The notes under the pieces: generated by a model
What the model saw: the letters and a program-made list of their open reading frames with translations, nothing else
Database searches by the model: none
Told to the model about the DNA's origin: nothing
Shown here: one piece after another, positions 1 to 64,000 of the stretch
How the letters are laid out: every line of letters starts with the position of its first letter
Numbering within the stretch: position 1 is the stretch's first letter
Assembly (NCBI GenBank): GCA_009778065.1
Contig: WRKM01000004.1
Span: 1 to 64,000 of the forward strand
Origin: Oscillospiraceae bacterium
GTDB lineage: Bacteria; Bacillota; Clostridia; Oscillospirales; Ruminococcaceae
Length of the DNA stretch: 64,000 bases
Reading direction: 5' to 3'
Program-made: the position numbers and the translations under genes

Positions 1-850
1 CCTCATCAATAGCGACACGATAAGCGGTGCGTCCTTTAATCTTGTCCCACAAAGCCAAAAACTCCGGCGAAATTAAAACCTGTTTTTTCAAACGAACGGT
101 AACTTCTTTGTTTTTATTAAGCACGGGTACTTTGCTGTTGGCTTTGCTGATGATTGTTTCAAATTTTTCGCGCGCCGCCTCAAATCGTGCAGGCAGGTCA
201 AGCGTTCCGGCGGCAAGTTCTCGCTTCATTGTTTCCTTGATTACGCCCGATTTTGAGATGTAGCCCTTTTCCTCAAAGTGTGTAATTATTTCTTGCGCCT
301 CGTCATGCGTAACGGTTTTCTCGACTTCTTTAGTTTCGGTGTAGGTTATTTCAGCGACTTTTTCGGGAGTTACATCAGCCCCCATTCTTGCGGCGGTAAC
401 AGCTTTGTCTACTACAACAGCAAGTGCGGGCGACAACGAGTTTTTAGACTCCAGTTGACAGTTTTCAGAAAGCGAGGATTCGCCAGTTTCAGATTCTGGA
501 CACTGGTATCTGGATACTAAATCGGCGATTATTTTCGCTTCTTCTTGGGTTACAGATTTTTCTTCAACAACTTCTTCCTTGTAAGTAATCCCGCTGAACA
601 GCGATAATTGCAATGTGCCGAATTTTACTCCTGTTTCTTGTTCAATTTCACGTTGAAGCTTATCTGCAAATTCAGCGAAACTTTCATTTGCCATAACGTG
701 AAGAATGTTGATGTTCCTATCCTCAATCCGTTCACCGTCTTGATTCACGCATAACCGAAGCCCGCGCCCGACTTTCTGCCGTGTAGTGAATGTCGATTTC
801 TGCTCCACCAACGTGCAGACTTGGAACACATTAGGATTGATAATAAGAAG
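1..850 (-). pseudogene. Type III restriction enzyme Res subunit, C-terminal part, 5'-truncated, runs off the left edge
   Basis: Translating the minus strand gives one open frame from about 862 down to the window edge, absent from the ORF track because it has no stop inside the window. It contains NPNVFQVCTLVEQKSTF followed by RQKVGRGLRL, the helicase motif V/VI region typical of type III Res (EcoP15I-like) subunits, then about 200 residues of the C-terminal part. The N-terminal half (Walker A, DEAD box) is missing: homology ends near 845 and a TAA lies in frame at 863-865. No start with an RBS is visible, so I read it as a truncated remnant rather than an expressed gene. The two plus-strand ORFs here (27-263, 278-520) are antisense shadows. 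Confidence 0.7.
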
Positions 851-985
851 GCGGCTGACGGTTTAAGTTACGAACGCGAGGTTCTAAAGGAGAAACGCCA
901 GACCACCTTCTAATTATAACAAAAATAAGCACAACTTTCTCTGTTAGAAAGATTATGCTTAAATTATACCAAAAGGAGAATTAAA

Positions 986-1075
986 ATGAAAACGCTTGTT
1001 CTTATTTTAAGCATTTTAAATCTTATCTTTTTCGCATCCCTCGCATTTTACATAAATGCGTTGATTAAAACCTAA
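986..1075 (+). CDS. Possible 29-residue hydrophobic peptide
   Basis: An ATG at 986 is preceded by AAAAGGAG at good spacing and opens a 29-codon frame (MKTLVLILSILNLIFF...) that is almost entirely one membrane segment. It resembles small membrane toxin-like or leader peptides only in general character, and I do not recognise a family. Its last third overlaps the first CRISPR-like repeat, so one of the two readings may be coincidental. Low confidence. Confidence 0.25.
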   Translation: MKTLVLILSILNLIFFASLAFYINALIKT

Positions 1076-1136
1076 CCAATAATCAGATGTTGTCTCCAAA
1101 ACACCGTCGCACTCCGATAAGTGCGTTGATTAAAAC
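1040..1136. CRISPR. Two-repeat CRISPR remnant, type I-C-like repeats
   Basis: Two imperfect copies of a 31-32 nt unit (1040-1071 and 1106-1136) flank a 34-nt spacer. Both end in TGCGTTGATTAAAAC and both begin TCGCA. The second copy starts GTCGCACTCC and has the stem CGCAC/GTGCG. The first has CGCAT/ATGCG, a compensating change that keeps the hairpin. Type I-C repeats are typically about 32 nt, start GTCGC, contain this stem and end with a GATTGAAAC-like tail, and their spacers are about 33-36 nt. No further repeat or cas gene is visible, so this is at most a relic. Confidence 0.5.
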
Positions 1137-1169
1137 ATAGTTACAGTCACCCAGAACATCCGAAAAAAA

Positions 1170-1202
1170 TTGATTGACAAGAAATCAACCATATTATATA
1201 AT
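1170..1202 (+). promoter_or_regulatory. Sigma-A promoter of the integrase gene with overlapping palindrome
   Basis: TTGACA at 1174-1179 and TATAAT at 1197-1202 are separated by exactly 17 bp. The -35 box lies inside an inverted repeat TTGATT...AATCAA (1170-1188), which could be an operator for the integrase gene. The rest of the 850-1220 gap holds the CRISPR-like repeats and the small hydrophobic ORF. Confidence 0.7.
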
Positions 1203-1250
1203 AGTATATAGGATGATTTTTTGGCAGACATTAAAAGGAGGAATGTCCCA

Positions 1251-2580
1251 ATGCCAAGGCAATTAAAAGAAACTAAATCTAAGCAAAACAGGCGCGGAAA
1301 CAACGAAGGCTCTATTTACAAGCGAAAAGACAAGGATTTATGGTGCGGTCAAGCTATTGTCGGCCATAAATCAGATGGTAAACCGGTCAGAAAAACAATC
1401 TACGGCAAAACCCGGCAAGACGTAGCTCGTAAAATCGCCCGGCAATCAAGCGAAACCTTTAATAATGGCTACGTGCAATTTGCAAAAACGACTTCAAGGT
1501 ATTTCAACGAACTATTTTACGAATGGTTCACAACTTTCAAAGCCCCGACCATAAGCTCAGCAACAAAAGAAAAACTCTTAAATTTCATGAATAATCACAT
1601 ATTTAAAGAGTTCGGCAAATATGAGCTTCAGCACGTTGACTTAATCAAACTCCAGCAATTTTTTAACAAAAAATCAAAAGAATTGTGCGACCAGTCAATC
1701 AAGCACATAAAGCAATTCTTAAATCAGTTTTTCACATACGCTGTTAAGAAAAATTTAGTCAACGTCAATCCCGTAACGGACGTTCAGCTGAGAGCTAAGA
1801 AAAAAACAACCGAAGAACAGGACAAAAAAGCCCTGTCGTCGGAAGAACGCAAAATAATCTTTGCGGCTCTCGAAGACAATGTTATTTTAAAGCCGATTTT
1901 ACTTACTTATGCTTTCACAGGTCTGCGCCCCGGCGAACTTATTGCCCTAAGATGGAAGAATATCGATTTCGAAAATTCAACGATTTTCGTTTCACGTGCA
2001 ATCAACAGGGAAATTATATTCGACGAGAATGATAAAATCATTTCCCGAAACGAAATTATAGGCAACACAAAAACAGCCAAAAGCACACGAGCCTTTAAAG
2101 TACCTCAAGCTGTCATGGATAGCCTAAAGACTTGGCGTGAACATCAAGAATCTCAAGAATTAAAGAAAAAAATTGATTTCACAAGTGCCAATTGCTTCGT
2201 TTTTACCACCAAAACCGGCACAGTACGCAAATACAGCGGGGTACGAAGCCATCTTGTTCGTTTTCTCAAAAAAAATCGGCTTGGAAAACTCCGGCATAAG
2301 TCTTTATTCGTTTCGCCACACTTTCGCAACCATGTTGCTCGAAAAGCGTGAAAATCCCAAAATTGTAGCTGACCTCATGGGACACGCCCGAGTTTCAACG
2401 ACTTTGGATATTTACAGCCATGTTATCTCCCAAACTGTTTACGAAGAGACGGCAAATATGCTCGATGGGATTCACGACGATATCATCAAGGATTTTATCA
2501 ATTCATCAGATGATTCCCCCGACGATGATGATTCTCCGGCTAACTCTTCCGAAAGTTTTCTGAAAACTCTTCAGAAATGA
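1251..2580 (+). pseudogene. int: Tyrosine recombinase/integrase, frameshifted
   Basis: This is a phage or conjugative-element integrase of about 440 residues split by a frameshift. The likely start is the ATG at 1251, with AGGAGG upstream, rather than the TTG at 1221. Domains in order: an AP2-like arm-binding segment (GSIYKRKDKDLWCG), an SAM-like core-binding domain (about residues 55-160) and the catalytic domain with TGLRPGELIALRW (Arg I), a basic TKTAKSTR segment, then in the next frame YSFRHTFATML (Arg II region), LMGHARVSTTLDIYSH (the tyrosine). The two ORFs in the track (1221-2351 and 2173-2580) join cleanly if one A is removed from the A8 run at 2268-2275. It lies against the 3' end of a tRNA gene, the usual integration site for such enzymes. 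It is either inactivated or a sequencing indel. Confidence 0.85.
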
Positions 2581-2620
2581 CCCTAAAGAAAAAATCAGCA
2601 AACCAGCCTAAAACAAAAAA

Positions 2621-2642
2621 ACTGCTTACGCAGTAATTTTTT
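2621..2642 (+). terminator. Intrinsic terminator after the integrase
   Basis: The hairpin ACTGC-TTAC-GCAGT (2621-2634) is followed by AATTTTTT and lies about 40 bp after the integrase stop codon. Confidence 0.65.
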
Positions 2643-2652
2643 GACCCTAAAA

Positions 2653-2674
2653 AGTACTGCAATTAGTACTGCAA
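2653..2674. repeat. Tandem AGTACTGCAA direct repeat near the integration site
   Basis: Two perfect copies of AGTACTGCAA (2653-2662, 2665-2674) are spaced 12 bp apart, between the integrase terminator and the tRNA. Integrases of this class bind short direct repeats (arm sites) near the element end. These are a candidate pair, but the position is the only evidence. Confidence 0.45.
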
Positions 2675-2712
2675 CGTAGTTAATTTTAGGCAATTTTGGG
2701 GGGACTTTTTGA

Positions 2713-2785
2713 AGCTTTCGACCGGATTCGAACCGGTGACCCCCACCTTACCAAGGTGGTGCTCTGCCGACTGAGCTACGAAAGC
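2713..2785 (-). tRNA. tRNA-Thr(GGT)
   Basis: A complete 73-nt cloverleaf can be drawn: acceptor GCTTTCG/CGAAAGC, D arm GCTC/GAGC, anticodon stem CCACC/GGTGG with loop TTGGTAA (anticodon GGT), T arm ACCGG/CCGGT with TTCGAAT. CCA is not encoded. The 3' end faces the integrase, as expected for an attachment site within a tRNA gene. Confidence 0.93.
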
Positions 2786-2880
2786 AAATCAGTGTTCATG
2801 CGGTTTTACAAGTTTTTTAGTTAATCTCTAAAACTAATATTTCATCAAATCGGAATCATATGAACAAACATACGGCTAAC

Positions 2881-2920
2881 TCTTACCAAGGACGCGCTCT
2901 GCCGACTGAGCTATGGGAGC
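2881..2920 (-). pseudogene. 5' half of a second Thr-type tRNA
   Basis: The minus strand reads GCTCCCA, then the D arm GCTC...GAGC, then CGTCC and the loop TTGGTAAG. After that the anticodon stem and the whole 3' half are missing. The D arm and anticodon loop match the intact tRNA-Thr about 100 bp away, but the acceptor strand differs, so it is the remains of a separate gene cut in the anticodon arm. Confidence 0.75.
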
Positions 2921-3075
2921 GGCTACAGAAAATACAGAAGGAAAGAAAAAACACAAAGCCTGAAAATTATCCGATAATAACGCGATAAATGTAAACCGCG
3001 AAAACAATTATAACATAAAAGGCGTCTTGTGTCAATACATTTTTTATAATTTTTCACAAATATAGAAAAATATGC

Positions 3076-3104
3076 TTGACAAACTTTAAATATTATAATA
3101 TACT
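3076..3104 (+). promoter_or_regulatory. Sigma-A promoter of rpoBC
   Basis: TTGACA (3076-3081), a 17-bp spacer and TATACT (3099-3104) sit about 70 bp upstream of rpoB. No rplJ/rplL genes precede rpoB here, so this is probably its main promoter. The rest of the 2786-3171 gap holds only the tRNA half and AT-rich sequence. Confidence 0.75.
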
Positions 3105-3171
3105 AATATAATGTCACAATGGATAAATATGCGCTTTTTATAAAAAGGCGTGAAAAGGGAGTGTAGACCTT

Positions 3172-6100
3172 ATGGTGAATGTCAAGCCGGTGCAGTTAGG
3201 CAGGGTTTCAAGGCAGAGCTTCTCAAAAATTGAAGAGATTCTTGAAATGCCGAACCTCATCGAAATTCAAAAGAATTCTTACAGATGGTTCGTTGAGGAG
3301 GGTATAAAGGAGGTTTTCAATGATGTTTCACAAATAGCGGACGCAAACGGAAAATTCGTGCTTACTTTCGTTGACCACCGATTAGACGATACACCCAAAT
3401 ATACGATAGCCCAGTGTAAGGAGCGTGATGTAACATTTGCGGCTCCGCTGAAGGTGAGGGCGCATCTTGAAAATAAAATAACCGGTGAGGTCGTTGAGAG
3501 CGAAATCTTCATGGGCGATTTTCCGCTTATGACCGACAACGGTACTTTTATAATAAACGGTGCGGAGCGGGTCATAGTTTCTCAGCTTGTACGTTCGCCC
3601 GGTGTTTATTATGGCTTCGATTATGACAAGACGGGTAAAAAGCTCTTCAAGACTACAGTAATACCCAACCGCGGTGCGTGGCTTGAGTATGAGATGGACT
3701 CTAACGACATCATGTATGTCAGAATAGACAAAAACAGAAAAATACCTGCAACCACGCTGATTCGCGCACTCGGTAAGGGTACGGACGAGGATATATACGA
3801 CCTGTTCGGCGAGGATGAGCGGATTAGGCAGACCATAACACAGAAGGATGTTACTAAAAACTCGGAGGAAGCTTTGCTTGAGGTTTATAAAAAGCTTCGC
3901 CCGGGTGAACCGCCGACTGTTGAATCAGCGCAAAACCATATTAATTCTCTTTTCTTTGATGCAAAGAGATATGATTTATCGCGCTTCGGAAGATATAAGT
4001 ATAATAAAAAGCTCGGTATTTCGGGGAGAATCGTAGGTCATAAATCTGTCAACCCCGTAGTTAATCCGCTGACGGGCGAGCTTTTGCTCGGAGCAGGGGA
4101 GTACATTAAATTTGAAAAAGCGATAGAGATTGAACAAGCGGGCGTAATGGAAATGCTCCTCACAATAGAAGACAGAGAAGTCAAGGTAGTAGGAAACGGT
4201 ATGGTTGATATTAGACCGTATCTGCCGGAGGGGATTGACCCGATTAAATGCGGCGTAAACGAAAAGGTTTCTTTCCCCGTGCTGAGAGAGATTCTTGAAA
4301 GCTGTTCGGATGAAGAAGAGATTGAAGAGGCTGTCAGACAACGTGCGGACAAGTTAGTATCTAAGCATGTTACGCTCGATGATATTTATGCTTCTATCAG
4401 TTATTTTATAAATCTTTGTGAAGATGTGGGCGATATTGATGATATAGACCACCTCGGAAATCGGCGTATTCGCTCGGTCGGAGAATTGTTACAAAACCAG
4501 TTCAGAATCGGCTTTGCGCGTATGGAGCGTGTGATTCGCGAGCGTATGGGCTTACAGGCACAGGACATGGAAAAAGTTTCGCCCAACTCGCTCATTAATA
4601 TTCGTCCCGTAGTGGCGGCAATAAAAGAATTTTTCGGCTCTTCACCGCTTTCGCAGTTTATGGACCAGAACAACCCGCTTGCCGAATTGACCCATAAGCG
4701 CAGACTGTCGGCTCTCGGTCCGGGCGGACTCTCGCGTGAGCGTGCGGGCTTTGAGGTACGGGACGTGCATTATTCGCATTACGGCAGAATGTGTCCGATT
4801 GAGACCCCGGAAGGACCTAACATCGGATTGATTTCTTACCTTGCTTCATTTGCGAGGATAAACGAATACGGGTTTATAGAGGCGCCGTACAGAAAGGTTG
4901 CGAAGGGTACGGGGAAGGTTCTTGACGAAGTGGTATACATGACCGCCGATGTAGAGGATATTTATACAATCGCACAGGCAAACGAGCCGCTTGATGCTGA
5001 GGGTCGTCTCAGACCCCGTGTAACAGGCAGATGGAAAGACGAAATAATAGAGGTCGCCCGTGAAACGGTTGAGTTCATGGATATATCGCCGAAGATGGTC
5101 GTATCTGTGGCTACTTCTATGATTCCTTTTTTGGAAAATGACGATGCAAACCGCGCACTGATGGGTGCGAACATGCAAAGACAGGCAGTTCCGCTGATGA
5201 TTACCGAAAGTCCTGTCGTAGGCACGGGTATGGAATACAAAGCCGCCGTAGATTCGGGCGTTGTAGTACTTGCCGAGCATGACGGAACAATAACAAAAGT
5301 TACGGCTGATGAAATTTGCATAACCGATAAATACGGCAGAGAACACCCTTACAGAATGGTTAAGTTCAGACGTTCAAACCAGGGTACCTGTATTAATCAG
5401 AAACCTCTCGTTGAAAAAGGAACACCCGTCAAAAAAGGCGATATTATTGCAGACGGTCCTGCGACCTCTGAGGGCGAAATCTCTCTCGGAAAGAATGTAT
5501 TAATCGGTTTTATGACGTGGGAGGGTTACAACTACGAGGACGCAGTATTAATCAGCGAACGCTTAGTTTACAACGATGTTTTTACTTCTATACACATTGA
5601 GGAATATGAGCTTGAGTGCCGTGATACCAAACTCGGTCCCGAAGAAATAACCCGCGATATACCCAACCTTTCGGAAGACGCACTAAAGGACCTTGACGAA
5701 CGCGGGATAATCAGAATCGGTGCGGAAGTACGTTCCGGCGACATAATGGTCGGTAAAGTTACCCCTAAGGGAGAAACAGAACTGACAGCCGAGGAAAGAC
5801 TGCTCAGAGCCATATTCGGTGAAAAGGCACGTGAAGTAAGAGACAACTCGCTTAAGGTTCCTCACGGCGAAAGCGGTATTGTGGTCGATGTAAAAGTATT
5901 CACCCGTGAAAACTGCGAAGAGCTTTCTCCGGGCGTGAATATGGTGGTACGTTGTTACGTCGCTCAAAAGCGGAAAATCTCCGTAGGCGATAAAATGGCG
6001 GGTCGCCACGGAAACAAGGGTGTTGTGTCGAGGATTCTTCCGGTTGAGGATATGCCTTTCTTACCCGATGGGACGCCTCTTGATATAGTTTTAAATCCGC

Positions 6101-6945
6101 TTGGTGTTCCTTCGCGTATGAATATCGGACAGGTACTGGAGGTTCACTTGGGTTATGCCGCACGCGCACTCGGATGGAACATTATGACCCCCGTATTCGA
6201 TGGTGTCCGTGAATCCGATATACAAGAAATGCTCCGTATGGCAGAGCTTAACCCCGAAGCGAAAACAGAATTATATGACGGCAGAACAGGCGAAAAGTTT
6301 GATAGCCCCGTTACCGTCGGATATATGTATTATCTGAAATTACACCATCTCGTAGATGATAAAATTCACGCTCGCTCAACCGGTCCGTACTCGCTTGTTA
6401 CTCAACAACCGCTCGGCGGTAAGGCGCAATTCGGCGGTCAGCGTTTTGGGGAAATGGAAGTTTGGGCACTCGAAGCTTACGGTGCGGCTTATACATTGCA
6501 GGAAATACTCACGGTTAAGTCTGATGATGTTGTCGGACGTGTAAAGACATATGAAGCCGTGGTAAAAGGCGAAAACGTACCCAAAGCCGGCGTCCCCGAA
6601 AGCTTTAAGGTATTAATAAAAGAGTTGCAGTCGTTAGGGTTAGACGTAAAGGTACTCGATGAGCAAAACAGCGAAATAGACCTGAAACAAACCTTTGATG
6701 AAGATGACGATGTAGGAATCGTCACTGCGGAGGATTTTGAATATGTCGCAGATGAAGACCTTGAAGCGGAGTTTATAACCGGAGATATCGCAGAAAGCGA
6801 CTTCTTCACGGGCGGCGAGGACGATGAAACGGACGATTTAGACGACGACGATGATGATGATGGTCTTGACGAGGTCGATATTTACGATGATGAAGAAGAA
6901 TCGGAATTAGACGTTGATGCGTCCGAGAATCACCCGGAAATGTAA
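3172..6945 (+). CDS. rpoB: DNA-directed RNA polymerase subunit beta
   Basis: This is the catalytic beta subunit of RNA polymerase, 1257 residues. The protrusion, lobe and fork regions are in order. The rifampicin pocket reads [20 protein letters not shown] and [14 protein letters not shown], with no obvious resistance substitutions. [13 protein letters not shown] and the C-terminal clamp sequence [18 protein letters not shown] follow. An unusual feature is a C-terminal extension of roughly 80 residues (about 1175-1257) dominated by Asp and Glu, including a run of seven Asp. An acidic tail is not part of the conserved fold. The start could be ATG 3172 or GTG 3175; GGGAG lies upstream. The gene is followed after 77 bp by rpoC. 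Confidence 0.97.
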
Positions 6946-7022
6946 AATGCACGAGCGGCTGATTTAAAAAATAACGTCTGCTCGCAAATTCAAAAATAAA
7001 ATGAAAGAACCGAGGTTTTACC

Positions 7023-10000
7023 GTGGGATTTAATACTTTTGAGTCAATGAAAATAGGTCTTGCTTCACCCGAACAAATTCGCGGTTGGAGTCATGGTACA
7101 GTTGAACGCCCCGAAACTATTAACTACAGAACCCAAAAACCGGAACGCGACGGTCTTTTCTGCGAGAAAATTTTCGGACCGCAAAAGGATTGGGAATGTA
7201 ATTGCGGCAAGTATAAGAGGATTCGCTTTAAGGGTAAAATCTGCGAGCGCTGCGGCGTTGAGGTTACTCGAAACAAAGTAAGACGCGAGCGTATGGGGCA
7301 TATTGAGCTTGCGGCTCCTGTTTCGCATATTTGGTATTTTAAAGGTACACCATCCCGTATAGGTCAGGTGCTTGATATTTCACCTAAACGTCTCGAAGAA
7401 GTGTTGTACTTTACAAAATATGTCGTAATTGACCCCGGCGACACCGCCCTCACCAAATGTCAGCTTTTATCGGAAAAAGAATTCTCGGACATGAAAGAGC
7501 GTTACGAGGACGACTTTTTTGCGCGTATGGGTGCGGAGGCGATTAAGGAGCTTCTTTCCGAATATGGCGCGAACAGATACGACCATTATATAATGGCTAA
7601 CGCAGGAGATTTTTCTAAAATAATCGGACTTAATAAAATGCAGATTGAGGATTATTTAGCAAAGCGTTATCGTTTTATTTCCGAATTCCCTCAAGATATT
7701 TATGAACGCATGAGAGTTAACAGCGAGAAGGAAGAACACGAGTACTCCCAGCGTGAGCGTGATTTTGAACAGGGTCAGATTATAGCACGTAAATTGTATG
7801 AAGAGGTAATTATTCCACTGAACCTTAAACGTCAGCGCGAAGGACTGCCGCTCATACAAACTAAAACAGGTTCAGCCTACATCGAAGAGCTTTTTGATGA
7901 AGCTGAAGTAAATGAACCCGACAATGAGTTCATCGCCCGTCATTCAAAGAATAATTGGGTCAGCAATATTGTATGGGTGTCAAATGATTTAAAAGAACAG
8001 CTCGCAAATACTCAGCAGGGACAAAAACGCCTAAAGCTGCTCAAACGTCTTGATGTAATCGAAGCGTTCAGGATTTCAAAAAACGCTCCGGAATGGATGA
8101 TAATGGACGTAATACCGGTAATACCGCCCGATATTCGTCCGATGGTTCTTCTTGACGGGGGGCGTTTTGCGACTTCTGATTTAAACGATTTATACAGAAG
8201 GGTAATCAACAGAAATAACCGTCTTAATAAGATGATAGAGCTACGCGCTCCTGAAATAATTATACGCAACGAAAAGCGTATGCTTCAGGAGGCTGTGGAT
8301 GCTTTGATTGACAACGGCAGACACGGAAAAGCTGTTACAGGACCTTCAAACAGACCGCTCAAATCCCTCTCGGATATGTTAAAGGGAAAGCAGGGTCGAT
8401 TTCGTCAGAACCTCCTCGGAAAACGTGTGGATTATTCGGGACGTTCTGTCATCGTTGTGGGACCGGATTTAAAGTTAGACCAATGCGGTCTGCCCAACGA
8501 AATGGCAATCGAGCTTTTCAAGCCTTTCGTCATGAAAGAGCTTGTGGCAAGGGGTTTGTCCAATAATATAAAATCTGCACGCAAAATGGTGGAACGCGCC
8601 AACGAAAACGTATGGGACGTTCTTGAGGACGTAATAAAAGAGCATCCCGTTCTGCTTAACCGCGCTCCTACACTTCACAGACTCGGAATACAAGCGTTTA
8701 TGCCTGTTCTCGTAGAGGGTAGAGCGTTAAAGCTTCACCCGTTGGTATGTACGGCGTACAATGCCGATTTTGACGGAGACCAAATGGCGGTGCATTTACC
8801 CCTGTCGATAGAGGCACAGGACGAGGCGCATACGCTTATGCTTGCGGCGAAGAACCTTTTAAAACCGTCGGATGGTCGTCCTGTAACAGTACCTACTCAG
8901 GATATGGTATTGGGTTCGTATTATCTTACGCTTGAAAAAGATGGCGAGCCGGGCGAAGGTAAGGTTTTCCGCGATGTTAACGAAGCCATTATGGCGTATA
9001 GCGAGAGCCTAATTACGCTTCATTCAAAAATTAAAGTACGCATAACCCGTGATACGGGCGAGAGAATAATAGAGCGGATAATAAATACAACGGTAGGTAA
9101 GTTGATTTTCAATGAGCCTATTCCGCAGGATTTAGGCTTTGTTGACAGGACATTACCGGAACACGAACTCGAACCTGAAATTAATTTCAAGGTAGGCAAT
9201 AAAGAACTTGGCAGAATCATAGACCGTTGTATTAAAATCCACGGTACGGCTGTGACTGCCGGAGTACTCGACAGGGTTAAAGCTCTCGGTTTTAAGTATT
9301 CTACAAAATCAGCGATAACTGTTGCGGTAACAGATGCGACAATTCCGCCGCAGAAGAAGATATATCTTGAAGAAGCTGATAAACAGGTCGAGGAAATCAA
9401 TGAGTATTTCGAGCAGGGTTTTATCTCAAACAACGAGCGTAAGGAAGCGATTCTTAATATCTGGAACGAATCTACCGACAAGGTGTCGAAGGCTCTGATG
9501 GAAAACTTAGACCAATATAACCCTATTTATATGATGGCGGATTCCGGCGCACGCGGAAGTATAAACCAAATCAGACAGCTCGCAGGAATGAGGGGACTGA
9601 TTGCGAACACGTCGGGCGAAACCATAGAGATACCTATTCGCGCCAATTATCGCGAAGGGCTGAATGTTCTTGAATACTTTATTTCGTCGAGAGGCGCGAG
9701 AAAAGGGCTTGCCGACACTGCGCTTCGTACTGCGGACTCAGGGTATTTGACACGCCGCTTGGTCGATGTTTCGCAAGAAGTTATTATAAGGACAGACGAT
9801 TGTAAAGCCGCGGGCGGGATAGAGGTCTACGAAATAAAAGAAGGGAAAGAACTTATCGAGCCGCTCTCTGAAAGGCTTGTAGGGCGTTATCTCGTTGATG
9901 ATTTTACCGATGAAAAAGGTAAAGTAATTGTTTCAAAAGATAGGCTTCTTGGCGATGACGAAATCAAGAAGATTCTAAACACAGGGGCGCAAAAGGTCAA

Positions 10001-10904
10001 TATCCGTTCGGTGCTGACCTGTGAAGCGAAGCACGGGGTCTGTGTTAAATGCTACGGTGCATCGCTTGCCAACGGGAATCCAATCTCAATAGGCGAAGCC
10101 GTGGGTATAATTGCCGCACAATCAATAGGCGAACCCGGAACACAGCTGACTATGAGAACCTTCAGAACGGGGGGGATTGTTTCGGCGGAGGATATTACTC
10201 AGGGTCTGCCGCGTGTAGAAGAGCTTTTTGAGTCACGTAAACCAAAATCCAGTGCGATTATGTCAAGGCTGACGGGTACAGTCAAAATAGAAGAGGTTAA
10301 AAAAACCCGCCACTTAACCGTGACGAGTGCAGACGGCGAAGCCGAAACCTATACTGTTCCCTTTGGATATAGGCTAAAAGCGGATGACGGCGATATAATA
10401 GAAGCGGGCGACCCGATTACGGAGGGTAGTGTGAATCCGCATGACGTCCTCGCGGTAAAAGGTGAACAGGCGGTAGAAAACTATATTATAGCCGAGGTTC
10501 AAAAGGTTTATCGTTTACAGGGTGTTGATATTAACGACAAGCATATAGAAGTAATCGTGCGTCAGATGATGCGTAAAGTCAGAATAGAAAACCCCGGCGA
10601 CAGCTACCTTCTCCCCGGTTCCGCAGTGGACAAAAACGAGTTCGCTCGCGTGATTTACGAACTCAAGGAACGCGAACAGGGTGGCGAGCGGATTGAATAC
10701 CCTACGGCAAGTCCGCTGCTTCTCGGAATTACAAAAGCCTCGCTTGCGACCGACAGTTTCCTCTCGGCGGCGTCTTTCCAGGAGACCACGCGCGTGTTGA
10801 CAGATGCGGCGATTCACGGAAAGGTAGACCCTCTGCTCGGCTTAAAGGAAAATGTAATAATAGGGAAACTAATTCCGGCAGGCACGGGAATGGCGAGAAA
10901 TTAA
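7023..10904 (+). CDS. rpoC: DNA-directed RNA polymerase subunit beta'
   Basis: This is the beta' subunit of RNA polymerase, 1293 residues, with a GTG start. The N-terminal zinc ribbon [20 protein letters not shown], the active-site Mg-binding [12 protein letters not shown], the second zinc cluster [13 protein letters not shown] and the trigger-loop/bridge-helix region [20 protein letters not shown] are all present. The length is near the Firmicutes norm, with no large lineage insertions. It is co-transcribed with rpoB. No clear terminator is visible after it. Confidence 0.97.
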
Positions 10905-11009
10905 GTTGTGTTTCTTAAAAATCTAAGGGTAATTTCAACAATTAATAGATTTATGTAACCCGTAAAACAGTAAAAGTCACAAAATAATCGGTTAAATTTG
11001 AGATAAATG

Positions 11010-11038
11010 TTGACTTTAACTGTTTTCGGGGTTATAAT
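11010..11038 (+). promoter_or_regulatory. Sigma-A promoter of rpsL-rpsG-fusA
   Basis: TTGACT (11010-11015) and a perfect TATAAT (11033-11038) are separated by 17 bp, 36 bp upstream of the rpsL start. Confidence 0.75.
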
Positions 11039-11073
11039 AAATAATATATTTTATGAATAGGAGGTGAAATGAA

Positions 11074-11499
11074 TTGCCGACCTTTAACCAGCTTGTCAGA
11101 AAGGGAAGGGAAGTTTCTAAAACGAAGTCAAAATCTCCCGCTTTACAAAAAGGGATGAACACGTTAAAGAAACAAGAGACGGATAACTCCTCGCCGCAAA
11201 AACGCGGAGTTTGCACCGCCGTAAGAACCCATACCCCTAAGAAGCCTAATTCTGCGATGCGTAAAATCGCAAGAGTAAGACTTTCTAACAGCCATGAGGT
11301 GACAGCTTACATTCCCGGTATAGGTCACAAACTGCAAGAACACAGCGTTGTGTTGATTCGCGGAGGACGTGTTAAGGACCTACCCGGCGTGCGGTATCAC
11401 ATTGTACGCGGTACGCTTGATGCACAGGGCGTTGACGGAAGGATGCAGGGCAGAAGCAAATACGGGGCGAAGCGTCCCAAAAAGACAGCAGGCAAATAG
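11074..11499 (+). CDS. rpsL: 30S ribosomal protein S12
   Basis: S12 of the small ribosomal subunit decoding centre, 141 residues. The TTG start at 11074 is fixed by AGGAGGTGA immediately upstream and by the universal N-terminus [11 protein letters not shown]. The streptomycin-site loop reads [11 protein letters not shown] with the wild-type lysines, and [13 protein letters not shown] is intact. It heads the str-type block with rpsG and fusA. Confidence 0.97.
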
Positions 11500-11503
11500 A
11501 CAG

Positions 11504-11538
11504 TTGACAGTGGATAATTGACAGTTGACAGTTGACAG
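11504..11538. repeat. TTGACAG heptanucleotide repeats between rpsL and rpsG
   Basis: Four copies of TTGACAG occur at 11504, 11518, 11525 and 11532, the last three in tandem with a 7-bp period. A single similar stretch (GTTGACAG) occurs in the Res remnant at about 453. Simple heptad repeats of this kind are known from many genomes. Here they place several -35-like TTGACA hexamers upstream of rpsG, and two small inverted repeats follow between 11578 and 11605. Confidence 0.7.
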
Positions 11539-11701
11539 TCTGATTTAAGGTAATAAGAACAGCATAACAGAATAACCGCATAAGCGGAGATATATAGTTA
11601 TCTCTACTATTATCTTTGCACGGCGGAAGAATGGTGCTTTATTAAAAAGCACACTGCTTTCGAGTACCTGAGAATTCATTTTTATGAAGGAGGGAAGTAC
11701 G

Positions 11702-12172
11702 ATGCCAAGACGAGGTAACGTACCCAAACGCGAAGTCTTACCGGACCCAATGTACGGCTCCGAGATGGTTACACGGTTAGTCAACAACATCATGCTCGAC
11801 GGGAAAAAAGGCGTCGCGCAGAAAATTGTTTACGGAGCATTTGAGATTGTCGGTGAGAAGACAGGAAAAGAACCTTTGGAGTGTTTTGAGCAGGCGCTTG
11901 AGAATATCATGCCCCAGCTCGAAGTAAAAGCGCGCAGAGTGGGCGGTGCGACTTATCAAGTTCCAATGGAAGTAAGACCGGCGAGAAGAAGAACGCTCGG
12001 TTTACGTTGGCTCACAAATTACAGCAGAAACCGTAACGAGAAAACAATGAAGGAAAGGCTCGCCGGAGAACTGCTGGATGCTTTAAAAGGGCAAGGCGGA
12101 GCGTGTAAAAAGCGCGATGACACACACAGAATGGCGGAAGCCAATAAAGCATTCGCTCATTACAAATGGTAA
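11702..12172 (+). CDS. rpsG: 30S ribosomal protein S7
   Basis: S7, which nucleates assembly of the 16S rRNA 3' domain, 156 residues. The start is the ATG at 11702 with GGAGGGA upstream and the usual N-terminus [11 protein letters not shown], not the track start at 11684. The C-terminus [24 protein letters not shown] is typical for bacteria. fusA starts 12 bp later. Confidence 0.96.
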
Positions 12173-12184
12173 AGAAGGGTTAGT

Positions 12185-14260
12185 ATGGCAAGAGAAGTAT
12201 CTCTGGAGATGACCCGAAATATAGGTATCATGGCTCATATCGATGCGGGGAAGACGACGACGTCTGAGCGTATTTTGTACTACACGGGTATATCGCATAA
12301 AATGGGCGAAACCCACGACGGCACCGCAATCATGGACTGGATGGAGCTTGAACAGGAGAGAGGAATAACCATCACCTCGGCGGCAACGACCGCTTTCTGG
12401 AAAAATCACAGGATAAACGTGATTGATACCCCGGGTCACGTGGACTTTACAGTAGAGGTAGAACGCTCGCTGAGAGTCCTTGACGGCTCTGTAACCGTTT
12501 TCTGCGCAAAAGGCGGCGTTGAGCCGCAGTCAGAAACGGTATGGCGTCAGGCAGACAAGTATAAGGTTCCCAGAATGGCTTATATTAACAAGATGGACAT
12601 AATGGGAGCGGATTTTTTAGGCGCGGTTAGTATGATGAGGGACAGGCTGAAAACAAACGCAGTTCCGATTCAGCTTCCTATCGGGGCAGAAGACAGCTTT
12701 AGCGGCATAATTGACCTTGTGGAAATGAATGCGGAAGTGTACGGTGACGATTTAGGTAAGGACAGAAAAACCGTAGAAATACCGCATGAATTGAAGGAAA
12801 TCGCTCAAAAGTACAGGGAAGAGCTACTTGAAGTGGTAGCCGAACAGGACGAAGAGGTATTGAATAAGTTCCTCGAAGGGGAGGAAATCACCGTTTCGGA
12901 GATTAAAAAATGCCTCAGAAAAGCCTGTATAGCAAATGCAGTAGTACCTGTAGTCTGCGGAACCTCGTATAAGAACAAGGGCGTACAAAAACTGTTAGAT
13001 GCAATTATTGATTATATGCCCGCACCCACGGATATTCCTCCGGTCACGGGTGTAAGCCCTTACAAAGACAGCGAAGAATCCCGTAATTCATCAGATGACG
13101 AGCCGTTTTCCGCATTAGCGTTTAAAATTGCGGCTGACCCGTTCGTAGGAAAGCTCTGCTTCTTTAGAGTCTATTCCGGTTCTATAGCGGCGGGTGCGGC
13201 GGTTCTCAATGCCACAAAGGGCAAGAAAGAAAGGCTCGGCAGAATATTACAAATGCACGCAAACCACAGGCAAGACCTTGATGTTTGCTATGCGGGTGAC
13301 ATTGCGGCGGCGGTAGGGCTAAAAAGCACGACGACAGGCGACACACTCTGCGATGAAAAACACCCCGTTATTCTGGAATCTATGGATTTCCCGGAGCCGG
13401 TTATAAGCTTGGCAATAGAGCCTAAAACAAAAGCCGGTCAGGAAAAGATGGGTATTGCTCTCGGAAGACTCGCAGAGGAAGACCCGACGTTCAGGATAAG
13501 GAATGATGAAGAAACAGGGCAGACAATAATTGCGGGCATGGGCGAATTACATCTTGAAATCATCGTTGACAGAATGATGCGCGAGTTCAAGGTAGAAGCA
13601 AATGTAGGAAAACCGCAGGTTGCCTATAAGGAAACCATAACATCTCAGGTTGAACAGGATACAAAGTATGCGCGGCAGTCGGGCGGACGCGGACAGTATG
13701 GTCACGTTAAAATCCGCATAGAACCCAATGAATCAGGTAAGGGATACGAGTTTATTAACAAGGTAGTCGGCGGCGCGGTTCCTAAAGAATATATTCCGGC
13801 GGTAGATGCGGGAATACGGGGTGCGATGATGTCGGGTACTCTTGCAGGTTATCCGGTAGTAGACGTGAAAGTGACCCTCTACGATGGTTCGTTCCACGAG
13901 GTTGACTCGTCAGAAATGGCATTCAAAATCGCAGGTTCAATTGCTTTTAAAGAAGCGATGCAAAAGGCGTCACCTATAATACTTGAGCCGATTATGAAGG
14001 TTTCCGTTCTCGTTCCTGAGGATTATATGGGCGATGTAATAGGCGATTTGAGTTCTCGCCGAGGGAACATTCTCGGTATGGACGATAAAAGCGGTATCAA
14101 ACAGATTGACTCTAACGTACCTTTGTCCGAAATGTTCGGTTACGCAGGCGATTTGCGCTCAAAAACCCAGGGGCGGGGGCAATACACAATGGAACCCAGT
14201 CACTATATCGAGGTTCCCAAATCCATAACAGAGGGAATAGCGACAAAAAGAGCGAGATAA
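12185..14260 (+). CDS. fusA: Translation elongation factor G
   Basis: The ribosomal translocase GTPase EF-G, 691 residues, full length. G1 [20 protein letters not shown]3 DTPGHVDF and G4 NKMD are intact. Domain IV shows [10 protein letters not shown] and domain V ends with [12 protein letters not shown]. It lies in the rpsL-rpsG-fusA operon. No terminator is evident before the tuf promoter, so some read-through into tuf is likely. Confidence 0.97.
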
Positions 14261-14311
14261 TTTGGGTTTTTTAGGGCAAAATTACAAACAATAAATATTT
14301 ACAGAAAAGAC

Positions 14312-14340
14312 TTGTTTTTTCAGTAAAAATTTGTTAAAAT
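14312..14340 (+). promoter_or_regulatory. Promoter of tuf
   Basis: TTGTTT (14312-14317) and TAAAAT (14335-14340) have a 17-bp spacer, 43 bp upstream of tuf. A strong RBS (AGGAGG) precedes the ATG. Confidence 0.6.
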
Positions 14341-14382
14341 TAAATTCAGAAGCAACATCAAAATATCAGGAGGAAATGACTA

Positions 14383-15585
14383 ATGGCAAAGCAAAAATTT
14401 GAACGTAACAAACCGCACGTAAATATCGGCACGATTGGTCACGTTGACCACGGTAAAACAACGCTGACAGCCGCAATCACCAAGGTTCTTTCTCTGAAGG
14501 GATACGCTAAGTTTGAAGCTTATGACGCAATCGACAAGGCGCCCGAAGAAAAAGAACGCGGAATTACTATCAACACCGCACACGTTGAGTATGAAACCGA
14601 CGCACGTCACTACGCACACGTTGACTGCCCCGGACACGCCGATTATATCAAGAACATGATTACAGGCGCGGCACAGATGGATGGCGCAATCCTTGTAGTT
14701 GCGGGTACAGACGGTCCTATGGCACAAACCAGAGAACACATACTCTTAGCTCGTCAGGTAAACGTACCTTCACTTGTAGTTTTCATTAATAAGTGTGATG
14801 ACGTTGACGACCCTGAACTTCTCGACCTCGTAGAAATGGACATCAGAGATATACTCAGCAAAAACGATTTCCCCGGCGACGACACACCTATAGTTCGCGG
14901 TTCTGCAAGAAACGCTCTCGAAAGCAACAGTACAGATATTGGCGCAGAAGAGTTTAAATGTATACTCGAACTTATGGATGCGGTTGACAGCTATATTCCT
15001 ACACCTGACAGAAAAGCAGACCTTCCGTTCCTTATGCCTGTTGAGCAGGTTATGACTATATCGGGACGCGGTACGGTTGCTACAGGGCGTGTTGAAAGAG
15101 GCTCTATAAACCTAAACGACAAGGTTGAAATAGTAGGTTTACAGGATGAAGCGAGAGATACGGTAATCACGGGTATAGAAATGTTCCGTAAACTCTTAGA
15201 TTTCGCAGAAGCGGGAGATAATATAGGCGCGTTACTCAGAGGTGTAGCCAGAAATGAGATTGAACGCGGACAGGTTATATGTAAGCCCGGTTCGATTAAA
15301 CCCCTTACGAAATTTGTAGGTCAGGTTTACGTTTTGAAAAAAGAAGAGGGCGGACGCCACACTCCGTTCTTCTCCAACTACAGACCTCAGTTCTTCTTCA
15401 GAACAACCGACGTTACAGGTGTAATTAAACTCCCTGCCGATAAAGAAATGTGTATACCGGGCGACCACGTTGAGATTGACGTAGAGTTAATTACCCCGAT
15501 AGCGATTGAAGAGGGTCTTCGTTTCGCAATCAGAGAAGGCGGAAAAACAGTAGGTTCGGGCGTTGTTACTAAGATTAAAGAATAG
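14383..15585 (+). CDS. tuf: Translation elongation factor Tu
   Basis: The GTPase that delivers aminoacyl-tRNA to the ribosome, 400 residues. [35 protein letters not shown] and NKCD form the GTP site. [14 protein letters not shown] is the switch I segment. Domains 2 and 3 end in the usual [19 protein letters not shown]. It has its own promoter and is followed by a strong terminator. Confidence 0.98.
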
Positions 15586-15605
15586 TAAAAAAATAGCATT
15601 AAATT

Positions 15606-15650
15606 AAAGGGCGACAGTAGATTAACAGTCGCCCTTTATTTTGATTTTAT
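15606..15650 (+). terminator. Terminator after tuf
   Basis: A perfect 10-bp stem AAAGGGCGAC/GTCGCCCTTT (15606-15615, 15628-15637) is followed by a T-rich tract. The convergent SCP2 gene ends 22 bp further on, so the hairpin may act in both directions. Confidence 0.88.
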
Positions 15651-15659
15651 TTTATAAAG

Positions 15660-16145
15660 CTAAACTAAACTTTCTTCCCCCGGAATGGTCTTGACCGTAT
15701 CAATGGCACCTTTTGCGTTCGATGTCGGTTTTGCGGCGGCGGGGGCTTTTTTCGCCGGAGGGGTTTTCTTGGTGGAGGAAATTCCCTTTTTCAGCTTTTT
15801 TTCGGCATCCTTTTTTTCAGAACCCGACAAAGCCATTTTATCAAGCTCAAGAGCCATGTTAAAGTCGCCCTCAACTTGAATTATTCCGTTATCAACGGCT
15901 TCCTGCAAGGTGAATCTCGAATTTGCAAGTTTGATAAAATCCTCGCCCGATGCTATCAGCAGTGCGTTTTTATCAACGTAGTCATACGGAGCGACTTCGA
16001 GAATACCTCCACGGAACGCAACATAAAACGCACCGCCTCCCTCGCCTGTTATGTTAAATTGAAACGCGAAATCGCCACACAGCTTGCTTTTATCGGCTTT
16101 AGAATAAACTTTTTTGACATCAGCAAAAATTTTCTCGTAAGTCAT
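15660..16145 (-). CDS. SCP2 sterol-binding-domain protein with basic tail
   Basis: 161 residues. Residues 1-105 fit the SCP2 lipid-binding fold (FAFQFNITGEGGGAFYVAFRGG, later GDFNMALELDKMAL), a domain found in small stand-alone bacterial proteins of unclear substrate. The C-terminal 45 residues are Lys/Ala/Pro-rich (KKTPPAKKAPAAAKPTSN), a low-complexity tail that is not part of the domain. GGAAGTG precedes the ATG. It is monocistronic and convergent with tuf. The function is unknown. Confidence 0.75.
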   Translation of the reverse strand: MTYEKIFADVKKVYSKADKSKLCGDFAFQFNITGEGGGAFYVAFRGGILEVAPYDYVDKNALLIASGEDFIKLANSRFTLQEAVDNGIIQVEGDFNMALELDKMALSGSEKKDAEKKLKKGISSTKKTPPAKKAPAAAKPTSNAKGAIDTVKTIPGEESLV

Positions 16146-16206
16146 AACGACACTTCCTTTCGTTTAATTTTGTGCATTTTCAGCCTACTCGTCAACTTAT
16201 AAAGTT

Positions 16207-16235
16207 ATTATACCACAAACTATAGTAATATGCAA
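16207..16235 (-). promoter_or_regulatory. Promoter of the SCP2-domain gene
   Basis: On the minus strand, TTGCAT (16230-16235) and TATAAT (16207-16212) are separated by 17 bp, about 60 bp upstream of the start codon. Confidence 0.6.
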
Positions 16236-16376
16236 TACATATTTAATACAAAATTTAGGCGGATTTAAACCGTATATTTGAAATATAGATTAATGCTTAA
16301 AATCGGGATAATTACATAGGTTTATACCAATACCCCGCAAAAAGAAGGGAGGTTTAGTATAAAATGTTTTTAATTG

Positions 16377-16405
16377 TTGACAAAAGAGGAAAGATTATGT
16401 ATAAT
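16377..16405 (+). promoter_or_regulatory. Consensus sigma-A promoter of the mgtE leader
   Basis: TTGACA (16377-16382), a 17-bp spacer and TATAAT (16400-16405), all perfect. Transcription would start near 16412, leaving a leader of about 240 nt before mgtE. Confidence 0.85.
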
Positions 16406-16438
16406 ATAAATAAGGTATTTATGGAAGGAGGCGTTTTT

Positions 16439-16537
16439 GTGCGTATAATGAATTTTGACGACCCGTTACCGCCCCGAAGTAGCAACAAGGTAGGGAACAT
16501 GAAAATAAAAAACTGCATAAAACCGCCGCCGTTTTAA
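16439..16537 (+). CDS. Candidate regulatory leader peptide of mgtE
   Basis: A 32-codon ORF starts with GTG at 16439, seven nt after AAGGAGG (16425-16431). It reads MRIMNFDDPLPPR..., carries two acidic residues directly followed by a proline-rich stretch, and ends in KPPPF just before the leader terminator. The N-terminal pattern recalls enterobacterial MgtL (MEPDPTPLPRRR), whose acidic/proline codons make ribosomes sensitive to low Mg2+ and thereby control a Mg2+ transporter gene. Position, RBS, composition and the downstream mgtE support a regulatory uORF. The similarity to MgtL is in pattern only and the mechanism is inferred. Confidence 0.6.
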   Translation: MRIMNFDDPLPPRSSNKVGNMKIKNCIKPPPF

Positions 16538-16549
16538 AAATAATAATCG

Positions 16550-16579
16550 GTCGCGTATTTATGCGCGGCTTTTTTATTT
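16550..16579 (+). terminator. Intrinsic terminator in the mgtE leader (attenuator)
   Basis: An 8-bp stem GTCGCGTA/TGCGCGGC (16550-16557, 16562-16569, including G-U pairs) with a TTTA loop is followed by six T. It lies 12 nt after the leader-peptide stop and about 75 nt before mgtE, so it must be bypassed for mgtE expression. Confidence 0.75.
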
Positions 16580-16652
16580 TCATATTCCTGTATCGAATCG
16601 GAACATAATACACGGCAGGCTACGTAAAAAATGTAAAGGAGTATGAAAAAGC

Positions 16653-18011
16653 ATGAGAGACTTTGAAATTTACGAAGAAATGCTCGACAACAAGCAGTAT
16701 AACGCACTCAGAAACGAGTTAACAGATGAAAACCCGGCTGACATATCGGGACTCATCGAAAACATTCCGGTAGACAAGGCGGTACTGATTTTTCGTATGT
16801 TGCCAAAGGATATGGAAGCGGAGGTTTTTGCGAACCTCTTTCCCGATGTACAGGAAGCATTAATCGGAAAACTAAGCGAGACGGAAATACGCTCGATTAT
16901 CGAAGAGCTTTTCCTCGATGATGCGGCGGATTTTATAGAGGAAATGCCTGCGGGAATCGCCAAAAAGGTTTTAGCCACCGCAAAACCCGAAACCAGAGAA
17001 GAAATAAATCGACTGTTAAAATACCCTGAAGACTCGGCGGGTAGCATAATGACGGTCGAGTATGTGGATTTAAAAAGCGAGATGACGGTACGCGAGGCGT
17101 TTTCACGCATACGCAGAACAGGCACGGATAAGGAAACGATTTATACTTGTTTTGTTGTTGACTCCGAGCGCAGGCTTGTAGGGGTCGTAAGCGCGAAAAC
17201 ATTAATGCTTGCCGAACGTGATGAAATTATCGGCGACATAATGGATGATGTAAACCTTGTTACCGCCGAAACACTTGAAGACCGCGAAGTGGTTGCCCAA
17301 AGGGTTAACAAATATGACCTTTTGAGCATACCTGTCGTGGATTCCGAAAAGCGTTTAGTGGGGATTATCACCATTGACGACATAGCCGACGTTGTTGAAG
17401 AAGAGGCAACGGAAGACTTTGAAAAAATGGCGGCTATGCTGCCGTCCGAAAAACCGTATCTTAAAACAAGCGTGTTTGAGCTTTTCAAAAATCGAATAGG
17501 CTGGTTAGTCGGGCTTATGATTATGGGAATGGGAACGGGGGTAATATTAAAAGTTTATGAAGATGTTTTGCTTGCGGTTCCGCTTCTGATTGGGTTTGTA
17601 CCGATGCTTACGGACACCGGCGGCAACGCGGGCAGTCAAAGTGCAACTTTGATTATACGCGGTATGGCGGTTTCGGAAATATCATCTTCTGATTTTTTGA
17701 AAGCCGCATGGAAAGAAATACGCATAAGCTTAATGGCGGGCGTTGTTTTAGCGGTTGTTGCGTTTTTGAGGGTTATTTTGTTTTATCACACCGAAACAGA
17801 ATTATTTTTAAAAGCCTCCGTGATTAGTATTACCATTATATTTACGGTATTTATGGCAAAGCTGTGCGGTGTTGCACTTCCCATACTTGCAAAAAAGTTG
17901 AATATAGACCCCGCCATAATGGCGGCACCGCTTATTACAACTATTGTTGATACCTGCTCGTTAGTCGTTTTCGTTATGATTGCGAAATTACTTTTAGGGC
18001 ATCTTATGTAA
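16653..18011 (+). CDS. mgtE: Magnesium transporter MgtE
   Basis: 452 residues, the full MgtE architecture. There is an N-terminal helical superfamily domain (DKAVLIFRMLPKDMEAEVFANL), a CBS pair (about 135-255, with GSIMTVEYVDL and VDSEKRLVGIITIDDIADV) and five membrane helices containing the pore signature TDTGGNAGSQSATLIIRGMA. In this family the cytosolic domains close the channel when Mg2+ is high. Here an additional layer is suggested by the leader peptide and terminator upstream. No M-box riboswitch is recognisable. AAAGGAG lies upstream of the ATG. Confidence 0.95.
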   Translation: MRDFEIYEEMLDNKQYNALRNELTDENPADISGLIENIPVDKAVLIFRMLPKDMEAEVFANLFPDVQEALIGKLSETEIRSIIEELFLDDAADFIEEMPAGIAKKVLATAKPETREEINRLLKYPEDSAGSIMTVEYVDLKSEMTVREAFSRIRRTGTDKETIYTCFVVDSERRLVGVVSAKTLMLAERDEIIGDIMDDVNLVTAETLEDREVVAQRVNKYDLLSIPVVDSEKRLVGIITIDDIADVVEEEATEDFEKMAAMLPSEKPYLKTSVFELFKNRIGWLVGLMIMGMGTGVILKVYEDVLLAVPLLIGFVPMLTDTGGNAGSQSATLIIRGMAVSEISSSDFLKAAWKEIRISLMAGVVLAVVAFLRVILFYHTETELFLKASVISITIIFTVFMAKLCGVALPILAKKLNIDPAIMAAPLITTIVDTCSLVVFVMIAKLLLGHLM

Positions 18012-18082
18012 AAGACCTGTAACACAATTCCACCTTGCTGAATAATATAGTTTATTACGTTAAGAGCGGGTGTGATAAAACA

Positions 18083-18250
18083 ATGAGAAGACGGCGTTAC
18101 AGGCGCGAGAGCAGGCGAAATCTGCCTTTTATATGCCTTGCGGGGGCATTGGCATTCGTGCTTATTTGTCTTCTGTCGGCGAAGTTCTTGTTTTTCATAC
18201 TCGCAGTGGTACTAATCGCGCTTGGCTTATATATGCTCAGTTGCGCATAA
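18083..18250 (+). CDS. Small Arg-rich membrane protein
   Basis: 55 residues from the ATG at 18083; the track start at 18035 is less likely. An extremely basic N-terminus (MRRRRYRRESRR) is followed by two hydrophobic segments that could form a hairpin in the membrane with both ends inside. I do not recognise a family. It lies between mgtE and spoVM, with a weak RBS. It may be a real small protein of the mgtE transcript or chance. Confidence 0.4.
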   Translation: MRRRRYRRESRRNLPFICLAGALAFVLICLLSAKFLFFILAVVLIALGLYMLSCA

Positions 18251-18277
18251 TCAATTCTGTTAAGGTAGGTGGTCTTA

Positions 18278-18364
18278 ATGAAAATCGTCGTGGTAAAGAG
18301 TCCTAAAATTCTTGCCGGATTCTTAAGGTTTTTTTTCAGAATCAAAAAGGAACAGGTTACATAA
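18278..18364 (+). CDS. spoVM: Stage V sporulation protein SpoVM
   Basis: A 28-residue ORF (MKIVVVKSPKILAGFLRFFF...), too short for the ORF track. It has the amphipathic-helix character and residue pattern of SpoVM (B. subtilis MKFYTIKLPKFLGGIVR), the peptide that recognises the curved forespore membrane and anchors the SpoIVA coat basement layer. AAGGTAGGTGG lies upstream. In Bacilli and Clostridia spoVM is commonly found close to prpC-prkC-rsgA, exactly the genes adjacent here on the other strand. This is the best evidence in the window for a spore-forming ancestry. Confidence 0.8.
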   Translation: MKIVVVKSPKILAGFLRFFFRIKKEQVT

Positions 18365-18381
18365 TGATTTGCAAAATGTAA

Positions 18382-18403
18382 GGCGCGATGAAAACATCGC
18401 GCC
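18382..18403. terminator. Hairpin between convergent spoVM and rsgA
   Basis: A perfect 9-bp stem GGCGCGATG/CATCGCGCC with an AAAA loop lies between the two converging genes. The T tract is weak on either side, so it is probably a bidirectional terminator of moderate strength. Confidence 0.6.
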
Positions 18404-18409
18404 GCAAAA

Positions 18410-19378
18410 TTACCGTTTTTTATAATTCTTCTCTTCCGTCCGCGCTTCCTCGTAAATTCTGACATAACTTTCAAAGCGGCTTTCTGTAATATCGCCTCGC
18501 TCTTTTGCCATTATCACCGCACAACCATCCTCTTTGGTATGACGGCAGCCTGAAAATCTACACTTATCAAGAAAAGGTATAAACTCACGAAAGCACATCC
18601 CCACGTCCGAAGAAGCGAGCTTTCCGTACTTAGCCGCCTCAACGGTAGAAAAACCGGGCGTATCAGCAATATAAACAGGGGAGGACATACTGTCAAGACG
18701 ATAGAGTTCGACCTGCCGCGTTGTGTGTTTTCCGCGACCGAGCTTCTTACTGATTTCGGCGGTTTCGAGGGTGAGTTCGGGGAAAAGACTGTTTAACGTA
18801 CTGGATTTTCCGACGCCTGTATTACCGACGAGTACGCAAGTTTTCTTTCTCGGACTATCGCAAACGGTATCAGATAACCTATCGGGCAGGGAGTCTGCAC
18901 TGAAGGCGTCCTGCGTACCGAGCAGAAATTTATGCAGTTTGTCAACTCCTTCACCGCTCTCGTTACTGATTGAAAACACTTTAAACCCGGATTTTTCATA
19001 TATTCTGTAAAGCTCATCATCTTCTTTTTTATCAATTTTGGTAAACAGCGGGATGGGTTCTATTCCCTTGCTTTCAAAAATAGCAATCAACTTGTCGAGT
19101 ATTAGTCTGTTCGGGGCGGGTTCTACGGTGGAAATAACAATAATCGCCGCATCTATATTAGCAAGAGGAGGACGGACGATATAGTTTTTTCGCTCAGATA
19201 CATCCGTGATAACAGGTGAATTATCAATAATTTCAACAATAACATCATCGCCCGCTACGGGAGTAATCCCTTTAAGTCTGAACACCCCCCGCGCGGTGCA
19301 TAACAACATTCCGTCAAGGGTTTCTACATGGAAGAAACCCCCGACGGATTTTAAAATTTTTCCTGTTTTATTATTCAT
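18410..19378 (-). CDS. rsgA: Ribosome small-subunit GTPase RsgA
   Basis: 322 residues from the ATG at 19378. The track start at 19438 lies inside prkC, and the chosen start leaves a 1-bp gap after it. RsgA/CpgA is a circularly permuted GTPase acting in 30S maturation. An N-terminal OB fold is followed by G4 FTKID, G1 GNTGVGKSSTLNSLFPEL and G3 DTPGFS. The C-terminal zinc site is in CRFSGCRHTKEDGC. It is the last gene of the prpC-prkC-rsgA unit. The rpe and thiN genes that often follow are absent. Confidence 0.93.
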   Translation of the reverse strand: MNNKTGKILKSVGGFFHVETLDGMLLCTARGVFRLKGITPVAGDDVIVEIIDNSPVITDVSERKNYIVRPPLANIDAAIIVISTVEPAPNRLILDKLIAIFESKGIEPIPLFTKIDKKEDDELYRIYEKSGFKVFSISNESGEGVDKLHKFLLGTQDAFSADSLPDRLSDTVCDSPRKKTCVLVGNTGVGKSSTLNSLFPELTLETAEISKKLGRGKHTTRQVELYRLDSMSSPVYIADTPGFSTVEAAKYGKLASSDVGMCFREFIPFLDKCRFSGCRHTKEDGCAVIMAKERGDITESRFESYVRIYEEARTEEKNYKKR

Positions 19379-19379
19379 T

Positions 19380-21605
19380 CTAATAGTCGTAAAAGGGGAA
19401 AACGAACGGTAACGGGTCAGGTTCGGGTTCGGTGACAAGCGGGAATGGGTCTACCGGGAACGGGTCAATGGGAAACGGTTCCGTCGGCGTAGTTTCAGCG
19501 GGTTTGTCTATTTCGGCGAAAATATGAGCATTAATCTCGACTAATCTGTGCGTGACCTCATCGCCTGTAAAATCAACCTCATATACACAGAACTGCCCCC
19601 TGTTACCTGTCTGTACAGAAGTAATGAAAATAGCGTATGTGCTGACGTCGGTACCCTCAAATTCCCAGTTGATGTTTCTGTTAAGTCCGACATTTTGAGT
19701 CACTGTGAGGTAGTCCTGTCGTATACCGTCAATATAATATTCAAATATATAATCTCCGGTTATATCCTCTCTGGAAATATCATGGTTAATTTCAAAAGAT
19801 TTCGGCGGGGCAGGACCGATGCTTATTACGACTTCAATTGTACTGAACTTATCAACGGGTACCATCGGAAGAGGGTCTTGACTGATAACCCTGTCAACAG
19901 CTACGGAATCGCTGTATTCCTCAGTGAACGCAATAACGACATCGTGCATTTTCGCTCTTTCCTCGGCTTGTGTCCTGGTAAGCCCTAAAATATCGGGAAC
20001 CTGTGTACCCCCATCATTTACTCCGCCGAAGCTGACCCAAACCGTTATACGGGAGTCGAGCGGAATCATAGAGCCTGCACGCGGTTCGGTACGGATGACA
20101 TACCCGGCGGGGACAGTGCTTTCCTCATGTCTTATATTGATGTTTGCACGTATAAAACCCTGCCGTATCAATCGCTGTTCAACTTCGTCTATGTGCAGTA
20201 CGCCGCCTTCGTAGTCGTTAAGCTCAACAGCCTCAGGTCCCGAACTCACCCGAATGTCGATTTTCTGACCAATGCGTATTTCTCTGCCCGCTAAAACGCT
20301 CTGCCACATGATGCGTCCTCGTTCATACTCTGTCGAAAATTCGCGGGAAGCAACGAGATTCAAACTGCCGCCGTATTGCGCTATTACCGCATCATAATCC
20401 TCGCCGACAAGCGACGGTACTTTTATTAACTCGTCTCCGCCAATAGTATCAAAGGTGTTGGTGACTATTGTATAAATTAACCACGCCGCCATAATAACGA
20501 TTACAGAAGCGGTGGCAAAAAGAATAGCCAAAAGCGGCGAACGGCGTTCAATCACCTCGTCATAAAAATCATCATCGTCGAACTCGTCTTCAAAATCATA
20601 GTCTCCGCGCTTAGGCACAGGTACTCCCTTTGCCGGCGTGGTCTCGGCTTTAGCTTTTTTTCCTCCGGGGGTTTGAATCGGGGTTTCACCCGTAGAGGAT
20701 GCGGACGTTGTCGGTTTATCAAAGTATTTTATTTTTTGTTCCTCCGCTGAAAAGTACTTGTACTCAAAAACTATACTCGGATTCTTTTTAAACTCTTCTA
20801 TGTCCGTAATCATTTCGCCGGCGGTCTGATAACGCTTACTCGGCACCTTCTGCATTGCCTTGAGTGTTATTTCCTCTAATCCGTCGGGAATAGAGCTGTT
20901 TATGTCGGTGGGTTTTTTAGGTTGTGCCTGCATGTGCATTAAAGCAATCGAAACGGGGTTATCGCCGTCAAAAGGTTTTCTGCCCGTCAGCATCTCAAAT
21001 AACATGACGCCTATTGAATAAATATCGCTTTTTTCGTCTGTTGCATCGCCACGGGCTTGCTCCGGACTTATATAATGAACGGAGCCTATAGCTTTTTCGG
21101 AAATAGTTTTATCGGTTTCTCTATTAAATCGCGCAATCCCGAAATCCATCACTTTTATCGTACCATCGGAAAGAAGCATGACATTTTGAGATTTTATGTC
21201 ACGGTGGACTATTCCGCGGTCATGAGCGTGTTGTAATGCGCGGAGAATCTGTGTAACAAAATGTAAAGCATCACGCCATTTTAAAACTCCCTGACGCTCA
21301 ATATACTCTGTTAAAGTGATGCCGTCTATATATTCCATCACAATAAACTGAACCTTTTCACTGAAGCCGACATCGAAGATTTTTACAATGTTCGGATGGG
21401 AAAGCAGAGCGATAGCCTTGCTCTCATTTCTGAAACGGCGCAAGAAATCTTCGCTTTCGGCAAGCTCGTTTTTAAGGATTTTAGCGGCGACAATTTTATC
21501 CTCGACCATGTCGCGTGCCTTGTATATGTCCGCCATTCCGCCGACGCCAATCAACTCAAGAAGTTCATACCGTCCGTCGAGTCTTTTCCCGATATTATTG
21601 TCCAT
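19380..21605 (-). CDS. prkC: PASTA-domain Ser/Thr protein kinase PrkC
   Basis: 741 residues. The kinase domain (12-275) has GVGGMADIYKA (P-loop), VAAKILK (Lys), HRDIKSQN (catalytic loop) and DFGIAR. A low-complexity juxtamembrane segment ends in an Asp-rich patch. One membrane helix lies at about 365-385. About three PASTA repeats follow (starts near VPSLVGEDYD, DYEGGVLHID and VPDILGLTRTQAEERAK). These bind muropeptides outside the cell. A further domain of about 100 residues and a Pro/Phe/Asp-rich C-terminus (PFPIDPFPVDPFP) extend beyond the usual length. It is paired with its phosphatase prpC upstream and rsgA downstream. Confidence 0.93.
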   Translation of the reverse strand: MDNNIGKRLDGRYELLELIGVGGMADIYKARDMVEDKIVAAKILKNELAESEDFLRRFRNESKAIALLSHPNIVKIFDVGFSEKVQFIVMEYIDGITLTEYIERQGVLKWRDALHFVTQILRALQHAHDRGIVHRDIKSQNVMLLSDGTIKVMDFGIARFNRETDKTISEKAIGSVHYISPEQARGDATDEKSDIYSIGVMLFEMLTGRKPFDGDNPVSIALMHMQAQPKKPTDINSSIPDGLEEITLKAMQKVPSKRYQTAGEMITDIEEFKKNPSIVFEYKYFSAEEQKIKYFDKPTTSASSTGETPIQTPGGKKAKAETTPAKGVPVPKRGDYDFEDEFDDDDFYDEVIERRSPLLAILFATASVIVIMAAWLIYTIVTNTFDTIGGDELIKVPSLVGEDYDAVIAQYGGSLNLVASREFSTEYERGRIMWQSVLAGREIRIGQKIDIRVSSGPEAVELNDYEGGVLHIDEVEQRLIRQGFIRANINIRHEESTVPAGYVIRTEPRAGSMIPLDSRITVWVSFGGVNDGGTQVPDILGLTRTQAEERAKMHDVVIAFTEEYSDSVAVDRVISQDPLPMVPVDKFSTIEVVISIGPAPPKSFEINHDISREDITGDYIFEYYIDGIRQDYLTVTQNVGLNRNINWEFEGTDVSTYAIFITSVQTGNRGQFCVYEVDFTGDEVTHRLVEINAHIFAEIDKPAETTPTEPFPIDPFPVDPFPLVTEPEPDPLPFVFPFYDY

Positions 21606-21631
21606 GATAAATCATTCCTTACTATAATAAG

Positions 21632-22381
21632 CTATTTTACGGATATAATCGCAACTGTGATATTATCCCGACCGCCGTTATCAAGGGCGTATTCAACAAG
21701 CTTGTCACAAACCTTGTTTATAGGATTATTTATTATTATTTCCGCTATGCTCACATCTTCACCATATGCGTGCAGACCGTCTGAGCAGAGCATCAAAATC
21801 GAATCTTCCTGTAACTCAAGCTCATAATAATCGGGGGTCAAGAACGCCTCCGCGCCGACCGCACGGGTCAGGCAATTACGTTTGGGGTGATTTTTACCCT
21901 CGTCTTCGGTGATTTGACCGTCCTCAATCAACTTATTTATGTATGAGTGGTCCTTAGTAATCTGCTGTATACTGTCGCCGAAGGCGTGATAAACCCTGCT
22001 GTCTCCAACATTTATAATGTACGCTCGTCCATCGTAGACAATTACACTGACACAGGTTGTACCCATGCCGAACATAGTCAAGTCAAACTCGGCTAAATCA
22101 TAAACCAAATTATTTGCCGCTGTCACCGAGGTAATTAAAAGATTGCGAATGGAGTTACCGTTAAGCTCGGTGCGAAATCCGCGTTTAATACGCTCAGAAA
22201 TAAAGTTGACAGTCGTTTCGCTGGCGAAGCTACCCGCATTCTCTCCGCCCATGCCGTCGCACAGAACGACAGCCGCCGCGTTCGGGGTTGACTTTTCGTC
22301 GTCTTCGAGTAGCGAAGCCCAGACCCTGTCTTGATTTTCAGAGCGTTTTTTACCTATGTCTGATTTTGAGAAAACCTTCAT
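21632..22381 (-). CDS. prpC: PP2C-family protein phosphatase PrpC
   Basis: 249 residues. The PPM metal-binding motifs are DGMGGENAG, the SDGLHAYG segment and GGRDNITVAII near the C-terminus. It reverses PrkC phosphorylation in Firmicutes. It lies 26 bp upstream of prkC. A 69-bp gap to rlmN contains no obvious terminator. Confidence 0.94.
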   Translation of the reverse strand: MKVFSKSDIGKKRSENQDRVWASLLEDDEKSTPNAAAVVLCDGMGGENAGSFASETTVNFISERIKRGFRTELNGNSIRNLLITSVTAANNLVYDLAEFDLTMFGMGTTCVSVIVYDGRAYIINVGDSRVYHAFGDSIQQITKDHSYINKLIEDGQITEDEGKNHPKRNCLTRAVGAEAFLTPDYYELELQEDSILMLCSDGLHAYGEDVSIAEIIINNPINKVCDKLVEYALDNGGRDNITVAIISVK

Positions 22382-22450
22382 AAATTCTCCTAACTAAGGT
22401 TTAAAGTAGCAGACGTTTTTTTCGTCTCACTCGTGTATAATTATAACTTA

Positions 22451-23524
22451 CTATGGTGTACTGCCCACGGCGGCACGCAGCTGTCCGCAGGCGGCGTTTA
22501 TATCCGCGCCGAGTGTTCTGCGTACTGTCACGTTTATGCCTGAGCTTGCCAATCTTTCGTAAAAAGCGTTTGTGTTACGGGATTTTGGATATGCTTGCGT
22601 ATGCGAGGGGTTAATCGGGATTAAATTTACATGCGCTCCGAGCGGTTTTATTAGATTTGAAAGATTGTCGGCATCCTTTGGGCTGTCATTTAATCCGCCG
22701 ATTAAAGCGTATTCAAAGCTGATGCGTCTGCCTGTCTTTTCAAAGTAATTTCGGCACGAGGACATTATTCGTTCTATGCCAAAGGTGTTGTTGACGGGCA
22801 TAATTCGGCTTCTTGTTTCATCATCTGCCGCATGTAGCGAAACCGAGAGAGTAAGACCGAGCTTTAATTCTGCCAGCCTGTCAATTTTATCGGCAAGACC
22901 GCAGGTAGAAAGCGATACATGCCGCAGACTCATATTTCTGCCGTTTTTATCAGAAAGCAGGTTCAAAAATCTCACTACATTATCAAAGTTATCAAGCGGT
23001 TCACCGATACCCATTAATACAAGACTGCCTACATCGGTTATTTCGCTCTCATCGGTACGGCGGTCACGTTCGGTTTCGTAGAGCTGTAAAAGCATTTCCG
23101 AGGGTTCAAGATTTCGTGTAAATCCATACGCACCTGACGCGCAAAAGGCGCATTTCATTTTACAACCCGCTTGTGTTGAGATACATATACTGTGGCGAAA
23201 ATCCCGCCCTCCGTCTTGTCGGTAACGCATGAGTACGGTTTCGATTTTATCACCGCTCAAATCTGAATCAAGCCCATATAGATATTTTACAGTATAATCA
23301 TACTCTGATACAAGCTTTTTTTGTATATTTAGTCGTTTTATACAAAAATATTTTGTTAGCTTTTGACGAAGTTGTTCAGATAGATTCGACATTTCGGAAA
23401 AAGCCACCGCTCTTTTAACATGTAACCAATCAAAAATCTGACGCGCCCGGAATTTTTGTTCTCCCAAAGCGACAATCTCATCTTGTAAATCCGAAAGCGA
23501 AAGGGATAAAATATCTTTTTTCAT
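22451..23524 (-). CDS. rlmN: 23S rRNA m2A2503 / tRNA m2A37 methyltransferase RlmN
   Basis: 357 residues. A radical SAM enzyme with CKMKCAFCASG (CxxxCxxC cluster), GIGEPLDNFDNV, and the C-terminal mechanistic cysteine region DINAACGQL. The first Cys of the methyl-carrying pair lies in this last motif. The N-terminal helical domain carries QIFDWLHVK. The start overlaps the rsmB stop by four bases (translational coupling). Confidence 0.95.
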   Translation of the reverse strand: MKKDILSLSLSDLQDEIVALGEQKFRARQIFDWLHVKRAVAFSEMSNLSEQLRQKLTKYFCIKRLNIQKKLVSEYDYTVKYLYGLDSDLSGDKIETVLMRYRQDGGRDFRHSICISTQAGCKMKCAFCASGAYGFTRNLEPSEMLLQLYETERDRRTDESEITDVGSLVLMGIGEPLDNFDNVVRFLNLLSDKNGRNMSLRHVSLSTCGLADKIDRLAELKLGLTLSVSLHAADDETRSRIMPVNNTFGIERIMSSCRNYFEKTGRRISFEYALIGGLNDSPKDADNLSNLIKPLGAHVNLIPINPSHTQAYPKSRNTNAFYERLASSGINVTVRRTLGADINAACGQLRAAVGSTP

Positions 23525-24852
23525 AATGTTAGTTGTTGAGCGTCGGGTTTTCTTCTGAATATTGCAACGAAAAAGCCGTCGCCGCCCGTTATATGCGGAA
23601 AGAGATTGTAGCGGGAAGCATCGGGTAAGCCTGACCCGACAGGAACAAAATATGGAGAGAAAACAGGATGTCTTCTTTGGAACTCATCCACGACAGCCTC
23701 ATTCTCGTCAGGATTTAAGGTGCAGGTGGAATAAACTAAAGTACCGTTTGGCTTAACGTAGGCAGCGGCGGTATCAAGGATTTTCTTCTGCTTTTCGGGA
23801 AGAGGCTCCAAGTCCTTCATGGGTCTGTATTTTATTTCGGGTTTACGCCGAATTACACCGAGACCGGAGCAGGGAACATCACATAAAACCGTGTCAGCCT
23901 GCGGGAATGTAGGGTTAAAGATTGTTGAATCGTTTTCAACAACCTTTATTACGTCAAGCCCGAGCCGTTTAGCTCCGCTTTCAATCAAAGCCAACCTTCC
24001 GCCGTAAAGGTCACAGGCGAGCAGTCTTCCGCGATTATTCATCATTTGAGCAAGGGTAAAGGATTTACCGCCGGGAGCGGCGCAGAGGTCTATCACTGTC
24101 TGATTAAAGCCGGGGCGTACTAATTTACAACAAAGCTGTGACGAAATGTCCTGGACGTGGAACATACCCTTGCGATATGCGTCGGAAAGCTCAACGCCCA
24201 TATTATTAACCCGCTCAAGTTCAAGACAGTCGTCAAGAAACGTATTTCTCTTTACAGCAAACTTTTCTTTTAGCAAAGCCGCAATCACGTCATCGGTTTG
24301 AAATCTCAACGTATTTACCCGCAGATAAATCGGAGGTCGCCCGAAAGAGCCTTTAAGGATTTCTAATGTCGACGCCTCACCGAATGTAGCTAACCATTTT
24401 TTTATTAACCACTTAGGGCAGGAATATTCTATAGAAAGTTTTGCATTGTCTTCGAGGTGAATGGTGTTAATTTCCTTACCATCTCGTATAAAATTCCGAA
24501 GAATTGCATTCACGAAGCCCTTTGAATCCTGATTGGCAAGATTTGCGGATTCGTTTACGGCGGCGTTTTCGGGTACGCCGCCCATATAAAGAAGCTGATA
24601 GAAGCCCATGCGTAAAACCTGCACGGTTTCACACGATAGGTTATCAAACTCTATATCCGAGTACTCGCGTATCAGAAAGTCAAGTGTCATCTTCCTTTCG
24701 AGTACGCCATAAAACAGAGCGGCGGCAAAACCTTTATCACGCGGCGATAAATTATCCCTCGAGAAGGTATTGTCTAAGATTATATTGGAGTATGCTCCGT
24801 TTTGTTCCATACGGCAGAGCAACTCAAGCACTGTTTTTCTCGATTGCGTCAT
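23521..24852 (-). CDS. rsmB: 16S rRNA m5C967 methyltransferase RsmB
   Basis: 443 residues. The N-terminal NusB-like RNA-binding domain (1-130) is followed by the Rossmann methyltransferase with CAAPGGKSFTLAQMM (SAM site), CDVPCSGLGVIRRKPEIKY and the catalytic cysteine motif YSTCTLNPDENE. It sits in the fmt-yugP-rsmB-rlmN run, the usual order in Firmicutes. Confidence 0.95.
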   Translation of the reverse strand: MTQSRKTVLELLCRMEQNGAYSNIILDNTFSRDNLSPRDKGFAAALFYGVLERKMTLDFLIREYSDIEFDNLSCETVQVLRMGFYQLLYMGGVPENAAVNESANLANQDSKGFVNAILRNFIRDGKEINTIHLEDNAKLSIEYSCPKWLIKKWLATFGEASTLEILKGSFGRPPIYLRVNTLRFQTDDVIAALLKEKFAVKRNTFLDDCLELERVNNMGVELSDAYRKGMFHVQDISSQLCCKLVRPGFNQTVIDLCAAPGGKSFTLAQMMNNRGRLLACDLYGGRLALIESGAKRLGLDVIKVVENDSTIFNPTFPQADTVLCDVPCSGLGVIRRKPEIKYRPMKDLEPLPEKQKKILDTAAAYVKPNGTLVYSTCTLNPDENEAVVDEFQRRHPVFSPYFVPVGSGLPDASRYNLFPHITGGDGFFVAIFRRKPDAQQLTL

Positions 24853-24884
24853 GATTTATATATTCCTTACTTTTTCCTTTTGTT

Positions 24885-25604
24885 TTATCTTCTCCTTGCT
24901 ATCGAGAGCAGTCGTATAAGCTGCGCGAGAGAAACAAGCAGTGCCGCAATATACGTAAGTGCGGCGGCTTTAAGGACTTTCGCCGCGCCTTTTTGCTCGG
25001 TTTTATCAAGAATATCTGCCGCCGCTATGGTTCGGAGGGCGCGGCTCGAGGCGTCAAATTCAACAGGCAGGGTGATAAGCTGAAAAACAGCCGCAAGGGT
25101 GAACGAGATTATGCCTATATTAATCATAATCGTTCCGGGTATGAGCGGCAAAAACATACCGATGATTACCAAAAACATCCATGTTCTGTTTGCTATGCTT
25201 ACTACAGGGAAAATCGCGGAGCGGACTTTTACGGGGACATAATTGTCGGCGTGTTGAATGGCATGTCCGCACTCATGAGCCGCAACGCCGATTGCGCCTA
25301 CTGCCGCGCTGTTGAAGGTACTCTCGGACAAGGCGACGACTTTAGTTCGCGGGTCATAGTGGTCGGTTAAATTTCCGTGTGTAGAATGTACTTCTACATC
25401 GTAAAGCCCGTTGTTGTCTAAGATTTGGCGTGCAATCATATGCGCCGGTATGCCTTTCGCAGAGCGTTTCTTATTATATTTTGAAAATGTCAATTTAACA
25501 TTCAAAGAAGCGAACATAGCAATAATTATAGTCGCCATAACAAGAAGCCACGCCGCATTTGGATTGTCGAGAAAATATTCTAAGGTTTCGGGAATTTTTT
25601 CCAT
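24885..25604 (-). CDS. YugP-type zinc metallopeptidase, membrane-bound
   Basis: 239 residues from the ATG at 25604, which has AAAGGAAA upstream; the track start adds an unlikely N-terminus. The zinc motif is AAHECGHAIQH. Several membrane segments lie at residues 15-35, 115-165 and 205-230. It belongs to the YugP family, which is conserved in Firmicutes between fmt and rsmB; no substrate is established that I know of. Confidence 0.88.
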   Translation of the reverse strand: MEKIPETLEYFLDNPNAAWLLVMATIIIAMFASLNVKLTFSKYNKKRSAKGIPAHMIARQILDNNGLYDVEVHSTHGNLTDHYDPRTKVVALSESTFNSAAVGAIGVAAHECGHAIQHADNYVPVKVRSAIFPVVSIANRTWMFLVIIGMFLPLIPGTIMINIGIISFTLAAVFQLITLPVEFDASSRALRTIAAADILDKTEQKGAAKVLKAAALTYIAALLVSLAQLIRLLSIARRR

Positions 25605-25626
25605 ATTATTTATTTCCTTTCGGTAT

Positions 25627-26538
25627 TTAGTTTCGCACGCCGCGTAAAAACTCCTCTGCACTCATCTTGTTCTTTCCTTCGGGTTTAATTTCGAGCATAC
25701 GCAGAATCTTCATGTCCCCGCATATAATTTCTAAACTTTCTGTTATTGTTCCCGCTTTATGGTTAAAAATATCGCTTTTTTCGATAATTTCGCTTGAAAA
25801 AACCTTTAACCTCTTTTCGCCTAACATACAATAGGCTTCTCCCGTAAGTCCGCGGATAAAATTATAAATTTCAAGCGCGGATTTATTTAGGTCGATTTTC
25901 TTCATTTCTTTTGTAATCATAGGTGCGTAGGTGGCTTCGGCATAGTTTTGCGCTGTCATGTTTTTTATATATTTTTCAGGATTCTCCGCGAACCGAGTTA
26001 TCAGCCGCGCCCCTATTTCTTTTAGTTTATCGTGTAGCTCGCGTGAGTTCATCTCATCGGTTATCTCGCATCTCTCGCTTAAAAACATACCGCCGGTGTC
26101 TATTCCTTCTTCCATTCGCATAATAGTAACGCCGCTTTCTTTATCGCCGCTCATGATGCAGTAATTTATCGGAGAAGCCCCCCGCCAGCGCGGCAATAAC
26201 GAAGCATGGATATTAACACACCCTAATCGCGGAGCGTCTAAAACTATACGCGGTAATATTTGACCGTATGCGGCGACAATAATGATGTCGGGGTTTAATT
26301 CTTTTATAAGTTCAAGACTCTTTACGCTGTCGTCACCCTTTCGCAGGGAAAAAGGCTGTTCGACCCTGAGACCATGCGCAAGGGCATAGCTTTTGACCGG
26401 GGAAGGGTGAATTTTTTGACCTCTGCCGCTCGGTTTGTCCGGCTGTGAAAAGACTAAGGGTATTTCATGCCCCGCTCTGTGAAGCGCGTCAAGTGCGGGT
26501 ACGGCAAAATCGGGCGTCCCCATGAAGATAATTTTCAT
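25627..26538 (-). CDS. fmt: Methionyl-tRNA formyltransferase
   Basis: 303 residues from the ATG at 26538, chosen because AGAAGGA is correctly spaced for it but abuts the track start. It formylates the initiator tRNA using 10-formyl-THF. Motifs: GTPDFAVPAL, SGRGQKIHPSPVK and the active site NIHASLLPRWRGASPI, followed by GIDTG. It works with the deformylase encoded just upstream. Confidence 0.95.
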   Translation of the reverse strand: MKIIFMGTPDFAVPALDALHRAGHEIPLVFSQPDKPSGRGQKIHPSPVKSYALAHGLRVEQPFSLRKGDDSVKSLELIKELNPDIIIVAAYGQILPRIVLDAPRLGCVNIHASLLPRWRGASPINYCIMSGDKESGVTIMRMEEGIDTGGMFLSERCEITDEMNSRELHDKLKEIGARLITRFAENPEKYIKNMTAQNYAEATYAPMITKEMKKIDLNKSALEIYNFIRGLTGEAYCMLGEKRLKVFSSEIIEKSDIFNHKAGTITESLEIICGDMKILRMLEIKPEGKNKMSAEEFLRGVRN

Positions 26539-26578
26539 ATTCACCATTCCTTCTCGAAGTATATATATAAGTTACCAT

Positions 26579-26607
26579 ATTATATCGAATTTGTCAAATT
26601 ATCCCAA
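26579..26607 (-). promoter_or_regulatory. Possible promoter for the fmt-to-rsgA run
   Basis: On the minus strand, TTGGGA (26602-26607) and TATAAT (26579-26584) have a 17-bp spacer in the 134-bp def-fmt gap. An imperfect hairpin (about 26642-26668) lies between it and the end of def, so transcription of the second half may be independent. Confidence 0.45.
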
Positions 26608-26672
26608 TGCAGTATACCGCAGAGTCCCCTTAAAATAAATATAGCTGCTTGATTCGAGCATAGCTTTTTTAC

Positions 26673-27197
26673 TTATTCTCTTACTCTTCTTTTCTTTTTC
26701 CTATGCGGTTTTCTCTCTCTTTCGGCTTCGGCTTCCTTTTCATCTACCATTTCGTCGGCGACATCCGGAAAAACCACACCGTTCAGATGGTCGATTTCAT
26801 GACTGATAACAATAGCTAAAAGCTCTTCCGCTTCTTTAGTTTGCGGCTTACCGTAGCGATTCATATACTTTACTTTTATATATTCGGGTCGTTTTACATA
26901 ACCCCACATATCCGGACAAGAGAGACAGCCCTCCATTTCGCGCTGAGTGCCTTCAGTTTGGATTATCTCCGGATTAATTAACTCAATCACGCCATCCTCG
27001 TCCTCGCCGGTGTCTATGACAATCACCCTGCGAAGAATACCTACTTGAACTGCGGCGATTCCCACGCCTTCATGCTTTTGAAGCGTGTCGTACATATCGT
27101 CAAGCAGTACCCACAGCTTGTCGTCAAACGAGATAACTTCTTTTGATTTTTTAGTCAGCGTTTCGTCGGGTAAGGTCAAAATGTTTCTCAGTGCCAA
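26673..27197 (-). CDS. def: Peptide deformylase
   Basis: 174 residues. The three deformylase motifs are present: GVGIAAVQVG, EGCLSCP and HEIDHLNG (metal-binding Cys and two His, catalytic Glu). It has a Lys/Arg-rich C-terminal tail (RKPHRKKKRRV). It removes the N-formyl group from new proteins. It starts 20 bp after priA. Confidence 0.95.
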   Translation of the reverse strand: MALRNILTLPDETLTKKSKEVISFDDKLWVLLDDMYDTLQKHEGVGIAAVQVGILRRVIVIDTGEDEDGVIELINPEIIQTEGTQREMEGCLSCPDMWGYVKRPEYIKVKYMNRYGKPQTKEAEELLAIVISHEIDHLNGVVFPDVADEMVDEKEAEAERERKPHRKKKRRVRE

Positions 27198-27217
27198 TTG
27201 TTAATCTCCTTCCGTAT

Positions 27218-29539
27218 TTATAGTATTTCTCCGTTTATGTCTACATATATCCCCGCATATTTAAAATCGGGGTCACCGTAGGCGGTTTTCAGTGCGTCGG
27301 AAATAACGGAGCGAAAAAGTTTATTATTTTTACATTTTATTATCAGCCTATGTCGGAATTTCCCGCCTATGCGTCCTATACCGCTTTTACCGGGTCCGAG
27401 AACGCGGTAGGGGATTTTTTCGGTTTTCAGAGGGTTTAAGCCCTCTCTTAAAATTTTCAGGAACTTTTTTGCCGCAGTTTCGGAAACATTTTCATCAACC
27501 GCCCAAAACCCGATGAGAAAAATATCGCAAAACGGCGGAAATATTAATGCTTTTCTTACATCTGCTTCCTGCTCGTAAAATTCGGGATAATCCTGCGCCG
27601 CCGCTAAATTTAATACATAGTGGTCAGGCGTGAAGGTCTGTATATACGCTCTGCCTTTTTTGTTTCCGCGTCCTGAGCGTCCTACGACCTGCGTAATAAG
27701 CGAAAAGGTTTTTTCATAACCGAGATAGTCTCCTGCATAAAGAGCTTTGTCGATTGCTAAAACGCCGACTAATGTTATATTCTCGAAGTCAAGCCCCTTT
27801 GCTACCATTTGTGTGCCGACCATTATATCATATTCACCGTTTTTAAATTGTGCGAATTTTGTTTCAAAAGCCGTCTTAGAAACCGTTGTGTCGGCGTCCA
27901 TTCGCAAAAGCCGCGCCTGTGGAAAATACTCTGAAATTTCATCCTCGACTCGCTCGGTTCCGGTTCCGGTTTGATATATATGAGTACATTTACAGTTTTC
28001 ACAGGTATCGGGTTTTGGCGCGCTGTGAGTGCAGTAATGGCATTGAACAGAATTGCTCTTTTTATGATAGGTCAACGGAATTAAACAAATTGGGCAGTTC
28101 ACCGAAACGCCGCATTTTACGCACCTTGCATAGGTGTGATAACCGCGCCGATTAAGCAGTATTAAGCTCTGTTCTCCGCGCTTTAAATTCTCCCCGATTT
28201 CATGAATAAGAATATCGCTGAAATTAGAGTTGTTGCCGTTTTCATGCTCTGTCTTCATATCTACGATATAAACGTCGGGCAGTATGGCTTTACTGTAACG
28301 CTCGTTTAATTCAAAAAGGGAGTACCGTCCGATTTTAGCAAAATGATAACTTTCGATTGAAGGGGTGGCAGAGGCTAAAAGTAAGAGTGCGTTATGATAA
28401 AAAGCTCTCTGCTTGGCAATATTTCGTGCATGATAACGCGGCGAACGGTCAGACTTATAGCTCATTTCACCTTCTTCGTCTATGACAATCATACCTATGT
28501 TTGAGAGCGGTGCGAAGACTGCGCTTCTCGTCCCTACGATTATATGCGCCTCACCTGATTTAATACGCCTGTATTCGTCTGCACGCTGACCTATAGATAA
28601 ATTTGAGTGTATTATTGCGACCTTGTTTCCGAAAAGACTCTTGAAATTTCCTGTCATTTGCGGGGTCAGAGCAATTTCGGGTACAAGCATGACGGCTGTT
28701 TTTCCCTTGCTTAAAGTATGCTCAATCAGCTTGATGAAAACCGATGTTTTTCCGCTACCCGTAATTCCGCGTAACAAGGCGCATTTTGCCTCGCCGCAGT
28801 CGGCAAGCTCCTTCAGACCGTCAAAAACCTTCTGCTGAGCTTCGGAAAACACTATATCGTCCAAGCTCTCCGTTACTTCAAAATCCTTACTCAACGCCCT
28901 TGAAAGTTCGTCGAAGCGTTCTTTGAGTACGCCTTTTTTTATAAGATTTGTTATTACGGCGGATGTAACCCCGCAAATAAGGCAGATTTCCTTTACGCAG
29001 GCAGATTCGTATTCCTCAAGAAGGTTAATCACAGCCTGTTGTTTAGGGGTAAATGAGATTAATGAAAAATCAAAATCCTCGTCAATCTGAACTATTTTTG
29101 AAACATCGCGCTTATAACGTGTTTTAACCGACCCGTCCTCGTCCGAAAGTTTTAGCCCCAAGCCTGCGGGAATTACGGTTTTTACCGCATCAAAATAAGT
29201 ACAGAAGGTGTTTTCTTTAAGCCACGCGACGAGTTCTAACATTTCGCTCGAAAGCAGCGGTTTCTCATCTGCGACAGCACAGATTTTTTTTATTTTAGAG
29301 GGTTCACAGACATCTTCTCGAAGCGAAAAAATCATACCCTGCCGCTTTTTTGACGAATATCCGCGTCCGAAATCTACTATTACGCGCTTTCCCGGAGCGG
29401 CGCGTTCGCGTAGGTCAGCGGGGACTAAATAATCAAACAGCATATCGAACGAGTACAGTGTTTTTTCAACGGCTACCCGCGCTATTAAAACCGATAATTC
29501 CGGTAATGCCGGAAGCTCTGATAATTCTGTATTTTCCAT
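27218..29539 (-). CDS. priA: Primosomal replication-restart helicase PriA
   Basis: 773 residues. The N-terminal DNA-binding domain (3'BD, LFDYLVPADLRERAAPGKRV) is followed by the helicase with GITGSGKTSVFIKLI (Walker A) and VIDEEGE (DEGE-like box II). The zinc-binding region CVKCGVSVNCPIC...CHYCTHSAPKPDTCENC lies between the lobes. TQMVAKGLDF and QVVGRSGRG form motifs V and VI. The gene is full length, between gmk and def. Confidence 0.95.
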   Translation of the reverse strand: MENTELSELPALPELSVLIARVAVEKTLYSFDMLFDYLVPADLRERAAPGKRVIVDFGRGYSSKKRQGMIFSLREDVCEPSKIKKICAVADEKPLLSSEMLELVAWLKENTFCTYFDAVKTVIPAGLGLKLSDEDGSVKTRYKRDVSKIVQIDEDFDFSLISFTPKQQAVINLLEEYESACVKEICLICGVTSAVITNLIKKGVLKERFDELSRALSKDFEVTESLDDIVFSEAQQKVFDGLKELADCGEAKCALLRGITGSGKTSVFIKLIEHTLSKGKTAVMLVPEIALTPQMTGNFKSLFGNKVAIIHSNLSIGQRADEYRRIKSGEAHIIVGTRSAVFAPLSNIGMIVIDEEGEMSYKSDRSPRYHARNIAKQRAFYHNALLLLASATPSIESYHFAKIGRYSLFELNERYSKAILPDVYIVDMKTEHENGNNSNFSDILIHEIGENLKRGEQSLILLNRRGYHTYARCVKCGVSVNCPICLIPLTYHKKSNSVQCHYCTHSAPKPDTCENCKCTHIYQTGTGTERVEDEISEYFPQARLLRMDADTTVSKTAFETKFAQFKNGEYDIMVGTQMVAKGLDFENITLVGVLAIDKALYAGDYLGYEKTFSLITQVVGRSGRGNKKGRAYIQTFTPDHYVLNLAAAQDYPEFYEQEADVRKALIFPPFCDIFLIGFWAVDENVSETAAKKFLKILREGLNPLKTEKIPYRVLGPGKSGIGRIGGKFRHRLIIKCKNNKLFRSVISDALKTAYGDPDFKYAGIYVDINGEIL

Positions 29540-29549
29540 TCGACCGCCC

Positions 29550-30161
29550 TTAATCTATTACAGGAGTTCCGCGTTTTACCGAAAGCTTTTCCGCTCTTAT
29601 CACAGCCTTAAAATCTTCCGTTGCTTTTTCGAGGTTTTCATTTATGATTATATAATCGTAGCTTTTTACATACGACATTTCGGTTTCTGCAATGTTTACG
29701 CGCTTTTTTATGGTTTCTTCCGTTTCGGAGCCGCGCTTTTTCAGCCTGCGTTCAAGCTCGTCAAAAGACGGCGGCAGTATAAAAACAAGCACACAGTCGG
29801 GAAAAATCCTGCGTATATTTGCCGCACCCTCGACCTCAATTTTTAAAACAACATCTTTACCTGCTTCAAGCATTTTCGGAATGAAATCCTTAGGTGTACC
29901 GTAATAATTCCCGGCATACTCGGTAAACTCAAGAAGCTTGTCGTTTTTAATCAACTCTTCAAACTCTTCGTGCGTTTTAAAAAAGTAATGAACGCCCTCC
30001 TCCTCGCCTTCGCGGATTTGCCGAGTTGTCGCCGATACCGAATAATGCAAATTTCGGCAGGAGTCCCTTACGCAACCTAAGATAGTATCCTTTCCGCACC
30101 CTGCGGGGGCAGAAACCACAATCAATAAGCCCTTAGAGGTAGGCTTTGCTTTATTACTCAT
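29550..30161 (-). CDS. gmk: Guanylate kinase
   Basis: 203 residues from the ATG at 30161, with GGAGGT eight bases upstream. It phosphorylates GMP. The P-loop reads SAPAGCGKDTIL, with an Asp where most have Gly/Ser. SATTRQIREGEEEGVHYFF binds GMP. It overlaps the end of remA by eight bases. Confidence 0.94.
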   Translation of the reverse strand: MSNKAKPTSKGLLIVVSAPAGCGKDTILGCVRDSCRNLHYSVSATTRQIREGEEEGVHYFFKTHEEFEELIKNDKLLEFTEYAGNYYGTPKDFIPKMLEAGKDVVLKIEVEGAANIRRIFPDCVLVFILPPSFDELERRLKKRGSETEETIKKRVNIAETEMSYVKSYDYIIINENLEKATEDFKAVIRAEKLSVKRGTPVID

Positions 30162-30414
30162 CTTCAACACCTCCAAAAGCCGAATTTGACGTAAACCCTT
30201 TTATATGCTTTGACGACAGGATTATATGTCCGCTGTCCATGATGAAAACCGTGCGGGTTTTCTTACCGCACGAGGCGTCAACAACGGCATTTTTTTCCCG
30301 CGCAGTACTGACCATACGTTTAGCGGGTGCGGAATCCGCGCTGACAGCGGCGACCACCCTTGCGGGGTTTATGGCGTTACCGTAGCCGATATTCAAAAGA
30401 TTAAGATACTCCAT
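30154..30414 (-). CDS. remA: RemA/DUF370 family regulator
   Basis: 86 residues from the ATG at 30414. It belongs to the RemA family, which in B. subtilis activates biofilm-matrix and osmoprotection genes by binding DNA as ring-shaped oligomers. NLLNIGYGNAINPARVVAAV and RTVFIMDSGHIILSS are the conserved segments. The longer track start (30495) is upstream of the promoter and is rejected. It heads the gmk-priA-def group; the rpoZ and coaBC genes often found next to gmk are absent. Confidence 0.88.
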   Translation of the reverse strand: MEYLNLLNIGYGNAINPARVVAAVSADSAPAKRMVSTAREKNAVVDASCGKKTRTVFIMDSGHIILSSKHIKGFTSNSAFGGVEDE

Positions 30415-30442
30415 AGACAGACCTCGTATACAATAATATGTA

Positions 30443-30471
30443 ATTATAACATATTCCGGCAAGAAAAGCAA
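30443..30471 (-). promoter_or_regulatory. Promoter of remA-gmk-priA-def
   Basis: On the minus strand, TTGCTT (30466-30471), a 17-bp spacer and TATAAT (30443-30448) lie 29 bp upstream of the remA start. Confidence 0.65.
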
Positions 30472-30567
30472 ATTATAAAACCAAAATTTCGCCAAAAAAT
30501 CATTTTTGTGACAAAAGTAATTATAAAAACCTATATAAAGACAATAGGATAGGCAAAATGTTACTTT

Positions 30568-31137
30568 TTACATTAACGTATGCTCTAAAAAAATCTTCAG
30601 CCCTATACCAATCAAGATAATTCCGCCTAATATCTTTGCTCTGCCGCCGAGAAGGACGCCGAATCTTTTTCCTAAAAACACACCCATAAAGCTTAAAACG
30701 AATGTCGTAATACCGATTATGGCGATACAGGGCAGGATACCGAAGCCCTCTATTCCCATGGAAATAAACACAACACCCGCAACAAGAGCATCAATACTTG
30801 TCGCAACCGCCTGTGCTATCAGTGAATTAAAAGGGATGCTCACGGCTTCACTACTCTTGCTTTTTTTAAACAATTCGTCAAACAGCATTTTCGCGCCTAT
30901 AAAGCCGAGGAATATTAGTGCGACATAATGGTCAACACTCTTTATAAAAACCTCGAAAACCGTACCGAGCAGAAATCCGATAAGCGGCATAACAGCTTGA
31001 AAAATACCGAAGGATGCGGCAATTTTCAATGCATCGATTCGGGATATTTCTTTAAAGGACAAACCGTTTGTCACCGAGACCGCGAAAGCGTCCGCCGATA
31101 AGCCTAAACCAATAATAAAAATTTGTAAATAGGGCAT
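30568..31137 (-). CDS. mntP: Manganese efflux pump MntP
   Basis: 189 residues with six predicted membrane helices. It contains the duplicated acidic motifs GLSADAFAVSV and TSIDALVAG that mark MntP (YebN). It exports Mn2+. In many Firmicutes mntP follows a yybP-ykoY riboswitch; here it lies one base after tgt, so it is probably controlled only through the galM-tgt transcript. Confidence 0.9.
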   Translation of the reverse strand: MPYLQIFIIGLGLSADAFAVSVTNGLSFKEISRIDALKIAASFGIFQAVMPLIGFLLGTVFEVFIKSVDHYVALIFLGFIGAKMLFDELFKKSKSSEAVSIPFNSLIAQAVATSIDALVAGVVFISMGIEGFGILPCIAIIGITTFVLSFMGVFLGKRFGVLLGGRAKILGGIILIGIGLKIFLEHTLM

Positions 31138-31138
31138 T

Positions 31139-32272
31139 TTATTCTCTCTTTTGACTTAATAGAGGCGAGTATTTCGCCCGAAATTCCGAGAAACAACCAT
31201 TACTGACAGCCTCTCCGATTTTCTCCATAAGCGTGTTATAAAAATAAAGATTATGCAAGACTGCGAGCCGACCTGACAGAAATTCCCCTGCCTTAAAAAG
31301 ATGCCGTATATAAGAGAGCGAGAACTTTCGGCAAACGGGGCAGTCACACTCAACGTCGATAGGATTATCGTCAGTCTTATATTTTTCGTTTTTGATATTG
31401 GTGACACCCTGCCATGTGAAAACCGTACCGTGACGGGCGTTTCGGGAGGGCATGACACAGTCGAACATATCAATTCCGCGGGCGACAGCCTCTATTATAT
31501 TAGCCGGCGTCCCCACGCCCATTAAATATCTCGGCTTATCGACGGGCATTTCGGGTACGATATAATCTACGACCTCGTACATAATCTCAGTCGGTTCGCC
31601 GACAGCTAAACCGCCTATTGCGTAGCCGTCAAGCTCAAGCTCAGATATTTCACGCATATGAGCAATACGTAAATCCTTGTAGGTTCCGCCTTGATTTATT
31701 CCAAACAAAAGTTGATTTTTATTTAAGGTGTTTTCAAGGGCGTTAAGACGGGTGAGTTCATCTCTACAGCGAATGAGCCAACGGGTAGTTCTGCCGGCGG
31801 AATCCTTAACATATTCATAAGCCGCGGGGTTTTCTACACATTCGTCAAAAGCCATAGCTATTGTTGAGCCTAAGTTTGATTGAATCTGCATACTCTCTTC
31901 AGGACCCATGAAGATTTTTTTTCCGTCTATATGCGAGGAAAAGTAAACACCCTCTTCTTTTATCCTGCGGAGCTTGGCAAGTGAAAATACCTGAAAACCT
32001 CCCGAATCGGTTAAAAGCGGCTTGTCCCAGTTTGTAAAAACGTGAAGACCGCCCATTTTACGAATAATCTCATCTGACGGGCGAATATGAAGATGATAGG
32101 TGTTACAAAGCATCACGCGGCATTTTATTTCATCAAGGTCGAGTGCGGAAATTCCGCCTTTTATTGCGGCAGACGTCGCCACGTTCATAAAAAAAGGCGT
32201 CTCAATTTCGCCGTGGACGGTTGTTAATCGCCCTCGACGCGCCTCGCCGTCTGTATTGGTCACTTTAAACAT
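31139..32272 (-). CDS. tgt: Queuine (preQ1) tRNA-ribosyltransferase
   Basis: 377 residues. It exchanges guanine-34 for a queuosine precursor in GUN-anticodon tRNAs. TDSGGFQVFSL and the nucleophile region GIDMFDCVMPSRNARHG are present. The zinc site is in CDCPVCRKFSLSYIRHLF plus the distal AVLHN histidine. Full length. No other queuosine gene is in the window. Confidence 0.95.
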   Translation of the reverse strand: MFKVTNTDGEARRGRLTTVHGEIETPFFMNVATSAAIKGGISALDLDEIKCRVMLCNTYHLHIRPSDEIIRKMGGLHVFTNWDKPLLTDSGGFQVFSLAKLRRIKEEGVYFSSHIDGKKIFMGPEESMQIQSNLGSTIAMAFDECVENPAAYEYVKDSAGRTTRWLIRCRDELTRLNALENTLNKNQLLFGINQGGTYKDLRIAHMREISELELDGYAIGGLAVGEPTEIMYEVVDYIVPEMPVDKPRYLMGVGTPANIIEAVARGIDMFDCVMPSRNARHGTVFTWQGVTNIKNEKYKTDDNPIDVECDCPVCRKFSLSYIRHLFKAGEFLSGRLAVLHNLYFYNTLMEKIGEAVSNGCFSEFRAKYSPLLSQKRE

Positions 32273-32287
32273 AAAACACTTTACCGC

Positions 32288-32926
32288 CTATATCTTTGAA
32301 TATCCGTAATCGTTAATAATGGCGTCAATCTTCTTTTTATCCCGACACATAGGACATTCCGAGTGTGAAAAGCTCTCATAGACGGGAAAATCATCTTTAT
32401 AAAAAATTGATTTTACCGATATACCGTTTAATTCGTCAATCGCGCTGAACAACGCCGCCACACCCACTAAGTTGCCGCTGTAGTATGCAAGACATTCGAG
32501 ACAACGCTCAATTGTCCGCCCGGTGGAGGCAGAAGATATGAGTATAAGCACATTCTTGTTCCAGATAATTTCCTGCGAGTTGTCTCGGAAAATTATCTGG
32601 TTGTTTGAATTAAGCTCGGGCGTTATTACATTTATATTGTTTTCGGCGTTGACGCAATGGGGGGGACCCTCAGAAAGACCCTCAGCCAAAAACGCACCGA
32701 TGACCTGAGTTCCCTCAAGGCAGATTACAGTATCAACAGGGACGTCGGAAAAGTCCGAAACGAAAACCCTTGCGGCTTCCTTACACATTCTGTACTGTCT
32801 TTTAAGAGAACTCATATCAACGTAATAATTAACGTGTGAATGTGACGTCACGAAATGACCGGGAATAACGGCAATCTTTATGTCGTCTTTTCTGCTTGAT
32901 GTTACTTCAATTTTGCGAGCTTCCAT
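32288..32926 (-). CDS. Phosphoribosyltransferase-like protein with degenerate PRPP motif
   Basis: 212 residues resembling the type I PRT fold (orotate phosphoribosyltransferase-like). The segment at the PRPP-loop position reads VLILISSASTGRTIERCLE: the glycine/threonine end is kept but the two acidic residues before it are replaced by Ile-Ser. A C-terminal CPMC pair could be half a zinc site. It lies between galM and tgt and may be a nucleotide- or PRPP-sensing protein instead of an enzyme. The function is not established. Confidence 0.6.
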   Translation of the reverse strand: MEARKIEVTSSRKDDIKIAVIPGHFVTSHSHVNYYVDMSSLKRQYRMCKEAARVFVSDFSDVPVDTVICLEGTQVIGAFLAEGLSEGPPHCVNAENNINVITPELNSNNQIIFRDNSQEIIWNKNVLILISSASTGRTIERCLECLAYYSGNLVGVAALFSAIDELNGISVKSIFYKDDFPVYESFSHSECPMCRDKKKIDAIINDYGYSKI

Positions 32927-32941
32927 TATACTAAACCTTTC

Positions 32942-33958
32942 TTACTTCACTCCGAAGGCGTAAACTGTGGTCGATTTAAACTTCTTCCCTTTTTGAAGCA
33001 CGCATGACGGGAAAGAAGGCAGATTCGGGGTATCGGGCGTAAACTGTGTTTCTAAGCAGAATCCGTGGAACTTATCAAAAAACACTCCGTTCTTTCCGAC
33101 TTCTGAAAGTCCGCCCGCGGTATATAACTGGATAGCGGGCATGTCGGTGTACACTGCCATGATTCTGCCGCTTTCGGGGTCATGTGCAACGGCGGCTTTT
33201 TTCATTTCGCCGATTTCGCCGAGTAAGAAGTTGTGGTCGTAGCCGTCGATTTTGCCGTTTTCTATGTCTGTACCTATTCTTTTGGGCTTCAGGAAATTAA
33301 AAGGTGTACTCGGTACGCTTTCGATTTTACCGTCGGGTATATTAAATTCATCAAAGGGCGTATAATTAAATGCGTTCATTTGCAACACTGTATCGAGAAC
33401 ACTGCCGCTACCTTTAAGATTAAAATAAGCGTGATTCGTGGGGTTAAATATGGTGTCGCCGTTGCTGACGGCTTCATATTTAATTTTTAATTTATTTTTT
33501 GCGGTTAGGGTATACCTTACACTTACGTTTAAAGCGGCGGGGAAGCCTTCCTCGCCATCGGGACTGCGATAACGGAAAGTTACGCTGTTTTTCTTTTCGT
33601 CCGTTTCATATTCCCATACACGCTTATGATAACCGAAATTTCCGCCGTGCAGACAGTTTTCTCCATCGTTTTTCGGCAGCTCATACTTCTGCCCGTTTAA
33701 GGTAAAGACGGCGCCGGATATTCGATTCGCATAGCGTCCGACGACAGCTCCTTGATAGGACTTTCCATTTACATACCCGTCAAGACTGTCGTACCCGAGA
33801 ACAATATCGGAATTAAAGCCTTTTTTGTCAGGCGCGGTTATCCCGACGAGCGTCGCGCCGAAGTTGGTCAGACGGACGGTTAAGGCATCGTTTTTCAATG
33901 TGAAGAGTTGTACCGCATAACCTTCATAAAAACCCCATGTTTCTTTTTTGACAGACAT
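32942..33958 (-). CDS. galM: Aldose 1-epimerase (mutarotase)
   Basis: 338 residues. It interconverts alpha and beta hexose anomers. GRYANRISGAVF, ENCLHGG (catalytic region), NPTNHAYFNLKG and the C-terminal ETQFTPDTPN segment match GalM. It is the first gene of the minus-strand group galM-PRT-tgt-mntP. The association with tgt has no obvious metabolic logic. Confidence 0.93.
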   Translation of the reverse strand: MSVKKETWGFYEGYAVQLFTLKNDALTVRLTNFGATLVGITAPDKKGFNSDIVLGYDSLDGYVNGKSYQGAVVGRYANRISGAVFTLNGQKYELPKNDGENCLHGGNFGYHKRVWEYETDEKKNSVTFRYRSPDGEEGFPAALNVSVRYTLTAKNKLKIKYEAVSNGDTIFNPTNHAYFNLKGSGSVLDTVLQMNAFNYTPFDEFNIPDGKIESVPSTPFNFLKPKRIGTDIENGKIDGYDHNFLLGEIGEMKKAAVAHDPESGRIMAVYTDMPAIQLYTAGGLSEVGKNGVFFDKFHGFCLETQFTPDTPNLPSFPSCVLQKGKKFKSTTVYAFGVK

Positions 33959-34000
33959 AATCAGTCGCCCCCTGTTTTGTAATTTTTAGTGTTTTAAATA

Positions 34001-34029
34001 ATTATACACTTTTTTTATTTAAAAGTCAA
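34001..34029 (-). promoter_or_regulatory. Promoter of galM
   Basis: On the minus strand, TTGACT (34024-34029) and TATAAT (34001-34006) have a 17-bp spacer. It is back to back with the promoter of the PHP gene. Confidence 0.7.
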
Positions 34030-34031
34030 TC

Positions 34032-34060
34032 TTGATTTTTCATGTATTTTATAGTACAAT
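34032..34060 (+). promoter_or_regulatory. Promoter of the PHP-domain gene
   Basis: TTGATT (34032-34037) and TACAAT (34055-34060) have a 17-bp spacer. The two divergent -35 boxes are only two bases apart, so RNA polymerase can probably use only one at a time. Confidence 0.55.
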
Positions 34061-34110
34061 GTAGGCAGGTAGTTATAATGGTTTGCTTTTCACACAGAAA
34101 GAGGGGTTTT

Positions 34111-34794
34111 ATGGGACTGTTTAAATACGAAACTCACATTCATACACGGCAGGGAAGCGCGTGCGGAAATAATAGCGGCGCGGAAATGGCGGAGTATTAT
34201 AAAAGCTTGGGGTATTCGGGCTTTGTTGTCACAGACCACTTCGACAAAGGGAACACGGCGGTGAATTTTGAAAAGCTTCCGTGGGAGGATGCGGTGGAGA
34301 GCTTCTGTGAGGGTTTTGAGGATGCGAAACGGCGCGGTGATAAGATAGGCGTTGATGTATTCTTCGGGTTTGAGTATTGCTACGGGCAAACGGAGTTTTT
34401 AATTTACGGATTCGATAAAGAACAGCTTCTTAAAAATCCGCAGATTTTTAAATCCGAAAGACCGAATCTGAAATACGCACTCTCCTGCTTTAAAGAAGCG
34501 GGTGCATTAGTAATACATGCCCATCCGTTCAGAGAAAGACCATACATTGATATGGTCAGGTTAATCCCAGATTTAACCGACGCCGTCGAGACATATAATG
34601 CGGGCGACCCGGAAACCGCCAATCACAGAGCCGAAATTTATGCCGATATGTACGGACTCGTTAAAATTTCAGGCGGGGACGTCCATTGCAACAAATCAAA
34701 AACAGCAGGAATCGAAGTGAAAAAACCTGTAAAATCGCTTAAAGAACTGATAAAAATTATCAAAGCGGGGGAATTCTCTTTAATAAAATCATAG
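34111..34794 (+). CDS. PHP-domain phosphoesterase
   Basis: 227 residues from the ATG at 34111, which has GAGGGG upstream. Metal ligands of the PHP fold are visible: ETHIHTRQG (first HxH), VVTDHFDKG, VIHAHPFRE and SGGDVHCN. Stand-alone PHP proteins of this type hydrolyse phosphate esters such as nucleoside or sugar phosphates. The substrate cannot be read from the sequence. Confidence 0.85.
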   Translation: MGLFKYETHIHTRQGSACGNNSGAEMAEYYKSLGYSGFVVTDHFDKGNTAVNFEKLPWEDAVESFCEGFEDAKRRGDKIGVDVFFGFEYCYGQTEFLIYGFDKEQLLKNPQIFKSERPNLKYALSCFKEAGALVIHAHPFRERPYIDMVRLIPDLTDAVETYNAGDPETANHRAEIYADMYGLVKISGGDVHCNKSKTAGIEVKKPVKSLKELIKIIKAGEFSLIKS

Positions 34795-34861
34795 AATATA
34801 GCAATATCCACAAATCAACACCTTTAAATTTATTAGATTTGTAACAATTTACAATTTCGAC

Positions 34862-34890
34862 TTGTTTTTTGTAAATAACTGTGATATAAT
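34862..34890 (+). promoter_or_regulatory. Promoter of the glycogen genes
   Basis: TTGTTT (34862-34867), a 17-bp spacer and TATAAT (34885-34890), 41 bp before glgB. Confidence 0.65.
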
Positions 34891-34930
34891 TATCAAAACA
34901 GCATGAAAAAATGAAACCGGAGGTTCGCAG

Positions 34931-36868
34931 ATGGCTAAGAACACGCCTAAGAACTACGAAGTCCCCTTACATCTGTTCAGAGAGGGGAGCCTTACCTGCG
35001 GGTATGATTTCTTTGGTTCGCACCTTAAAGACGGCGGGGTTATTTTTAGGGTTTGGGCTCCGAAAGCCGCCGGTGTTTCGGTGGTCGGAGATTTTAACCA
35101 CTGGGACGCAGGTATAAATCCCATGGCTAAAATAACCGAAGACGGAATCTGGGAATTGTTCATACCTAACCTAAAAGTGTACGATTCGTATAAATACGCA
35201 ATCCGAACCAATAGAGGGCAGCTTAAACTAAAATCAGACCCTTACGGCTTTCATATGGAAACCCGCCCCAACACCGCCACTAAGATTTACGACATCGGCG
35301 GCTATGAGTGGAAAGATAAAAAGTGGCTCGACAAGAAAAAGGTTCAATGTATATACACCTCGCCCGTAAATATATATGAGGTTCATTTAAGTTCGTGGCG
35401 TAAAATCCGCGATGAAGGCTTTTTTAACTATATGGAGCTTGCGGCGGAGCTGATACCTTATGTAAAGAAAATGGGTTACACCCATATAGAAATAATGCCC
35501 GTGGCAGAATTTCCGTTTGACGGCTCGTGGGGTTATCAGGGAATCGGCTACTACGCGCCTACCTCACGCTTCGGGACGCCGCATGATTTTATGCAGTTTA
35601 TTGACTATTGCCATCAGAGCGATGTCGGCGTGATTCTCGACTGGGTTCCGGCGCATTTCCCGAAAGATGCGGCGGGGCTATATGAGTTTGACGGCGAATG
35701 TTGTTACGAATACGCCGACCCGTTAAAACGCGAGCATCAAAATTGGGGAACTCGAATTTTTGACTGGGGCAAAAACGAGGTTGTGAGCTTTTTAATTTCA
35801 AACGCCGCCTATTGGCTTCGTGAATATCATATAGATGGTTTAAGGGTTGATGCTGTGGCGTCGATGCTATACCTTGATTATGACCGCAGAGAATGGCGTC
35901 CGAACCACAAGGGGGGACACGAAAACCTTGAGGCAATTGCATTTTTACAAAAATTAAACGCATTAATTTTTAAAGAGTTTCCGGCTGTTTTAATGATAGC
36001 GGAAGAATCGACGTCCTGGCCATTAGTGACAAAGCCTGCCGATGTGGGCGGCTTGGGCTTTAATTTTAAATGGAACATGGGCTGGATGAACGATATGCTT
36101 GACTACATGTCGATGATTCCCGAAGGAAGACCCTATAATCACAACCTACTGACCTTCTCGTTTTATTACGCTTTTTCGGAGAATTACATATTGCCGATTT
36201 CACACGATGAGGTAGTACACGGAAAATGTTCCATGCTCGATAAGATGAGCGGACCGAGGGAACTGCGCTTTGATTCGTTTAAGACATTTCTGACATATAT
36301 GGCGGCACATCCGGGGAAAAAGCTCATGTTCATGGGACAGGAGTTCGCACAATTTAAAGAATGGAACTATAAGACAGGGCTTGAATGGGATGTGCTTTCG
36401 TTCCCCGAACATAAGGCTGTCTCGGAATTTGTCTGCGCGCTTAATAACTTTTATTTGAAAAATAACGAGTTATGGGATAACGACAACGACTGGAGCGGTT
36501 TCAGATGGATTGTCAGCGATGATAACGAGAACTCGGTAATTGTTTTCCGCAGGATTAACCGAAAGGGCGAAGAAATCATAATAGTCTGCAACTTTCAGCC
36601 GAAAGAGCATGAAGCGTATACCTTCGGTGTTCCTTTCAGCGGCTCATATTCCGAGGTATTCAGCACCCACGGCAGCGGCAAGGCGGCTAACCGTAAGCAA
36701 AAGTCAAAACCGATACCCGCACATGGAGAGGAACATTCGATTACGGTAAAAATAAAACCGATGTCGGCTATGTTTATAAAAGGTGAAAAGGCGACCCCCT
36801 CGAATAAAAAAACACCCTCGAATAAAAAAGCACCCTCGAATAAAAAAGCACCCTCGAAAAAGAAATAA
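34931..36868 (+). CDS. glgB: 1,4-alpha-glucan branching enzyme
   Basis: 645 residues. The N-terminal CBM48 domain ([20 protein letters not shown]) is followed by the GH13 barrel with [24 protein letters not shown] (nucleophile Asp), IAEEST (acid/base Glu) and SHDEVVHGK, and a C-terminal beta domain. It introduces alpha-1,6 branches into glycogen. After the domain, a tail of four near-identical six-residue units ([12 protein letters not shown]) ends the protein. glgC and glgD follow. Confidence 0.95.
36794..36863 (+). repeat. 18-bp tandem repeat encoding the GlgB tail
   Basis: Four copies of an 18-bp unit containing ACCCTCGAATAAAAAA encode the Lys-rich C-terminus of GlgB. The last copy is shortened. 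Such in-frame units can change number by slippage. Confidence 0.85.
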
Positions 36869-36908
36869 GTCGGGACGCATTATACGCCCGAAGAAAGAAG
36901 GTATGTTT

Positions 36909-38114
36909 ATGTATCATGTAAAAAAAGAATGTGTCGCGATGATTTTAGCAGGAGGACAGGGGAGTAGGTTGTACGCTCTTACGCAGGATATGGCAAAACC
37001 CGCTGTACCTTACGGAGGAAAGTACAGACTGATTGACTTTCCGCTGTCGAACTGCGTTAATTCGGGGTTCGATACCGTAGGGATTTTAACCCAATACCTG
37101 CCGTTAGTCCTGAACGAGTACATAGGAAACGGACACCCGTGGGGACTTGACAGGGTTCACGGAGGTGTTCATGCGTTAGCTCCTTATGAAAGTTCGGGCG
37201 GAAAAAGTTGGTACACGGGGACGGCGAACGCCATCTACCAGAATATCAGCTTTATAGACCGTTATCAGCCTGACTACGTGGCTATATTGGCGGGCGACCA
37301 TATTTATAAGATGGATTATTCAAAAATGCTCGACTACCACAAGAAACAACAGGCTGACGCTACAATCGCCGTTTTGGAGGTTCCGTGGGAAGAAGCATCG
37401 CGTTTCGGAATAATGACGGCTGGTGAAAACGGTGTTATTACCGAATTTGCGGAAAAACCGGCTGAGCCGAAGTCGAATTTAGCCTCGATGGGTGTATATA
37501 TTTATTCATGGCAGACGCTTAAACGCTATCTTATTGCTAATGAAAACGATGCAGGGGCGAAAAAAGACTTTGGCGGGAATATTATCCCCGATATGCTTAA
37601 AGACGGATGTAAAATGGTAGCATATCACTTCGATGGCTACTGGAAAGACGTCGGGACTATTGACAGCCTTTGGGAAGCTAACATGGATTTGTTAAACCCG
37701 AATATTCCGCTCGACCTTCACGACCCGAAATGGAGAATATATTCTCGTAATCCTGTCATGCCGCCCCACTATGTAGGAGAAAACAGCTTTGTTGAGAACT
37801 CTTTGGTTGCCGAGGGGTGTAACATTGAGGGCAGGGTGGACTTTTCAATCCTGTTCGCAGGGGTGAATATTGAAAAAGGCGCGACCGTCCGAGACAGTAT
37901 AATAATGCCCGGAACGACTGTTAAAAGCGGCGCGGCGATAGAGTACTCCATAATCGGAGAGGATTGTATAATAGGCGAGGGGGTATATGTAGGAGAACGC
38001 CCTGAGTCGATTGCGGATAAGGATAGTTGGGGCGTGGCTGTCGTAGGGCATAATATAAATGTTCCGCAGAATACGGTGATTAAACCCAAGGCAATGATTT
38101 CGGAGAATCTGTAG
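36909..38114 (+). CDS. glgC: Glucose-1-phosphate adenylyltransferase, catalytic subunit
   Basis: 401 residues from the ATG at 36909, which AGAAGG fits best; the long track start translates the glgB repeats in another frame. The enzyme makes ADP-glucose. [20 protein letters not shown] and [15 protein letters not shown] are the nucleotide and activator regions. [12 protein letters not shown] is the metal site. A left-handed beta-helix ends the protein. Confidence 0.95.
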
Positions 38115-38172
38115 AAAACGCGACGCTTTTACAGGCGTACCGAATCTTAAAATATTACGAGGAGATAATAAT

Positions 38173-39303
38173 ATGGCTATAATGTCGACTAATATGATAG
38201 GTCTGATTTTTGCGAATCTTCATGACAGCACGATACCGGACCTTACGAAAATGCGTACAATGGGGAGCGTGCCTTACGGGGCGCGGTTCAGGCTCATCGA
38301 CTTTCCGCTTTCTAACATGGTTAATTCCGGGATAACCTCTGTAGGAGTAATCACGAAAGGGAATTATCAATCTCTGCTCGACCATTTAGGTTCGGGCGAT
38401 GAGTGGGATTTGAGCCGTAAAACAGGCGGACTTCAAATTCTGCCGCCCTACGGGAACGACCGGCGGCGCGGTCTTTACAGGGGCAGAATGGAGGCGTTAC
38501 AAAGCGTTAAGCGTTATATTGAAAGCAATAACGCGGAATATGTACTTATGAGCGACTGTAACGTAATCGTGAATATGGACTATAATCATATTCTTGAGTA
38601 CCACATAGAAAAAGGAGCGGACATAACTATAGTTTACGGACACGGAAACTATAACGCTACGCAAATGCTTACGAAGACGGCGTTCGGCGTTGACTCGGAT
38701 GGACGCATTAACGATGTGTTGATTAACCCCGAAAAAGAAGGGGCATTTAACACCAGTATGAATATGTATATTGTAGGACGCGAGTTTCTTTTGGACTTGA
38801 TTACCGAGACTGCGTCACGCAATCTGTATGATTTCGATGTCGATGTTGTTCAGCATAAGCATAATGAATTTAAGATTTACGGCTACAGATATAACGGATA
38901 TTATGAACAAATCGATGGGATTTTAAGCTTCTTTTCTGCAAATATGGCACTCATGAACTATGACAGGCGCAAGGTTCTGTTCCCGCGGCGCAGACCGATT
39001 TACACAAAGGTCAGAGACGATGCACCCGCTAAATACGGGCTTGAATCAGAGGTAAATAACTCTCTCGTTGCGGATGGCTGTGTTATCGAGGGCAAGGTGG
39101 AAAACTGTGTGCTGTTCAGAGGCGCGAAGGTAGGAAAAGGCGCGATAATTAATAATTGTATTTTGATGCAGGACACGATTATAGGCGATAAGTGCGAACT
39201 GAACTACGTTATATCCGACAAAAACGTAAATGTCGGGGGATACAGAAGTCTCTTCGGAACGGCGGATTATCCCGTTTTCGTGGCAAAGGGTTCAAATGTT
39301 TAA
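38173..39303 (+). CDS. glgD: Glucose-1-phosphate adenylyltransferase subunit GlgD
   Basis: 376 residues. It is a GlgC paralogue that keeps the fold and [15 protein letters not shown] but lacks the AGGxGxRL nucleotide-binding motif, reading LIFANLHDSTIPDLT instead. It is thus the non-catalytic partner that modulates GlgC in Firmicutes. It lies 58 bp after glgC. Confidence 0.92.
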   Translation: MAIMSTNMIGLIFANLHDSTIPDLTKMRTMGSVPYGARFRLIDFPLSNMVNSGITSVGVITKGNYQSLLDHLGSGDEWDLSRKTGGLQILPPYGNDRRRGLYRGRMEALQSVKRYIESNNAEYVLMSDCNVIVNMDYNHILEYHIEKGADITIVYGHGNYNATQMLTKTAFGVDSDGRINDVLINPEKEGAFNTSMNMYIVGREFLLDLITETASRNLYDFDVDVVQHKHNEFKIYGYRYNGYYEQIDGILSFFSANMALMNYDRRKVLFPRRRPIYTKVRDDAPAKYGLESEVNNSLVADGCVIEGKVENCVLFRGAKVGKGAIINNCILMQDTIIGDKCELNYVISDKNVNVGGYRSLFGTADYPVFVAKGSNV

Positions 39304-39317
39304 TGCGTACTTGCAGC

Positions 39318-40484
39318 TCATCCTAAACTAAAGTATTTGTCTACCTTCATTTCCTTTAATTTCCCTCGCAGGTTATTCTCGATTAGGGTAATTTCATCAT
39401 CCGAAAAATTTTCGTCTTCGAGGAGCGAAAGCTGTTCATAGTTGCTGTTATGCAGTCTTGAGACATGAACGCCGACGCTCCTTATTGGTTTGGCGTCAAA
39501 ATTATTCATGAAAAGTCTTTTCGCGCTTATAAAAATTTTCTGCCCCTTGTCGGTCGGCAGGGGTAGGCTCAGTTGTCTGTTTATTGTGGTGAAATCATTA
39601 TATTTCAGCAGAATTGATATACAGGCTGTTTTAAGTGCGTGCTTTTCGAGCCGTGCCGAAACTGTCTTCGACAGTACGTAAAGCATAGTAAGAATATCTA
39701 ACTCGCTTGTTAAATCATACGGCATAGTCACCGTGTTTCCGATACTTTTGAACGGGTCGTGTTCGGGCGTTTTCGGGTCGAAGGCGCGGTCGTCTCCGTT
39801 TGCGAACATCCAAAGGGTTTCACCGTTTTTGCCGAGTGCCCGTTTTAGAAGCTTTACGTTGCATTGCGCCAAATCTCCTATTGTGAGGATGCCCATATTC
39901 ATGAGCTTTTTACGGGTGGCAGGTCCAACGAAAAGAAGCTCGAAAGCGGGTAATCCCCAAATAAGGGATTTTAGGTCGTTTGGGGTTAAAATAGTGGTAG
40001 CGTCGGGTTTTTTCATATCAGAGGCGAGTTTTGAGAAAATATAGTTATAACTCACACCGACCGAAATGGTCAAGCCTAACTCGTGCTTTACCCGTCCGCG
40101 AAGCTCATCGGCGAGCAGAACACCCTCCCCCATATTTAAGGCTGTTCCGGTTAAATCGAGCCACGCCTCGTCAAGCCCGAAGGGAATCACCTGTACGCCG
40201 TATTCGGCGTAAATTTTTCGGACTTTTTTAGCGAAGCTTAAATATTTGGGATAATCGGCTCTCAGCATAACTAAATTTGAGACCTTACGCTTCGCGCTGT
40301 AGACGCTCTCACCTGTAATTATTCCCATTTTCTTGGCGATGTCATTTTTGGCGAGGATAATTCCATGACGCATTGCGGGGTCTCCAGCAACAGCTAAAGG
40401 AACCTGCCGCAGCCGCTCATTATACACGCACTCGGCAGAGGCGTAGAAATTGTTTATGTCTGAGTGAAGCATTACTTTTTCCAT
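39318..40484 (-). CDS. dinB: DNA polymerase IV, Y family
   Basis: 388 residues. Translesion polymerase with SDINNFYASAE (metal Asp), GLDEAWLDLTG (catalytic DE) and the little-finger domain. It is convergent with glgD, with almost no intergenic space. The promoter region contains a long palindrome with a LexA-like core, consistent with SOS control. Confidence 0.92.
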   Translation of the reverse strand: MEKVMLHSDINNFYASAECVYNERLRQVPLAVAGDPAMRHGIILAKNDIAKKMGIITGESVYSAKRKVSNLVMLRADYPKYLSFAKKVRKIYAEYGVQVIPFGLDEAWLDLTGTALNMGEGVLLADELRGRVKHELGLTISVGVSYNYIFSKLASDMKKPDATTILTPNDLKSLIWGLPAFELLFVGPATRKKLMNMGILTIGDLAQCNVKLLKRALGKNGETLWMFANGDDRAFDPKTPEHDPFKSIGNTVTMPYDLTSELDILTMLYVLSKTVSARLEKHALKTACISILLKYNDFTTINRQLSLPLPTDKGQKIFISAKRLFMNNFDAKPIRSVGVHVSRLHNSNYEQLSLLEDENFSDDEITLIENNLRGKLKEMKVDKYFSLG

Positions 40485-40540
40485 ATCGGTGTTCCTGAAA
40501 TTCCTTTTAAATTCCGCTCCTCTTATAGTGAACAGAATGA

Positions 40541-40570
40541 CATATATATGAATCAGCGTTCATATATGTA
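40541..40570. promoter_or_regulatory. Palindromic operator upstream of dinB
   Basis: CATATATATGAA and TTCATATATGTA form 12-bp arms around TCAGCG. The centre GAATCAGCGTTC (40550-40561) differs by one base from the Firmicutes LexA pattern GAAC-N4-GTTC. It lies just downstream of the -10 box, where bound repressor would block initiation. Confidence 0.55.
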
Positions 40571-40598
40571 TTATACACCGATATATGTTATTTGTCAA
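40570..40598 (-). promoter_or_regulatory. Promoter of dinB
   Basis: On the minus strand, TTGACA (40593-40598), a 17-bp spacer and TATAAT (40570-40575), both consensus. Confidence 0.75.
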
Positions 40599-40601
40599 GC
40601 C

Positions 40602-40640
40602 TTATAAAAAAGAAATCGGCGGAGCATTTAAAACTCCACC
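40602..40640 (-). terminator. Terminator at the end of the pst-pho operon
   Basis: On the minus strand, the hairpin GGTGGAG/CTCCGCC (40618-40640) is followed by GATTTCTTTTTT. The stem overlaps the last codons of phoR and the tract ends before the dinB promoter. Confidence 0.75.
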
Positions 40641-42319
40641 GATACTTCAGTCCCTACGCCAAACTTGCTTTTCAATGACAGCTTCCAATCATACAGGGTG
40701 CAGATATGTTTAACGATAGACAGCCCCAACCCTGTTCCGCCGTTTCTTTGTGAACGGCTTTTTTCAACCCTGTAGAACCTCTCAAAAATTCTTGTTTGTT
40801 CTTCGGGCGAGATGCCTATCCCGCCGTCAAATACGAAGAGCTTGATACTTTTTTTATAGTCTTCAATAATCACGGAAACTCTTCCGCCCCGGTTATTATA
40901 CCGCACGGCGTTTTCCGCTAAATTCTTCACAACTTCGTAAATGTGACTGTACTCTGCGTTTACCGTAATGTTATCTATGTCTCCATCGCTTTTAACTTCA
41001 AAGGTTAACTCTTTTTCGCTTATCACGGGCGACAGGGTTTCTCGAACATCGTCTATAACCTTTATGAGCGGTACGGCGACCGGATTGATGCTTTGCGTGT
41101 TTTCAAGCTCGGACAATTTCAACATATCTTCTATAAGCGATAATATACGCTCGGTTTCTCTCGTAATACCGGAAATAAATTTATCTAAATTATCGTCCTT
41201 GTTGTTAAGGCTCATTAATTCATTAAATCCCTTTATTGCCGTGAGAGGGGTTTTTAATTCATGAGAAGCGTTGGTGAAAAATTCCTCTCGCCGTTTTGCG
41301 TTTTCGCGGGTTTGTGTAATATCAGACAGTATAACCATTGTAAGTGCCTTATCCGGCAACTTCTTTATTGTGGTGAGATAAATACTTCCGTCCTGCATTA
41401 GTTCAAGCAGGGAGTTTTTCCCGTTATTTACGGAATCATCAATTGCTTCTAAGAGATTTTTATCAAAAGAAAGGTAGTTTACGTTGTTGTTTTTTATCTC
41501 CTGAGTAACGCCGAAAATATCAAGCGCGGCATTATTTATGAGCGTTAGGTCTTTGTTCTCATCGACCGCAAAAATTCCATCGCTTATGTTGCCGATAATA
41601 TAGTCTAATTTGTCCTTCTCATCGCTTAAATCGTTTATACCCTTTTGTAAAATTAATGCAATATCATCTATTTCGCGGATAATTTTATCTATTTCCTCAT
41701 AGCTGTCGGATATTGAACCGGATACATATTCGCCCTTTGTCAACAATCGTAATCTTTGTTCAACAGAGTTAAATGGTTTAGTGATTTGATTTATTATACT
41801 GCGTATAAAAGCAAAACAGATAATAACAACGAAAATCAGAATTATTATAAGTAGTGATAAAGACTGAAAAAGATAGGCATTTATTTTAGCAACGGGAACG
41901 GCAGTTCTGATGAAAACGTAGCTATCTCCGCTATTTGCTTTTAAAGCATAATAGATTGAGTTAATACCGAGGGTATCTGAATATCGGACATAAGTCGCCG
42001 GGTTATCGTTTAAAGCCGCTTGAATTTCCGGACGTTCCAAATGGTTTTCGACCGAATTAAAATCCAGCGGTCTGCTGTCTGCCAAAACCGTTCCGTCGGG
42101 GGCGATAATTGTGATTCTTGTGTCATTTCCGACCCTGACAAACGATGCAACGTCAGCATCATCGTTATATAATCCTGCACAGATTTGTGTGATTTCAATA
42201 ACCGAATTTTTGGCAATATTAAAATTATTATTGCGGGTAATTAAAACCGTTGCAATAAAAAAGCATATAAGCCCCGTAAATACTATTGAAGTTGTACATA
42301 AGAACAGATGTCTTTTCAT
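40628..42319 (-). CDS. phoR: Phosphate sensor histidine kinase PhoR
   Basis: 563 residues. There are two membrane helices (about 7-27 and 157-177) with an extracytoplasmic sensor loop between them, HAMP, PAS (about 240-340) and HisKA with the phospho-acceptor TNASHELKTPLTAIKGF. An HATPase domain with N box ENAVRYNNRGG and DGGIGISPEEQTRIFERFYR completes it. Last gene of the operon; it overlaps phoP by four bases. Confidence 0.9.
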   Translation of the reverse strand: MKRHLFLCTTSIVFTGLICFFIATVLITRNNNFNIAKNSVIEITQICAGLYNDDADVASFVRVGNDTRITIIAPDGTVLADSRPLDFNSVENHLERPEIQAALNDNPATYVRYSDTLGINSIYYALKANSGDSYVFIRTAVPVAKINAYLFQSLSLLIIILIFVVIICFAFIRSIINQITKPFNSVEQRLRLLTKGEYVSGSISDSYEEIDKIIREIDDIALILQKGINDLSDEKDKLDYIIGNISDGIFAVDENKDLTLINNAALDIFGVTQEIKNNNVNYLSFDKNLLEAIDDSVNNGKNSLLELMQDGSIYLTTIKKLPDKALTMVILSDITQTRENAKRREEFFTNASHELKTPLTAIKGFNELMSLNNKDDNLDKFISGITRETERILSLIEDMLKLSELENTQSINPVAVPLIKVIDDVRETLSPVISEKELTFEVKSDGDIDNITVNAEYSHIYEVVKNLAENAVRYNNRGGRVSVIIEDYKKSIKLFVFDGGIGISPEEQTRIFERFYRVEKSRSQRNGGTGLGLSIVKHICTLYDWKLSLKSKFGVGTEVSVEF

Positions 42320-42990
42320 ATCAACATATAACCTACCCCTCTGATTGTTTGAATTCGGACATTACTTTCGGCTTCAATAAGTTTTTTTCTTATATCTTTT
42401 ATATGGATGTCAAGCGTTCGGGACTCGCCAATGAAATCAACCCCCCATACCTCATTAAAAATAACTTCCCGCTCCTGAACCTTTTCTGCATTTTTACAAA
42501 GAAAAGAAAGAAGATTAAATTCCTTGAGAGTAGTTTTGACAGGATGGTTATTCGCTGTTATTTTTCGCTTTGAGCGGTCGATAACTATATCCTTATAGGT
42601 TAAAATATCAAGCGCGGGTTTCATGCTTTTACGCAGATTCGCTTTTACGCGGGCAATAAGCTCTAAAACCCCGAACGGCTTCGCTATGTAATCATCCGCT
42701 CCCATATTAAGTCCCTTGACCTTCGAGATTTCATCTCCTTTTGCCGAAACCATAATTACAGGGATAAGGGCAGTTTTATTCGTTGATTTCAGACCCGAAA
42801 GAATTGAAAATCCGTCTCTGCCCGGTAACATCACGTCAAGTATAATTAAATCGGGAGTCGTATCATCAAGCGCAACGGAAAATTCCGTACTGTTATTAAA
42901 ACAACGGCACTCAAATTCAGTCGTGAGCGAATAGGTATATAGCTCCTGCAATGCTTCTTCGTCTTCCACAACGAAAATTATCGGTTTCAT
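42316..42990 (-). CDS. phoP: Phosphate response regulator PhoP/PhoB
   Basis: 224 residues. The receiver domain has FVVEDEEAL, the phospho-Asp in LIILDVMLPGRDGF and the switch Lys in DYIAKPFG. An OmpR-type winged helix (130-224) ends in RTIRGVGYML. It presumably binds the Pho-box repeats upstream of pstS. It overlaps phoU and phoR by four bases each. Confidence 0.92.
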   Translation of the reverse strand: MKPIIFVVEDEEALQELYTYSLTTEFECRCFNNSTEFSVALDDTTPDLIILDVMLPGRDGFSILSGLKSTNKTALIPVIMVSAKGDEISKVKGLNMGADDYIAKPFGVLELIARVKANLRKSMKPALDILTYKDIVIDRSKRKITANNHPVKTTLKEFNLLSFLCKNAEKVQEREVIFNEVWGVDFIGESRTLDIHIKDIRKKLIEAESNVRIQTIRGVGYMLI

Positions 42991-43661
42991 TTATTGTCCT
43001 TTGTCCCCTCAGATATTTTATGTTCCCCTGTGAGTGCGTACTCGACCCATTCGCCTACGTTTACGGCATGGTCTCCGATTCGCTCTAAATACTTCGTAAT
43101 CATCATCAGCGTAATCGCTTGCTCGGCGTGGTCGGGGTTTTGTTTAATCAGCTCGGTTAATTCGCTCATAACTATATTAAATAAATCGTCAACCTTATCG
43201 TCAATCCTGTCAAGAGAGCGGGCAAGCACAAGGTCTCTGTTAATATATGCTTGTACCCCGTCTTTTACCATTTGAATGACAATCGCCGCCATGAGCGGTA
43301 TGTGTTCCGATTTTTCAATATAATGCCCATCGTCTAAGTGTAATGCAATTTCTGCAATATCCCGTGCTTGGTCTCCGATACGTTCAAGGTCTGTTATCAT
43401 TTTCAGCGTAGCCGATACTTCTCTGAAATCGCTTGCAACAGGGTGTTCCATCATAAGGATTTGCAAACACGCCTGTTGAATGTCGCGTTCCAATTTATCT
43501 ATGGTTTTCTCTTCCTCGCTGACCTCTGCCGCTATTCTTGAATCGCGTTCGGTAAGTGCTTTAACACATTTTTCAATAGCAATTTCAATATGGCGGCACA
43601 TCAACACCAAATTGCTGAAAACTTCTTTTAATTCTTTTTCATAACGCGCTCTTACAGACAT
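42987..43661 (-). CDS. phoU: Phosphate signalling protein PhoU
   Basis: 224 residues, all helical, with the two repeated PhoU metal-binding segments (ITDLERIGDQARDIAE and TKYLERIGDHAVNVGEWV). It links the Pst transporter to PhoR signalling. 36 bp after pstB. Confidence 0.94.
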   Translation of the reverse strand: MSVRARYEKELKEVFSNLVLMCRHIEIAIEKCVKALTERDSRIAAEVSEEEKTIDKLERDIQQACLQILMMEHPVASDFREVSATLKMITDLERIGDQARDIAEIALHLDDGHYIEKSEHIPLMAAIVIQMVKDGVQAYINRDLVLARSLDRIDDKVDDLFNIVMSELTELIKQNPDHAEQAITLMMITKYLERIGDHAVNVGEWVEYALTGEHKISEGTKDNK

Positions 43662-43697
43662 ATTATACTCCTTTTTTGAGGTAATGTCAACTTGATT

Positions 43698-44459
43698 TTA
43701 CCCGAATCGCCCCGTGATGTAATTCTCGGTGCGTTTATCTTTCGGTTTTGAGAATAACTCGACGGTTCTGCTGTATTCTATTACCTCGCCAAGCAGAAAA
43801 AATGCGGTCTTGTCGGAAACTCTCGTTGCTTGCTGCATATTATGTGTCACGATTACAATAGTATAATCGGTTTTTAGTTGGTTTATTAATTCCTCGATGG
43901 TTCCTGTTGAAATCGGGTCTAAGGCACTTGTCGGCTCGTCCATCAGCAGAATTTTCGGCTGGGCGGCGAGCGCTCTCGCTATACAGAGCCGCTGTTGTTG
44001 TCCGCCTGATAAGCCCATAGCGCTTTTCCGCAGACGTTCTTTGACCTCTGCCCAAAGCCCCGCTTGTTTTAGTGAATGTTCTACAATATTATCAAGCTCT
44101 GCTCTCTTTTTCGTTCCGAATGTACGCGGAGCGAACGCAATATTGTCGTAAATACTCATAGGAAAGGGGTTTGGCTTTTGGAAAACCATACCTACATTTT
44201 TACGGAGCAACGGAATATCGGTGCTTTTATCGTAAATATTCTGTTCTCCGATTTTAATTTCACCCGTGATTACACAACCCTCTACAAGGTCGTTCATGCG
44301 GTTGAAAATTCTTATAAACGTGGATTTTCCACAGCCGGACGGACCTATAAACGCCGTGACTTCATGCTCGTTAATATCCATATTTATATTCTTAAGAGCT
44401 TGAAAATCACCATAGTGCAGGTCACACTCTTTTACCGTTATATTATAAGCGTTATCCAT
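43698..44459 (-). CDS. pstB: Phosphate ABC transporter ATP-binding protein
   Basis: 253 residues from the ATG at 44459, preferred over the TTG two codons upstream because GGGGAA is well placed. Walker [10 protein letters not shown], signature [14 protein letters not shown] and Walker [13 protein letters not shown] are intact. It energises the PstCA channel and overlaps the end of pstA by eight bases. Confidence 0.95.
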
Positions 44460-45339
44460 TAACAAGTTCCCCTTTCCCGAAGGTCTTACCGAGGACCGTC
44501 GCGAGTATATTAATTGACACTACAAGAACAAGTAGTACTACACCTGTCGCCGATGCCTGTTCGGGGTAGCCGTGTGAACCGAAGTAATAAACATTGAGTG
44601 CAAGACTTGTTCCCGGTGAAATGAAGCTGCCGGGTATTTTATTAATAACCATGCCTATTGTCAAAATAAGCACTGCACTTTCTGACATTACACGCCCGAT
44701 TGCCAAAATCAAAGAGGTGACAATACCGCTTCCCGCACATGGAAGCACCACAGAAAAAATTGTCCTTACTTTTGAAGAGCCGAGTGCATAGCTACCCTCC
44801 CGAAGCGAGAACGGGACAGCGAGCAGGCTCTCTTCCGTTGAGCGGACTATAGTCGGAAGTATCATAACAGCGAGCGTTAATCCGCCTCCGATAAGTGAAT
44901 AGCCCAAGCCTAAAGCGCGAACAAAAACAATATATCCGAAAATGCCGTAGACTATAGACGGAATCCCCGCCAGGGTTTCTGTCGCTACGCGGATAACTTG
45001 TATTAAACGGCTTTTTGACTTTGTGTATTCGGTTAGGAATATCGCGCTTCCTATCCCGATTGGTGCGGCGATTAAAATTGAAATGATGATTAAGTAAAGT
45101 GTTCCGATGAGTGCGGGCTTTATAGAGGGACTTTTACTGCTGTAATCCCCGAACAATAACTGCGTGTTTATATAGGGGATTCCGCGTATCAGCACGAATA
45201 CGATTACAGAGATTAACGCAGAGAGACTCAAAATTAACATCGATTGCGTTAATATTTTAAAAAAAACATACTTATATACTTTTCTTTTATGTGCGTTTGT
45301 CCTTTGGATGCGTATCGTTTTACGAGCGGTATGTTTCAT
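44452..45339 (-). CDS. pstA: Phosphate ABC transporter permease PstA
   Basis: 295 residues, six membrane helices, with the binding-protein-dependent permease loop [15 protein letters not shown] that docks on PstB. It has a basic N-terminal extension of about 25 residues. Start overlaps the pstC stop (TAATG). Confidence 0.93.
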
Positions 45340-46217
45340 TACCTTCCCCCTCCTTTTTCTCTTTTTAAGAGAGAAAAGCTGATATTTAAAAGTAAGGTGA
45401 AGAAGAATAACACCACGCCGGTAGCGATGAGTGCGGTCTCGGCATCGCCTGTCAGCTCGTTCGCTCCCATAGCAATATTCGCCGTCATGGTACGTACCGA
45501 CTGGAAAAGGCTTTTCGGCATAACGGGAGAACCCCCTATAACCATTATTACCGCCATTGTTTCACCTATTGCGCGACCTATCGACAACACAACGGCGGCA
45601 AATATTCCGCTTTTAGCGGCGGGGAGCATAACCTTGAACACGCTTTGTTCCTCAGTCGCACCAAGTGCCAATGCACCCTCATAATAGCTCTTCGGGACAG
45701 CGTTCAAAGCATCAAGGCTTACGCTCACGATTGTAGGCAATATCATTATCGAGAGTACGAGGCTCGCCGCAAGTATGCCGTAACCGACACCGTTCGGCGA
45801 AATCTCGTCCCTTAAAAACGGTACAATAATGATTAAACCAAATAAACCGTATATAACCGACGGAATCCCCGCCAAAAGGTTAATCAGTTGCCGTATAGAT
45901 GGTACGGCTTTTTTGGGACAGAATTTATACAGGCTTATCGCTGTGAGTAGTCCTGTTGTTACGCCGATAATGGTTGACAGTGCCGTAACGTAGAGCGAAG
46001 CAACAATCATCGACAGTATTCCGTAAGCCTCACTGTTTAAATGCCATCTTGTCCCGAAGAAATTCGTGATTCCTACCTTTCCGATAAAAGGTATACCCGT
46101 CGAAAAGAGGAACACGCAGATACAGCCAAGCGCGATTATTGAAAACACGGCGCAAAACATAAAGATTCCGTGCATGACTGTATCCCTGTTCTTAATAAAG
46201 TGATAAGTTTTTATCAT
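45339..46217 (-). CDS. pstC: Phosphate ABC transporter permease PstC
   Basis: 292 residues with six membrane helices. The EAA-type coupling loop reads YEGALALGATEEQSVFKV, and GIPSVIYGLFGL is a conserved permease segment. It forms the channel with PstA and overlaps the pstS stop (TAATG). Confidence 0.94.
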   Translation of the reverse strand: MIKTYHFIKNRDTVMHGIFMFCAVFSIIALGCICVFLFSTGIPFIGKVGITNFFGTRWHLNSEAYGILSMIVASLYVTALSTIIGVTTGLLTAISLYKFCPKKAVPSIRQLINLLAGIPSVIYGLFGLIIIVPFLRDEISPNGVGYGILAASLVLSIMILPTIVSVSLDALNAVPKSYYEGALALGATEEQSVFKVMLPAAKSGIFAAVVLSIGRAIGETMAVIMVIGGSPVMPKSLFQSVRTMTANIAMGANELTGDAETALIATGVVLFFFTLLLNISFSLLKREKGGGR

Positions 46218-47209
46218 TATTTAATCAAATCGCTCCATTTTGCAGTTGTTGTTACGTCTTCGTCATAAATGTTCTTGAGTTCTTCCATTGAAATGTCATC
46301 TAACGGATTACTTTTGTTTACAATAACGGCAATCCCGTCTTTTGCTACTTCATAAAATGTGCATAACGGAGCATTGTCAATATTGAAGTTTTCGCTTATC
46401 ATGCCGAATGCAGAAACATCATCGTTCGCATTTTTATAACCCGTACCCGAGCCGCCGCCGGAAACATTTACGGATACATTAGGCTGTAAATTCTCGAACG
46501 CGCTTGCAAGTTCAATCATAAGGGGCTGGAGTGAAGTCGAGCCGCTTATATCAATTTCGCCTGACAAAGAACCGTCAATAGTATACGCATCCGCATTGTC
46601 AATAATCGAAATATAACCCTCTTCAGATATTATTTCCTGTGCATCGCTTGATTGTAAGAATGCAAAAAATGCTTTATTGATACCATCGTTAATTGTGGCT
46701 TCCTTGTAAACAACCGACAGCGGGCGTGATATTTTATATGTTCCGCTTTTAATATTCGCGACTGTTGCATCTGCGCCGTCAACCTTGAGTATTTTCACTT
46801 CATCTGTTGTGAAACCGAGACTTTCGTAGGCTATTGCCGCAGGGTTGCCTTTTACTTCAGTAAGAACGCCGGCAGTACCTGTCTGAATAATTACGTCAGT
46901 AGGGTCGGCTTTGCCTTTAAGTCCGATAATCTCCATGAAAGCGGATTTTGTGCCGCTTCCGTCTTCACGGGCTATGATTGTGACATTTCTGCTTGTGTCG
47001 AAGTTGGAAACAGGGGTTTCATTACCGCCGTTATTTCCGCTATCGGGGGGTTCAGGTGCTGCAGGTGTTCCGGGGTTTTCGGAGGCAATATTTCTGTTTG
47101 TGTCGGGGTTGCTTCCCGGATTATCATTCCCATCGCCGCTCTCCGTACAGGCGGTTAAGGCGAATGTTAAAGAAGCGAGGATAATAGCGATTGCAAATAG
47201 TTTTTTCAT
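46217..47209 (-). CDS. pstS: Phosphate-binding lipoprotein PstS, apparently circularly permuted
   Basis: 330 residues. The lipoprotein signal ends at LTAC, followed by a Gly/Asn/Pro linker. Usual PstS proteins begin with the SGSTS...QP segment and carry REDGSGT in the middle. Here the order is swapped: IIAREDGSGTKSAFMEI comes first (about 78), with IAYESLGF and SRPLSVVY after it. DISGSTSLQPLMIELASAF and SGGGSGTGYKNA (about 220-260) come last. The protein ends at TTAKWSDLIK, where a normal PstS would continue into the REDGSGT half. All ligand-binding segments are present once. It is first in the operon, behind Pho-box repeats. Confidence 0.85.
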   Translation of the reverse strand: MKKLFAIAIILASLTFALTACTESGDGNDNPGSNPDTNRNIASENPGTPAAPEPPDSGNNGGNETPVSNFDTSRNVTIIAREDGSGTKSAFMEIIGLKGKADPTDVIIQTGTAGVLTEVKGNPAAIAYESLGFTTDEVKILKVDGADATVANIKSGTYKISRPLSVVYKEATINDGINKAFFAFLQSSDAQEIISEEGYISIIDNADAYTIDGSLSGEIDISGSTSLQPLMIELASAFENLQPNVSVNVSGGGSGTGYKNANDDVSAFGMISENFNIDNAPLCTFYEVAKDGIAVIVNKSNPLDDISMEELKNIYDEDVTTTAKWSDLIK

Positions 47210-47246
47210 TAGAATTGTACTCCTTAAATTTTTATTTTGTAGCTAC

Positions 47247-47312
47247 ATTCTATCAAATAAAAAGACTTTGAAAAAGCAACAAAACGTAAATGTAATGTAA
47301 ATTTTGCGTAAA
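47247..47312 (-). promoter_or_regulatory. Pho-box repeats and promoter of the pst-pho operon
   Basis: Read on the minus strand, TTTACG, TTTACA and TTTACG are spaced exactly 11 bp apart (47307-47312, 47296-47301, 47285-47290), like PhoP boxes of Firmicutes (TTAACA-type repeats with 11-bp periodicity). Downstream is TAGAAT (47247-47252) with a very poor -35, as expected for an activator-dependent promoter. It fits PhoP autoactivation of pst-pho. Confidence 0.65.
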
Positions 47313-47361
47313 GAGATTTCGTTTTTAAAGCGTGTCACGTTAAAAAAGTTGTCTGTAAGGC

Positions 47362-47390
47362 TTGTTTTTTTATACAGGAAGTGGTATAAT
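47362..47390 (+). promoter_or_regulatory. Promoter at the left end of the accessory island
   Basis: TTGTTT (47362-47367), a 17-bp spacer and TATAAT (47385-47390), 30 bp upstream of the PH-domain gene. Confidence 0.65.
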
Positions 47391-47419
47391 GTAGAAAATG
47401 ATATACAATGGAGACTATC

Positions 47420-48265
47420 ATGAAATTTAAATCAAAGGTTGACTGGTGGATACATATTGCGTTTGCAGGCATGGTACTCGTAACCGCTTGGATTTTAGTC
47501 GAATTCATACTTTCGCCGGGAGCTGTATTAGGGATTAGTGCGGCTGTTTGCGGGATTCCGACTGCGTTAATTCTGCCGTGGTGGGTAAATATGTACTACA
47601 ATTTAGATGAAAACGAGCTTGTAATTCATCTTGGCGGCTTCGGGAAGGGTAAAAAAATCCCTTATTCCGATATTACGAGTATAAAAGAAACGAGAGAGCC
47701 GTATTCTTCGGAGGCATTGTCGATTGACCGGATTGAGATAAAGTTTAAGGCGGGTAAGACAAGGAGTTATACTGACGTCGTTTATATTTCTCCGAAAGAA
47801 AAGCAAGAATTTTTAAGACTGCTTGAAGAAAAGAGAAGGGGAAATGAAAACATGGAACAATATAATTTTGAGTTTAAAGAAAACCGTCTTACCGGACCTT
47901 CCTTTAATATTACATTTGAAAACGAAATTGAAAAGGTAATTTTTCACAATGAATATTATTTTGTACTATTACAATATTCAAGTGGTAATTTTGAAGAAGA
48001 TAATGTGATGTTTTACGATTACAATGTTTACTGTGTTAATAAAACAGGTGACGTAATTTGGCAGGTAAAGGTGATACGTCCTTATGTTGAAGAGGTACCT
48101 GCAATGCGTGCGTTTGTAGAAATTCGATTACCAAAAGACAGTGCAATGAAGGATGAAAAAAAACTAAAAGGTGACGTACTGATAGGACTTACAATGAATG
48201 GAAACCGTTTTATTATTAACAAGAAAACAGGGGAAACAATCGGGGAACTCCATACTTTAAGATAA
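47420..48265 (+). CDS. Membrane PH-like (SunI/YyaB-type) domain fused to an unknown C-terminal half
   Basis: 281 residues from the ATG at 47420 (GGAG upstream). Residues 1-145 have two membrane helices and a bacterial PH domain (MKFKSKVDWW, ISPKEKQEFLRLLEE), like the SunI/YyaB family of small membrane proteins. From about residue 150 (MEQYNFEFKENRL) a second, unrecognised beta-rich region begins. A start-like ATG with GAAGGGGAAA upstream sits exactly at this boundary, so the protein may be a recent fusion of two genes. A short remnant with the same N-terminus lies at 58.2 kb. Confidence 0.65.
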   Translation: MKFKSKVDWWIHIAFAGMVLVTAWILVEFILSPGAVLGISAAVCGIPTALILPWWVNMYYNLDENELVIHLGGFGKGKKIPYSDITSIKETREPYSSEALSIDRIEIKFKAGKTRSYTDVVYISPKEKQEFLRLLEEKRRGNENMEQYNFEFKENRLTGPSFNITFENEIEKVIFHNEYYFVLLQYSSGNFEEDNVMFYDYNVYCVNKTGDVIWQVKVIRPYVEEVPAMRAFVEIRLPKDSAMKDEKKLKGDVLIGLTMNGNRFIINKKTGETIGELHTLR

Positions 48266-48281
48266 AAATATTTGAAAGTGA

Positions 48282-48911
48282 GTGTTGAACATTATTAAAA
48301 TAAAACCTGAAAATATTACTTTTAAGAAGCGTATAAAATTAATCTTGATTTTTCTTATCATTCTTACATTATTTATTTTCTCCCCATATATCCTTAAAGC
48401 TCCGGTATTAATAAAAGACTTTTTTCATAACTCAAAGCTTCGTGATATTGGTATCTATCATATCGCTGTTACCGGCGGAAGTTATAGTCAATACGGAAGT
48501 AGTAGCGGAGCAAGAATGGAAAAAAGAACAAGCTTTTACATATTTTATGATGACGTAAAAACCATAGAGGAGTTTATAGATAAAGTAGAAAAGCTATTGC
48601 TTGATAAAAACGAACTTGATTTTATTAAAAATTTTTCAAACCGGGGTAATGAGCTGAAAAACGATGAATGGCGTTATAACTTAAATTTTAAAAACCCCGA
48701 TAAAGATTTTCCTGTTGGATTTAATTCTATTGGTTGGTTTCCGAAAAACGTAATACACTCCGAGGGTTACTTATATGGTTCAATAGGTTGGGTTGAAATT
48801 GAGTATAATAATAGCAATGATAGTCCATATACTGTAACATATATTCTAAATGGAATCAATGGGATTCAGGAAGTTGAGATATTACAGTATAAAGAGCTAA
48901 ATAGAAAATAG
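48282..48911 (+). CDS. Hypothetical membrane-anchored protein
   Basis: 209 residues, GTG start. One membrane helix at about 18-40 is followed by a predicted extracytoplasmic domain with Ser/Gly/Tyr-rich and acidic segments (VTGGSYSQYGSSSGARME). Not recognised. Base composition is more AT-rich than the core genes, pointing to a different origin. Likely in one transcript with its neighbours. Confidence 0.6.
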   Translation: MLNIIKIKPENITFKKRIKLILIFLIILTLFIFSPYILKAPVLIKDFFHNSKLRDIGIYHIAVTGGSYSQYGSSSGARMEKRTSFYIFYDDVKTIEEFIDKVEKLLLDKNELDFIKNFSNRGNELKNDEWRYNLNFKNPDKDFPVGFNSIGWFPKNVIHSEGYLYGSIGWVEIEYNNSNDSPYTVTYILNGINGIQEVEILQYKELNRK

Positions 48912-48936
48912 TTTAAGTGAAATTTTAGGAGGCTGT

Positions 48937-49437
48937 ATGAAAAAAACTAAATCATTTAAATTCATAATTATTATTCTGTTACTTATATTGTTGGTTATTT
49001 TTATACTTGGGTGCATAATTTATTTTTTTAACATCAACGCACCTAAAAAAGAGGCAGATAAAATCATTAATGATTTTTATGAAAATGAGCAAGTATTTAT
49101 TACTATAAAAGATTATTTCTTGAATAACGAGTTTGATTCCATACATGTTTATGTAAATAAAAATAATTTTTCTGAATTAATATTAACTGATGAGGAATAT
49201 GAATGTTTTAATAATGTATTTACTAAATTGAAGCTTATACGAATAGTTTACCATAAAACTGACCATTCGAGCGGATATAGTGATGTAGTTCGATTTGTTT
49301 ATACAATTAAATTTAATTTAGAACATGAGATGGTCTATACGGGAAGTAATGACAGTTTCATTTGGAATAGTTCTGTAACTATAGAAAACATAAATTTAGA
49401 AAATGGATGGCACTTTAATTCTTATGGAGGAGAGTAA
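48937..49437 (+). CDS. Hypothetical membrane-anchored protein
   Basis: 166 residues. An N-terminal helix of repeated Ile/Leu (IIIILLLILLVIFILG) is followed by a soluble domain. AGGAGG precedes the ATG. AT-rich like the previous gene and of similar topology, but no clear sequence similarity between the two. Not recognised. Confidence 0.6.
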   Translation: MKKTKSFKFIIIILLLILLVIFILGCIIYFFNINAPKKEADKIINDFYENEQVFITIKDYFLNNEFDSIHVYVNKNNFSELILTDEEYECFNNVFTKLKLIRIVYHKTDHSSGYSDVVRFVYTIKFNLEHEMVYTGSNDSFIWNSSVTIENINLENGWHFNSYGGE

Positions 49438-49443
49438 AAAAAC

Positions 49444-49848
49444 ATGACTATCCGCACGGCACGGACATCAGATTTTGATATAATTAATGAACACGAAAAA
49501 TGGCTTGACAAAGCAACTTTGTCTAAGAAAATCACCGACGGAAAAGTTTACGTAGTTTACAGTGGCGACAAGTTCGTCGGTTGGCTTAGATACGGGCTTT
49601 TTGGGGATAATATTCCGTTTATGTACATGTTAAATTTGTTGGAATCGCACCAAAGAAAAGGCATAGGTCGAAAGTTAGTTGAATTTTGGGAGGAGGAAAT
49701 GTGCAAAAAAGGCTATAAACTCGTGATGACTTCAGCCGCCTCAAACGAGAATGCGCAGCACTTTTACACCAAACTCGGCTATAAAGCAATCGGTAGTTTT
49801 TCATTGAAAAATGACCCGCTTGAAATTATGTTTCAGAAATTTATTTGA
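49444..49848 (+). CDS. GNAT N-acetyltransferase
   Basis: 134 residues. The acetyl-CoA motif is QRKGIGRKLVEFWEEEM, followed by AQHFYTKLGYK. Substrate unknown. It is a paralogue of the gene at 52.9 kb; both share RYxLFxDNxPF and a GYKxVMTS segment. The stop lies just before the next start. Confidence 0.85.
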   Translation: MTIRTARTSDFDIINEHEKWLDKATLSKKITDGKVYVVYSGDKFVGWLRYGLFGDNIPFMYMLNLLESHQRKGIGRKLVEFWEEEMCKKGYKLVMTSAASNENAQHFYTKLGYKAIGSFSLKNDPLEIMFQKFI

Positions 49849-49859
49849 TAGGAAAAATT

Positions 49860-51413
49860 ATGTTTAACTATATACTAACCCGCTCAAAACGCCGCACAAT
49901 CGCAATCTATGTCCGTAACGGCACAGTCGATGTCCGCGCCCCCATGAGAACCTCAAAGCGCGAAATCGATAAGTTTGTGCAGTCTAAGGAAAAGTGGATT
50001 AATGACAGATTGGCGGAGTATAACAGGCAACAGGAAAAACGTGATGAATTTGTGCAAAATAATGCCGCTTTTATTCCGCAGTTGAAAACAGAATACATCG
50101 CAAAAGCAAAATCATATATTCCCGCACGAGTAACGCATTTTTCAAAGCTGATGAATGTCACGCCGCTCGCCGTAAAAATCAACTCTGCGAAAACTCGCTG
50201 GGGGAGTTGCAGCGTGCAAAAAAGCATCAATTTTTCATGGCGGCTGATTATGGCTGATGACGATGTGATTGATTATGTTGTTGTTCATGAGTTGGCGCAT
50301 ATAACCGAAATGAATCACTCGCAGAGGTTCTGGAAAATCGTTGAAAATATACTGCCTGATTATAAAACACGGCAGTTGAAATTAAAAAAGTTACAGAAAA
50401 CTTTATCTGTGCAGGATTGGGATTATGATGCGGAAAAAGATGTTTCCGATGAAGCGGTTCAAGAAAACCCAAAACAAGATTACGCCGCTTGCGGAGCGGG
50501 TTCTGAACCGAAAGTTGAAACAAAAGTGCAATATCACTACGCTCATTATAAAACTATCCTCTCGCCGAAAAACGGCATGAACCTTTATCGCGGTTGTACC
50601 CACGGTTGCATCTATTGCGACAGCCGTAGTGCGTGTTATCAAATGAAGCACGATTTTGAGGACATTGAAGTCAAGCAGAACGCCGTGAAGATTTTGGAAT
50701 CGCAACTTCGGCGAAAACGCACACCTTGCATGATTGGTACGGGTGCGATGTGCGACCCGTACATTCACCTTGAAGAGGAACTTACACTCACGCGGCAATG
50801 CTTAGAACTCATCGAGCGGTATGGGTTCGGGTTGGCGATTCTGACTAAATCAAACCGTATTATGCGAGACATCGACCTTTTGTACAGCATTAATGCAAAC
50901 TCAAAGTGTGTTGTGCAGATGACATTGACAACTCTCGATGAAGAAATGTGCAAAATTTTAGAGCCTGATGTATCGACTACTGCGGAGCGATTCGAGGTGC
51001 TGAAAATCATGCAGAAAGCCGGAATACCAACCGTTGTGTGGCTCTGCCCGATTTTGCCTTTTATCAACGACACTGAGGAAAATTTGCGCGGGATTCTCGA
51101 TTATTGCATTGATGCCGGGGTGCGAGGGATTATGAATTTCGGTTTTGGTACGACCATGCGTGAGGGTAGCCGGGATTATTTCTACAGAAAATTAGACGAG
51201 CATTTTCCGACAGACGGCCGCCGTCCCGGTATGAAGCAGAAATATATCAAGACATTCGGCAACTCTTACGAGTGTCCAAGCCCGAACAGTAGCCGCCTGT
51301 GGCGGATTTTCTCGGATGTATGCCGAAAAAACGGGATTTTATACAAAACAAAAGATGTGTTTGAGTATATGAACAAATTTGAGTCTAAAGCGACACAGCT
51401 TTCGTTATTTTGA
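49860..51413 (+). CDS. YgjP-type metallopeptidase fused to SplB-like radical SAM domain
   Basis: 517 residues from the ATG at 49860 (AGGAAAA upstream). Residues 1-185 match the YgjP/DUF45 zinc metallopeptidase fold: TRWGSCSVQKSINFSWRL, then VVVHELAHITEMNHSQRFW with HExxH and the distal His. After a 45-residue linker, residues about 230-517 form a radical SAM domain of the SplB/Rv2578c type (COG1533) with NLYRGCTHGCIYCDSRSACY, whose CxxxCxxC binds the cluster. Both halves look catalytically intact and are in one frame. The two families normally occur as separate proteins. The join may be a functional fusion or a chance one in an island full of junctions. Confidence 0.85.
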   Translation: MFNYILTRSKRRTIAIYVRNGTVDVRAPMRTSKREIDKFVQSKEKWINDRLAEYNRQQEKRDEFVQNNAAFIPQLKTEYIAKAKSYIPARVTHFSKLMNVTPLAVKINSAKTRWGSCSVQKSINFSWRLIMADDDVIDYVVVHELAHITEMNHSQRFWKIVENILPDYKTRQLKLKKLQKTLSVQDWDYDAEKDVSDEAVQENPKQDYAACGAGSEPKVETKVQYHYAHYKTILSPKNGMNLYRGCTHGCIYCDSRSACYQMKHDFEDIEVKQNAVKILESQLRRKRTPCMIGTGAMCDPYIHLEEELTLTRQCLELIERYGFGLAILTKSNRIMRDIDLLYSINANSKCVVQMTLTTLDEEMCKILEPDVSTTAERFEVLKIMQKAGIPTVVWLCPILPFINDTEENLRGILDYCIDAGVRGIMNFGFGTTMREGSRDYFYRKLDEHFPTDGRRPGMKQKYIKTFGNSYECPSPNSSRLWRIFSDVCRKNGILYKTKDVFEYMNKFESKATQLSLF

Positions 51414-51431
51414 AAGCAGAAAGGTGAAATT

Positions 51432-52211
51432 ATGCTCGGAATTTATTTTAGCGGAACAGGCAATACGCGCTATGCGGTTGAGCGGTTTGTGACAGTAATC
51501 GACAGTACGTCAAATTCGCTCTCAATCGAAGACAACGGCGTTCTAAGCGAACTCACAAAGCATGAGATATTCGTGTTCGGTTTTCCTGTTTATTACAGCA
51601 ATATCCCGAAAATCGCAAAGGACTTTATAATCGAAAACAAGGCTTGTTTCAAAGGCAAGAAAGTTTTCATTATCGCCACAAAAGGCTTGTTTAATGCGTT
51701 TGGCGTTGGTCATGCAAAAAGAATGTTTAAAGACTGCGGCGCGGAATTTATCGGAAGTTCGCAGTTTAATATGCCCGATAATATTCGGGACTTGAAGATT
51801 ATGGAAGTCGCTTTTGATTACAGCAAAGACGGAAAAATGCTCGAAAAAGCCGATAGGAAAATCGTAAAAGCCGCCGAGAAATTCAAAGCGGGTAAGCGGC
51901 AGAAAAGCGGCTTGAATCCGCTGAATTATATAATTGGTTTTTTCTTGAAAATCCTGCGGTTTTATCCCAAAACAGATAGTTATATTTCCGCGCCGAAAGT
52001 TGACATCGGGAAATGTAACGGTTGCGGTTTATGTGCGGAGTTATGCCCGATGAAAAACTTGAAAATCACTGACAGCAAGGTAGTATCGGGTAGCAAGTGT
52101 ACTGTATGTTATCGGTGTTTCGGAAATTGTCCGACACAGGCGCTGACGGTGTTGGGAGATAAGGTTTATGGGCAGTATGTGTTTGAAAAGGAAATGCGGG
52201 AGGAAGATTGA
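51432..52211 (+). CDS. EFR1-type flavodoxin-ferredoxin protein
   Basis: 259 residues. The N-terminal flavodoxin-like domain starts YFSGTGNTRYAVE (FMN phosphate loop). The C-terminus has two [4Fe-4S] motifs, CNGCGLCAELCPM and CTVCYRCFGNCPTQ. Proteins of this type are predicted small electron carriers; partners are unknown. It might reduce the radical SAM enzyme encoded just upstream. Confidence 0.85.
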   Translation: MLGIYFSGTGNTRYAVERFVTVIDSTSNSLSIEDNGVLSELTKHEIFVFGFPVYYSNIPKIAKDFIIENKACFKGKKVFIIATKGLFNAFGVGHAKRMFKDCGAEFIGSSQFNMPDNIRDLKIMEVAFDYSKDGKMLEKADRKIVKAAEKFKAGKRQKSGLNPLNYIIGFFLKILRFYPKTDSYISAPKVDIGKCNGCGLCAELCPMKNLKITDSKVVSGSKCTVCYRCFGNCPTQALTVLGDKVYGQYVFEKEMREED

Positions 52212-52213
52212 CG

Positions 52214-52336
52214 ATGTGGAAATGCCCTAAATGTAATCGTGAATTTAAGAATACAGGACAAGACCACTTAACAAATCGCTTCCGTATGAAATCATAGCCG
52301 AAATCACACGTTGGCGGGTATCGCTTATAGAAGAAA
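52214..52336 (+). pseudogene. Remnant of a zinc-ribbon/DUF1801-type gene, middle deleted
   Basis: The start reads MWKCPKCNREFKNTGQDH, the N-terminus of a Clostridial zinc-ribbon plus DUF1801 family. It then breaks off, and in another frame LPYEIIAEITRWRV follows, which resembles the C-terminal end of the same family. About 120 bp remain, so most of the gene is gone while both ends stay. Confidence 0.5.
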
Positions 52337-52347
52337 GTAGGTTTACC

Positions 52348-52881
52348 ATGCCCAAAAAGTTACGAAAAACCCTCGGCGATGTCAACGCACCGTCAACTAT
52401 CGCACTTCGAGAGCTGATTGACACCCAAAGCAAGGACACAATCCGTAAGTGGTGTCTTGAATACGCCGAGAATAAACTTCTGCCGATTTTTGAGAAGCAC
52501 TGCCCCGGCGACAAACGCCCTCGAAATGCCGTAAACGCCGCTCGCGACTACATTGAAGGCAAGGTGAAATTTCCTGTTGTCAAGAAGAACATACTCAACG
52601 AATGTCATCAAGCGGCACGAGAACTTGACAATAATCCGATTGCACAAACGGCGGCTCGTGGTGTTGGGCAGGGTTCGGCGGTGGTTCACACGCTGACACA
52701 TTCGCTGGGGTTGTTCTTTTACGCGGCGGCGGCAGTCGCTTATGAGCGTGTCGGGCTTGAAGCGACCGATGAGGTTTACGCCGCAATCGCAGAGGAAGTC
52801 TGCCTTGATTATACCGCCGCTTTGCGTGAAATCGCAGTTGCAAACGAGCCGAACCCTGTTAAATTAAAATGGAATTGTTGA
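52348..52881 (+). CDS. Putative immunity protein (Imm-5-like)
   Basis: 177 residues, helical, with ECHQAARELDNNPIAQTAARG and HTLTHSLGLFFYAAAAVAYERVG. It resembles a family annotated as putative polymorphic-toxin immunity protein in Clostridia. No toxin gene is adjacent, so it could be an orphan immunity gene. The first 85 bp of this gene recur in degenerate form at 55.7 kb. Confidence 0.55.
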   Translation: MPKKLRKTLGDVNAPSTIALRELIDTQSKDTIRKWCLEYAENKLLPIFEKHCPGDKRPRNAVNAARDYIEGKVKFPVVKKNILNECHQAARELDNNPIAQTAARGVGQGSAVVHTLTHSLGLFFYAAAAVAYERVGLEATDEVYAAIAEEVCLDYTAALREIAVANEPNPVKLKWNC

Positions 52882-52894
52882 CGGAGGTATGCAG

Positions 52895-53314
52895 ATGTTT
52901 GAAGTCAAATATGCAACCGAAAACGACAAGCCCTTTTGGTTCACGCTCGACAAGCATCTCAGCGAGAGTGAGTTTGCATTGAAAGTCCGTGACAGGCGCG
53001 GTTACATCATCAGCGACGGCGGCAAACCCATCGGAATCATGCGGTATAATCTGTTTTGGGATAATACTCCGTTTTTGACTCTCATTTACATTACTGAATC
53101 CTGTCAAAGACAGGGTTTCGGCAGACAGGCAATGCTCCATTGGGAGGACGAAATGCGAACGCTCGGCTATAAAATGGTAATGACCTCCACGCAAGCTGAT
53201 GAACAGGCACAGCATTTTTATCGGAAACTCGGATACGTTGATAAGGGTTGTTTAGTTTTGGACGGTACGCCGTTTGAACAGCCGCCCGAAATTATTATGA
53301 TAAAGGTTTTATAG
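52895..53314 (+). CDS. GNAT N-acetyltransferase
   Basis: 139 residues. The start is the second ATG (52895), correctly spaced from GGAGG; the track ATG is too close. The acetyl-CoA motif is QRQGFGRQAMLHWEDEM, then AQHFYRKLGY. Paralogue of the gene at 49.4 kb. Substrate unknown. Confidence 0.85.
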   Translation: MFEVKYATENDKPFWFTLDKHLSESEFALKVRDRRGYIISDGGKPIGIMRYNLFWDNTPFLTLIYITESCQRQGFGRQAMLHWEDEMRTLGYKMVMTSTQADEQAQHFYRKLGYVDKGCLVLDGTPFEQPPEIIMIKVL

Positions 53315-53372
53315 AAATATGGAGAATCGTCATATGGCAGAATCATTAAAAAGTGTCGGGAGGTCATGCGTT

Positions 53373-53551
53373 ATGAACTTTTTTGAAATCGTAAAAAAGC
53401 CGCGCTTGAAGCACTCGGTGTCCCTGCCGGGTATCGGTTGCGTGCTGTGTTGCCGATTGGAAAACCGGAGGTCGAGGGAAAGCCGCGTGAGAAATTGCCG
53501 TTTAATGAGCGGGTTAGTTATGGGAAGTTTGGGGAGGGGAAAGACACATGA
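53373..53551 (+). pseudogene. Nitroreductase-family remnant, middle deleted
   Basis: The start MNFFEIVKK is the typical N-terminus of nitroreductase-family flavoproteins. It continues, in the next frame, as KKAALEALGVPAGYRL and KPREKLPFNERVSYGKFG, the typical C-terminus. The two parts meet at GTAAAAAAGCC, where the A run could be microhomology. Roughly 60 of the usual 170-200 codons remain. The stop overlaps the next start. Confidence 0.6.
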
Positions 53552-53991
53552 ACGTCATAATTAGAAAAGCAGAGACTTCAGATATACCGCAAATACTTGA
53601 TTTATACGCCGAACTGCAACCTCTCGACACGCTAATTGAGGAAAGCATGGCACGCTCTGTTTTTGAACAGGCGAATAAATGTGGCGTTACTTATTTCGTT
53701 GCCGATATAGACGGACGAATTGCGGGAACTTGTTATATCGCAATAATTCCGAATATCACAAGGCAATGTTCGCCTATTGGATTTATTGAAAACGTAGTCA
53801 CTTCCGGCGACTATCGCCGACTTGGAATCGGTCGCAAACTAATGGATTCGGCAGTTGAATTTGCAAGAGAATGTGACTGTTACAAAGTTACATTACAAAG
53901 TGGAATTAAGCGTGAAGAAGCTCACAAATTCTACGAATCGGTAGGATTTGACGGGGATTCAAAGAGAGGGTTTGAGATTAGGTTAAAATGA
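53548..53991 (+). CDS. GNAT N-acetyltransferase
   Basis: 147 residues. IENVVTSGDYRRLGIGRKLMDSAVEFA is the acetyl-CoA region and EAHKFYESVGFDG the C-terminal beta-bulge segment. Substrate unknown. Overlaps the nitroreductase remnant by four bases and the next ORF start. Confidence 0.88.
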   Translation: MNVIIRKAETSDIPQILDLYAELQPLDTLIEESMARSVFEQANKCGVTYFVADIDGRIAGTCYIAIIPNITRQCSPIGFIENVVTSGDYRRLGIGRKLMDSAVEFARECDCYKVTLQSGIKREEAHKFYESVGFDGDSKRGFEIRLK

Positions 53992-54047
53992 GTAAGGAGG
54001 ATACCCGAAGAATTGGCGAATTTAATTTTTTGATATGGAGGCTCATC

Positions 54048-54710
54048 ATGAATTATAAAAAAGAACAACTCGAAGAAGCCCACATCGCGCTTTTATCAAC
54101 GCTCAAGAAATGCGAGAAAATCGACACGTCTACTTTCGGCAAATCGCAGAAGACGTTGCTTGAGCGACGAATCAGAGCGTTACGGTTGGCTTTGGAATTG
54201 ATAGAGAAAGAAAGAGGTGATAACACTCATAAAGCGTTTTCAGCTTTATATGGAGATAACCCGCAAATACTTATATTAGGAACATTCCCGTCTGTAAAAT
54301 CACGGGAAAGCAACGGATATTACGGCAATCCCCAAAACCAATTCTGGCGTATAATCGCTGAGATTTTTAGCGAGAAAATTGATTTCGATGATTACGAGCA
54401 AAAGAAAGCGATGATTTTCAAACATGGAATAGCTTTATGGGATACATTGATAAGCTGTGAAATAAAAGGTTCGGCAGATACGAACATAAAAAACGAAGTC
54501 GGTAACACAGAAATCCCTGTATTTGTGAAATATTTCAATATAAATAAAGTGTTGTTTAACAGCAAAAAAGCATTTAATTTTTATTGCAGATATAACGGTC
54601 TTGAAAGCCTGAAAGATATTGAATATCACATTATGCCCTCAACAAGTTCCGCTTATGCAGGAATGAATTTCAAGGAGAAGGTTTCTGTGTGGAGAGAAAA
54701 ATTAACGTAG
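54048..54710 (+). CDS. DNA-deoxyinosine/uracil glycosylase-like protein with helical N-terminal extension
   Basis: 220 residues from the ATG at 54048 (GGAGG upstream). Residues 1-57 form a helical segment (YKKEQLEEAHIALLSTLKKCEK...), like a small stand-alone Firmicutes protein. From about 62 on the uracil-DNA-glycosylase superfamily fold follows: ILGTFPSVKSRESNGYYGNPQNQFW and the C-terminal PSTSSAYAGMNFKEKV. This family removes deaminated bases. The extension is not usual and may be another island fusion. Its last 85 bp are repeated at 61.6 kb. Confidence 0.75.
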   Translation: MNYKKEQLEEAHIALLSTLKKCEKIDTSTFGKSQKTLLERRIRALRLALELIEKERGDNTHKAFSALYGDNPQILILGTFPSVKSRESNGYYGNPQNQFWRIIAEIFSEKIDFDDYEQKKAMIFKHGIALWDTLISCEIKGSADTNIKNEVGNTEIPVFVKYFNINKVLFNSKKAFNFYCRYNGLESLKDIEYHIMPSTSSAYAGMNFKEKVSVWREKLT

Positions 54711-54789
54711 CGATTTACCCGCTAAACAAAAGCCCCTTTGTCAACAGCAATAATTCATTAACAGCGGGGGAAAAGAGAAAGGAATCACT

Positions 54790-54885
54790 ATGAACCAAAA
54801 CCACGAAATCTATTTATTCGGTATGGTTACTAAAACTAACGGCTTTGCAACCCTATGTTGCGAAAATGCAAATGCAGGTTGGTAG
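54790..54885 (+). pseudogene. Truncated N-terminus of a probable carbohydrate kinase
   Basis: A good RBS (AAAGGAA) precedes MNQNHEIYLFGMVTKTNGF, which resembles the N-terminus of PfkB/ribokinase-like proteins. After about 19 residues the similarity ends and a stop follows 12 codons later. The assignment rests on a short segment. Confidence 0.35.
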
Positions 54886-54947
54886 AACGCAACTTAATTT
54901 TTGGGATATAATAAAATTACCAAATTTATAAAAAGGAGTTTTTTATT

Positions 54948-55490
54948 ATGAGTTTTTCTGAAAATCTTAAAAAAATAAGAATGGAAAAAAATCTTTCACA
55001 AGAACAATTGGCGGAAATGACAGGCGTGTCAAGGCAGGCGGTTTCCAAATGGGAACAGGGCAACGGTTATCCCGAAACTGAAAAATTAATTAATATTGCA
55101 AAAACATTAGACGTATCGTTGGACACATTGTTGCTTGACAAATTATGCGTTAAAGAGACTAAAGAGCAAAATCAACCTTTTTATACCGGAGAAAGAAGAA
55201 TCACTATCCGGTCCGGCGAAACTATGTCCTCTTACTATAAGTTTTCAATTCAAAAAAATTATTTTCCGGGTAAAAACGGACCCAAATACGCTCTTTGCGG
55301 TACAGACAAGAGCGGCTTTTTTGGGGACAACCTCGATTCCTTAGGCTGGTATGCTTCACAGGAAGATGCACAGAAAGAGTTAAGTGAAATATACAAAGCT
55401 ATATTGGACGGAGAATCGGTGTATGAGATTAAATATCATGCAAAAGTAAAGGTTAAAGCATTTGGTGTATTTCTTGATAACGAAGAATAG
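54948..55490 (+). CDS. XRE-family transcriptional regulator
   Basis: 180 residues. N-terminal Cro/C1-type HTH (LSQEQLAEMTGVSRQAVSKWEQGNGYP) is followed by a C-terminal domain with no recognised function. It has a strong RBS (AAAAAGGAG) and a TATAAT box (54907-54912) without a clear -35. It may regulate island genes; targets are unknown. Confidence 0.85.
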   Translation: MSFSENLKKIRMEKNLSQEQLAEMTGVSRQAVSKWEQGNGYPETEKLINIAKTLDVSLDTLLLDKLCVKETKEQNQPFYTGERRITIRSGETMSSYYKFSIQKNYFPGKNGPKYALCGTDKSGFFGDNLDSLGWYASQEDAQKELSEIYKAILDGESVYEIKYHAKVKVKAFGVFLDNEE

Positions 55491-55503
55491 GAGGATATAA
55501 ACT

Positions 55504-55692
55504 ATGTCAAACTGTAAAGAAAACAAATCAATGAAATGCCCGTGTACATATTCATGTTCACGGCGCGGCAAATGTTGCGAATGTGTAGCATATCACACAG
55601 GTTCGGGCGAGTTCCCCGCTTGCTTTTTCTCGGAAGCGGTAGAACGGCAATACGACCGCAGTTTTGCGGCGTTGGTTAAGGATAGGAAGTAG
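55504..55692 (+). CDS. Cys-rich DUF6485-type small protein
   Basis: 62 residues with CPCTYSCSRRGKCCECVAYH. It shares the pattern C-x-C...GKCC-x-C-V and a C-terminal FPACFF with the protein at 60.55 kb. Metal-binding is likely from the Cys content; the role is unknown. Confidence 0.7.
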   Translation: MSNCKENKSMKCPCTYSCSRRGKCCECVAYHTGSGEFPACFFSEAVERQYDRSFAALVKDRK

Positions 55693-55699
55693 GTTTATC

Positions 55700-55976
55700 A
55701 TGCCTAAAAACCACGAAAAACCCTTGGCGATGTCAATGCACCGTCAACCATCGCAACTCGAAAAGAATTAATAAACTACTGCTTGACATTCCCCGCCGCC
55801 TATGAGGATTGCCCATTCGAGAGCGACTCAGCCATTCCGATAACGGAAAGTGGGTACTCATACGGCACAGGGCGAACAGAAAAGGCTTCGCTCACATTTA
55901 TGAGCGAAACGGCAAACTCTGTATAAATCTGAAATGCGAACCGCACGAACAAATAAACGCGAAAGGGGTGACCGCA
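55700..55976 (+). pseudogene. Chimeric remnant: immunity-gene 5' end joined to a frameshifted MmcQ gene
   Basis: The first ~75 bp repeat the start of the immunity gene at 52.35 kb (MPKxx..KTLGDVNAPST in shifted frames). They then pass into an MmcQ/YjbR gene: RKELINYCLTFPAAYEDCPF in one frame and, after a one-base loss near 55830, NGKWVLIRHRANRKGFAHIY in another. The MmcQ C-terminal half is missing. The second frame runs into the following gene, explaining the over-long track ORF at 55809. Confidence 0.7.
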
Positions 55977-57287
55977 ATGCTATTTAATTTTCCCGAAGAA
56001 CGTAACCGAATCGAATACAAATCTCAAGTACCGGACGATTTTGAGGAAACCGTAGTGGCGTTACTCAACTATTCCGAGGGCGGCGAGATATACGTTGGCA
56101 TTGACGATAAGGCGAAAGCCATTGTCGGCGTGGAAAATCTCGACCTTGTCCAGAGGCAGATTACCGACAGAATCAAGAACAACATTCGACCGCACACGCT
56201 CGGTCTGTTTGATATTCTTATAGAAAAGATTGACAGCGTTGGGGTCATTAAGGTTGTCGTTTCCAGCGGCATTGACAAGCCGTATTATTTACGTAGAAAA
56301 GGAATGTCCCCGGAGGGCTGTTTTATCCGCATTGGCAGTTCCAACCAACATATGACCAAAGAGCAAATAGAAGCGATGTACGCCAAGCGCATACCGCTTC
56401 ACCTGAGCAATATGCGTTCTCCAAGGCAAAATCTCGCATTCAAGCAGCTTGAGATTTACTATTCCGAGCAGAAGCTGAAATTCAACGATGAATTCTTAGC
56501 CTCGTTGGACTTGCTTGACAATGGCGGGCGGTTCAATTACGCCGCCTATCTTTTGGCGGACGAAAACGGTGTGTCAATCAAGGTTGCTAAATATGCGGGA
56601 ACGACAAAAGTAGACTTGGTTGAAAATGAGGAATACGGTTATCGTTGCCTTATTACGGCGACGAATCGCGTTTTGGAAAAACTCCGAGTGGAGAACAAGA
56701 CGTTTGCGAAAGTTACTGCCCAAAAAAGACTTGAGCGGCAGATGGTTGACGAACTCGCTCTGAAAGAAGCCGTCATCAACGCTATCGTCCATAACGACTA
56801 CAGCCGTGAAGTGCCTCCGGTGGTGGAAATTTTCTCCGACAGAATCACCATCACATCCTATGGCGGATTGCCGCAGGGACTCAGCCGCGAGAACTTTTTC
56901 CGTTGCCGCTCCATGCCGCGTAACCGTGAACTTATGAGGGTATTTAAGGATGTCGACCTCGTGGAGCAGCTCGGCTCCGGTATGAGCCGAATTCTTGATG
57001 TTTACGACCAGTCGATTTTTACCTTCGAAGACAATTTTTTGATTGTGTCATTTCCGTTCGCAGAAGGTTTTACGTTGCCACATGGCAATGTAAATGGCAA
57101 CGGAACTGAAGAGGTAATTTTGAATTGCGTCCGGCAAAACCCAAAATTCACATTAGAAAAAATTGCCGAGAATACCGGTTTCTCAAAGCGAACAGTGTCT
57201 CGACAAATGAAAACGCTCCAAGAAGCCGGCATTATCCGGCGAGTAGGCTCATCTAAAACCGGGTATTGGGAATTTATTCAGGAGTGA
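55977..57287 (+). CDS. AlbA_2/HATPase/HTH putative transcriptional regulator
   Basis: 436 residues from the ATG at 55977 (AAAGGGGTG upstream). The Schlafen-type AlbA_2 domain (EYKSQVPDDFEETVVALLNY, GGEIYVGIDDKAKAIVGV) is followed by an HATPase-like region (LKEAVINAIVHNDYS, LGSGMSRILDVYD). A C-terminal winged helix (TLEKIAENTGFSKRTVSRQ) completes the COG2865 architecture. Members act as regulators or nucleic-acid binding proteins, sometimes in defence islands. The target here is unknown. Confidence 0.8.
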   Translation: MLFNFPEERNRIEYKSQVPDDFEETVVALLNYSEGGEIYVGIDDKAKAIVGVENLDLVQRQITDRIKNNIRPHTLGLFDILIEKIDSVGVIKVVVSSGIDKPYYLRRKGMSPEGCFIRIGSSNQHMTKEQIEAMYAKRIPLHLSNMRSPRQNLAFKQLEIYYSEQKLKFNDEFLASLDLLDNGGRFNYAAYLLADENGVSIKVAKYAGTTKVDLVENEEYGYRCLITATNRVLEKLRVENKTFAKVTAQKRLERQMVDELALKEAVINAIVHNDYSREVPPVVEIFSDRITITSYGGLPQGLSRENFFRCRSMPRNRELMRVFKDVDLVEQLGSGMSRILDVYDQSIFTFEDNFLIVSFPFAEGFTLPHGNVNGNGTEEVILNCVRQNPKFTLEKIAENTGFSKRTVSRQMKTLQEAGIIRRVGSSKTGYWEFIQE

Positions 57288-57342
57288 GAACAAAAATCGC
57301 TGCTGTGTTTTTCGTTTTGTGGCGACCGAAAGGCGGTGCGGT

Positions 57343-57496
57343 TTGACGCGCCAAGAGCTTATAGACTACTGTTTAACATACCCTGCCGCCTACGAGGACT
57401 ACCCGTCCGATAATGACTCCGCTAATTCCGATGTTGAAACGGCAGGTTGAGATGAATTACGAACTTGTGAAACCGAAATTGGAAAGAAGGAAGTAA
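57343..57496 (+). pseudogene. MmcQ/YjbR remnant, middle deleted
   Basis: The 5' end encodes TRQELIDYCLTYPAAYEDYP and the 3' end, in another frame, LKRQVEMNYELVKPK, i.e. the first 30 and last 20 residues of the intact MmcQ at 58.36 kb. The join is at CCGATG/TTGAAACGG, and GATG occurs at both parent positions in the intact copy, suggesting microhomology-mediated deletion. Confidence 0.75.
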
Positions 57497-57500
57497 AAAC

Positions 57501-58145
57501 ATGAACTATAAAAAAGTATCATTGGAAAACTGGAAGCGCGGCGAAATTTTCAAGCATTTTATTGAAAATCTACGCTGTGTGATTAATATTACTGCTGATA
57601 TAAATGTGAGTAGTTTAAGAGGGTTCTGCAAGTCCGAAAATTATAGGTTTTATCCTACTTTTATTTATATTGTGACAAAGGTAATTAACAGTCGCGATGA
57701 ATTTAAAATGGGGTATGATGAAGACGGAGATTTAATTTTATGGGACGAGGTTTTTCCGTTGTATACAGTGTTCAATTCCGAGAGCGAAATGCTAACTCGT
57801 TTAGTCACTGCGTATTCGTCCGATTTTCAAACTTTTTACGGGCAAATTATTGATGACATGGAAAAACAAAAAAGCAATTGCGATATTCAATTTCCTCAAA
57901 AAGAGCGAAATGTTTTTGACGTTTCGTGCTTGCCTTGGTTACATTATAAATCCTGTGACCTGCACGTTTTTGACAGCGGAACATACTTGGCACCTTTCGT
58001 AAGTTGGGGAAAATATGAGAAACAAAACGGTGAGTATAAAATGCCTCTTACCATGCAGATTCACCATGCAGTCGCCGATGGATTCCACATTTCGAGATTT
58101 TTTGAGGATGTGCAATTTCAAATTGAGTGTTTTAAAGGGGGGTAA
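57501..58145 (+). CDS. Chloramphenicol acetyltransferase-like enzyme
   Basis: 214 residues, the usual CAT length. The catalytic histidine motif is QIHHAVADGFHISRFF. PLYTVFNSES and DVSCLPWLHY match the CAT fold. It would acetylate chloramphenicol or a related alcohol with acetyl-CoA. It is divergent from the classic CatA/CatP sequences as I remember them, so resistance is plausible but not certain. Confidence 0.8.
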   Translation: MNYKKVSLENWKRGEIFKHFIENLRCVINITADINVSSLRGFCKSENYRFYPTFIYIVTKVINSRDEFKMGYDEDGDLILWDEVFPLYTVFNSESEMLTRLVTAYSSDFQTFYGQIIDDMEKQKSNCDIQFPQKERNVFDVSCLPWLHYKSCDLHVFDSGTYLAPFVSWGKYEKQNGEYKMPLTMQIHHAVADGFHISRFFEDVQFQIECFKGG

Positions 58146-58190
58146 GTTTGAAAGAACCGGTGCAAATCGGGGAAACCGAAACTTTCAAAC
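58146..58190. repeat. Inverted repeat GTTTGAAAG/CTTTCAAAC
   Basis: Perfect 9-bp arms (58146-58154 and 58182-58190) with an inner CGGT/ACCG pairing could form a long stem-loop directly after the CAT-like gene. There is no T tract. The same DNA also reads as a short coding stretch, so its role is open. Confidence 0.45.
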
Positions 58191-58223
58191 AGCACATTCG
58201 TGAAGAAAGGACATGCTAAAAAT

Positions 58224-58351
58224 ATGAAATTTAAATCAAAAGTTGACTGGTGGATGCACATTTGTTTGGTGCGGCTTATATTTCGCCGCAAAATAAACAA
58301 GAATTTTTACGATTGCTACAAGAAAAATTATTAGAAAAGGAACGATTCTAA
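58224..58351 (+). pseudogene. PH-like membrane protein remnant, middle deleted
   Basis: The start MKFKSKVDWWMHI is nearly identical to the N-terminus of the gene at 47.42 kb. After 13 codons it joins, in another frame, AYISPQNKQEFLRLLQEK, which matches the end of that PH domain, followed by a stop. The deleted part is about 100 codons. The stop position supports the idea that the family normally ends here and that the 47.4 kb gene is fused. Confidence 0.7.
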
Positions 58352-58355
58352 CTCT

Positions 58356-58721
58356 ATGAACCGACAAGAACTAATTAACCACTGCCTGACATTCCCCGCC
58401 GCCTACGAGGACTACCCATTCGACAACGACTCCGCACATTCCGATGACGGAAAGTGGTTGCTCATGCGGCACAGGGCGAACAGAAAAGGTTTTGCTCACA
58501 TTTATGAGCGAAACGGTAAGTTGTGCATAAATCTAAAATGTGAACCGCTTGAAGCCGATTTTCTGCGGAAAGCGTTCAAGGACGTAACTCCGGGTTGGCA
58601 CATGAATAAAACTCATTGGAACACGGTTTATTTGAACGGTGATGTTTCTGATGATGAGTTGAAACGACAGATTGAGATGAGTTACGAACTCGTGAAACCG
58701 AAAGCGAGGAAACAAAAATGA
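58356..58721 (+). CDS. MmcQ/YjbR family protein
   Basis: 121 residues, full length. QELINHCLTFPAAYEDYPF, FAHIYERNGKLCINLKCEP and TPGWHMNKTHWNTVYLNG are the family segments (a CyaY-like DNA-binding fold has been described for YjbR). Function unclear. It is the only intact one of three copies in the island. The stop overlaps a methyltransferase start remnant. Confidence 0.85.
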   Translation: MNRQELINHCLTFPAAYEDYPFDNDSAHSDDGKWLLMRHRANRKGFAHIYERNGKLCINLKCEPLEADFLRKAFKDVTPGWHMNKTHWNTVYLNGDVSDDELKRQIEMSYELVKPKARKQK

Positions 58722-58756
58722 TTAATTTAGACCATGTTGACAGCGGTAAGAAATGA
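58718..58756 (+). pseudogene. Start fragment of a methyltransferase gene
   Basis: Thirteen codons read MINLDHVDSGKK and stop. The sequence, including the upstream GAGGAAACAAAA, repeats the start of the intact methyltransferase at 60.78 kb. The arrangement MmcQ end followed by methyltransferase start is therefore present twice. Confidence 0.7.
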
Positions 58757-58770
58757 AAAATTATTTTTAA

Positions 58771-58807
58771 ATATGACATACTATTGTCATATATCCCGTG
58801 TTATGAT
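58771..58807 (+). promoter_or_regulatory. Palindrome-promoter module upstream of the flavin-fold gene
   Basis: A perfect palindrome ATATGACA-N6-TGTCATAT (58771-58792) is followed by TATGAT (58802-58807). The TGTCA half ends 12 bp before the -10 box. The same geometry occurs at 61.7 kb. The palindrome covers the -35 region, as an operator or activator site would. Confidence 0.55.
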
Positions 58808-58829
58808 GAGAAGAAAAAGGAGTCTTGAC

Positions 58830-59258
58830 ATGGAAAAATTCATTACGAAAGCAAGCGAAATTATCAAGGAAAGAACGGCATCAGGCGAATATAAAAATCA
58901 ATATTGCGTTCTCGCGCAGGAGGATTTGGACGGTTGCTTGACCGCCGCTGTTATCACACCGTCTAAGTCGGAAGGTATTAGGCAACTCACATTTTGCTCA
59001 GGCACCCTGAGCAATTGGGCGAAACGCGCCGAGCGTGACAACCGCGCCGCAGTCTGCTTTTCGTCCGAGGAGTACAGCATAACTTTAAGAGGAAAACTTG
59101 AAGTTTTAACCGATGATGCAAGTAAGCGGGAAAACTGGTATAGTGGCTTGGAAAACCACTTTTCAGGTGCAGACGACCCGAATTATTGCGTGTTACGGTT
59201 TACCACCGAGAAGTACAAGTTGTTTGTCGATTGGGAAGAAACAGAGGGGTGTTTGTAA
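58830..59258 (+). CDS. Pyridoxamine 5'-phosphate oxidase-fold protein
   Basis: 142 residues from the ATG at 58830 (AAAAAGGAG upstream). The split-barrel flavin-binding fold is suggested by LTAAVITPSKSEGIRQLTFCSG, NRAAVCFSSEEYSITLRGKLEVL and YCVLRFTTEKYKLFVDWE. Small stand-alone members bind FMN or F420; substrate unknown. A related gene lies at 62.1 kb. Confidence 0.78.
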   Translation: MEKFITKASEIIKERTASGEYKNQYCVLAQEDLDGCLTAAVITPSKSEGIRQLTFCSGTLSNWAKRAERDNRAAVCFSSEEYSITLRGKLEVLTDDASKRENWYSGLENHFSGADDPNYCVLRFTTEKYKLFVDWEETEGCL

Positions 59259-59261
59259 AAA

Positions 59262-59753
59262 ATGCAAAACGAGAAAAAAGCCTTAGTTATCATCGACATT
59301 CAAAACGACATCACTAAAAATTACAAAGAAATCATAGACAATATTAACAAGGCTGTCGATTGGGCGGTCGCTCAAAATATTCATGTCGTTTATATTCGGC
59401 ATGAGAATTTATCAGCAGGTACAAGGACTTTTAAACCCAATACCAAAGGGGTTGAATTGGTTTCGGATATGAAGATAGTGTCAGAAAATATTTTCACAAA
59501 ATCCAAAACAAACGCTTTAACAAGTGAGGAATTTGCGGACTTTATCGGTAAAAATGAAATCTGTGACTTCTATATAGCGGGAGCGGATGCTGTCGCTTGT
59601 GTTAAATCGACCTGCTACAACTTGCGTAAATCGGATTATGGCGTTACTGTTTTATCGGATTGTATTACGAGTTATGATAAGAGGAAAATTGACGAAATGT
59701 TGCGTTATTATGCAAGTAAGGGTTGCAAAATAGTTAGTGTTGATGTGCTGTGA
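59262..59753 (+). CDS. Isochorismatase-family cysteine hydrolase
   Basis: 163 residues. The catalytic triad positions are visible: Asp in LVIIDIQNDI, a central Lys, and Cys in GADAVACVKSTCYNLR. Family members hydrolyse amides or enol-ethers. Substrate unknown. Three bases after the previous gene. Confidence 0.85.
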   Translation: MQNEKKALVIIDIQNDITKNYKEIIDNINKAVDWAVAQNIHVVYIRHENLSAGTRTFKPNTKGVELVSDMKIVSENIFTKSKTNALTSEEFADFIGKNEICDFYIAGADAVACVKSTCYNLRKSDYGVTVLSDCITSYDKRKIDEMLRYYASKGCKIVSVDVL

Positions 59754-59779
59754 TTTCAGAAAGTATGTGAGGCGAAAAA

Positions 59780-60412
59780 ATGCCGATTGATTTCAAGAAA
59801 ACTCGCAAAGACCTCTACCAACCTAAAACCACTCCGGCTGTCATTGACGTGCCGGAGATGGTGTTCATTATGGTGGACGGCACGGGCAACCCGAATGTCA
59901 GTGAAGAATACAAATCTGCGTTAGAAATTCTTTACGGACTTTCGTACACGATTAAAATGAGCAACAAATCTGTTATGGAATATGTCGTACCGCCGCTTGA
60001 GGGGTTGTGGTGGCTGAATGACAGCTCTGAGGAGTGGTACAAGGATAAGGGCAAATACTGTTGGACTGCGATGATTCGGCAGCCGGATTTTATTACTACT
60101 GATATTTTTGAAGCGGCAAAGGCGAAACTTGACACGAAAAAGCCGCAACTTGACATATCTAAAGCGAGGCTCGAAAAGTTTACAGAGGGGCTTTGCGTTC
60201 AAGCAATGCACATAGGTTCGTATGACGATGAACCTCGCACAAACGCTGTAATCATGCAGTTTATCGCCGAAAATAACTATGTCAGCGACATAAGCGATAA
60301 CCGCCAGCCCGGCTCGGGTCGTCGGCATCATGAAATTTATCTGAACGACCCACGCAAAACCGCACCGGAGAAGCTGAAAACTATAATTCGTGTTCCGGTT
60401 AAAAATCAATGA
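59780..60412 (+). CDS. GyrI-like small-molecule-binding domain protein
   Basis: 210 residues. PEMVFIMVDGTGNPN and HEIYLNDPRKTAPEKLKTIIRVPV are typical of the stand-alone GyrI-like/SOUL-related family (COG4832). These bind or hydrolyse small aromatic molecules in some cases. Function here unknown. Confidence 0.8.
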   Translation: MPIDFKKTRKDLYQPKTTPAVIDVPEMVFIMVDGTGNPNVSEEYKSALEILYGLSYTIKMSNKSVMEYVVPPLEGLWWLNDSSEEWYKDKGKYCWTAMIRQPDFITTDIFEAAKAKLDTKKPQLDISKARLEKFTEGLCVQAMHIGSYDDEPRTNAVIMQFIAENNYVSDISDNRQPGSGRRHHEIYLNDPRKTAPEKLKTIIRVPVKNQ

Positions 60413-60428
60413 AAGGTATCACAAACAC

Positions 60429-60548
60429 ATGAAATATGAATGGCTCGAATCCCACGCTACGTCCAAAAAAGGCATGTACAAAGAGTAGAAACAGGGCGGT
60501 TTTACAGCAATTTAGAGCGGGTTAAGAGCGAGATTGAGAGGAGAATAT
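60429..60548 (+). pseudogene. Chimeric gene remnant
   Basis: The start MKYEWLESHATSKKG resembles the N-terminus of another MmcQ-type family. It then joins a segment that is identical over 26 bases to the 3' part of the flavin-fold gene at 62.49 kb (GRFYSN). The middle of the parent gene is absent. Exact end uncertain. Confidence 0.45.
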
Positions 60549-60552
60549 AAGT

Positions 60553-60741
60553 ATGAACTGCCCAAACGTAAAAGAATGTTGTTGCCCGAAAGTTGATTGT
60601 CCGAACTTTGGCAAATGCTGTAACTGTGTAGTCAAGCACCGTGAAACTGACAGTTTACCGTTTTGCTTGTTCAAAAACAATGACGGCGATAAAAGTGTGT
60701 CTGCGTATTATCGAAAACTAAAAGAAAGATTTGAGGTATGA
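60553..60741 (+). CDS. Cys-rich DUF6485-type small protein
   Basis: 62 residues with CPNVKECCCPKVDCPNFGKCC and LPFCLF. Same family as the protein at 55.5 kb but diverged. Probably metal-binding; role unknown. Ends RFEV with a stop overlapping the next reading frame, similar to other gene ends in this island. Confidence 0.7.
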   Translation: MNCPNVKECCCPKVDCPNFGKCCNCVVKHRETDSLPFCLFKNNDGDKSVSAYYRKLKERFEV

Positions 60742-60779
60742 CTTATGAAAAATTTGAAACCGAAAGTGAGGAAACAAAA

Positions 60780-61568
60780 GTGATTAATTTAGACCATGTT
60801 GATAGCGGTAAGAGTTGGGACTTTGGTAAAGTGTCGCATGATTATGCAAAGTACCGCGACATTTATAATGAGCGATTTTTCAAAACGATTCTCAAATACA
60901 ATATAGGAACCGAGGGACAGACTGTTCTCGATTTGGGAACCGGCAGCGGTGTTATTCCGCGGTATATGACGGCTTTAGTACCGAATACAAAGTGGATAGG
61001 CACGGACATTTCAGCAGAACAAATAGAAGCAGCAAAATTATTAACCGACAACCCGAATATTAGTTACCTTGTTTGCCCCGCAAATCAAATTCCGTTTGCT
61101 GAAAACACTTTCAATGCGGTTACTGCTTGTCAGTGTTTTTGGTACTTTCCTGTGGAAACCACTATTCCCGAAATATACCGTGTTTTGAAAAAAGGCGGAA
61201 GATTTGCAATCCTTTCGATGATTGGGCTACCGCGCGAAAGTGAGATTTTAGCGAAATCAGAGGAACTTGTTTTGAAGTATAACCCTAACTGGAACGGCAA
61301 CGATTTTGACAGAGTAAAGCCATGTCCGCCCGACTGGTTAGATGAGAAATTCGCTGTTGTCGATTTGCAGGAATACGTTGAAGATTTAGAATTTACTCGC
61401 GAAAGTTGGTGCGGTCGTATGAGAGCTTGCCGCGGTGTCGGCGCATCTTTGCCGCAGAATTTGATTGAGGAATACGACAAAGAACATTACGAGGCTTTAT
61501 GTAAAATTACCTCTGAAACTTTTACTATTCCGCATCAATGTATTTTTAAGATTTTTGAAAAAATATAA
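60780..61568 (+). CDS. SAM-dependent methyltransferase
   Basis: 262 residues from the GTG at 60780. The track start at 60738 translates what looks like an old MmcQ 3' end in a different frame, and the remnant at 58.72 kb starts at the same place with ATG. VLDLGTGSGVIPRYM is the SAM motif. NAVTACQCFWYFP and PEIYRVLKKGGRFAILS are motifs of class I small-molecule methyltransferases. Substrate unknown. Confidence 0.85.
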   Translation: MINLDHVDSGKSWDFGKVSHDYAKYRDIYNERFFKTILKYNIGTEGQTVLDLGTGSGVIPRYMTALVPNTKWIGTDISAEQIEAAKLLTDNPNISYLVCPANQIPFAENTFNAVTACQCFWYFPVETTIPEIYRVLKKGGRFAILSMIGLPRESEILAKSEELVLKYNPNWNGNDFDRVKPCPPDWLDEKFAVVDLQEYVEDLEFTRESWCGRMRACRGVGASLPQNLIEEYDKEHYEALCKITSETFTIPHQCIFKIFEKI

Positions 61569-61602
61569 ATCTAAATGTTTCAATGCAACCGCAAATCAAA
61601 AA

Positions 61603-61689
61603 TATCACATTATGTCATCAACAAGTTCCGCTTATGCAGGAATGAATTTCAAGGAAAAGATTTCTATGTGGCGAAAAGAATTAAAGTAG
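61603..61689 (+). pseudogene. 3' end fragment of a DNA-glycosylase gene
   Basis: This repeats the last ~87 bp of the glycosylase gene at 54.6 kb (YHIMSSTSSAYAGMNFKEK), with roughly one difference in eight bases and a stop at the same position. Nothing of the rest of the gene is present. Confidence 0.75.
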
Positions 61690-61704
61690 CAATACGTATA
61701 AACA

Positions 61705-61738
61705 TGACATACAGTTGTCAAGTTTATTATGGTATAAT
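61705..61738 (+). promoter_or_regulatory. Palindrome-promoter module upstream of the RidA gene
   Basis: TGACA-N6-TGTCA (61705-61720) is followed after 12 bp by TATAAT (61733-61738) and, 21 bp later, by the start codon. Same arrangement as at 58.77 kb. Confidence 0.55.
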
Positions 61739-61759
61739 GAGAAGAAAAGGAGTTTTACT

Positions 61760-62128
61760 ATGTCAAAAATTGCAAGACGCGATATAAACGAGGAGTGGGC
61801 GCACGCCGGTATTGTAGAAGCGGGAGGTTTTGTTTACACAAGCTATTGCGTAGGTAATCTCGGCGGAACAATCGAGGAACAAATTAACGGAGCATTTAAT
61901 CATTTAGAAGAGAGGTTAAGCAGTGTTGGATTGACCTTGGAATCGGTTGTAAAGTTAGATGCTTTATTCAAAAATATATGGGATATTCCGACAATGGAAA
62001 AAGTAATCAAAGAGAGATTTAACGGGAAATATCCTGCTCGAAAGTCAATTCAAACTGCGTTCGCACATGAAGACTTGTTGTTTCAAGTTGATGCTGTTGC
62101 ATTTAGGGGGGAAGAACATGATGCGTAA
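61760..62128 (+). CDS. RidA/YjgF family protein
   Basis: 122 residues from the ATG at 61760 (AAGGAG upstream). AGGFVYTSYCVGNLGG, ARKSIQTAFA and LFQVDAVAFRG match the RidA fold. Canonical RidA deaminates reactive enamines; the key Arg is present in the ARKS motif. It overlaps the next gene by 11 bases. Confidence 0.85.
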   Translation: MSKIARRDINEEWAHAGIVEAGGFVYTSYCVGNLGGTIEEQINGAFNHLEERLSSVGLTLESVVKLDALFKNIWDIPTMEKVIKERFNGKYPARKSIQTAFAHEDLLFQVDAVAFRGEEHDA

Positions 62129-62537
62129 TCCCGAACAAACAATCGGAAACTTAATCGACAAGCAGGGTGTGTCGTTCATCGGCTCTGTCGATTCGGACGG
62201 TTTCCCGAATATGAAAGCGATGTTACCGCCGCGAAAACGTGACGGAATCAAGGAATTTTGGTTCTCGACCAACACGTCGTCAATGCGTGTGTCGCAATAT
62301 CGCGAGAATCCGAAAGCCTGTATTTATTTCATGGACAAGCGATTTTTCCGCGGCGTAATGCTGAAAGGCAGGGCGGAAGTTTTGGAGGACAGCGAGTCTA
62401 AAGAGATGATTTGGCGCGAGGGCGACAAGATGTATTATTCCGCAGGAGTGACCGACCCCGATTACTGCGTGTTGAAGTTTACGGCAGAAACAGGGCGGTT
62501 TTACAGCAATTTCAAGAGCGAGGATTTTGAGGTATGA
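62118..62537 (+). CDS. Pyridoxamine 5'-phosphate oxidase-fold protein
   Basis: 139 residues from the ATG at 62118. VSFIGSVDSDGFPNMKAM, GIKEFWFSTNTSSMRV and NPKACIYFMDKRFFRGVML are the split-barrel flavin-binding segments of small general-stress-like proteins. Ends KSEDFEV; the last codons provide GAGG and the ATGA overlap for the next gene. Confidence 0.85.
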   Translation: MMRNPEQTIGNLIDKQGVSFIGSVDSDGFPNMKAMLPPRKRDGIKEFWFSTNTSSMRVSQYRENPKACIYFMDKRFFRGVMLKGRAEVLEDSESKEMIWREGDKMYYSAGVTDPDYCVLKFTAETGRFYSNFKSEDFEV

Positions 62538-63217
62538 ATAACACAGAGAAATTTTCCGGTAAAGGCGCGGTTTACGCACAGGCTCGTCCGAGTTATCCCC
62601 AAGCGGCGATTGATTACATTTGCAAATTCATCACCCCCGATTCCGTTGTCGCCGATATAGGCGCAGGGACAGGAAAATTCACGGAATTACTCGCCAAACG
62701 CAATTACAATATGTTTGCGGTTGAGCCTAATTCGGATATGCACGAACAACTTGAAATAACATTAAAACCCTTCCCGAATGTGAAAATAATCAACAGCACA
62801 GCGGAAGCGACAACGCTTCCCGACAACAGCGTTGACTTGATAACAGTCGCACAGGCGTTGCATTGGTTTGACCCCGACAAATTCCGTGCGGAATGTCGGA
62901 GAATCGGAAAAGAAAATGTGCGTGTAATCGCGATTTATAACCAAACGCCCGGCGGTAGCAGCGTGGGACACAGCAAATTATCAACAGATGTGTTTTTTGA
63001 AAATCCGACTATTCGTGAATTTCCGAACTCTGTATTCTATACGCGGGAAAAGTGGATTCAATACATGACTTCGCACTCCCACGACCCATTGCCGACAGAC
63101 CCGAATTATGAAACGCATATCGCCGAGGCAAACGCAATATTCGATAAAGAGAATGAAAACGGACTGCTTCGTAGAGATGTGATGACTAAAGTTTACAGCG
63201 AGGATTTTGAGGTATGA
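62534..63217 (+). CDS. Class I SAM-dependent methyltransferase
   Basis: 227 residues. ADIGAGTGKFTELLA is the SAM motif I, AVEPNSDM motif II, and LITVAQALHWFD motif IV-like. Typical of small-molecule methyltransferases of the UbiE/Tam type; substrate unknown. Ends YSEDFEV with the same 3' sequence as the previous gene. Confidence 0.88.
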   Translation: MNNTEKFSGKGAVYAQARPSYPQAAIDYICKFITPDSVVADIGAGTGKFTELLAKRNYNMFAVEPNSDMHEQLEITLKPFPNVKIINSTAEATTLPDNSVDLITVAQALHWFDPDKFRAECRRIGKENVRVIAIYNQTPGGSSVGHSKLSTDVFFENPTIREFPNSVFYTREKWIQYMTSHSHDPLPTDPNYETHIAEANAIFDKENENGLLRRDVMTKVYSEDFEV

Positions 63218-63717
63218 ATGTGATAATTAAACACGCCAACCGTGACGAAATATATGAAATCGCCGTCTTTTTAGACTCGTGTTGGAAGTCGGAATATCGC
63301 GGTATTATTGCAGACGATTATCTTGATTCAATGTCAAGTGATGAGCGATACAAAGCTTTGCTAAAACGCTTTGACGAGAACGCCTCGGACTTTCTGATTA
63401 TGAAGGAAAATGACTGTTTAATAGGAGCGGCTGTTTTTGGAAAATCGTTTATTGAGGGCTTTGAAAACGGCGGCGAAATTTCAGCGATTTATCTGCGTAA
63501 AGACTACATCGGTAAAGGTTACGGTCATAAATTGATTGCAGAAATTGAACAAAAACTCGCCGAAAAATGTTACCCGTATTTTATTCTTGATGTACTGAAA
63601 AATAACATACGCGCATTTGAATTTTATACTAAACATGGGTATGAAAATGTCGCAGAGCGTTCGTTTAAAATGGGTGAAAAAGATTATCCGATTGTTATAA
63701 TGCAAAAAATTATTTAA
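63214..63717 (+). CDS. GNAT N-acetyltransferase
   Basis: 167 residues. GGEISAIYLRKDYIGKGYGHKLIAEIE is the acetyl-CoA site and AFEFYTKHGYENV the C-terminal segment. Substrate unknown. Overlaps the methyltransferase by four bases. Confidence 0.88.
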   Translation: MNVIIKHANRDEIYEIAVFLDSCWKSEYRGIIADDYLDSMSSDERYKALLKRFDENASDFLIMKENDCLIGAAVFGKSFIEGFENGGEISAIYLRKDYIGKGYGHKLIAEIEQKLAEKCYPYFILDVLKNNIRAFEFYTKHGYENVAERSFKMGEKDYPIVIMQKII

Positions 63718-63731
63718 AGGAGCATTGCACC

Positions 63732-64000
63732 ATGACAAATTATACAATAATCACCACAACCTACCCCGATAAAATTGCGGCAAAACATACCGCAAAACTG
63801 CTCGTAGAGCAGAGATTGGCGGCGTGTGTTCAGCTTTTACCGATTGAAAGCATATACTCGTGGCAGGGTGAAATCTGTGATGAAAATGAAGTTATGCTAT
63901 TGATTAAATCGCGGGCTGATTTGTTTGACAAAATCGCCGTGCTTATTAAAGAAAATCACACTTATGAAGTGCCGGAAATTGTACAGATTCCGATTACGGG
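63732..64000 (+). CDS. cutA: Divalent-cation tolerance protein CutA, cut by the window edge
   Basis: About 89 residues are visible, and the ORF runs off the right end so it is absent from the track. KLLVEQRLAACVQLLPIESIYSWQGEI is the CutA1 signature, followed by TYEVPEIVQIPI near the usual C-terminus. A small trimeric protein of unclear role, linked to metal tolerance. AAAGGAG lies upstream of the ATG at 63732. Confidence 0.9.
   Translation, partial: MTNYTIITTTYPDKIAAKHTAKLLVEQRLAACVQLLPIESIYSWQGEICDENEVMLLIKSRADLFDKIAVLIKENHTYEVPEIVQIPIT

Follow-up and report, generated by a model that had tools for sequence, protein, structure and literature searches.

The DNA-protein crosslink proteases Wss1 and SPRTN have a minigluzincin-like peptidase (PMC4559962), and a PIP box links SPRTN to PCNA (PMC9240642). 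In bacteria, clamp-binding motifs follow the consensus QL[S/D]LF, and the PolC protein of B. subtilis ends in QLSLF; the hexapeptide QLSLPL binds tightly to E. coli DnaN, and affinity for the clamp can be weak even for peptides that match the motif (PMC12309361). Genes of the SplB/COG1533 type are reported to be under SOS control (PMC8565304), a network of SplB-like, DUF4130 and uracil-DNA-glycosylase proteins has been described (PMC3765255), and archaeal SplB-like genes adjoin NreB, whose family member NreA needs its PCNA motif for repair (PMC4929162). No function was found in the literature for the YgjP peptidases, nor for the two radical SAM families PA0069 and Rv2578c.

The locus analyzed here, from a gut bacterium, joins a peptidase and a radical SAM enzyme in a single frame. 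It lies in the window, i.e. the whole 64,000-nucleotide stretch of DNA that was analyzed, and comprises the following features:

49444..49848, + strand: GNAT acetyltransferase, upstream neighbour (the same gene lies upstream of YgjP in genome G020)
49860..51413, + strand: fusion ORF, 517 aa; YgjP metallopeptidase, linker, SplB-like radical SAM domain and predicted clamp-binding tail
49860..50423, + strand: YgjP-like (minigluzincin-type) metallopeptidase domain, residues 1-188, short form (PF01863, AF2 model)
50286..50318, + strand: zinc site H143-E144-L-A-H147-x5-H153 (invariant in 26 YgjP sequences)
50424..50531, + strand: linker of 36 residues, predicted to be disordered
50532..51380, + strand: SplB-like radical SAM domain, residues 225-507 (PF04055, model, fold match)
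50595..50618, + strand: CxxxCxxC [4Fe-4S]/SAM motif, C246, C250 and C253 (kept in 41 of 41 rows)
51396..51410, + strand: C-terminal QLSLF, predicted beta-clamp-binding motif, residues 513-517 (conservation, PolC identity, consensus)
51432..52211, + strand: EFR1-family flavodoxin/ferredoxin, the next gene (NF038196, 152 bits)

The fusion frame is unbroken from the ATG at 49860 to the TGA at 51411-51413 (an alternative TTG start at 49845 is possible), and no stop or frameshift is present at the junction in the assembly. With both Pfam matches and both catalytic motifs in place, this bears out the sequence-only reading, which had described YgjP and radical SAM domains in one ORF and had correctly regarded the two families as normally separate. 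The linker that it proposed exists; its 45 residues were a fair estimate of a length that comes to 36 between the natural domain ends. The genome contains neither a second PF01863 gene nor a second close radical SAM gene, and the fusion is therefore its sole carrier of both. Since fragments of the two domains were misaligned when YgjP and radical SAM sequences were aligned together, each domain was modelled from its own alignment. In a full-length model the radical SAM domain was confident (pLDDT about 95), the linker disordered and the tail loose, and structure prediction yielded no reliable interface between the two domains.

The same architecture, with intact frames and linkers of 18 and 20 residues, was found in two further genomes of the same genus, G017 (contig WRJM01000016.1, an Oscillospiraceae MAG) and G042, which disposes of the concern that the fusion might occur only here. 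Thus, 3 of the 71 genomes of the genus carry it, the source genome included, and no further fusion was found among 394 genomes of the order. A phage, viral or plasmid origin was rejected, as the plasmids, viral contigs and phages searched contained no fusion, and so was a defence system (no PADLOC match). Close standalone relatives are the radical SAM protein L042 (83%) and the YgjP protein of genome G100 (88%). The compared genomes are largely drafts, a point in favour of an assembly or binning artefact at the junction. Set against this are the in-frame fusions in three genomes and the related genome G020, in which the same linker DNA is joined to YgjP without a radical SAM domain, so that the join of YgjP and linker is not an assembly error. 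An artefact is very improbable.

The N-terminal half matched PF01863 at residues 1-177 (171 bits, gathering cut-off 26, E 4e-50). The zinc ligands H143, H147 and H153, together with E144, do not vary among 26 YgjP sequences, and the RWGSC stretch is present. Judged by its sequence, this half is a YgjP-like metallopeptidase and a predicted zinc-dependent protease, and its dN/dS of 0.11 against G100 reveals purifying selection. In a Foldseek search, the AF2 model of the domain (pLDDT 96) retrieved minigluzincins first and then Wss1 (probability 1.00, E 0.04, a weak match), with PprI/IrrE following below significance. By HMM, WLM reached 20.3 bits, below its cut-off of 26, and there was no SprT-like match. 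The domain shares the HMM, the HELAH-x5-H signature and the fold with the YgjP-like PF01863 proteins and the minigluzincins abylysin, jannalysin and selecase; unlike these, the fusion adds a radical SAM enzyme, and it is of a short form in which about 40 residues of the long form are missing between residues 72 and 79.

This short form is common to the fusion and G100, while G017, G042 and G020 have the long-form YgjP. Both ends of the YgjP sequences of the window (49860-50423) and of G100 (L123) are closest to G020, and their short-form middle resembles short-form YgjP of Lachnospiraceae, possibly as a result of recombination.

The C-terminal half matched PF04055 (Radical_SAM) at residues 240-407 (45.5 bits, cut-off 29.5). 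Its CxxxCxxC cysteines (residues 246-253) are invariant in all 41 radical SAM rows, and a dN/dS of about 0.04 against L042, with dS saturated, points to purifying selection. The top six PDB matches in Foldseek were all spore photoproduct lyase (SPL), with E values of 1e-8 to 1e-7 and TM scores by target of 0.54-0.55. The term SplB-like used in the sequence-only reading thus holds at the level of the fold and not at that of the Pfam family, as PF20903 (SPL) gave no match on the fusion at E up to 1. The likeness to SplB consists in the CxxxCxxC motif and the nearest solved fold; the differences are an identity of 11-13%, the missing PF20903 match and, in the 41 rows, the lack of an invariant Cys around the place in the sequence where SPL has its catalytic one. 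By sequence position only, Cys298, present in 30 of the 41 members, is comparable to the SPL hydrogen donor C140.

The closest named families by HMM were PA0069 (NF033668, 148 bits) and Rv2578c (NF038135, 120 bits). The fusion scores below their curated cut-offs of 360 and 430, respectively, and its radical SAM domain belongs to a separate clostridial group. Across 64 loci, the standalone radical SAM gene had no conserved neighbours, whether DNA-repair genes or others. As a separate observation, a short, distant COG1533-like radical SAM protein (L264) on the Staphylococcus saprophyticus plasmid NZ_CP022057.1 lies among a PF09859 DNA-damage oxygenase, an HhH-GPD glycosylase and Ada, which is apparently a DNA alkylation-repair cluster with a radical SAM enzyme.

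The tail of the fusion, QLSLF, is identical to the motif of the PolC encoded in the same genome, which ends in QLSLFELL. A clamp-type motif was found within the last 25 residues of 73 of the 96 distinct complete radical SAM homologues, compared with 0.7 expected from shuffled tails, and nowhere else in these 96 proteins; most of the remainder have near variants (QLRLF, QTGFF, QMSLPL). Both accepted forms of the motif, the pentapeptide QLSLF and the hexapeptide QMSLPL, occur among the homologues. Q513 is kept in 40 of the 41 aligned rows, and the flanking tail residues are variable. The PA0069 family of Burkholderiales has Q-x-x-[LF]-F at 20 of 23 complete C-termini, and C-terminal motifs were likewise seen in Legionella (QLDLF), Sinorhizobium (QLSLL), Paracoccus (QLSLF), Aeromonas (QLRLF), Streptomyces (QLTLL), Nonomuraea (QLRLL) and Tsukamurella (QESLF). 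By these C-terminal sequences, Rv2578c-type and other relatives share a clamp-type motif with the PA0069 family; the fusion is like both named families in this respect, although it falls short of their cut-offs.

The motif is not universal to the fold, since four more distant COG1533-like proteins (from Paenibacillus, Staphylococcus, Haladaptatus and mob pair B) are devoid of it. When the whole genome of the fusion was scanned with a nucleotide pattern for the motif, there was no enrichment (5 matches, 6 in the control), and the case for the motif therefore rests on conservation in the family; no clamp motif could be recognised in the MutS protein encoded here. The QLSLF tail is of the QL[S/D]LF type, is placed on a flexible terminus by the model and is conserved in homologues, and binding to DnaN is predicted. 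Among open-licence papers, none was found that links a clamp-binding motif to radical SAM enzymes. As far as could be checked, the parts belong to known families, and neither the fusion nor the family-wide clamp motif has been described before.

On the peptidase side, a strict N-terminal clamp motif was present in 10 of 53 YgjP proteins of Burkholderiales (0.008 in shuffles), in N-terminal extensions with QLELPF, QLDLPL, QLELPL or QLSLF. Some YgjP proteins therefore seem to have acquired their own clamp tether. Among clostridial standalone YgjP proteins none has the motif, except for a weak QLTLI in G020. A conserved clamp-type tail would give the PA0069 and Rv2578c families, as well as YgjP, a predicted place of action, namely the replication clamp.

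Because of the tail motif, the matching tail of the genome's own PolC, the SPL and minigluzincin/Wss1 folds, the selection on both domains and the recurrent fusion, we read the protein as a clamp-tethered DNA-maintenance enzyme with both domains active, and give this reading an even chance. Damaged DNA at the replication fork would then be the probable target of both halves. With the C-terminal QLSLF peptide docked on the beta clamp (DnaN), the SplB-like radical SAM domain would use radical chemistry to process a DNA lesion, and protein bound or crosslinked to DNA would be cut by the YgjP domain, whose minigluzincin fold weakly resembles that of Wss1. The DNA-repair direction suggested by the sequence-only reading has thereby gained independent support, from the clamp motif on the radical SAM family and some YgjP proteins and from a fold near Wss1. 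The specific protein-crosslink scheme for the fusion is itself rather unlikely.

If the two domains are indeed coupled, the fusion would be a compact bacterial counterpart of eukaryotic SPRTN, a protease with a PCNA-binding box, to which a domain for radical lesion chemistry is added in one chain. The likeness to SPRTN and Wss1 would lie in a peptidase of the minigluzincin/SprT fold, for which the Foldseek match to Wss1 is weak, and, for SPRTN, in the sliding-clamp tether (predicted in the fusion); in contrast, no HMM family is shared, and SPRTN and Wss1 have no radical SAM domain. The archaeal SplB-like genes beside NreB also link an SplB-like radical SAM enzyme to a clamp-binding repair family (PMC4929162), but there the reported connection is to an adjacent gene from the Nre family with its PCNA motif, whereas in the fusion the clamp-type motif is on the enzyme itself. 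A broader proposal, which we hold to be improbable, is that the COG1533-type enzymes (PA0069, Rv2578c and clostridial) form a widespread clamp-tethered repair class and that the fusion is an SPRTN-like machine, in which the clamp-bound protease would strip the crosslinked protein and the radical SAM domain would reverse the remaining DNA-peptide or DNA lesion.

Several observations stand against the DNA-maintenance reading: a motif of five residues is short, the standalone radical SAM gene has no repair neighbourhood, the Wss1 match is weak, YgjP is easily joined to other genes, and clostridial standalone YgjP proteins and other COG1533-like groups lack the motif. Its main rival, and a serious one, is a neutral or accidental join, in which the YgjP stop was lost beside a radical SAM gene and the two enzymes remain independent, the join adding nothing to what they do. 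Under this explanation, too, the radical SAM domain may act in repair while bound to the clamp. We hold a neutral join to be quite possible, if somewhat doubtful.

The junction itself favours such a join. The linker begins exactly at the stop codon of the standalone G100 YgjP gene (TAA there, TAT in the fusion), where the fusion reads GATTGGGATTAA and G100 GATTGGGATTAT (GATTGGGATTATGAT). It ends at the start of the standalone radical SAM proteins, M-x-YHYADYKTIL, and evolves almost freely (dN/dS about 0.9 against G020 over 32 codons, i.e. not under purifying selection). The small share of fusion-bearing genomes in the genus agrees with a neutral join, as does G020, which seems to have lost the radical SAM part: it carries YgjP and an alignable copy of the linker, and its end, KSEFEQLTLI, resembles the fusion end NKFESKATQLSLF, so that by sequence this looks like an in-frame loss of the radical SAM domain.

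The same genus also contains other joinings of YgjP. In G102, a 691-aa frame (L125, G102:C87, 2866-4938, minus strand) consists of an MtaB-type methylthiotransferase (UPF0004 and Radical_SAM) with a C-terminal YgjP, a second and different YgjP-radical SAM joining. In G006, a YgjP frame (L032, G006:C143, 1441-2328, minus strand) opens with about 60 residues of the 3-methyladenine glycosylase Tag, here truncated and in frame. Fusion is therefore cheap for the YgjP gene. The gene following YgjP in G006 encodes an HhH-GPD (AlkA-like) glycosylase, and in G020 (L031) Tag also lies about 2 kb from YgjP.

The trees weigh against a neutral join. The radical SAM tree rejected a single origin of all three fusions (AU p 0.004); the YgjP tree rejected a clade of the three fusions alone but not a clade of the fusions with G020 and G100 (p 0.09). 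As a single fused clade is rejected, the same pair was most likely joined in the same order two or three times, the alternative being a single fusion and a later replacement of a domain. Weak tblastn extensions upstream of radical SAM in L044, L051, L052 and L059 had suggested that an ancestral fusion had split; this was rejected, as the DNA upstream of the radical SAM gene encodes neither linker nor YgjP. A neutral join also fits poorly with the strong purifying selection on both domains in a genome with no second copy of either gene, and with the independent gain of clamp motifs by YgjP elsewhere.

Pairs of a radical SAM enzyme and a protease are common in RiPP pathways, and some weaker structural matches of the radical SAM domain were RiPP enzymes. 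The fusion might accordingly mature a peptide, with the radical SAM domain modifying it and YgjP removing the leader. However, the fusion matched neither SPASM nor any other Pfam family of auxiliary clusters, the nearest fold is spore photoproduct lyase, no candidate precursor was seen among the neighbouring ORFs above short-peptide length, and the clamp motif is left unexplained. Peptide maturation is thus very improbable.

EFR1, which the sequence-only reading had pointed out as an electron carrier in the next gene, was not supported as a dedicated electron donor: it adjoins no other fusion and no standalone radical SAM gene. In G100, a genome devoid of close radical SAM genes, EFR1 is still near YgjP, and its adjacency therefore does not discriminate between the readings. 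EFR1 is a neighbour of the fusion, not a conserved partner.

Elsewhere, in G024, a 667-aa frame (L025, G024:C281, 13-2016) appears by eye to join a possible FabH fragment, a possible RlmL-like methyltransferase and a radical SAM domain, through either genuine recombination or misassembly. Downstream of the fusion, positions 52348-54710 of the window encode an Imm5-like protein, two GNATs and a protein of the uracil-DNA-glycosylase superfamily, forming a mixed, cassette-like stretch.
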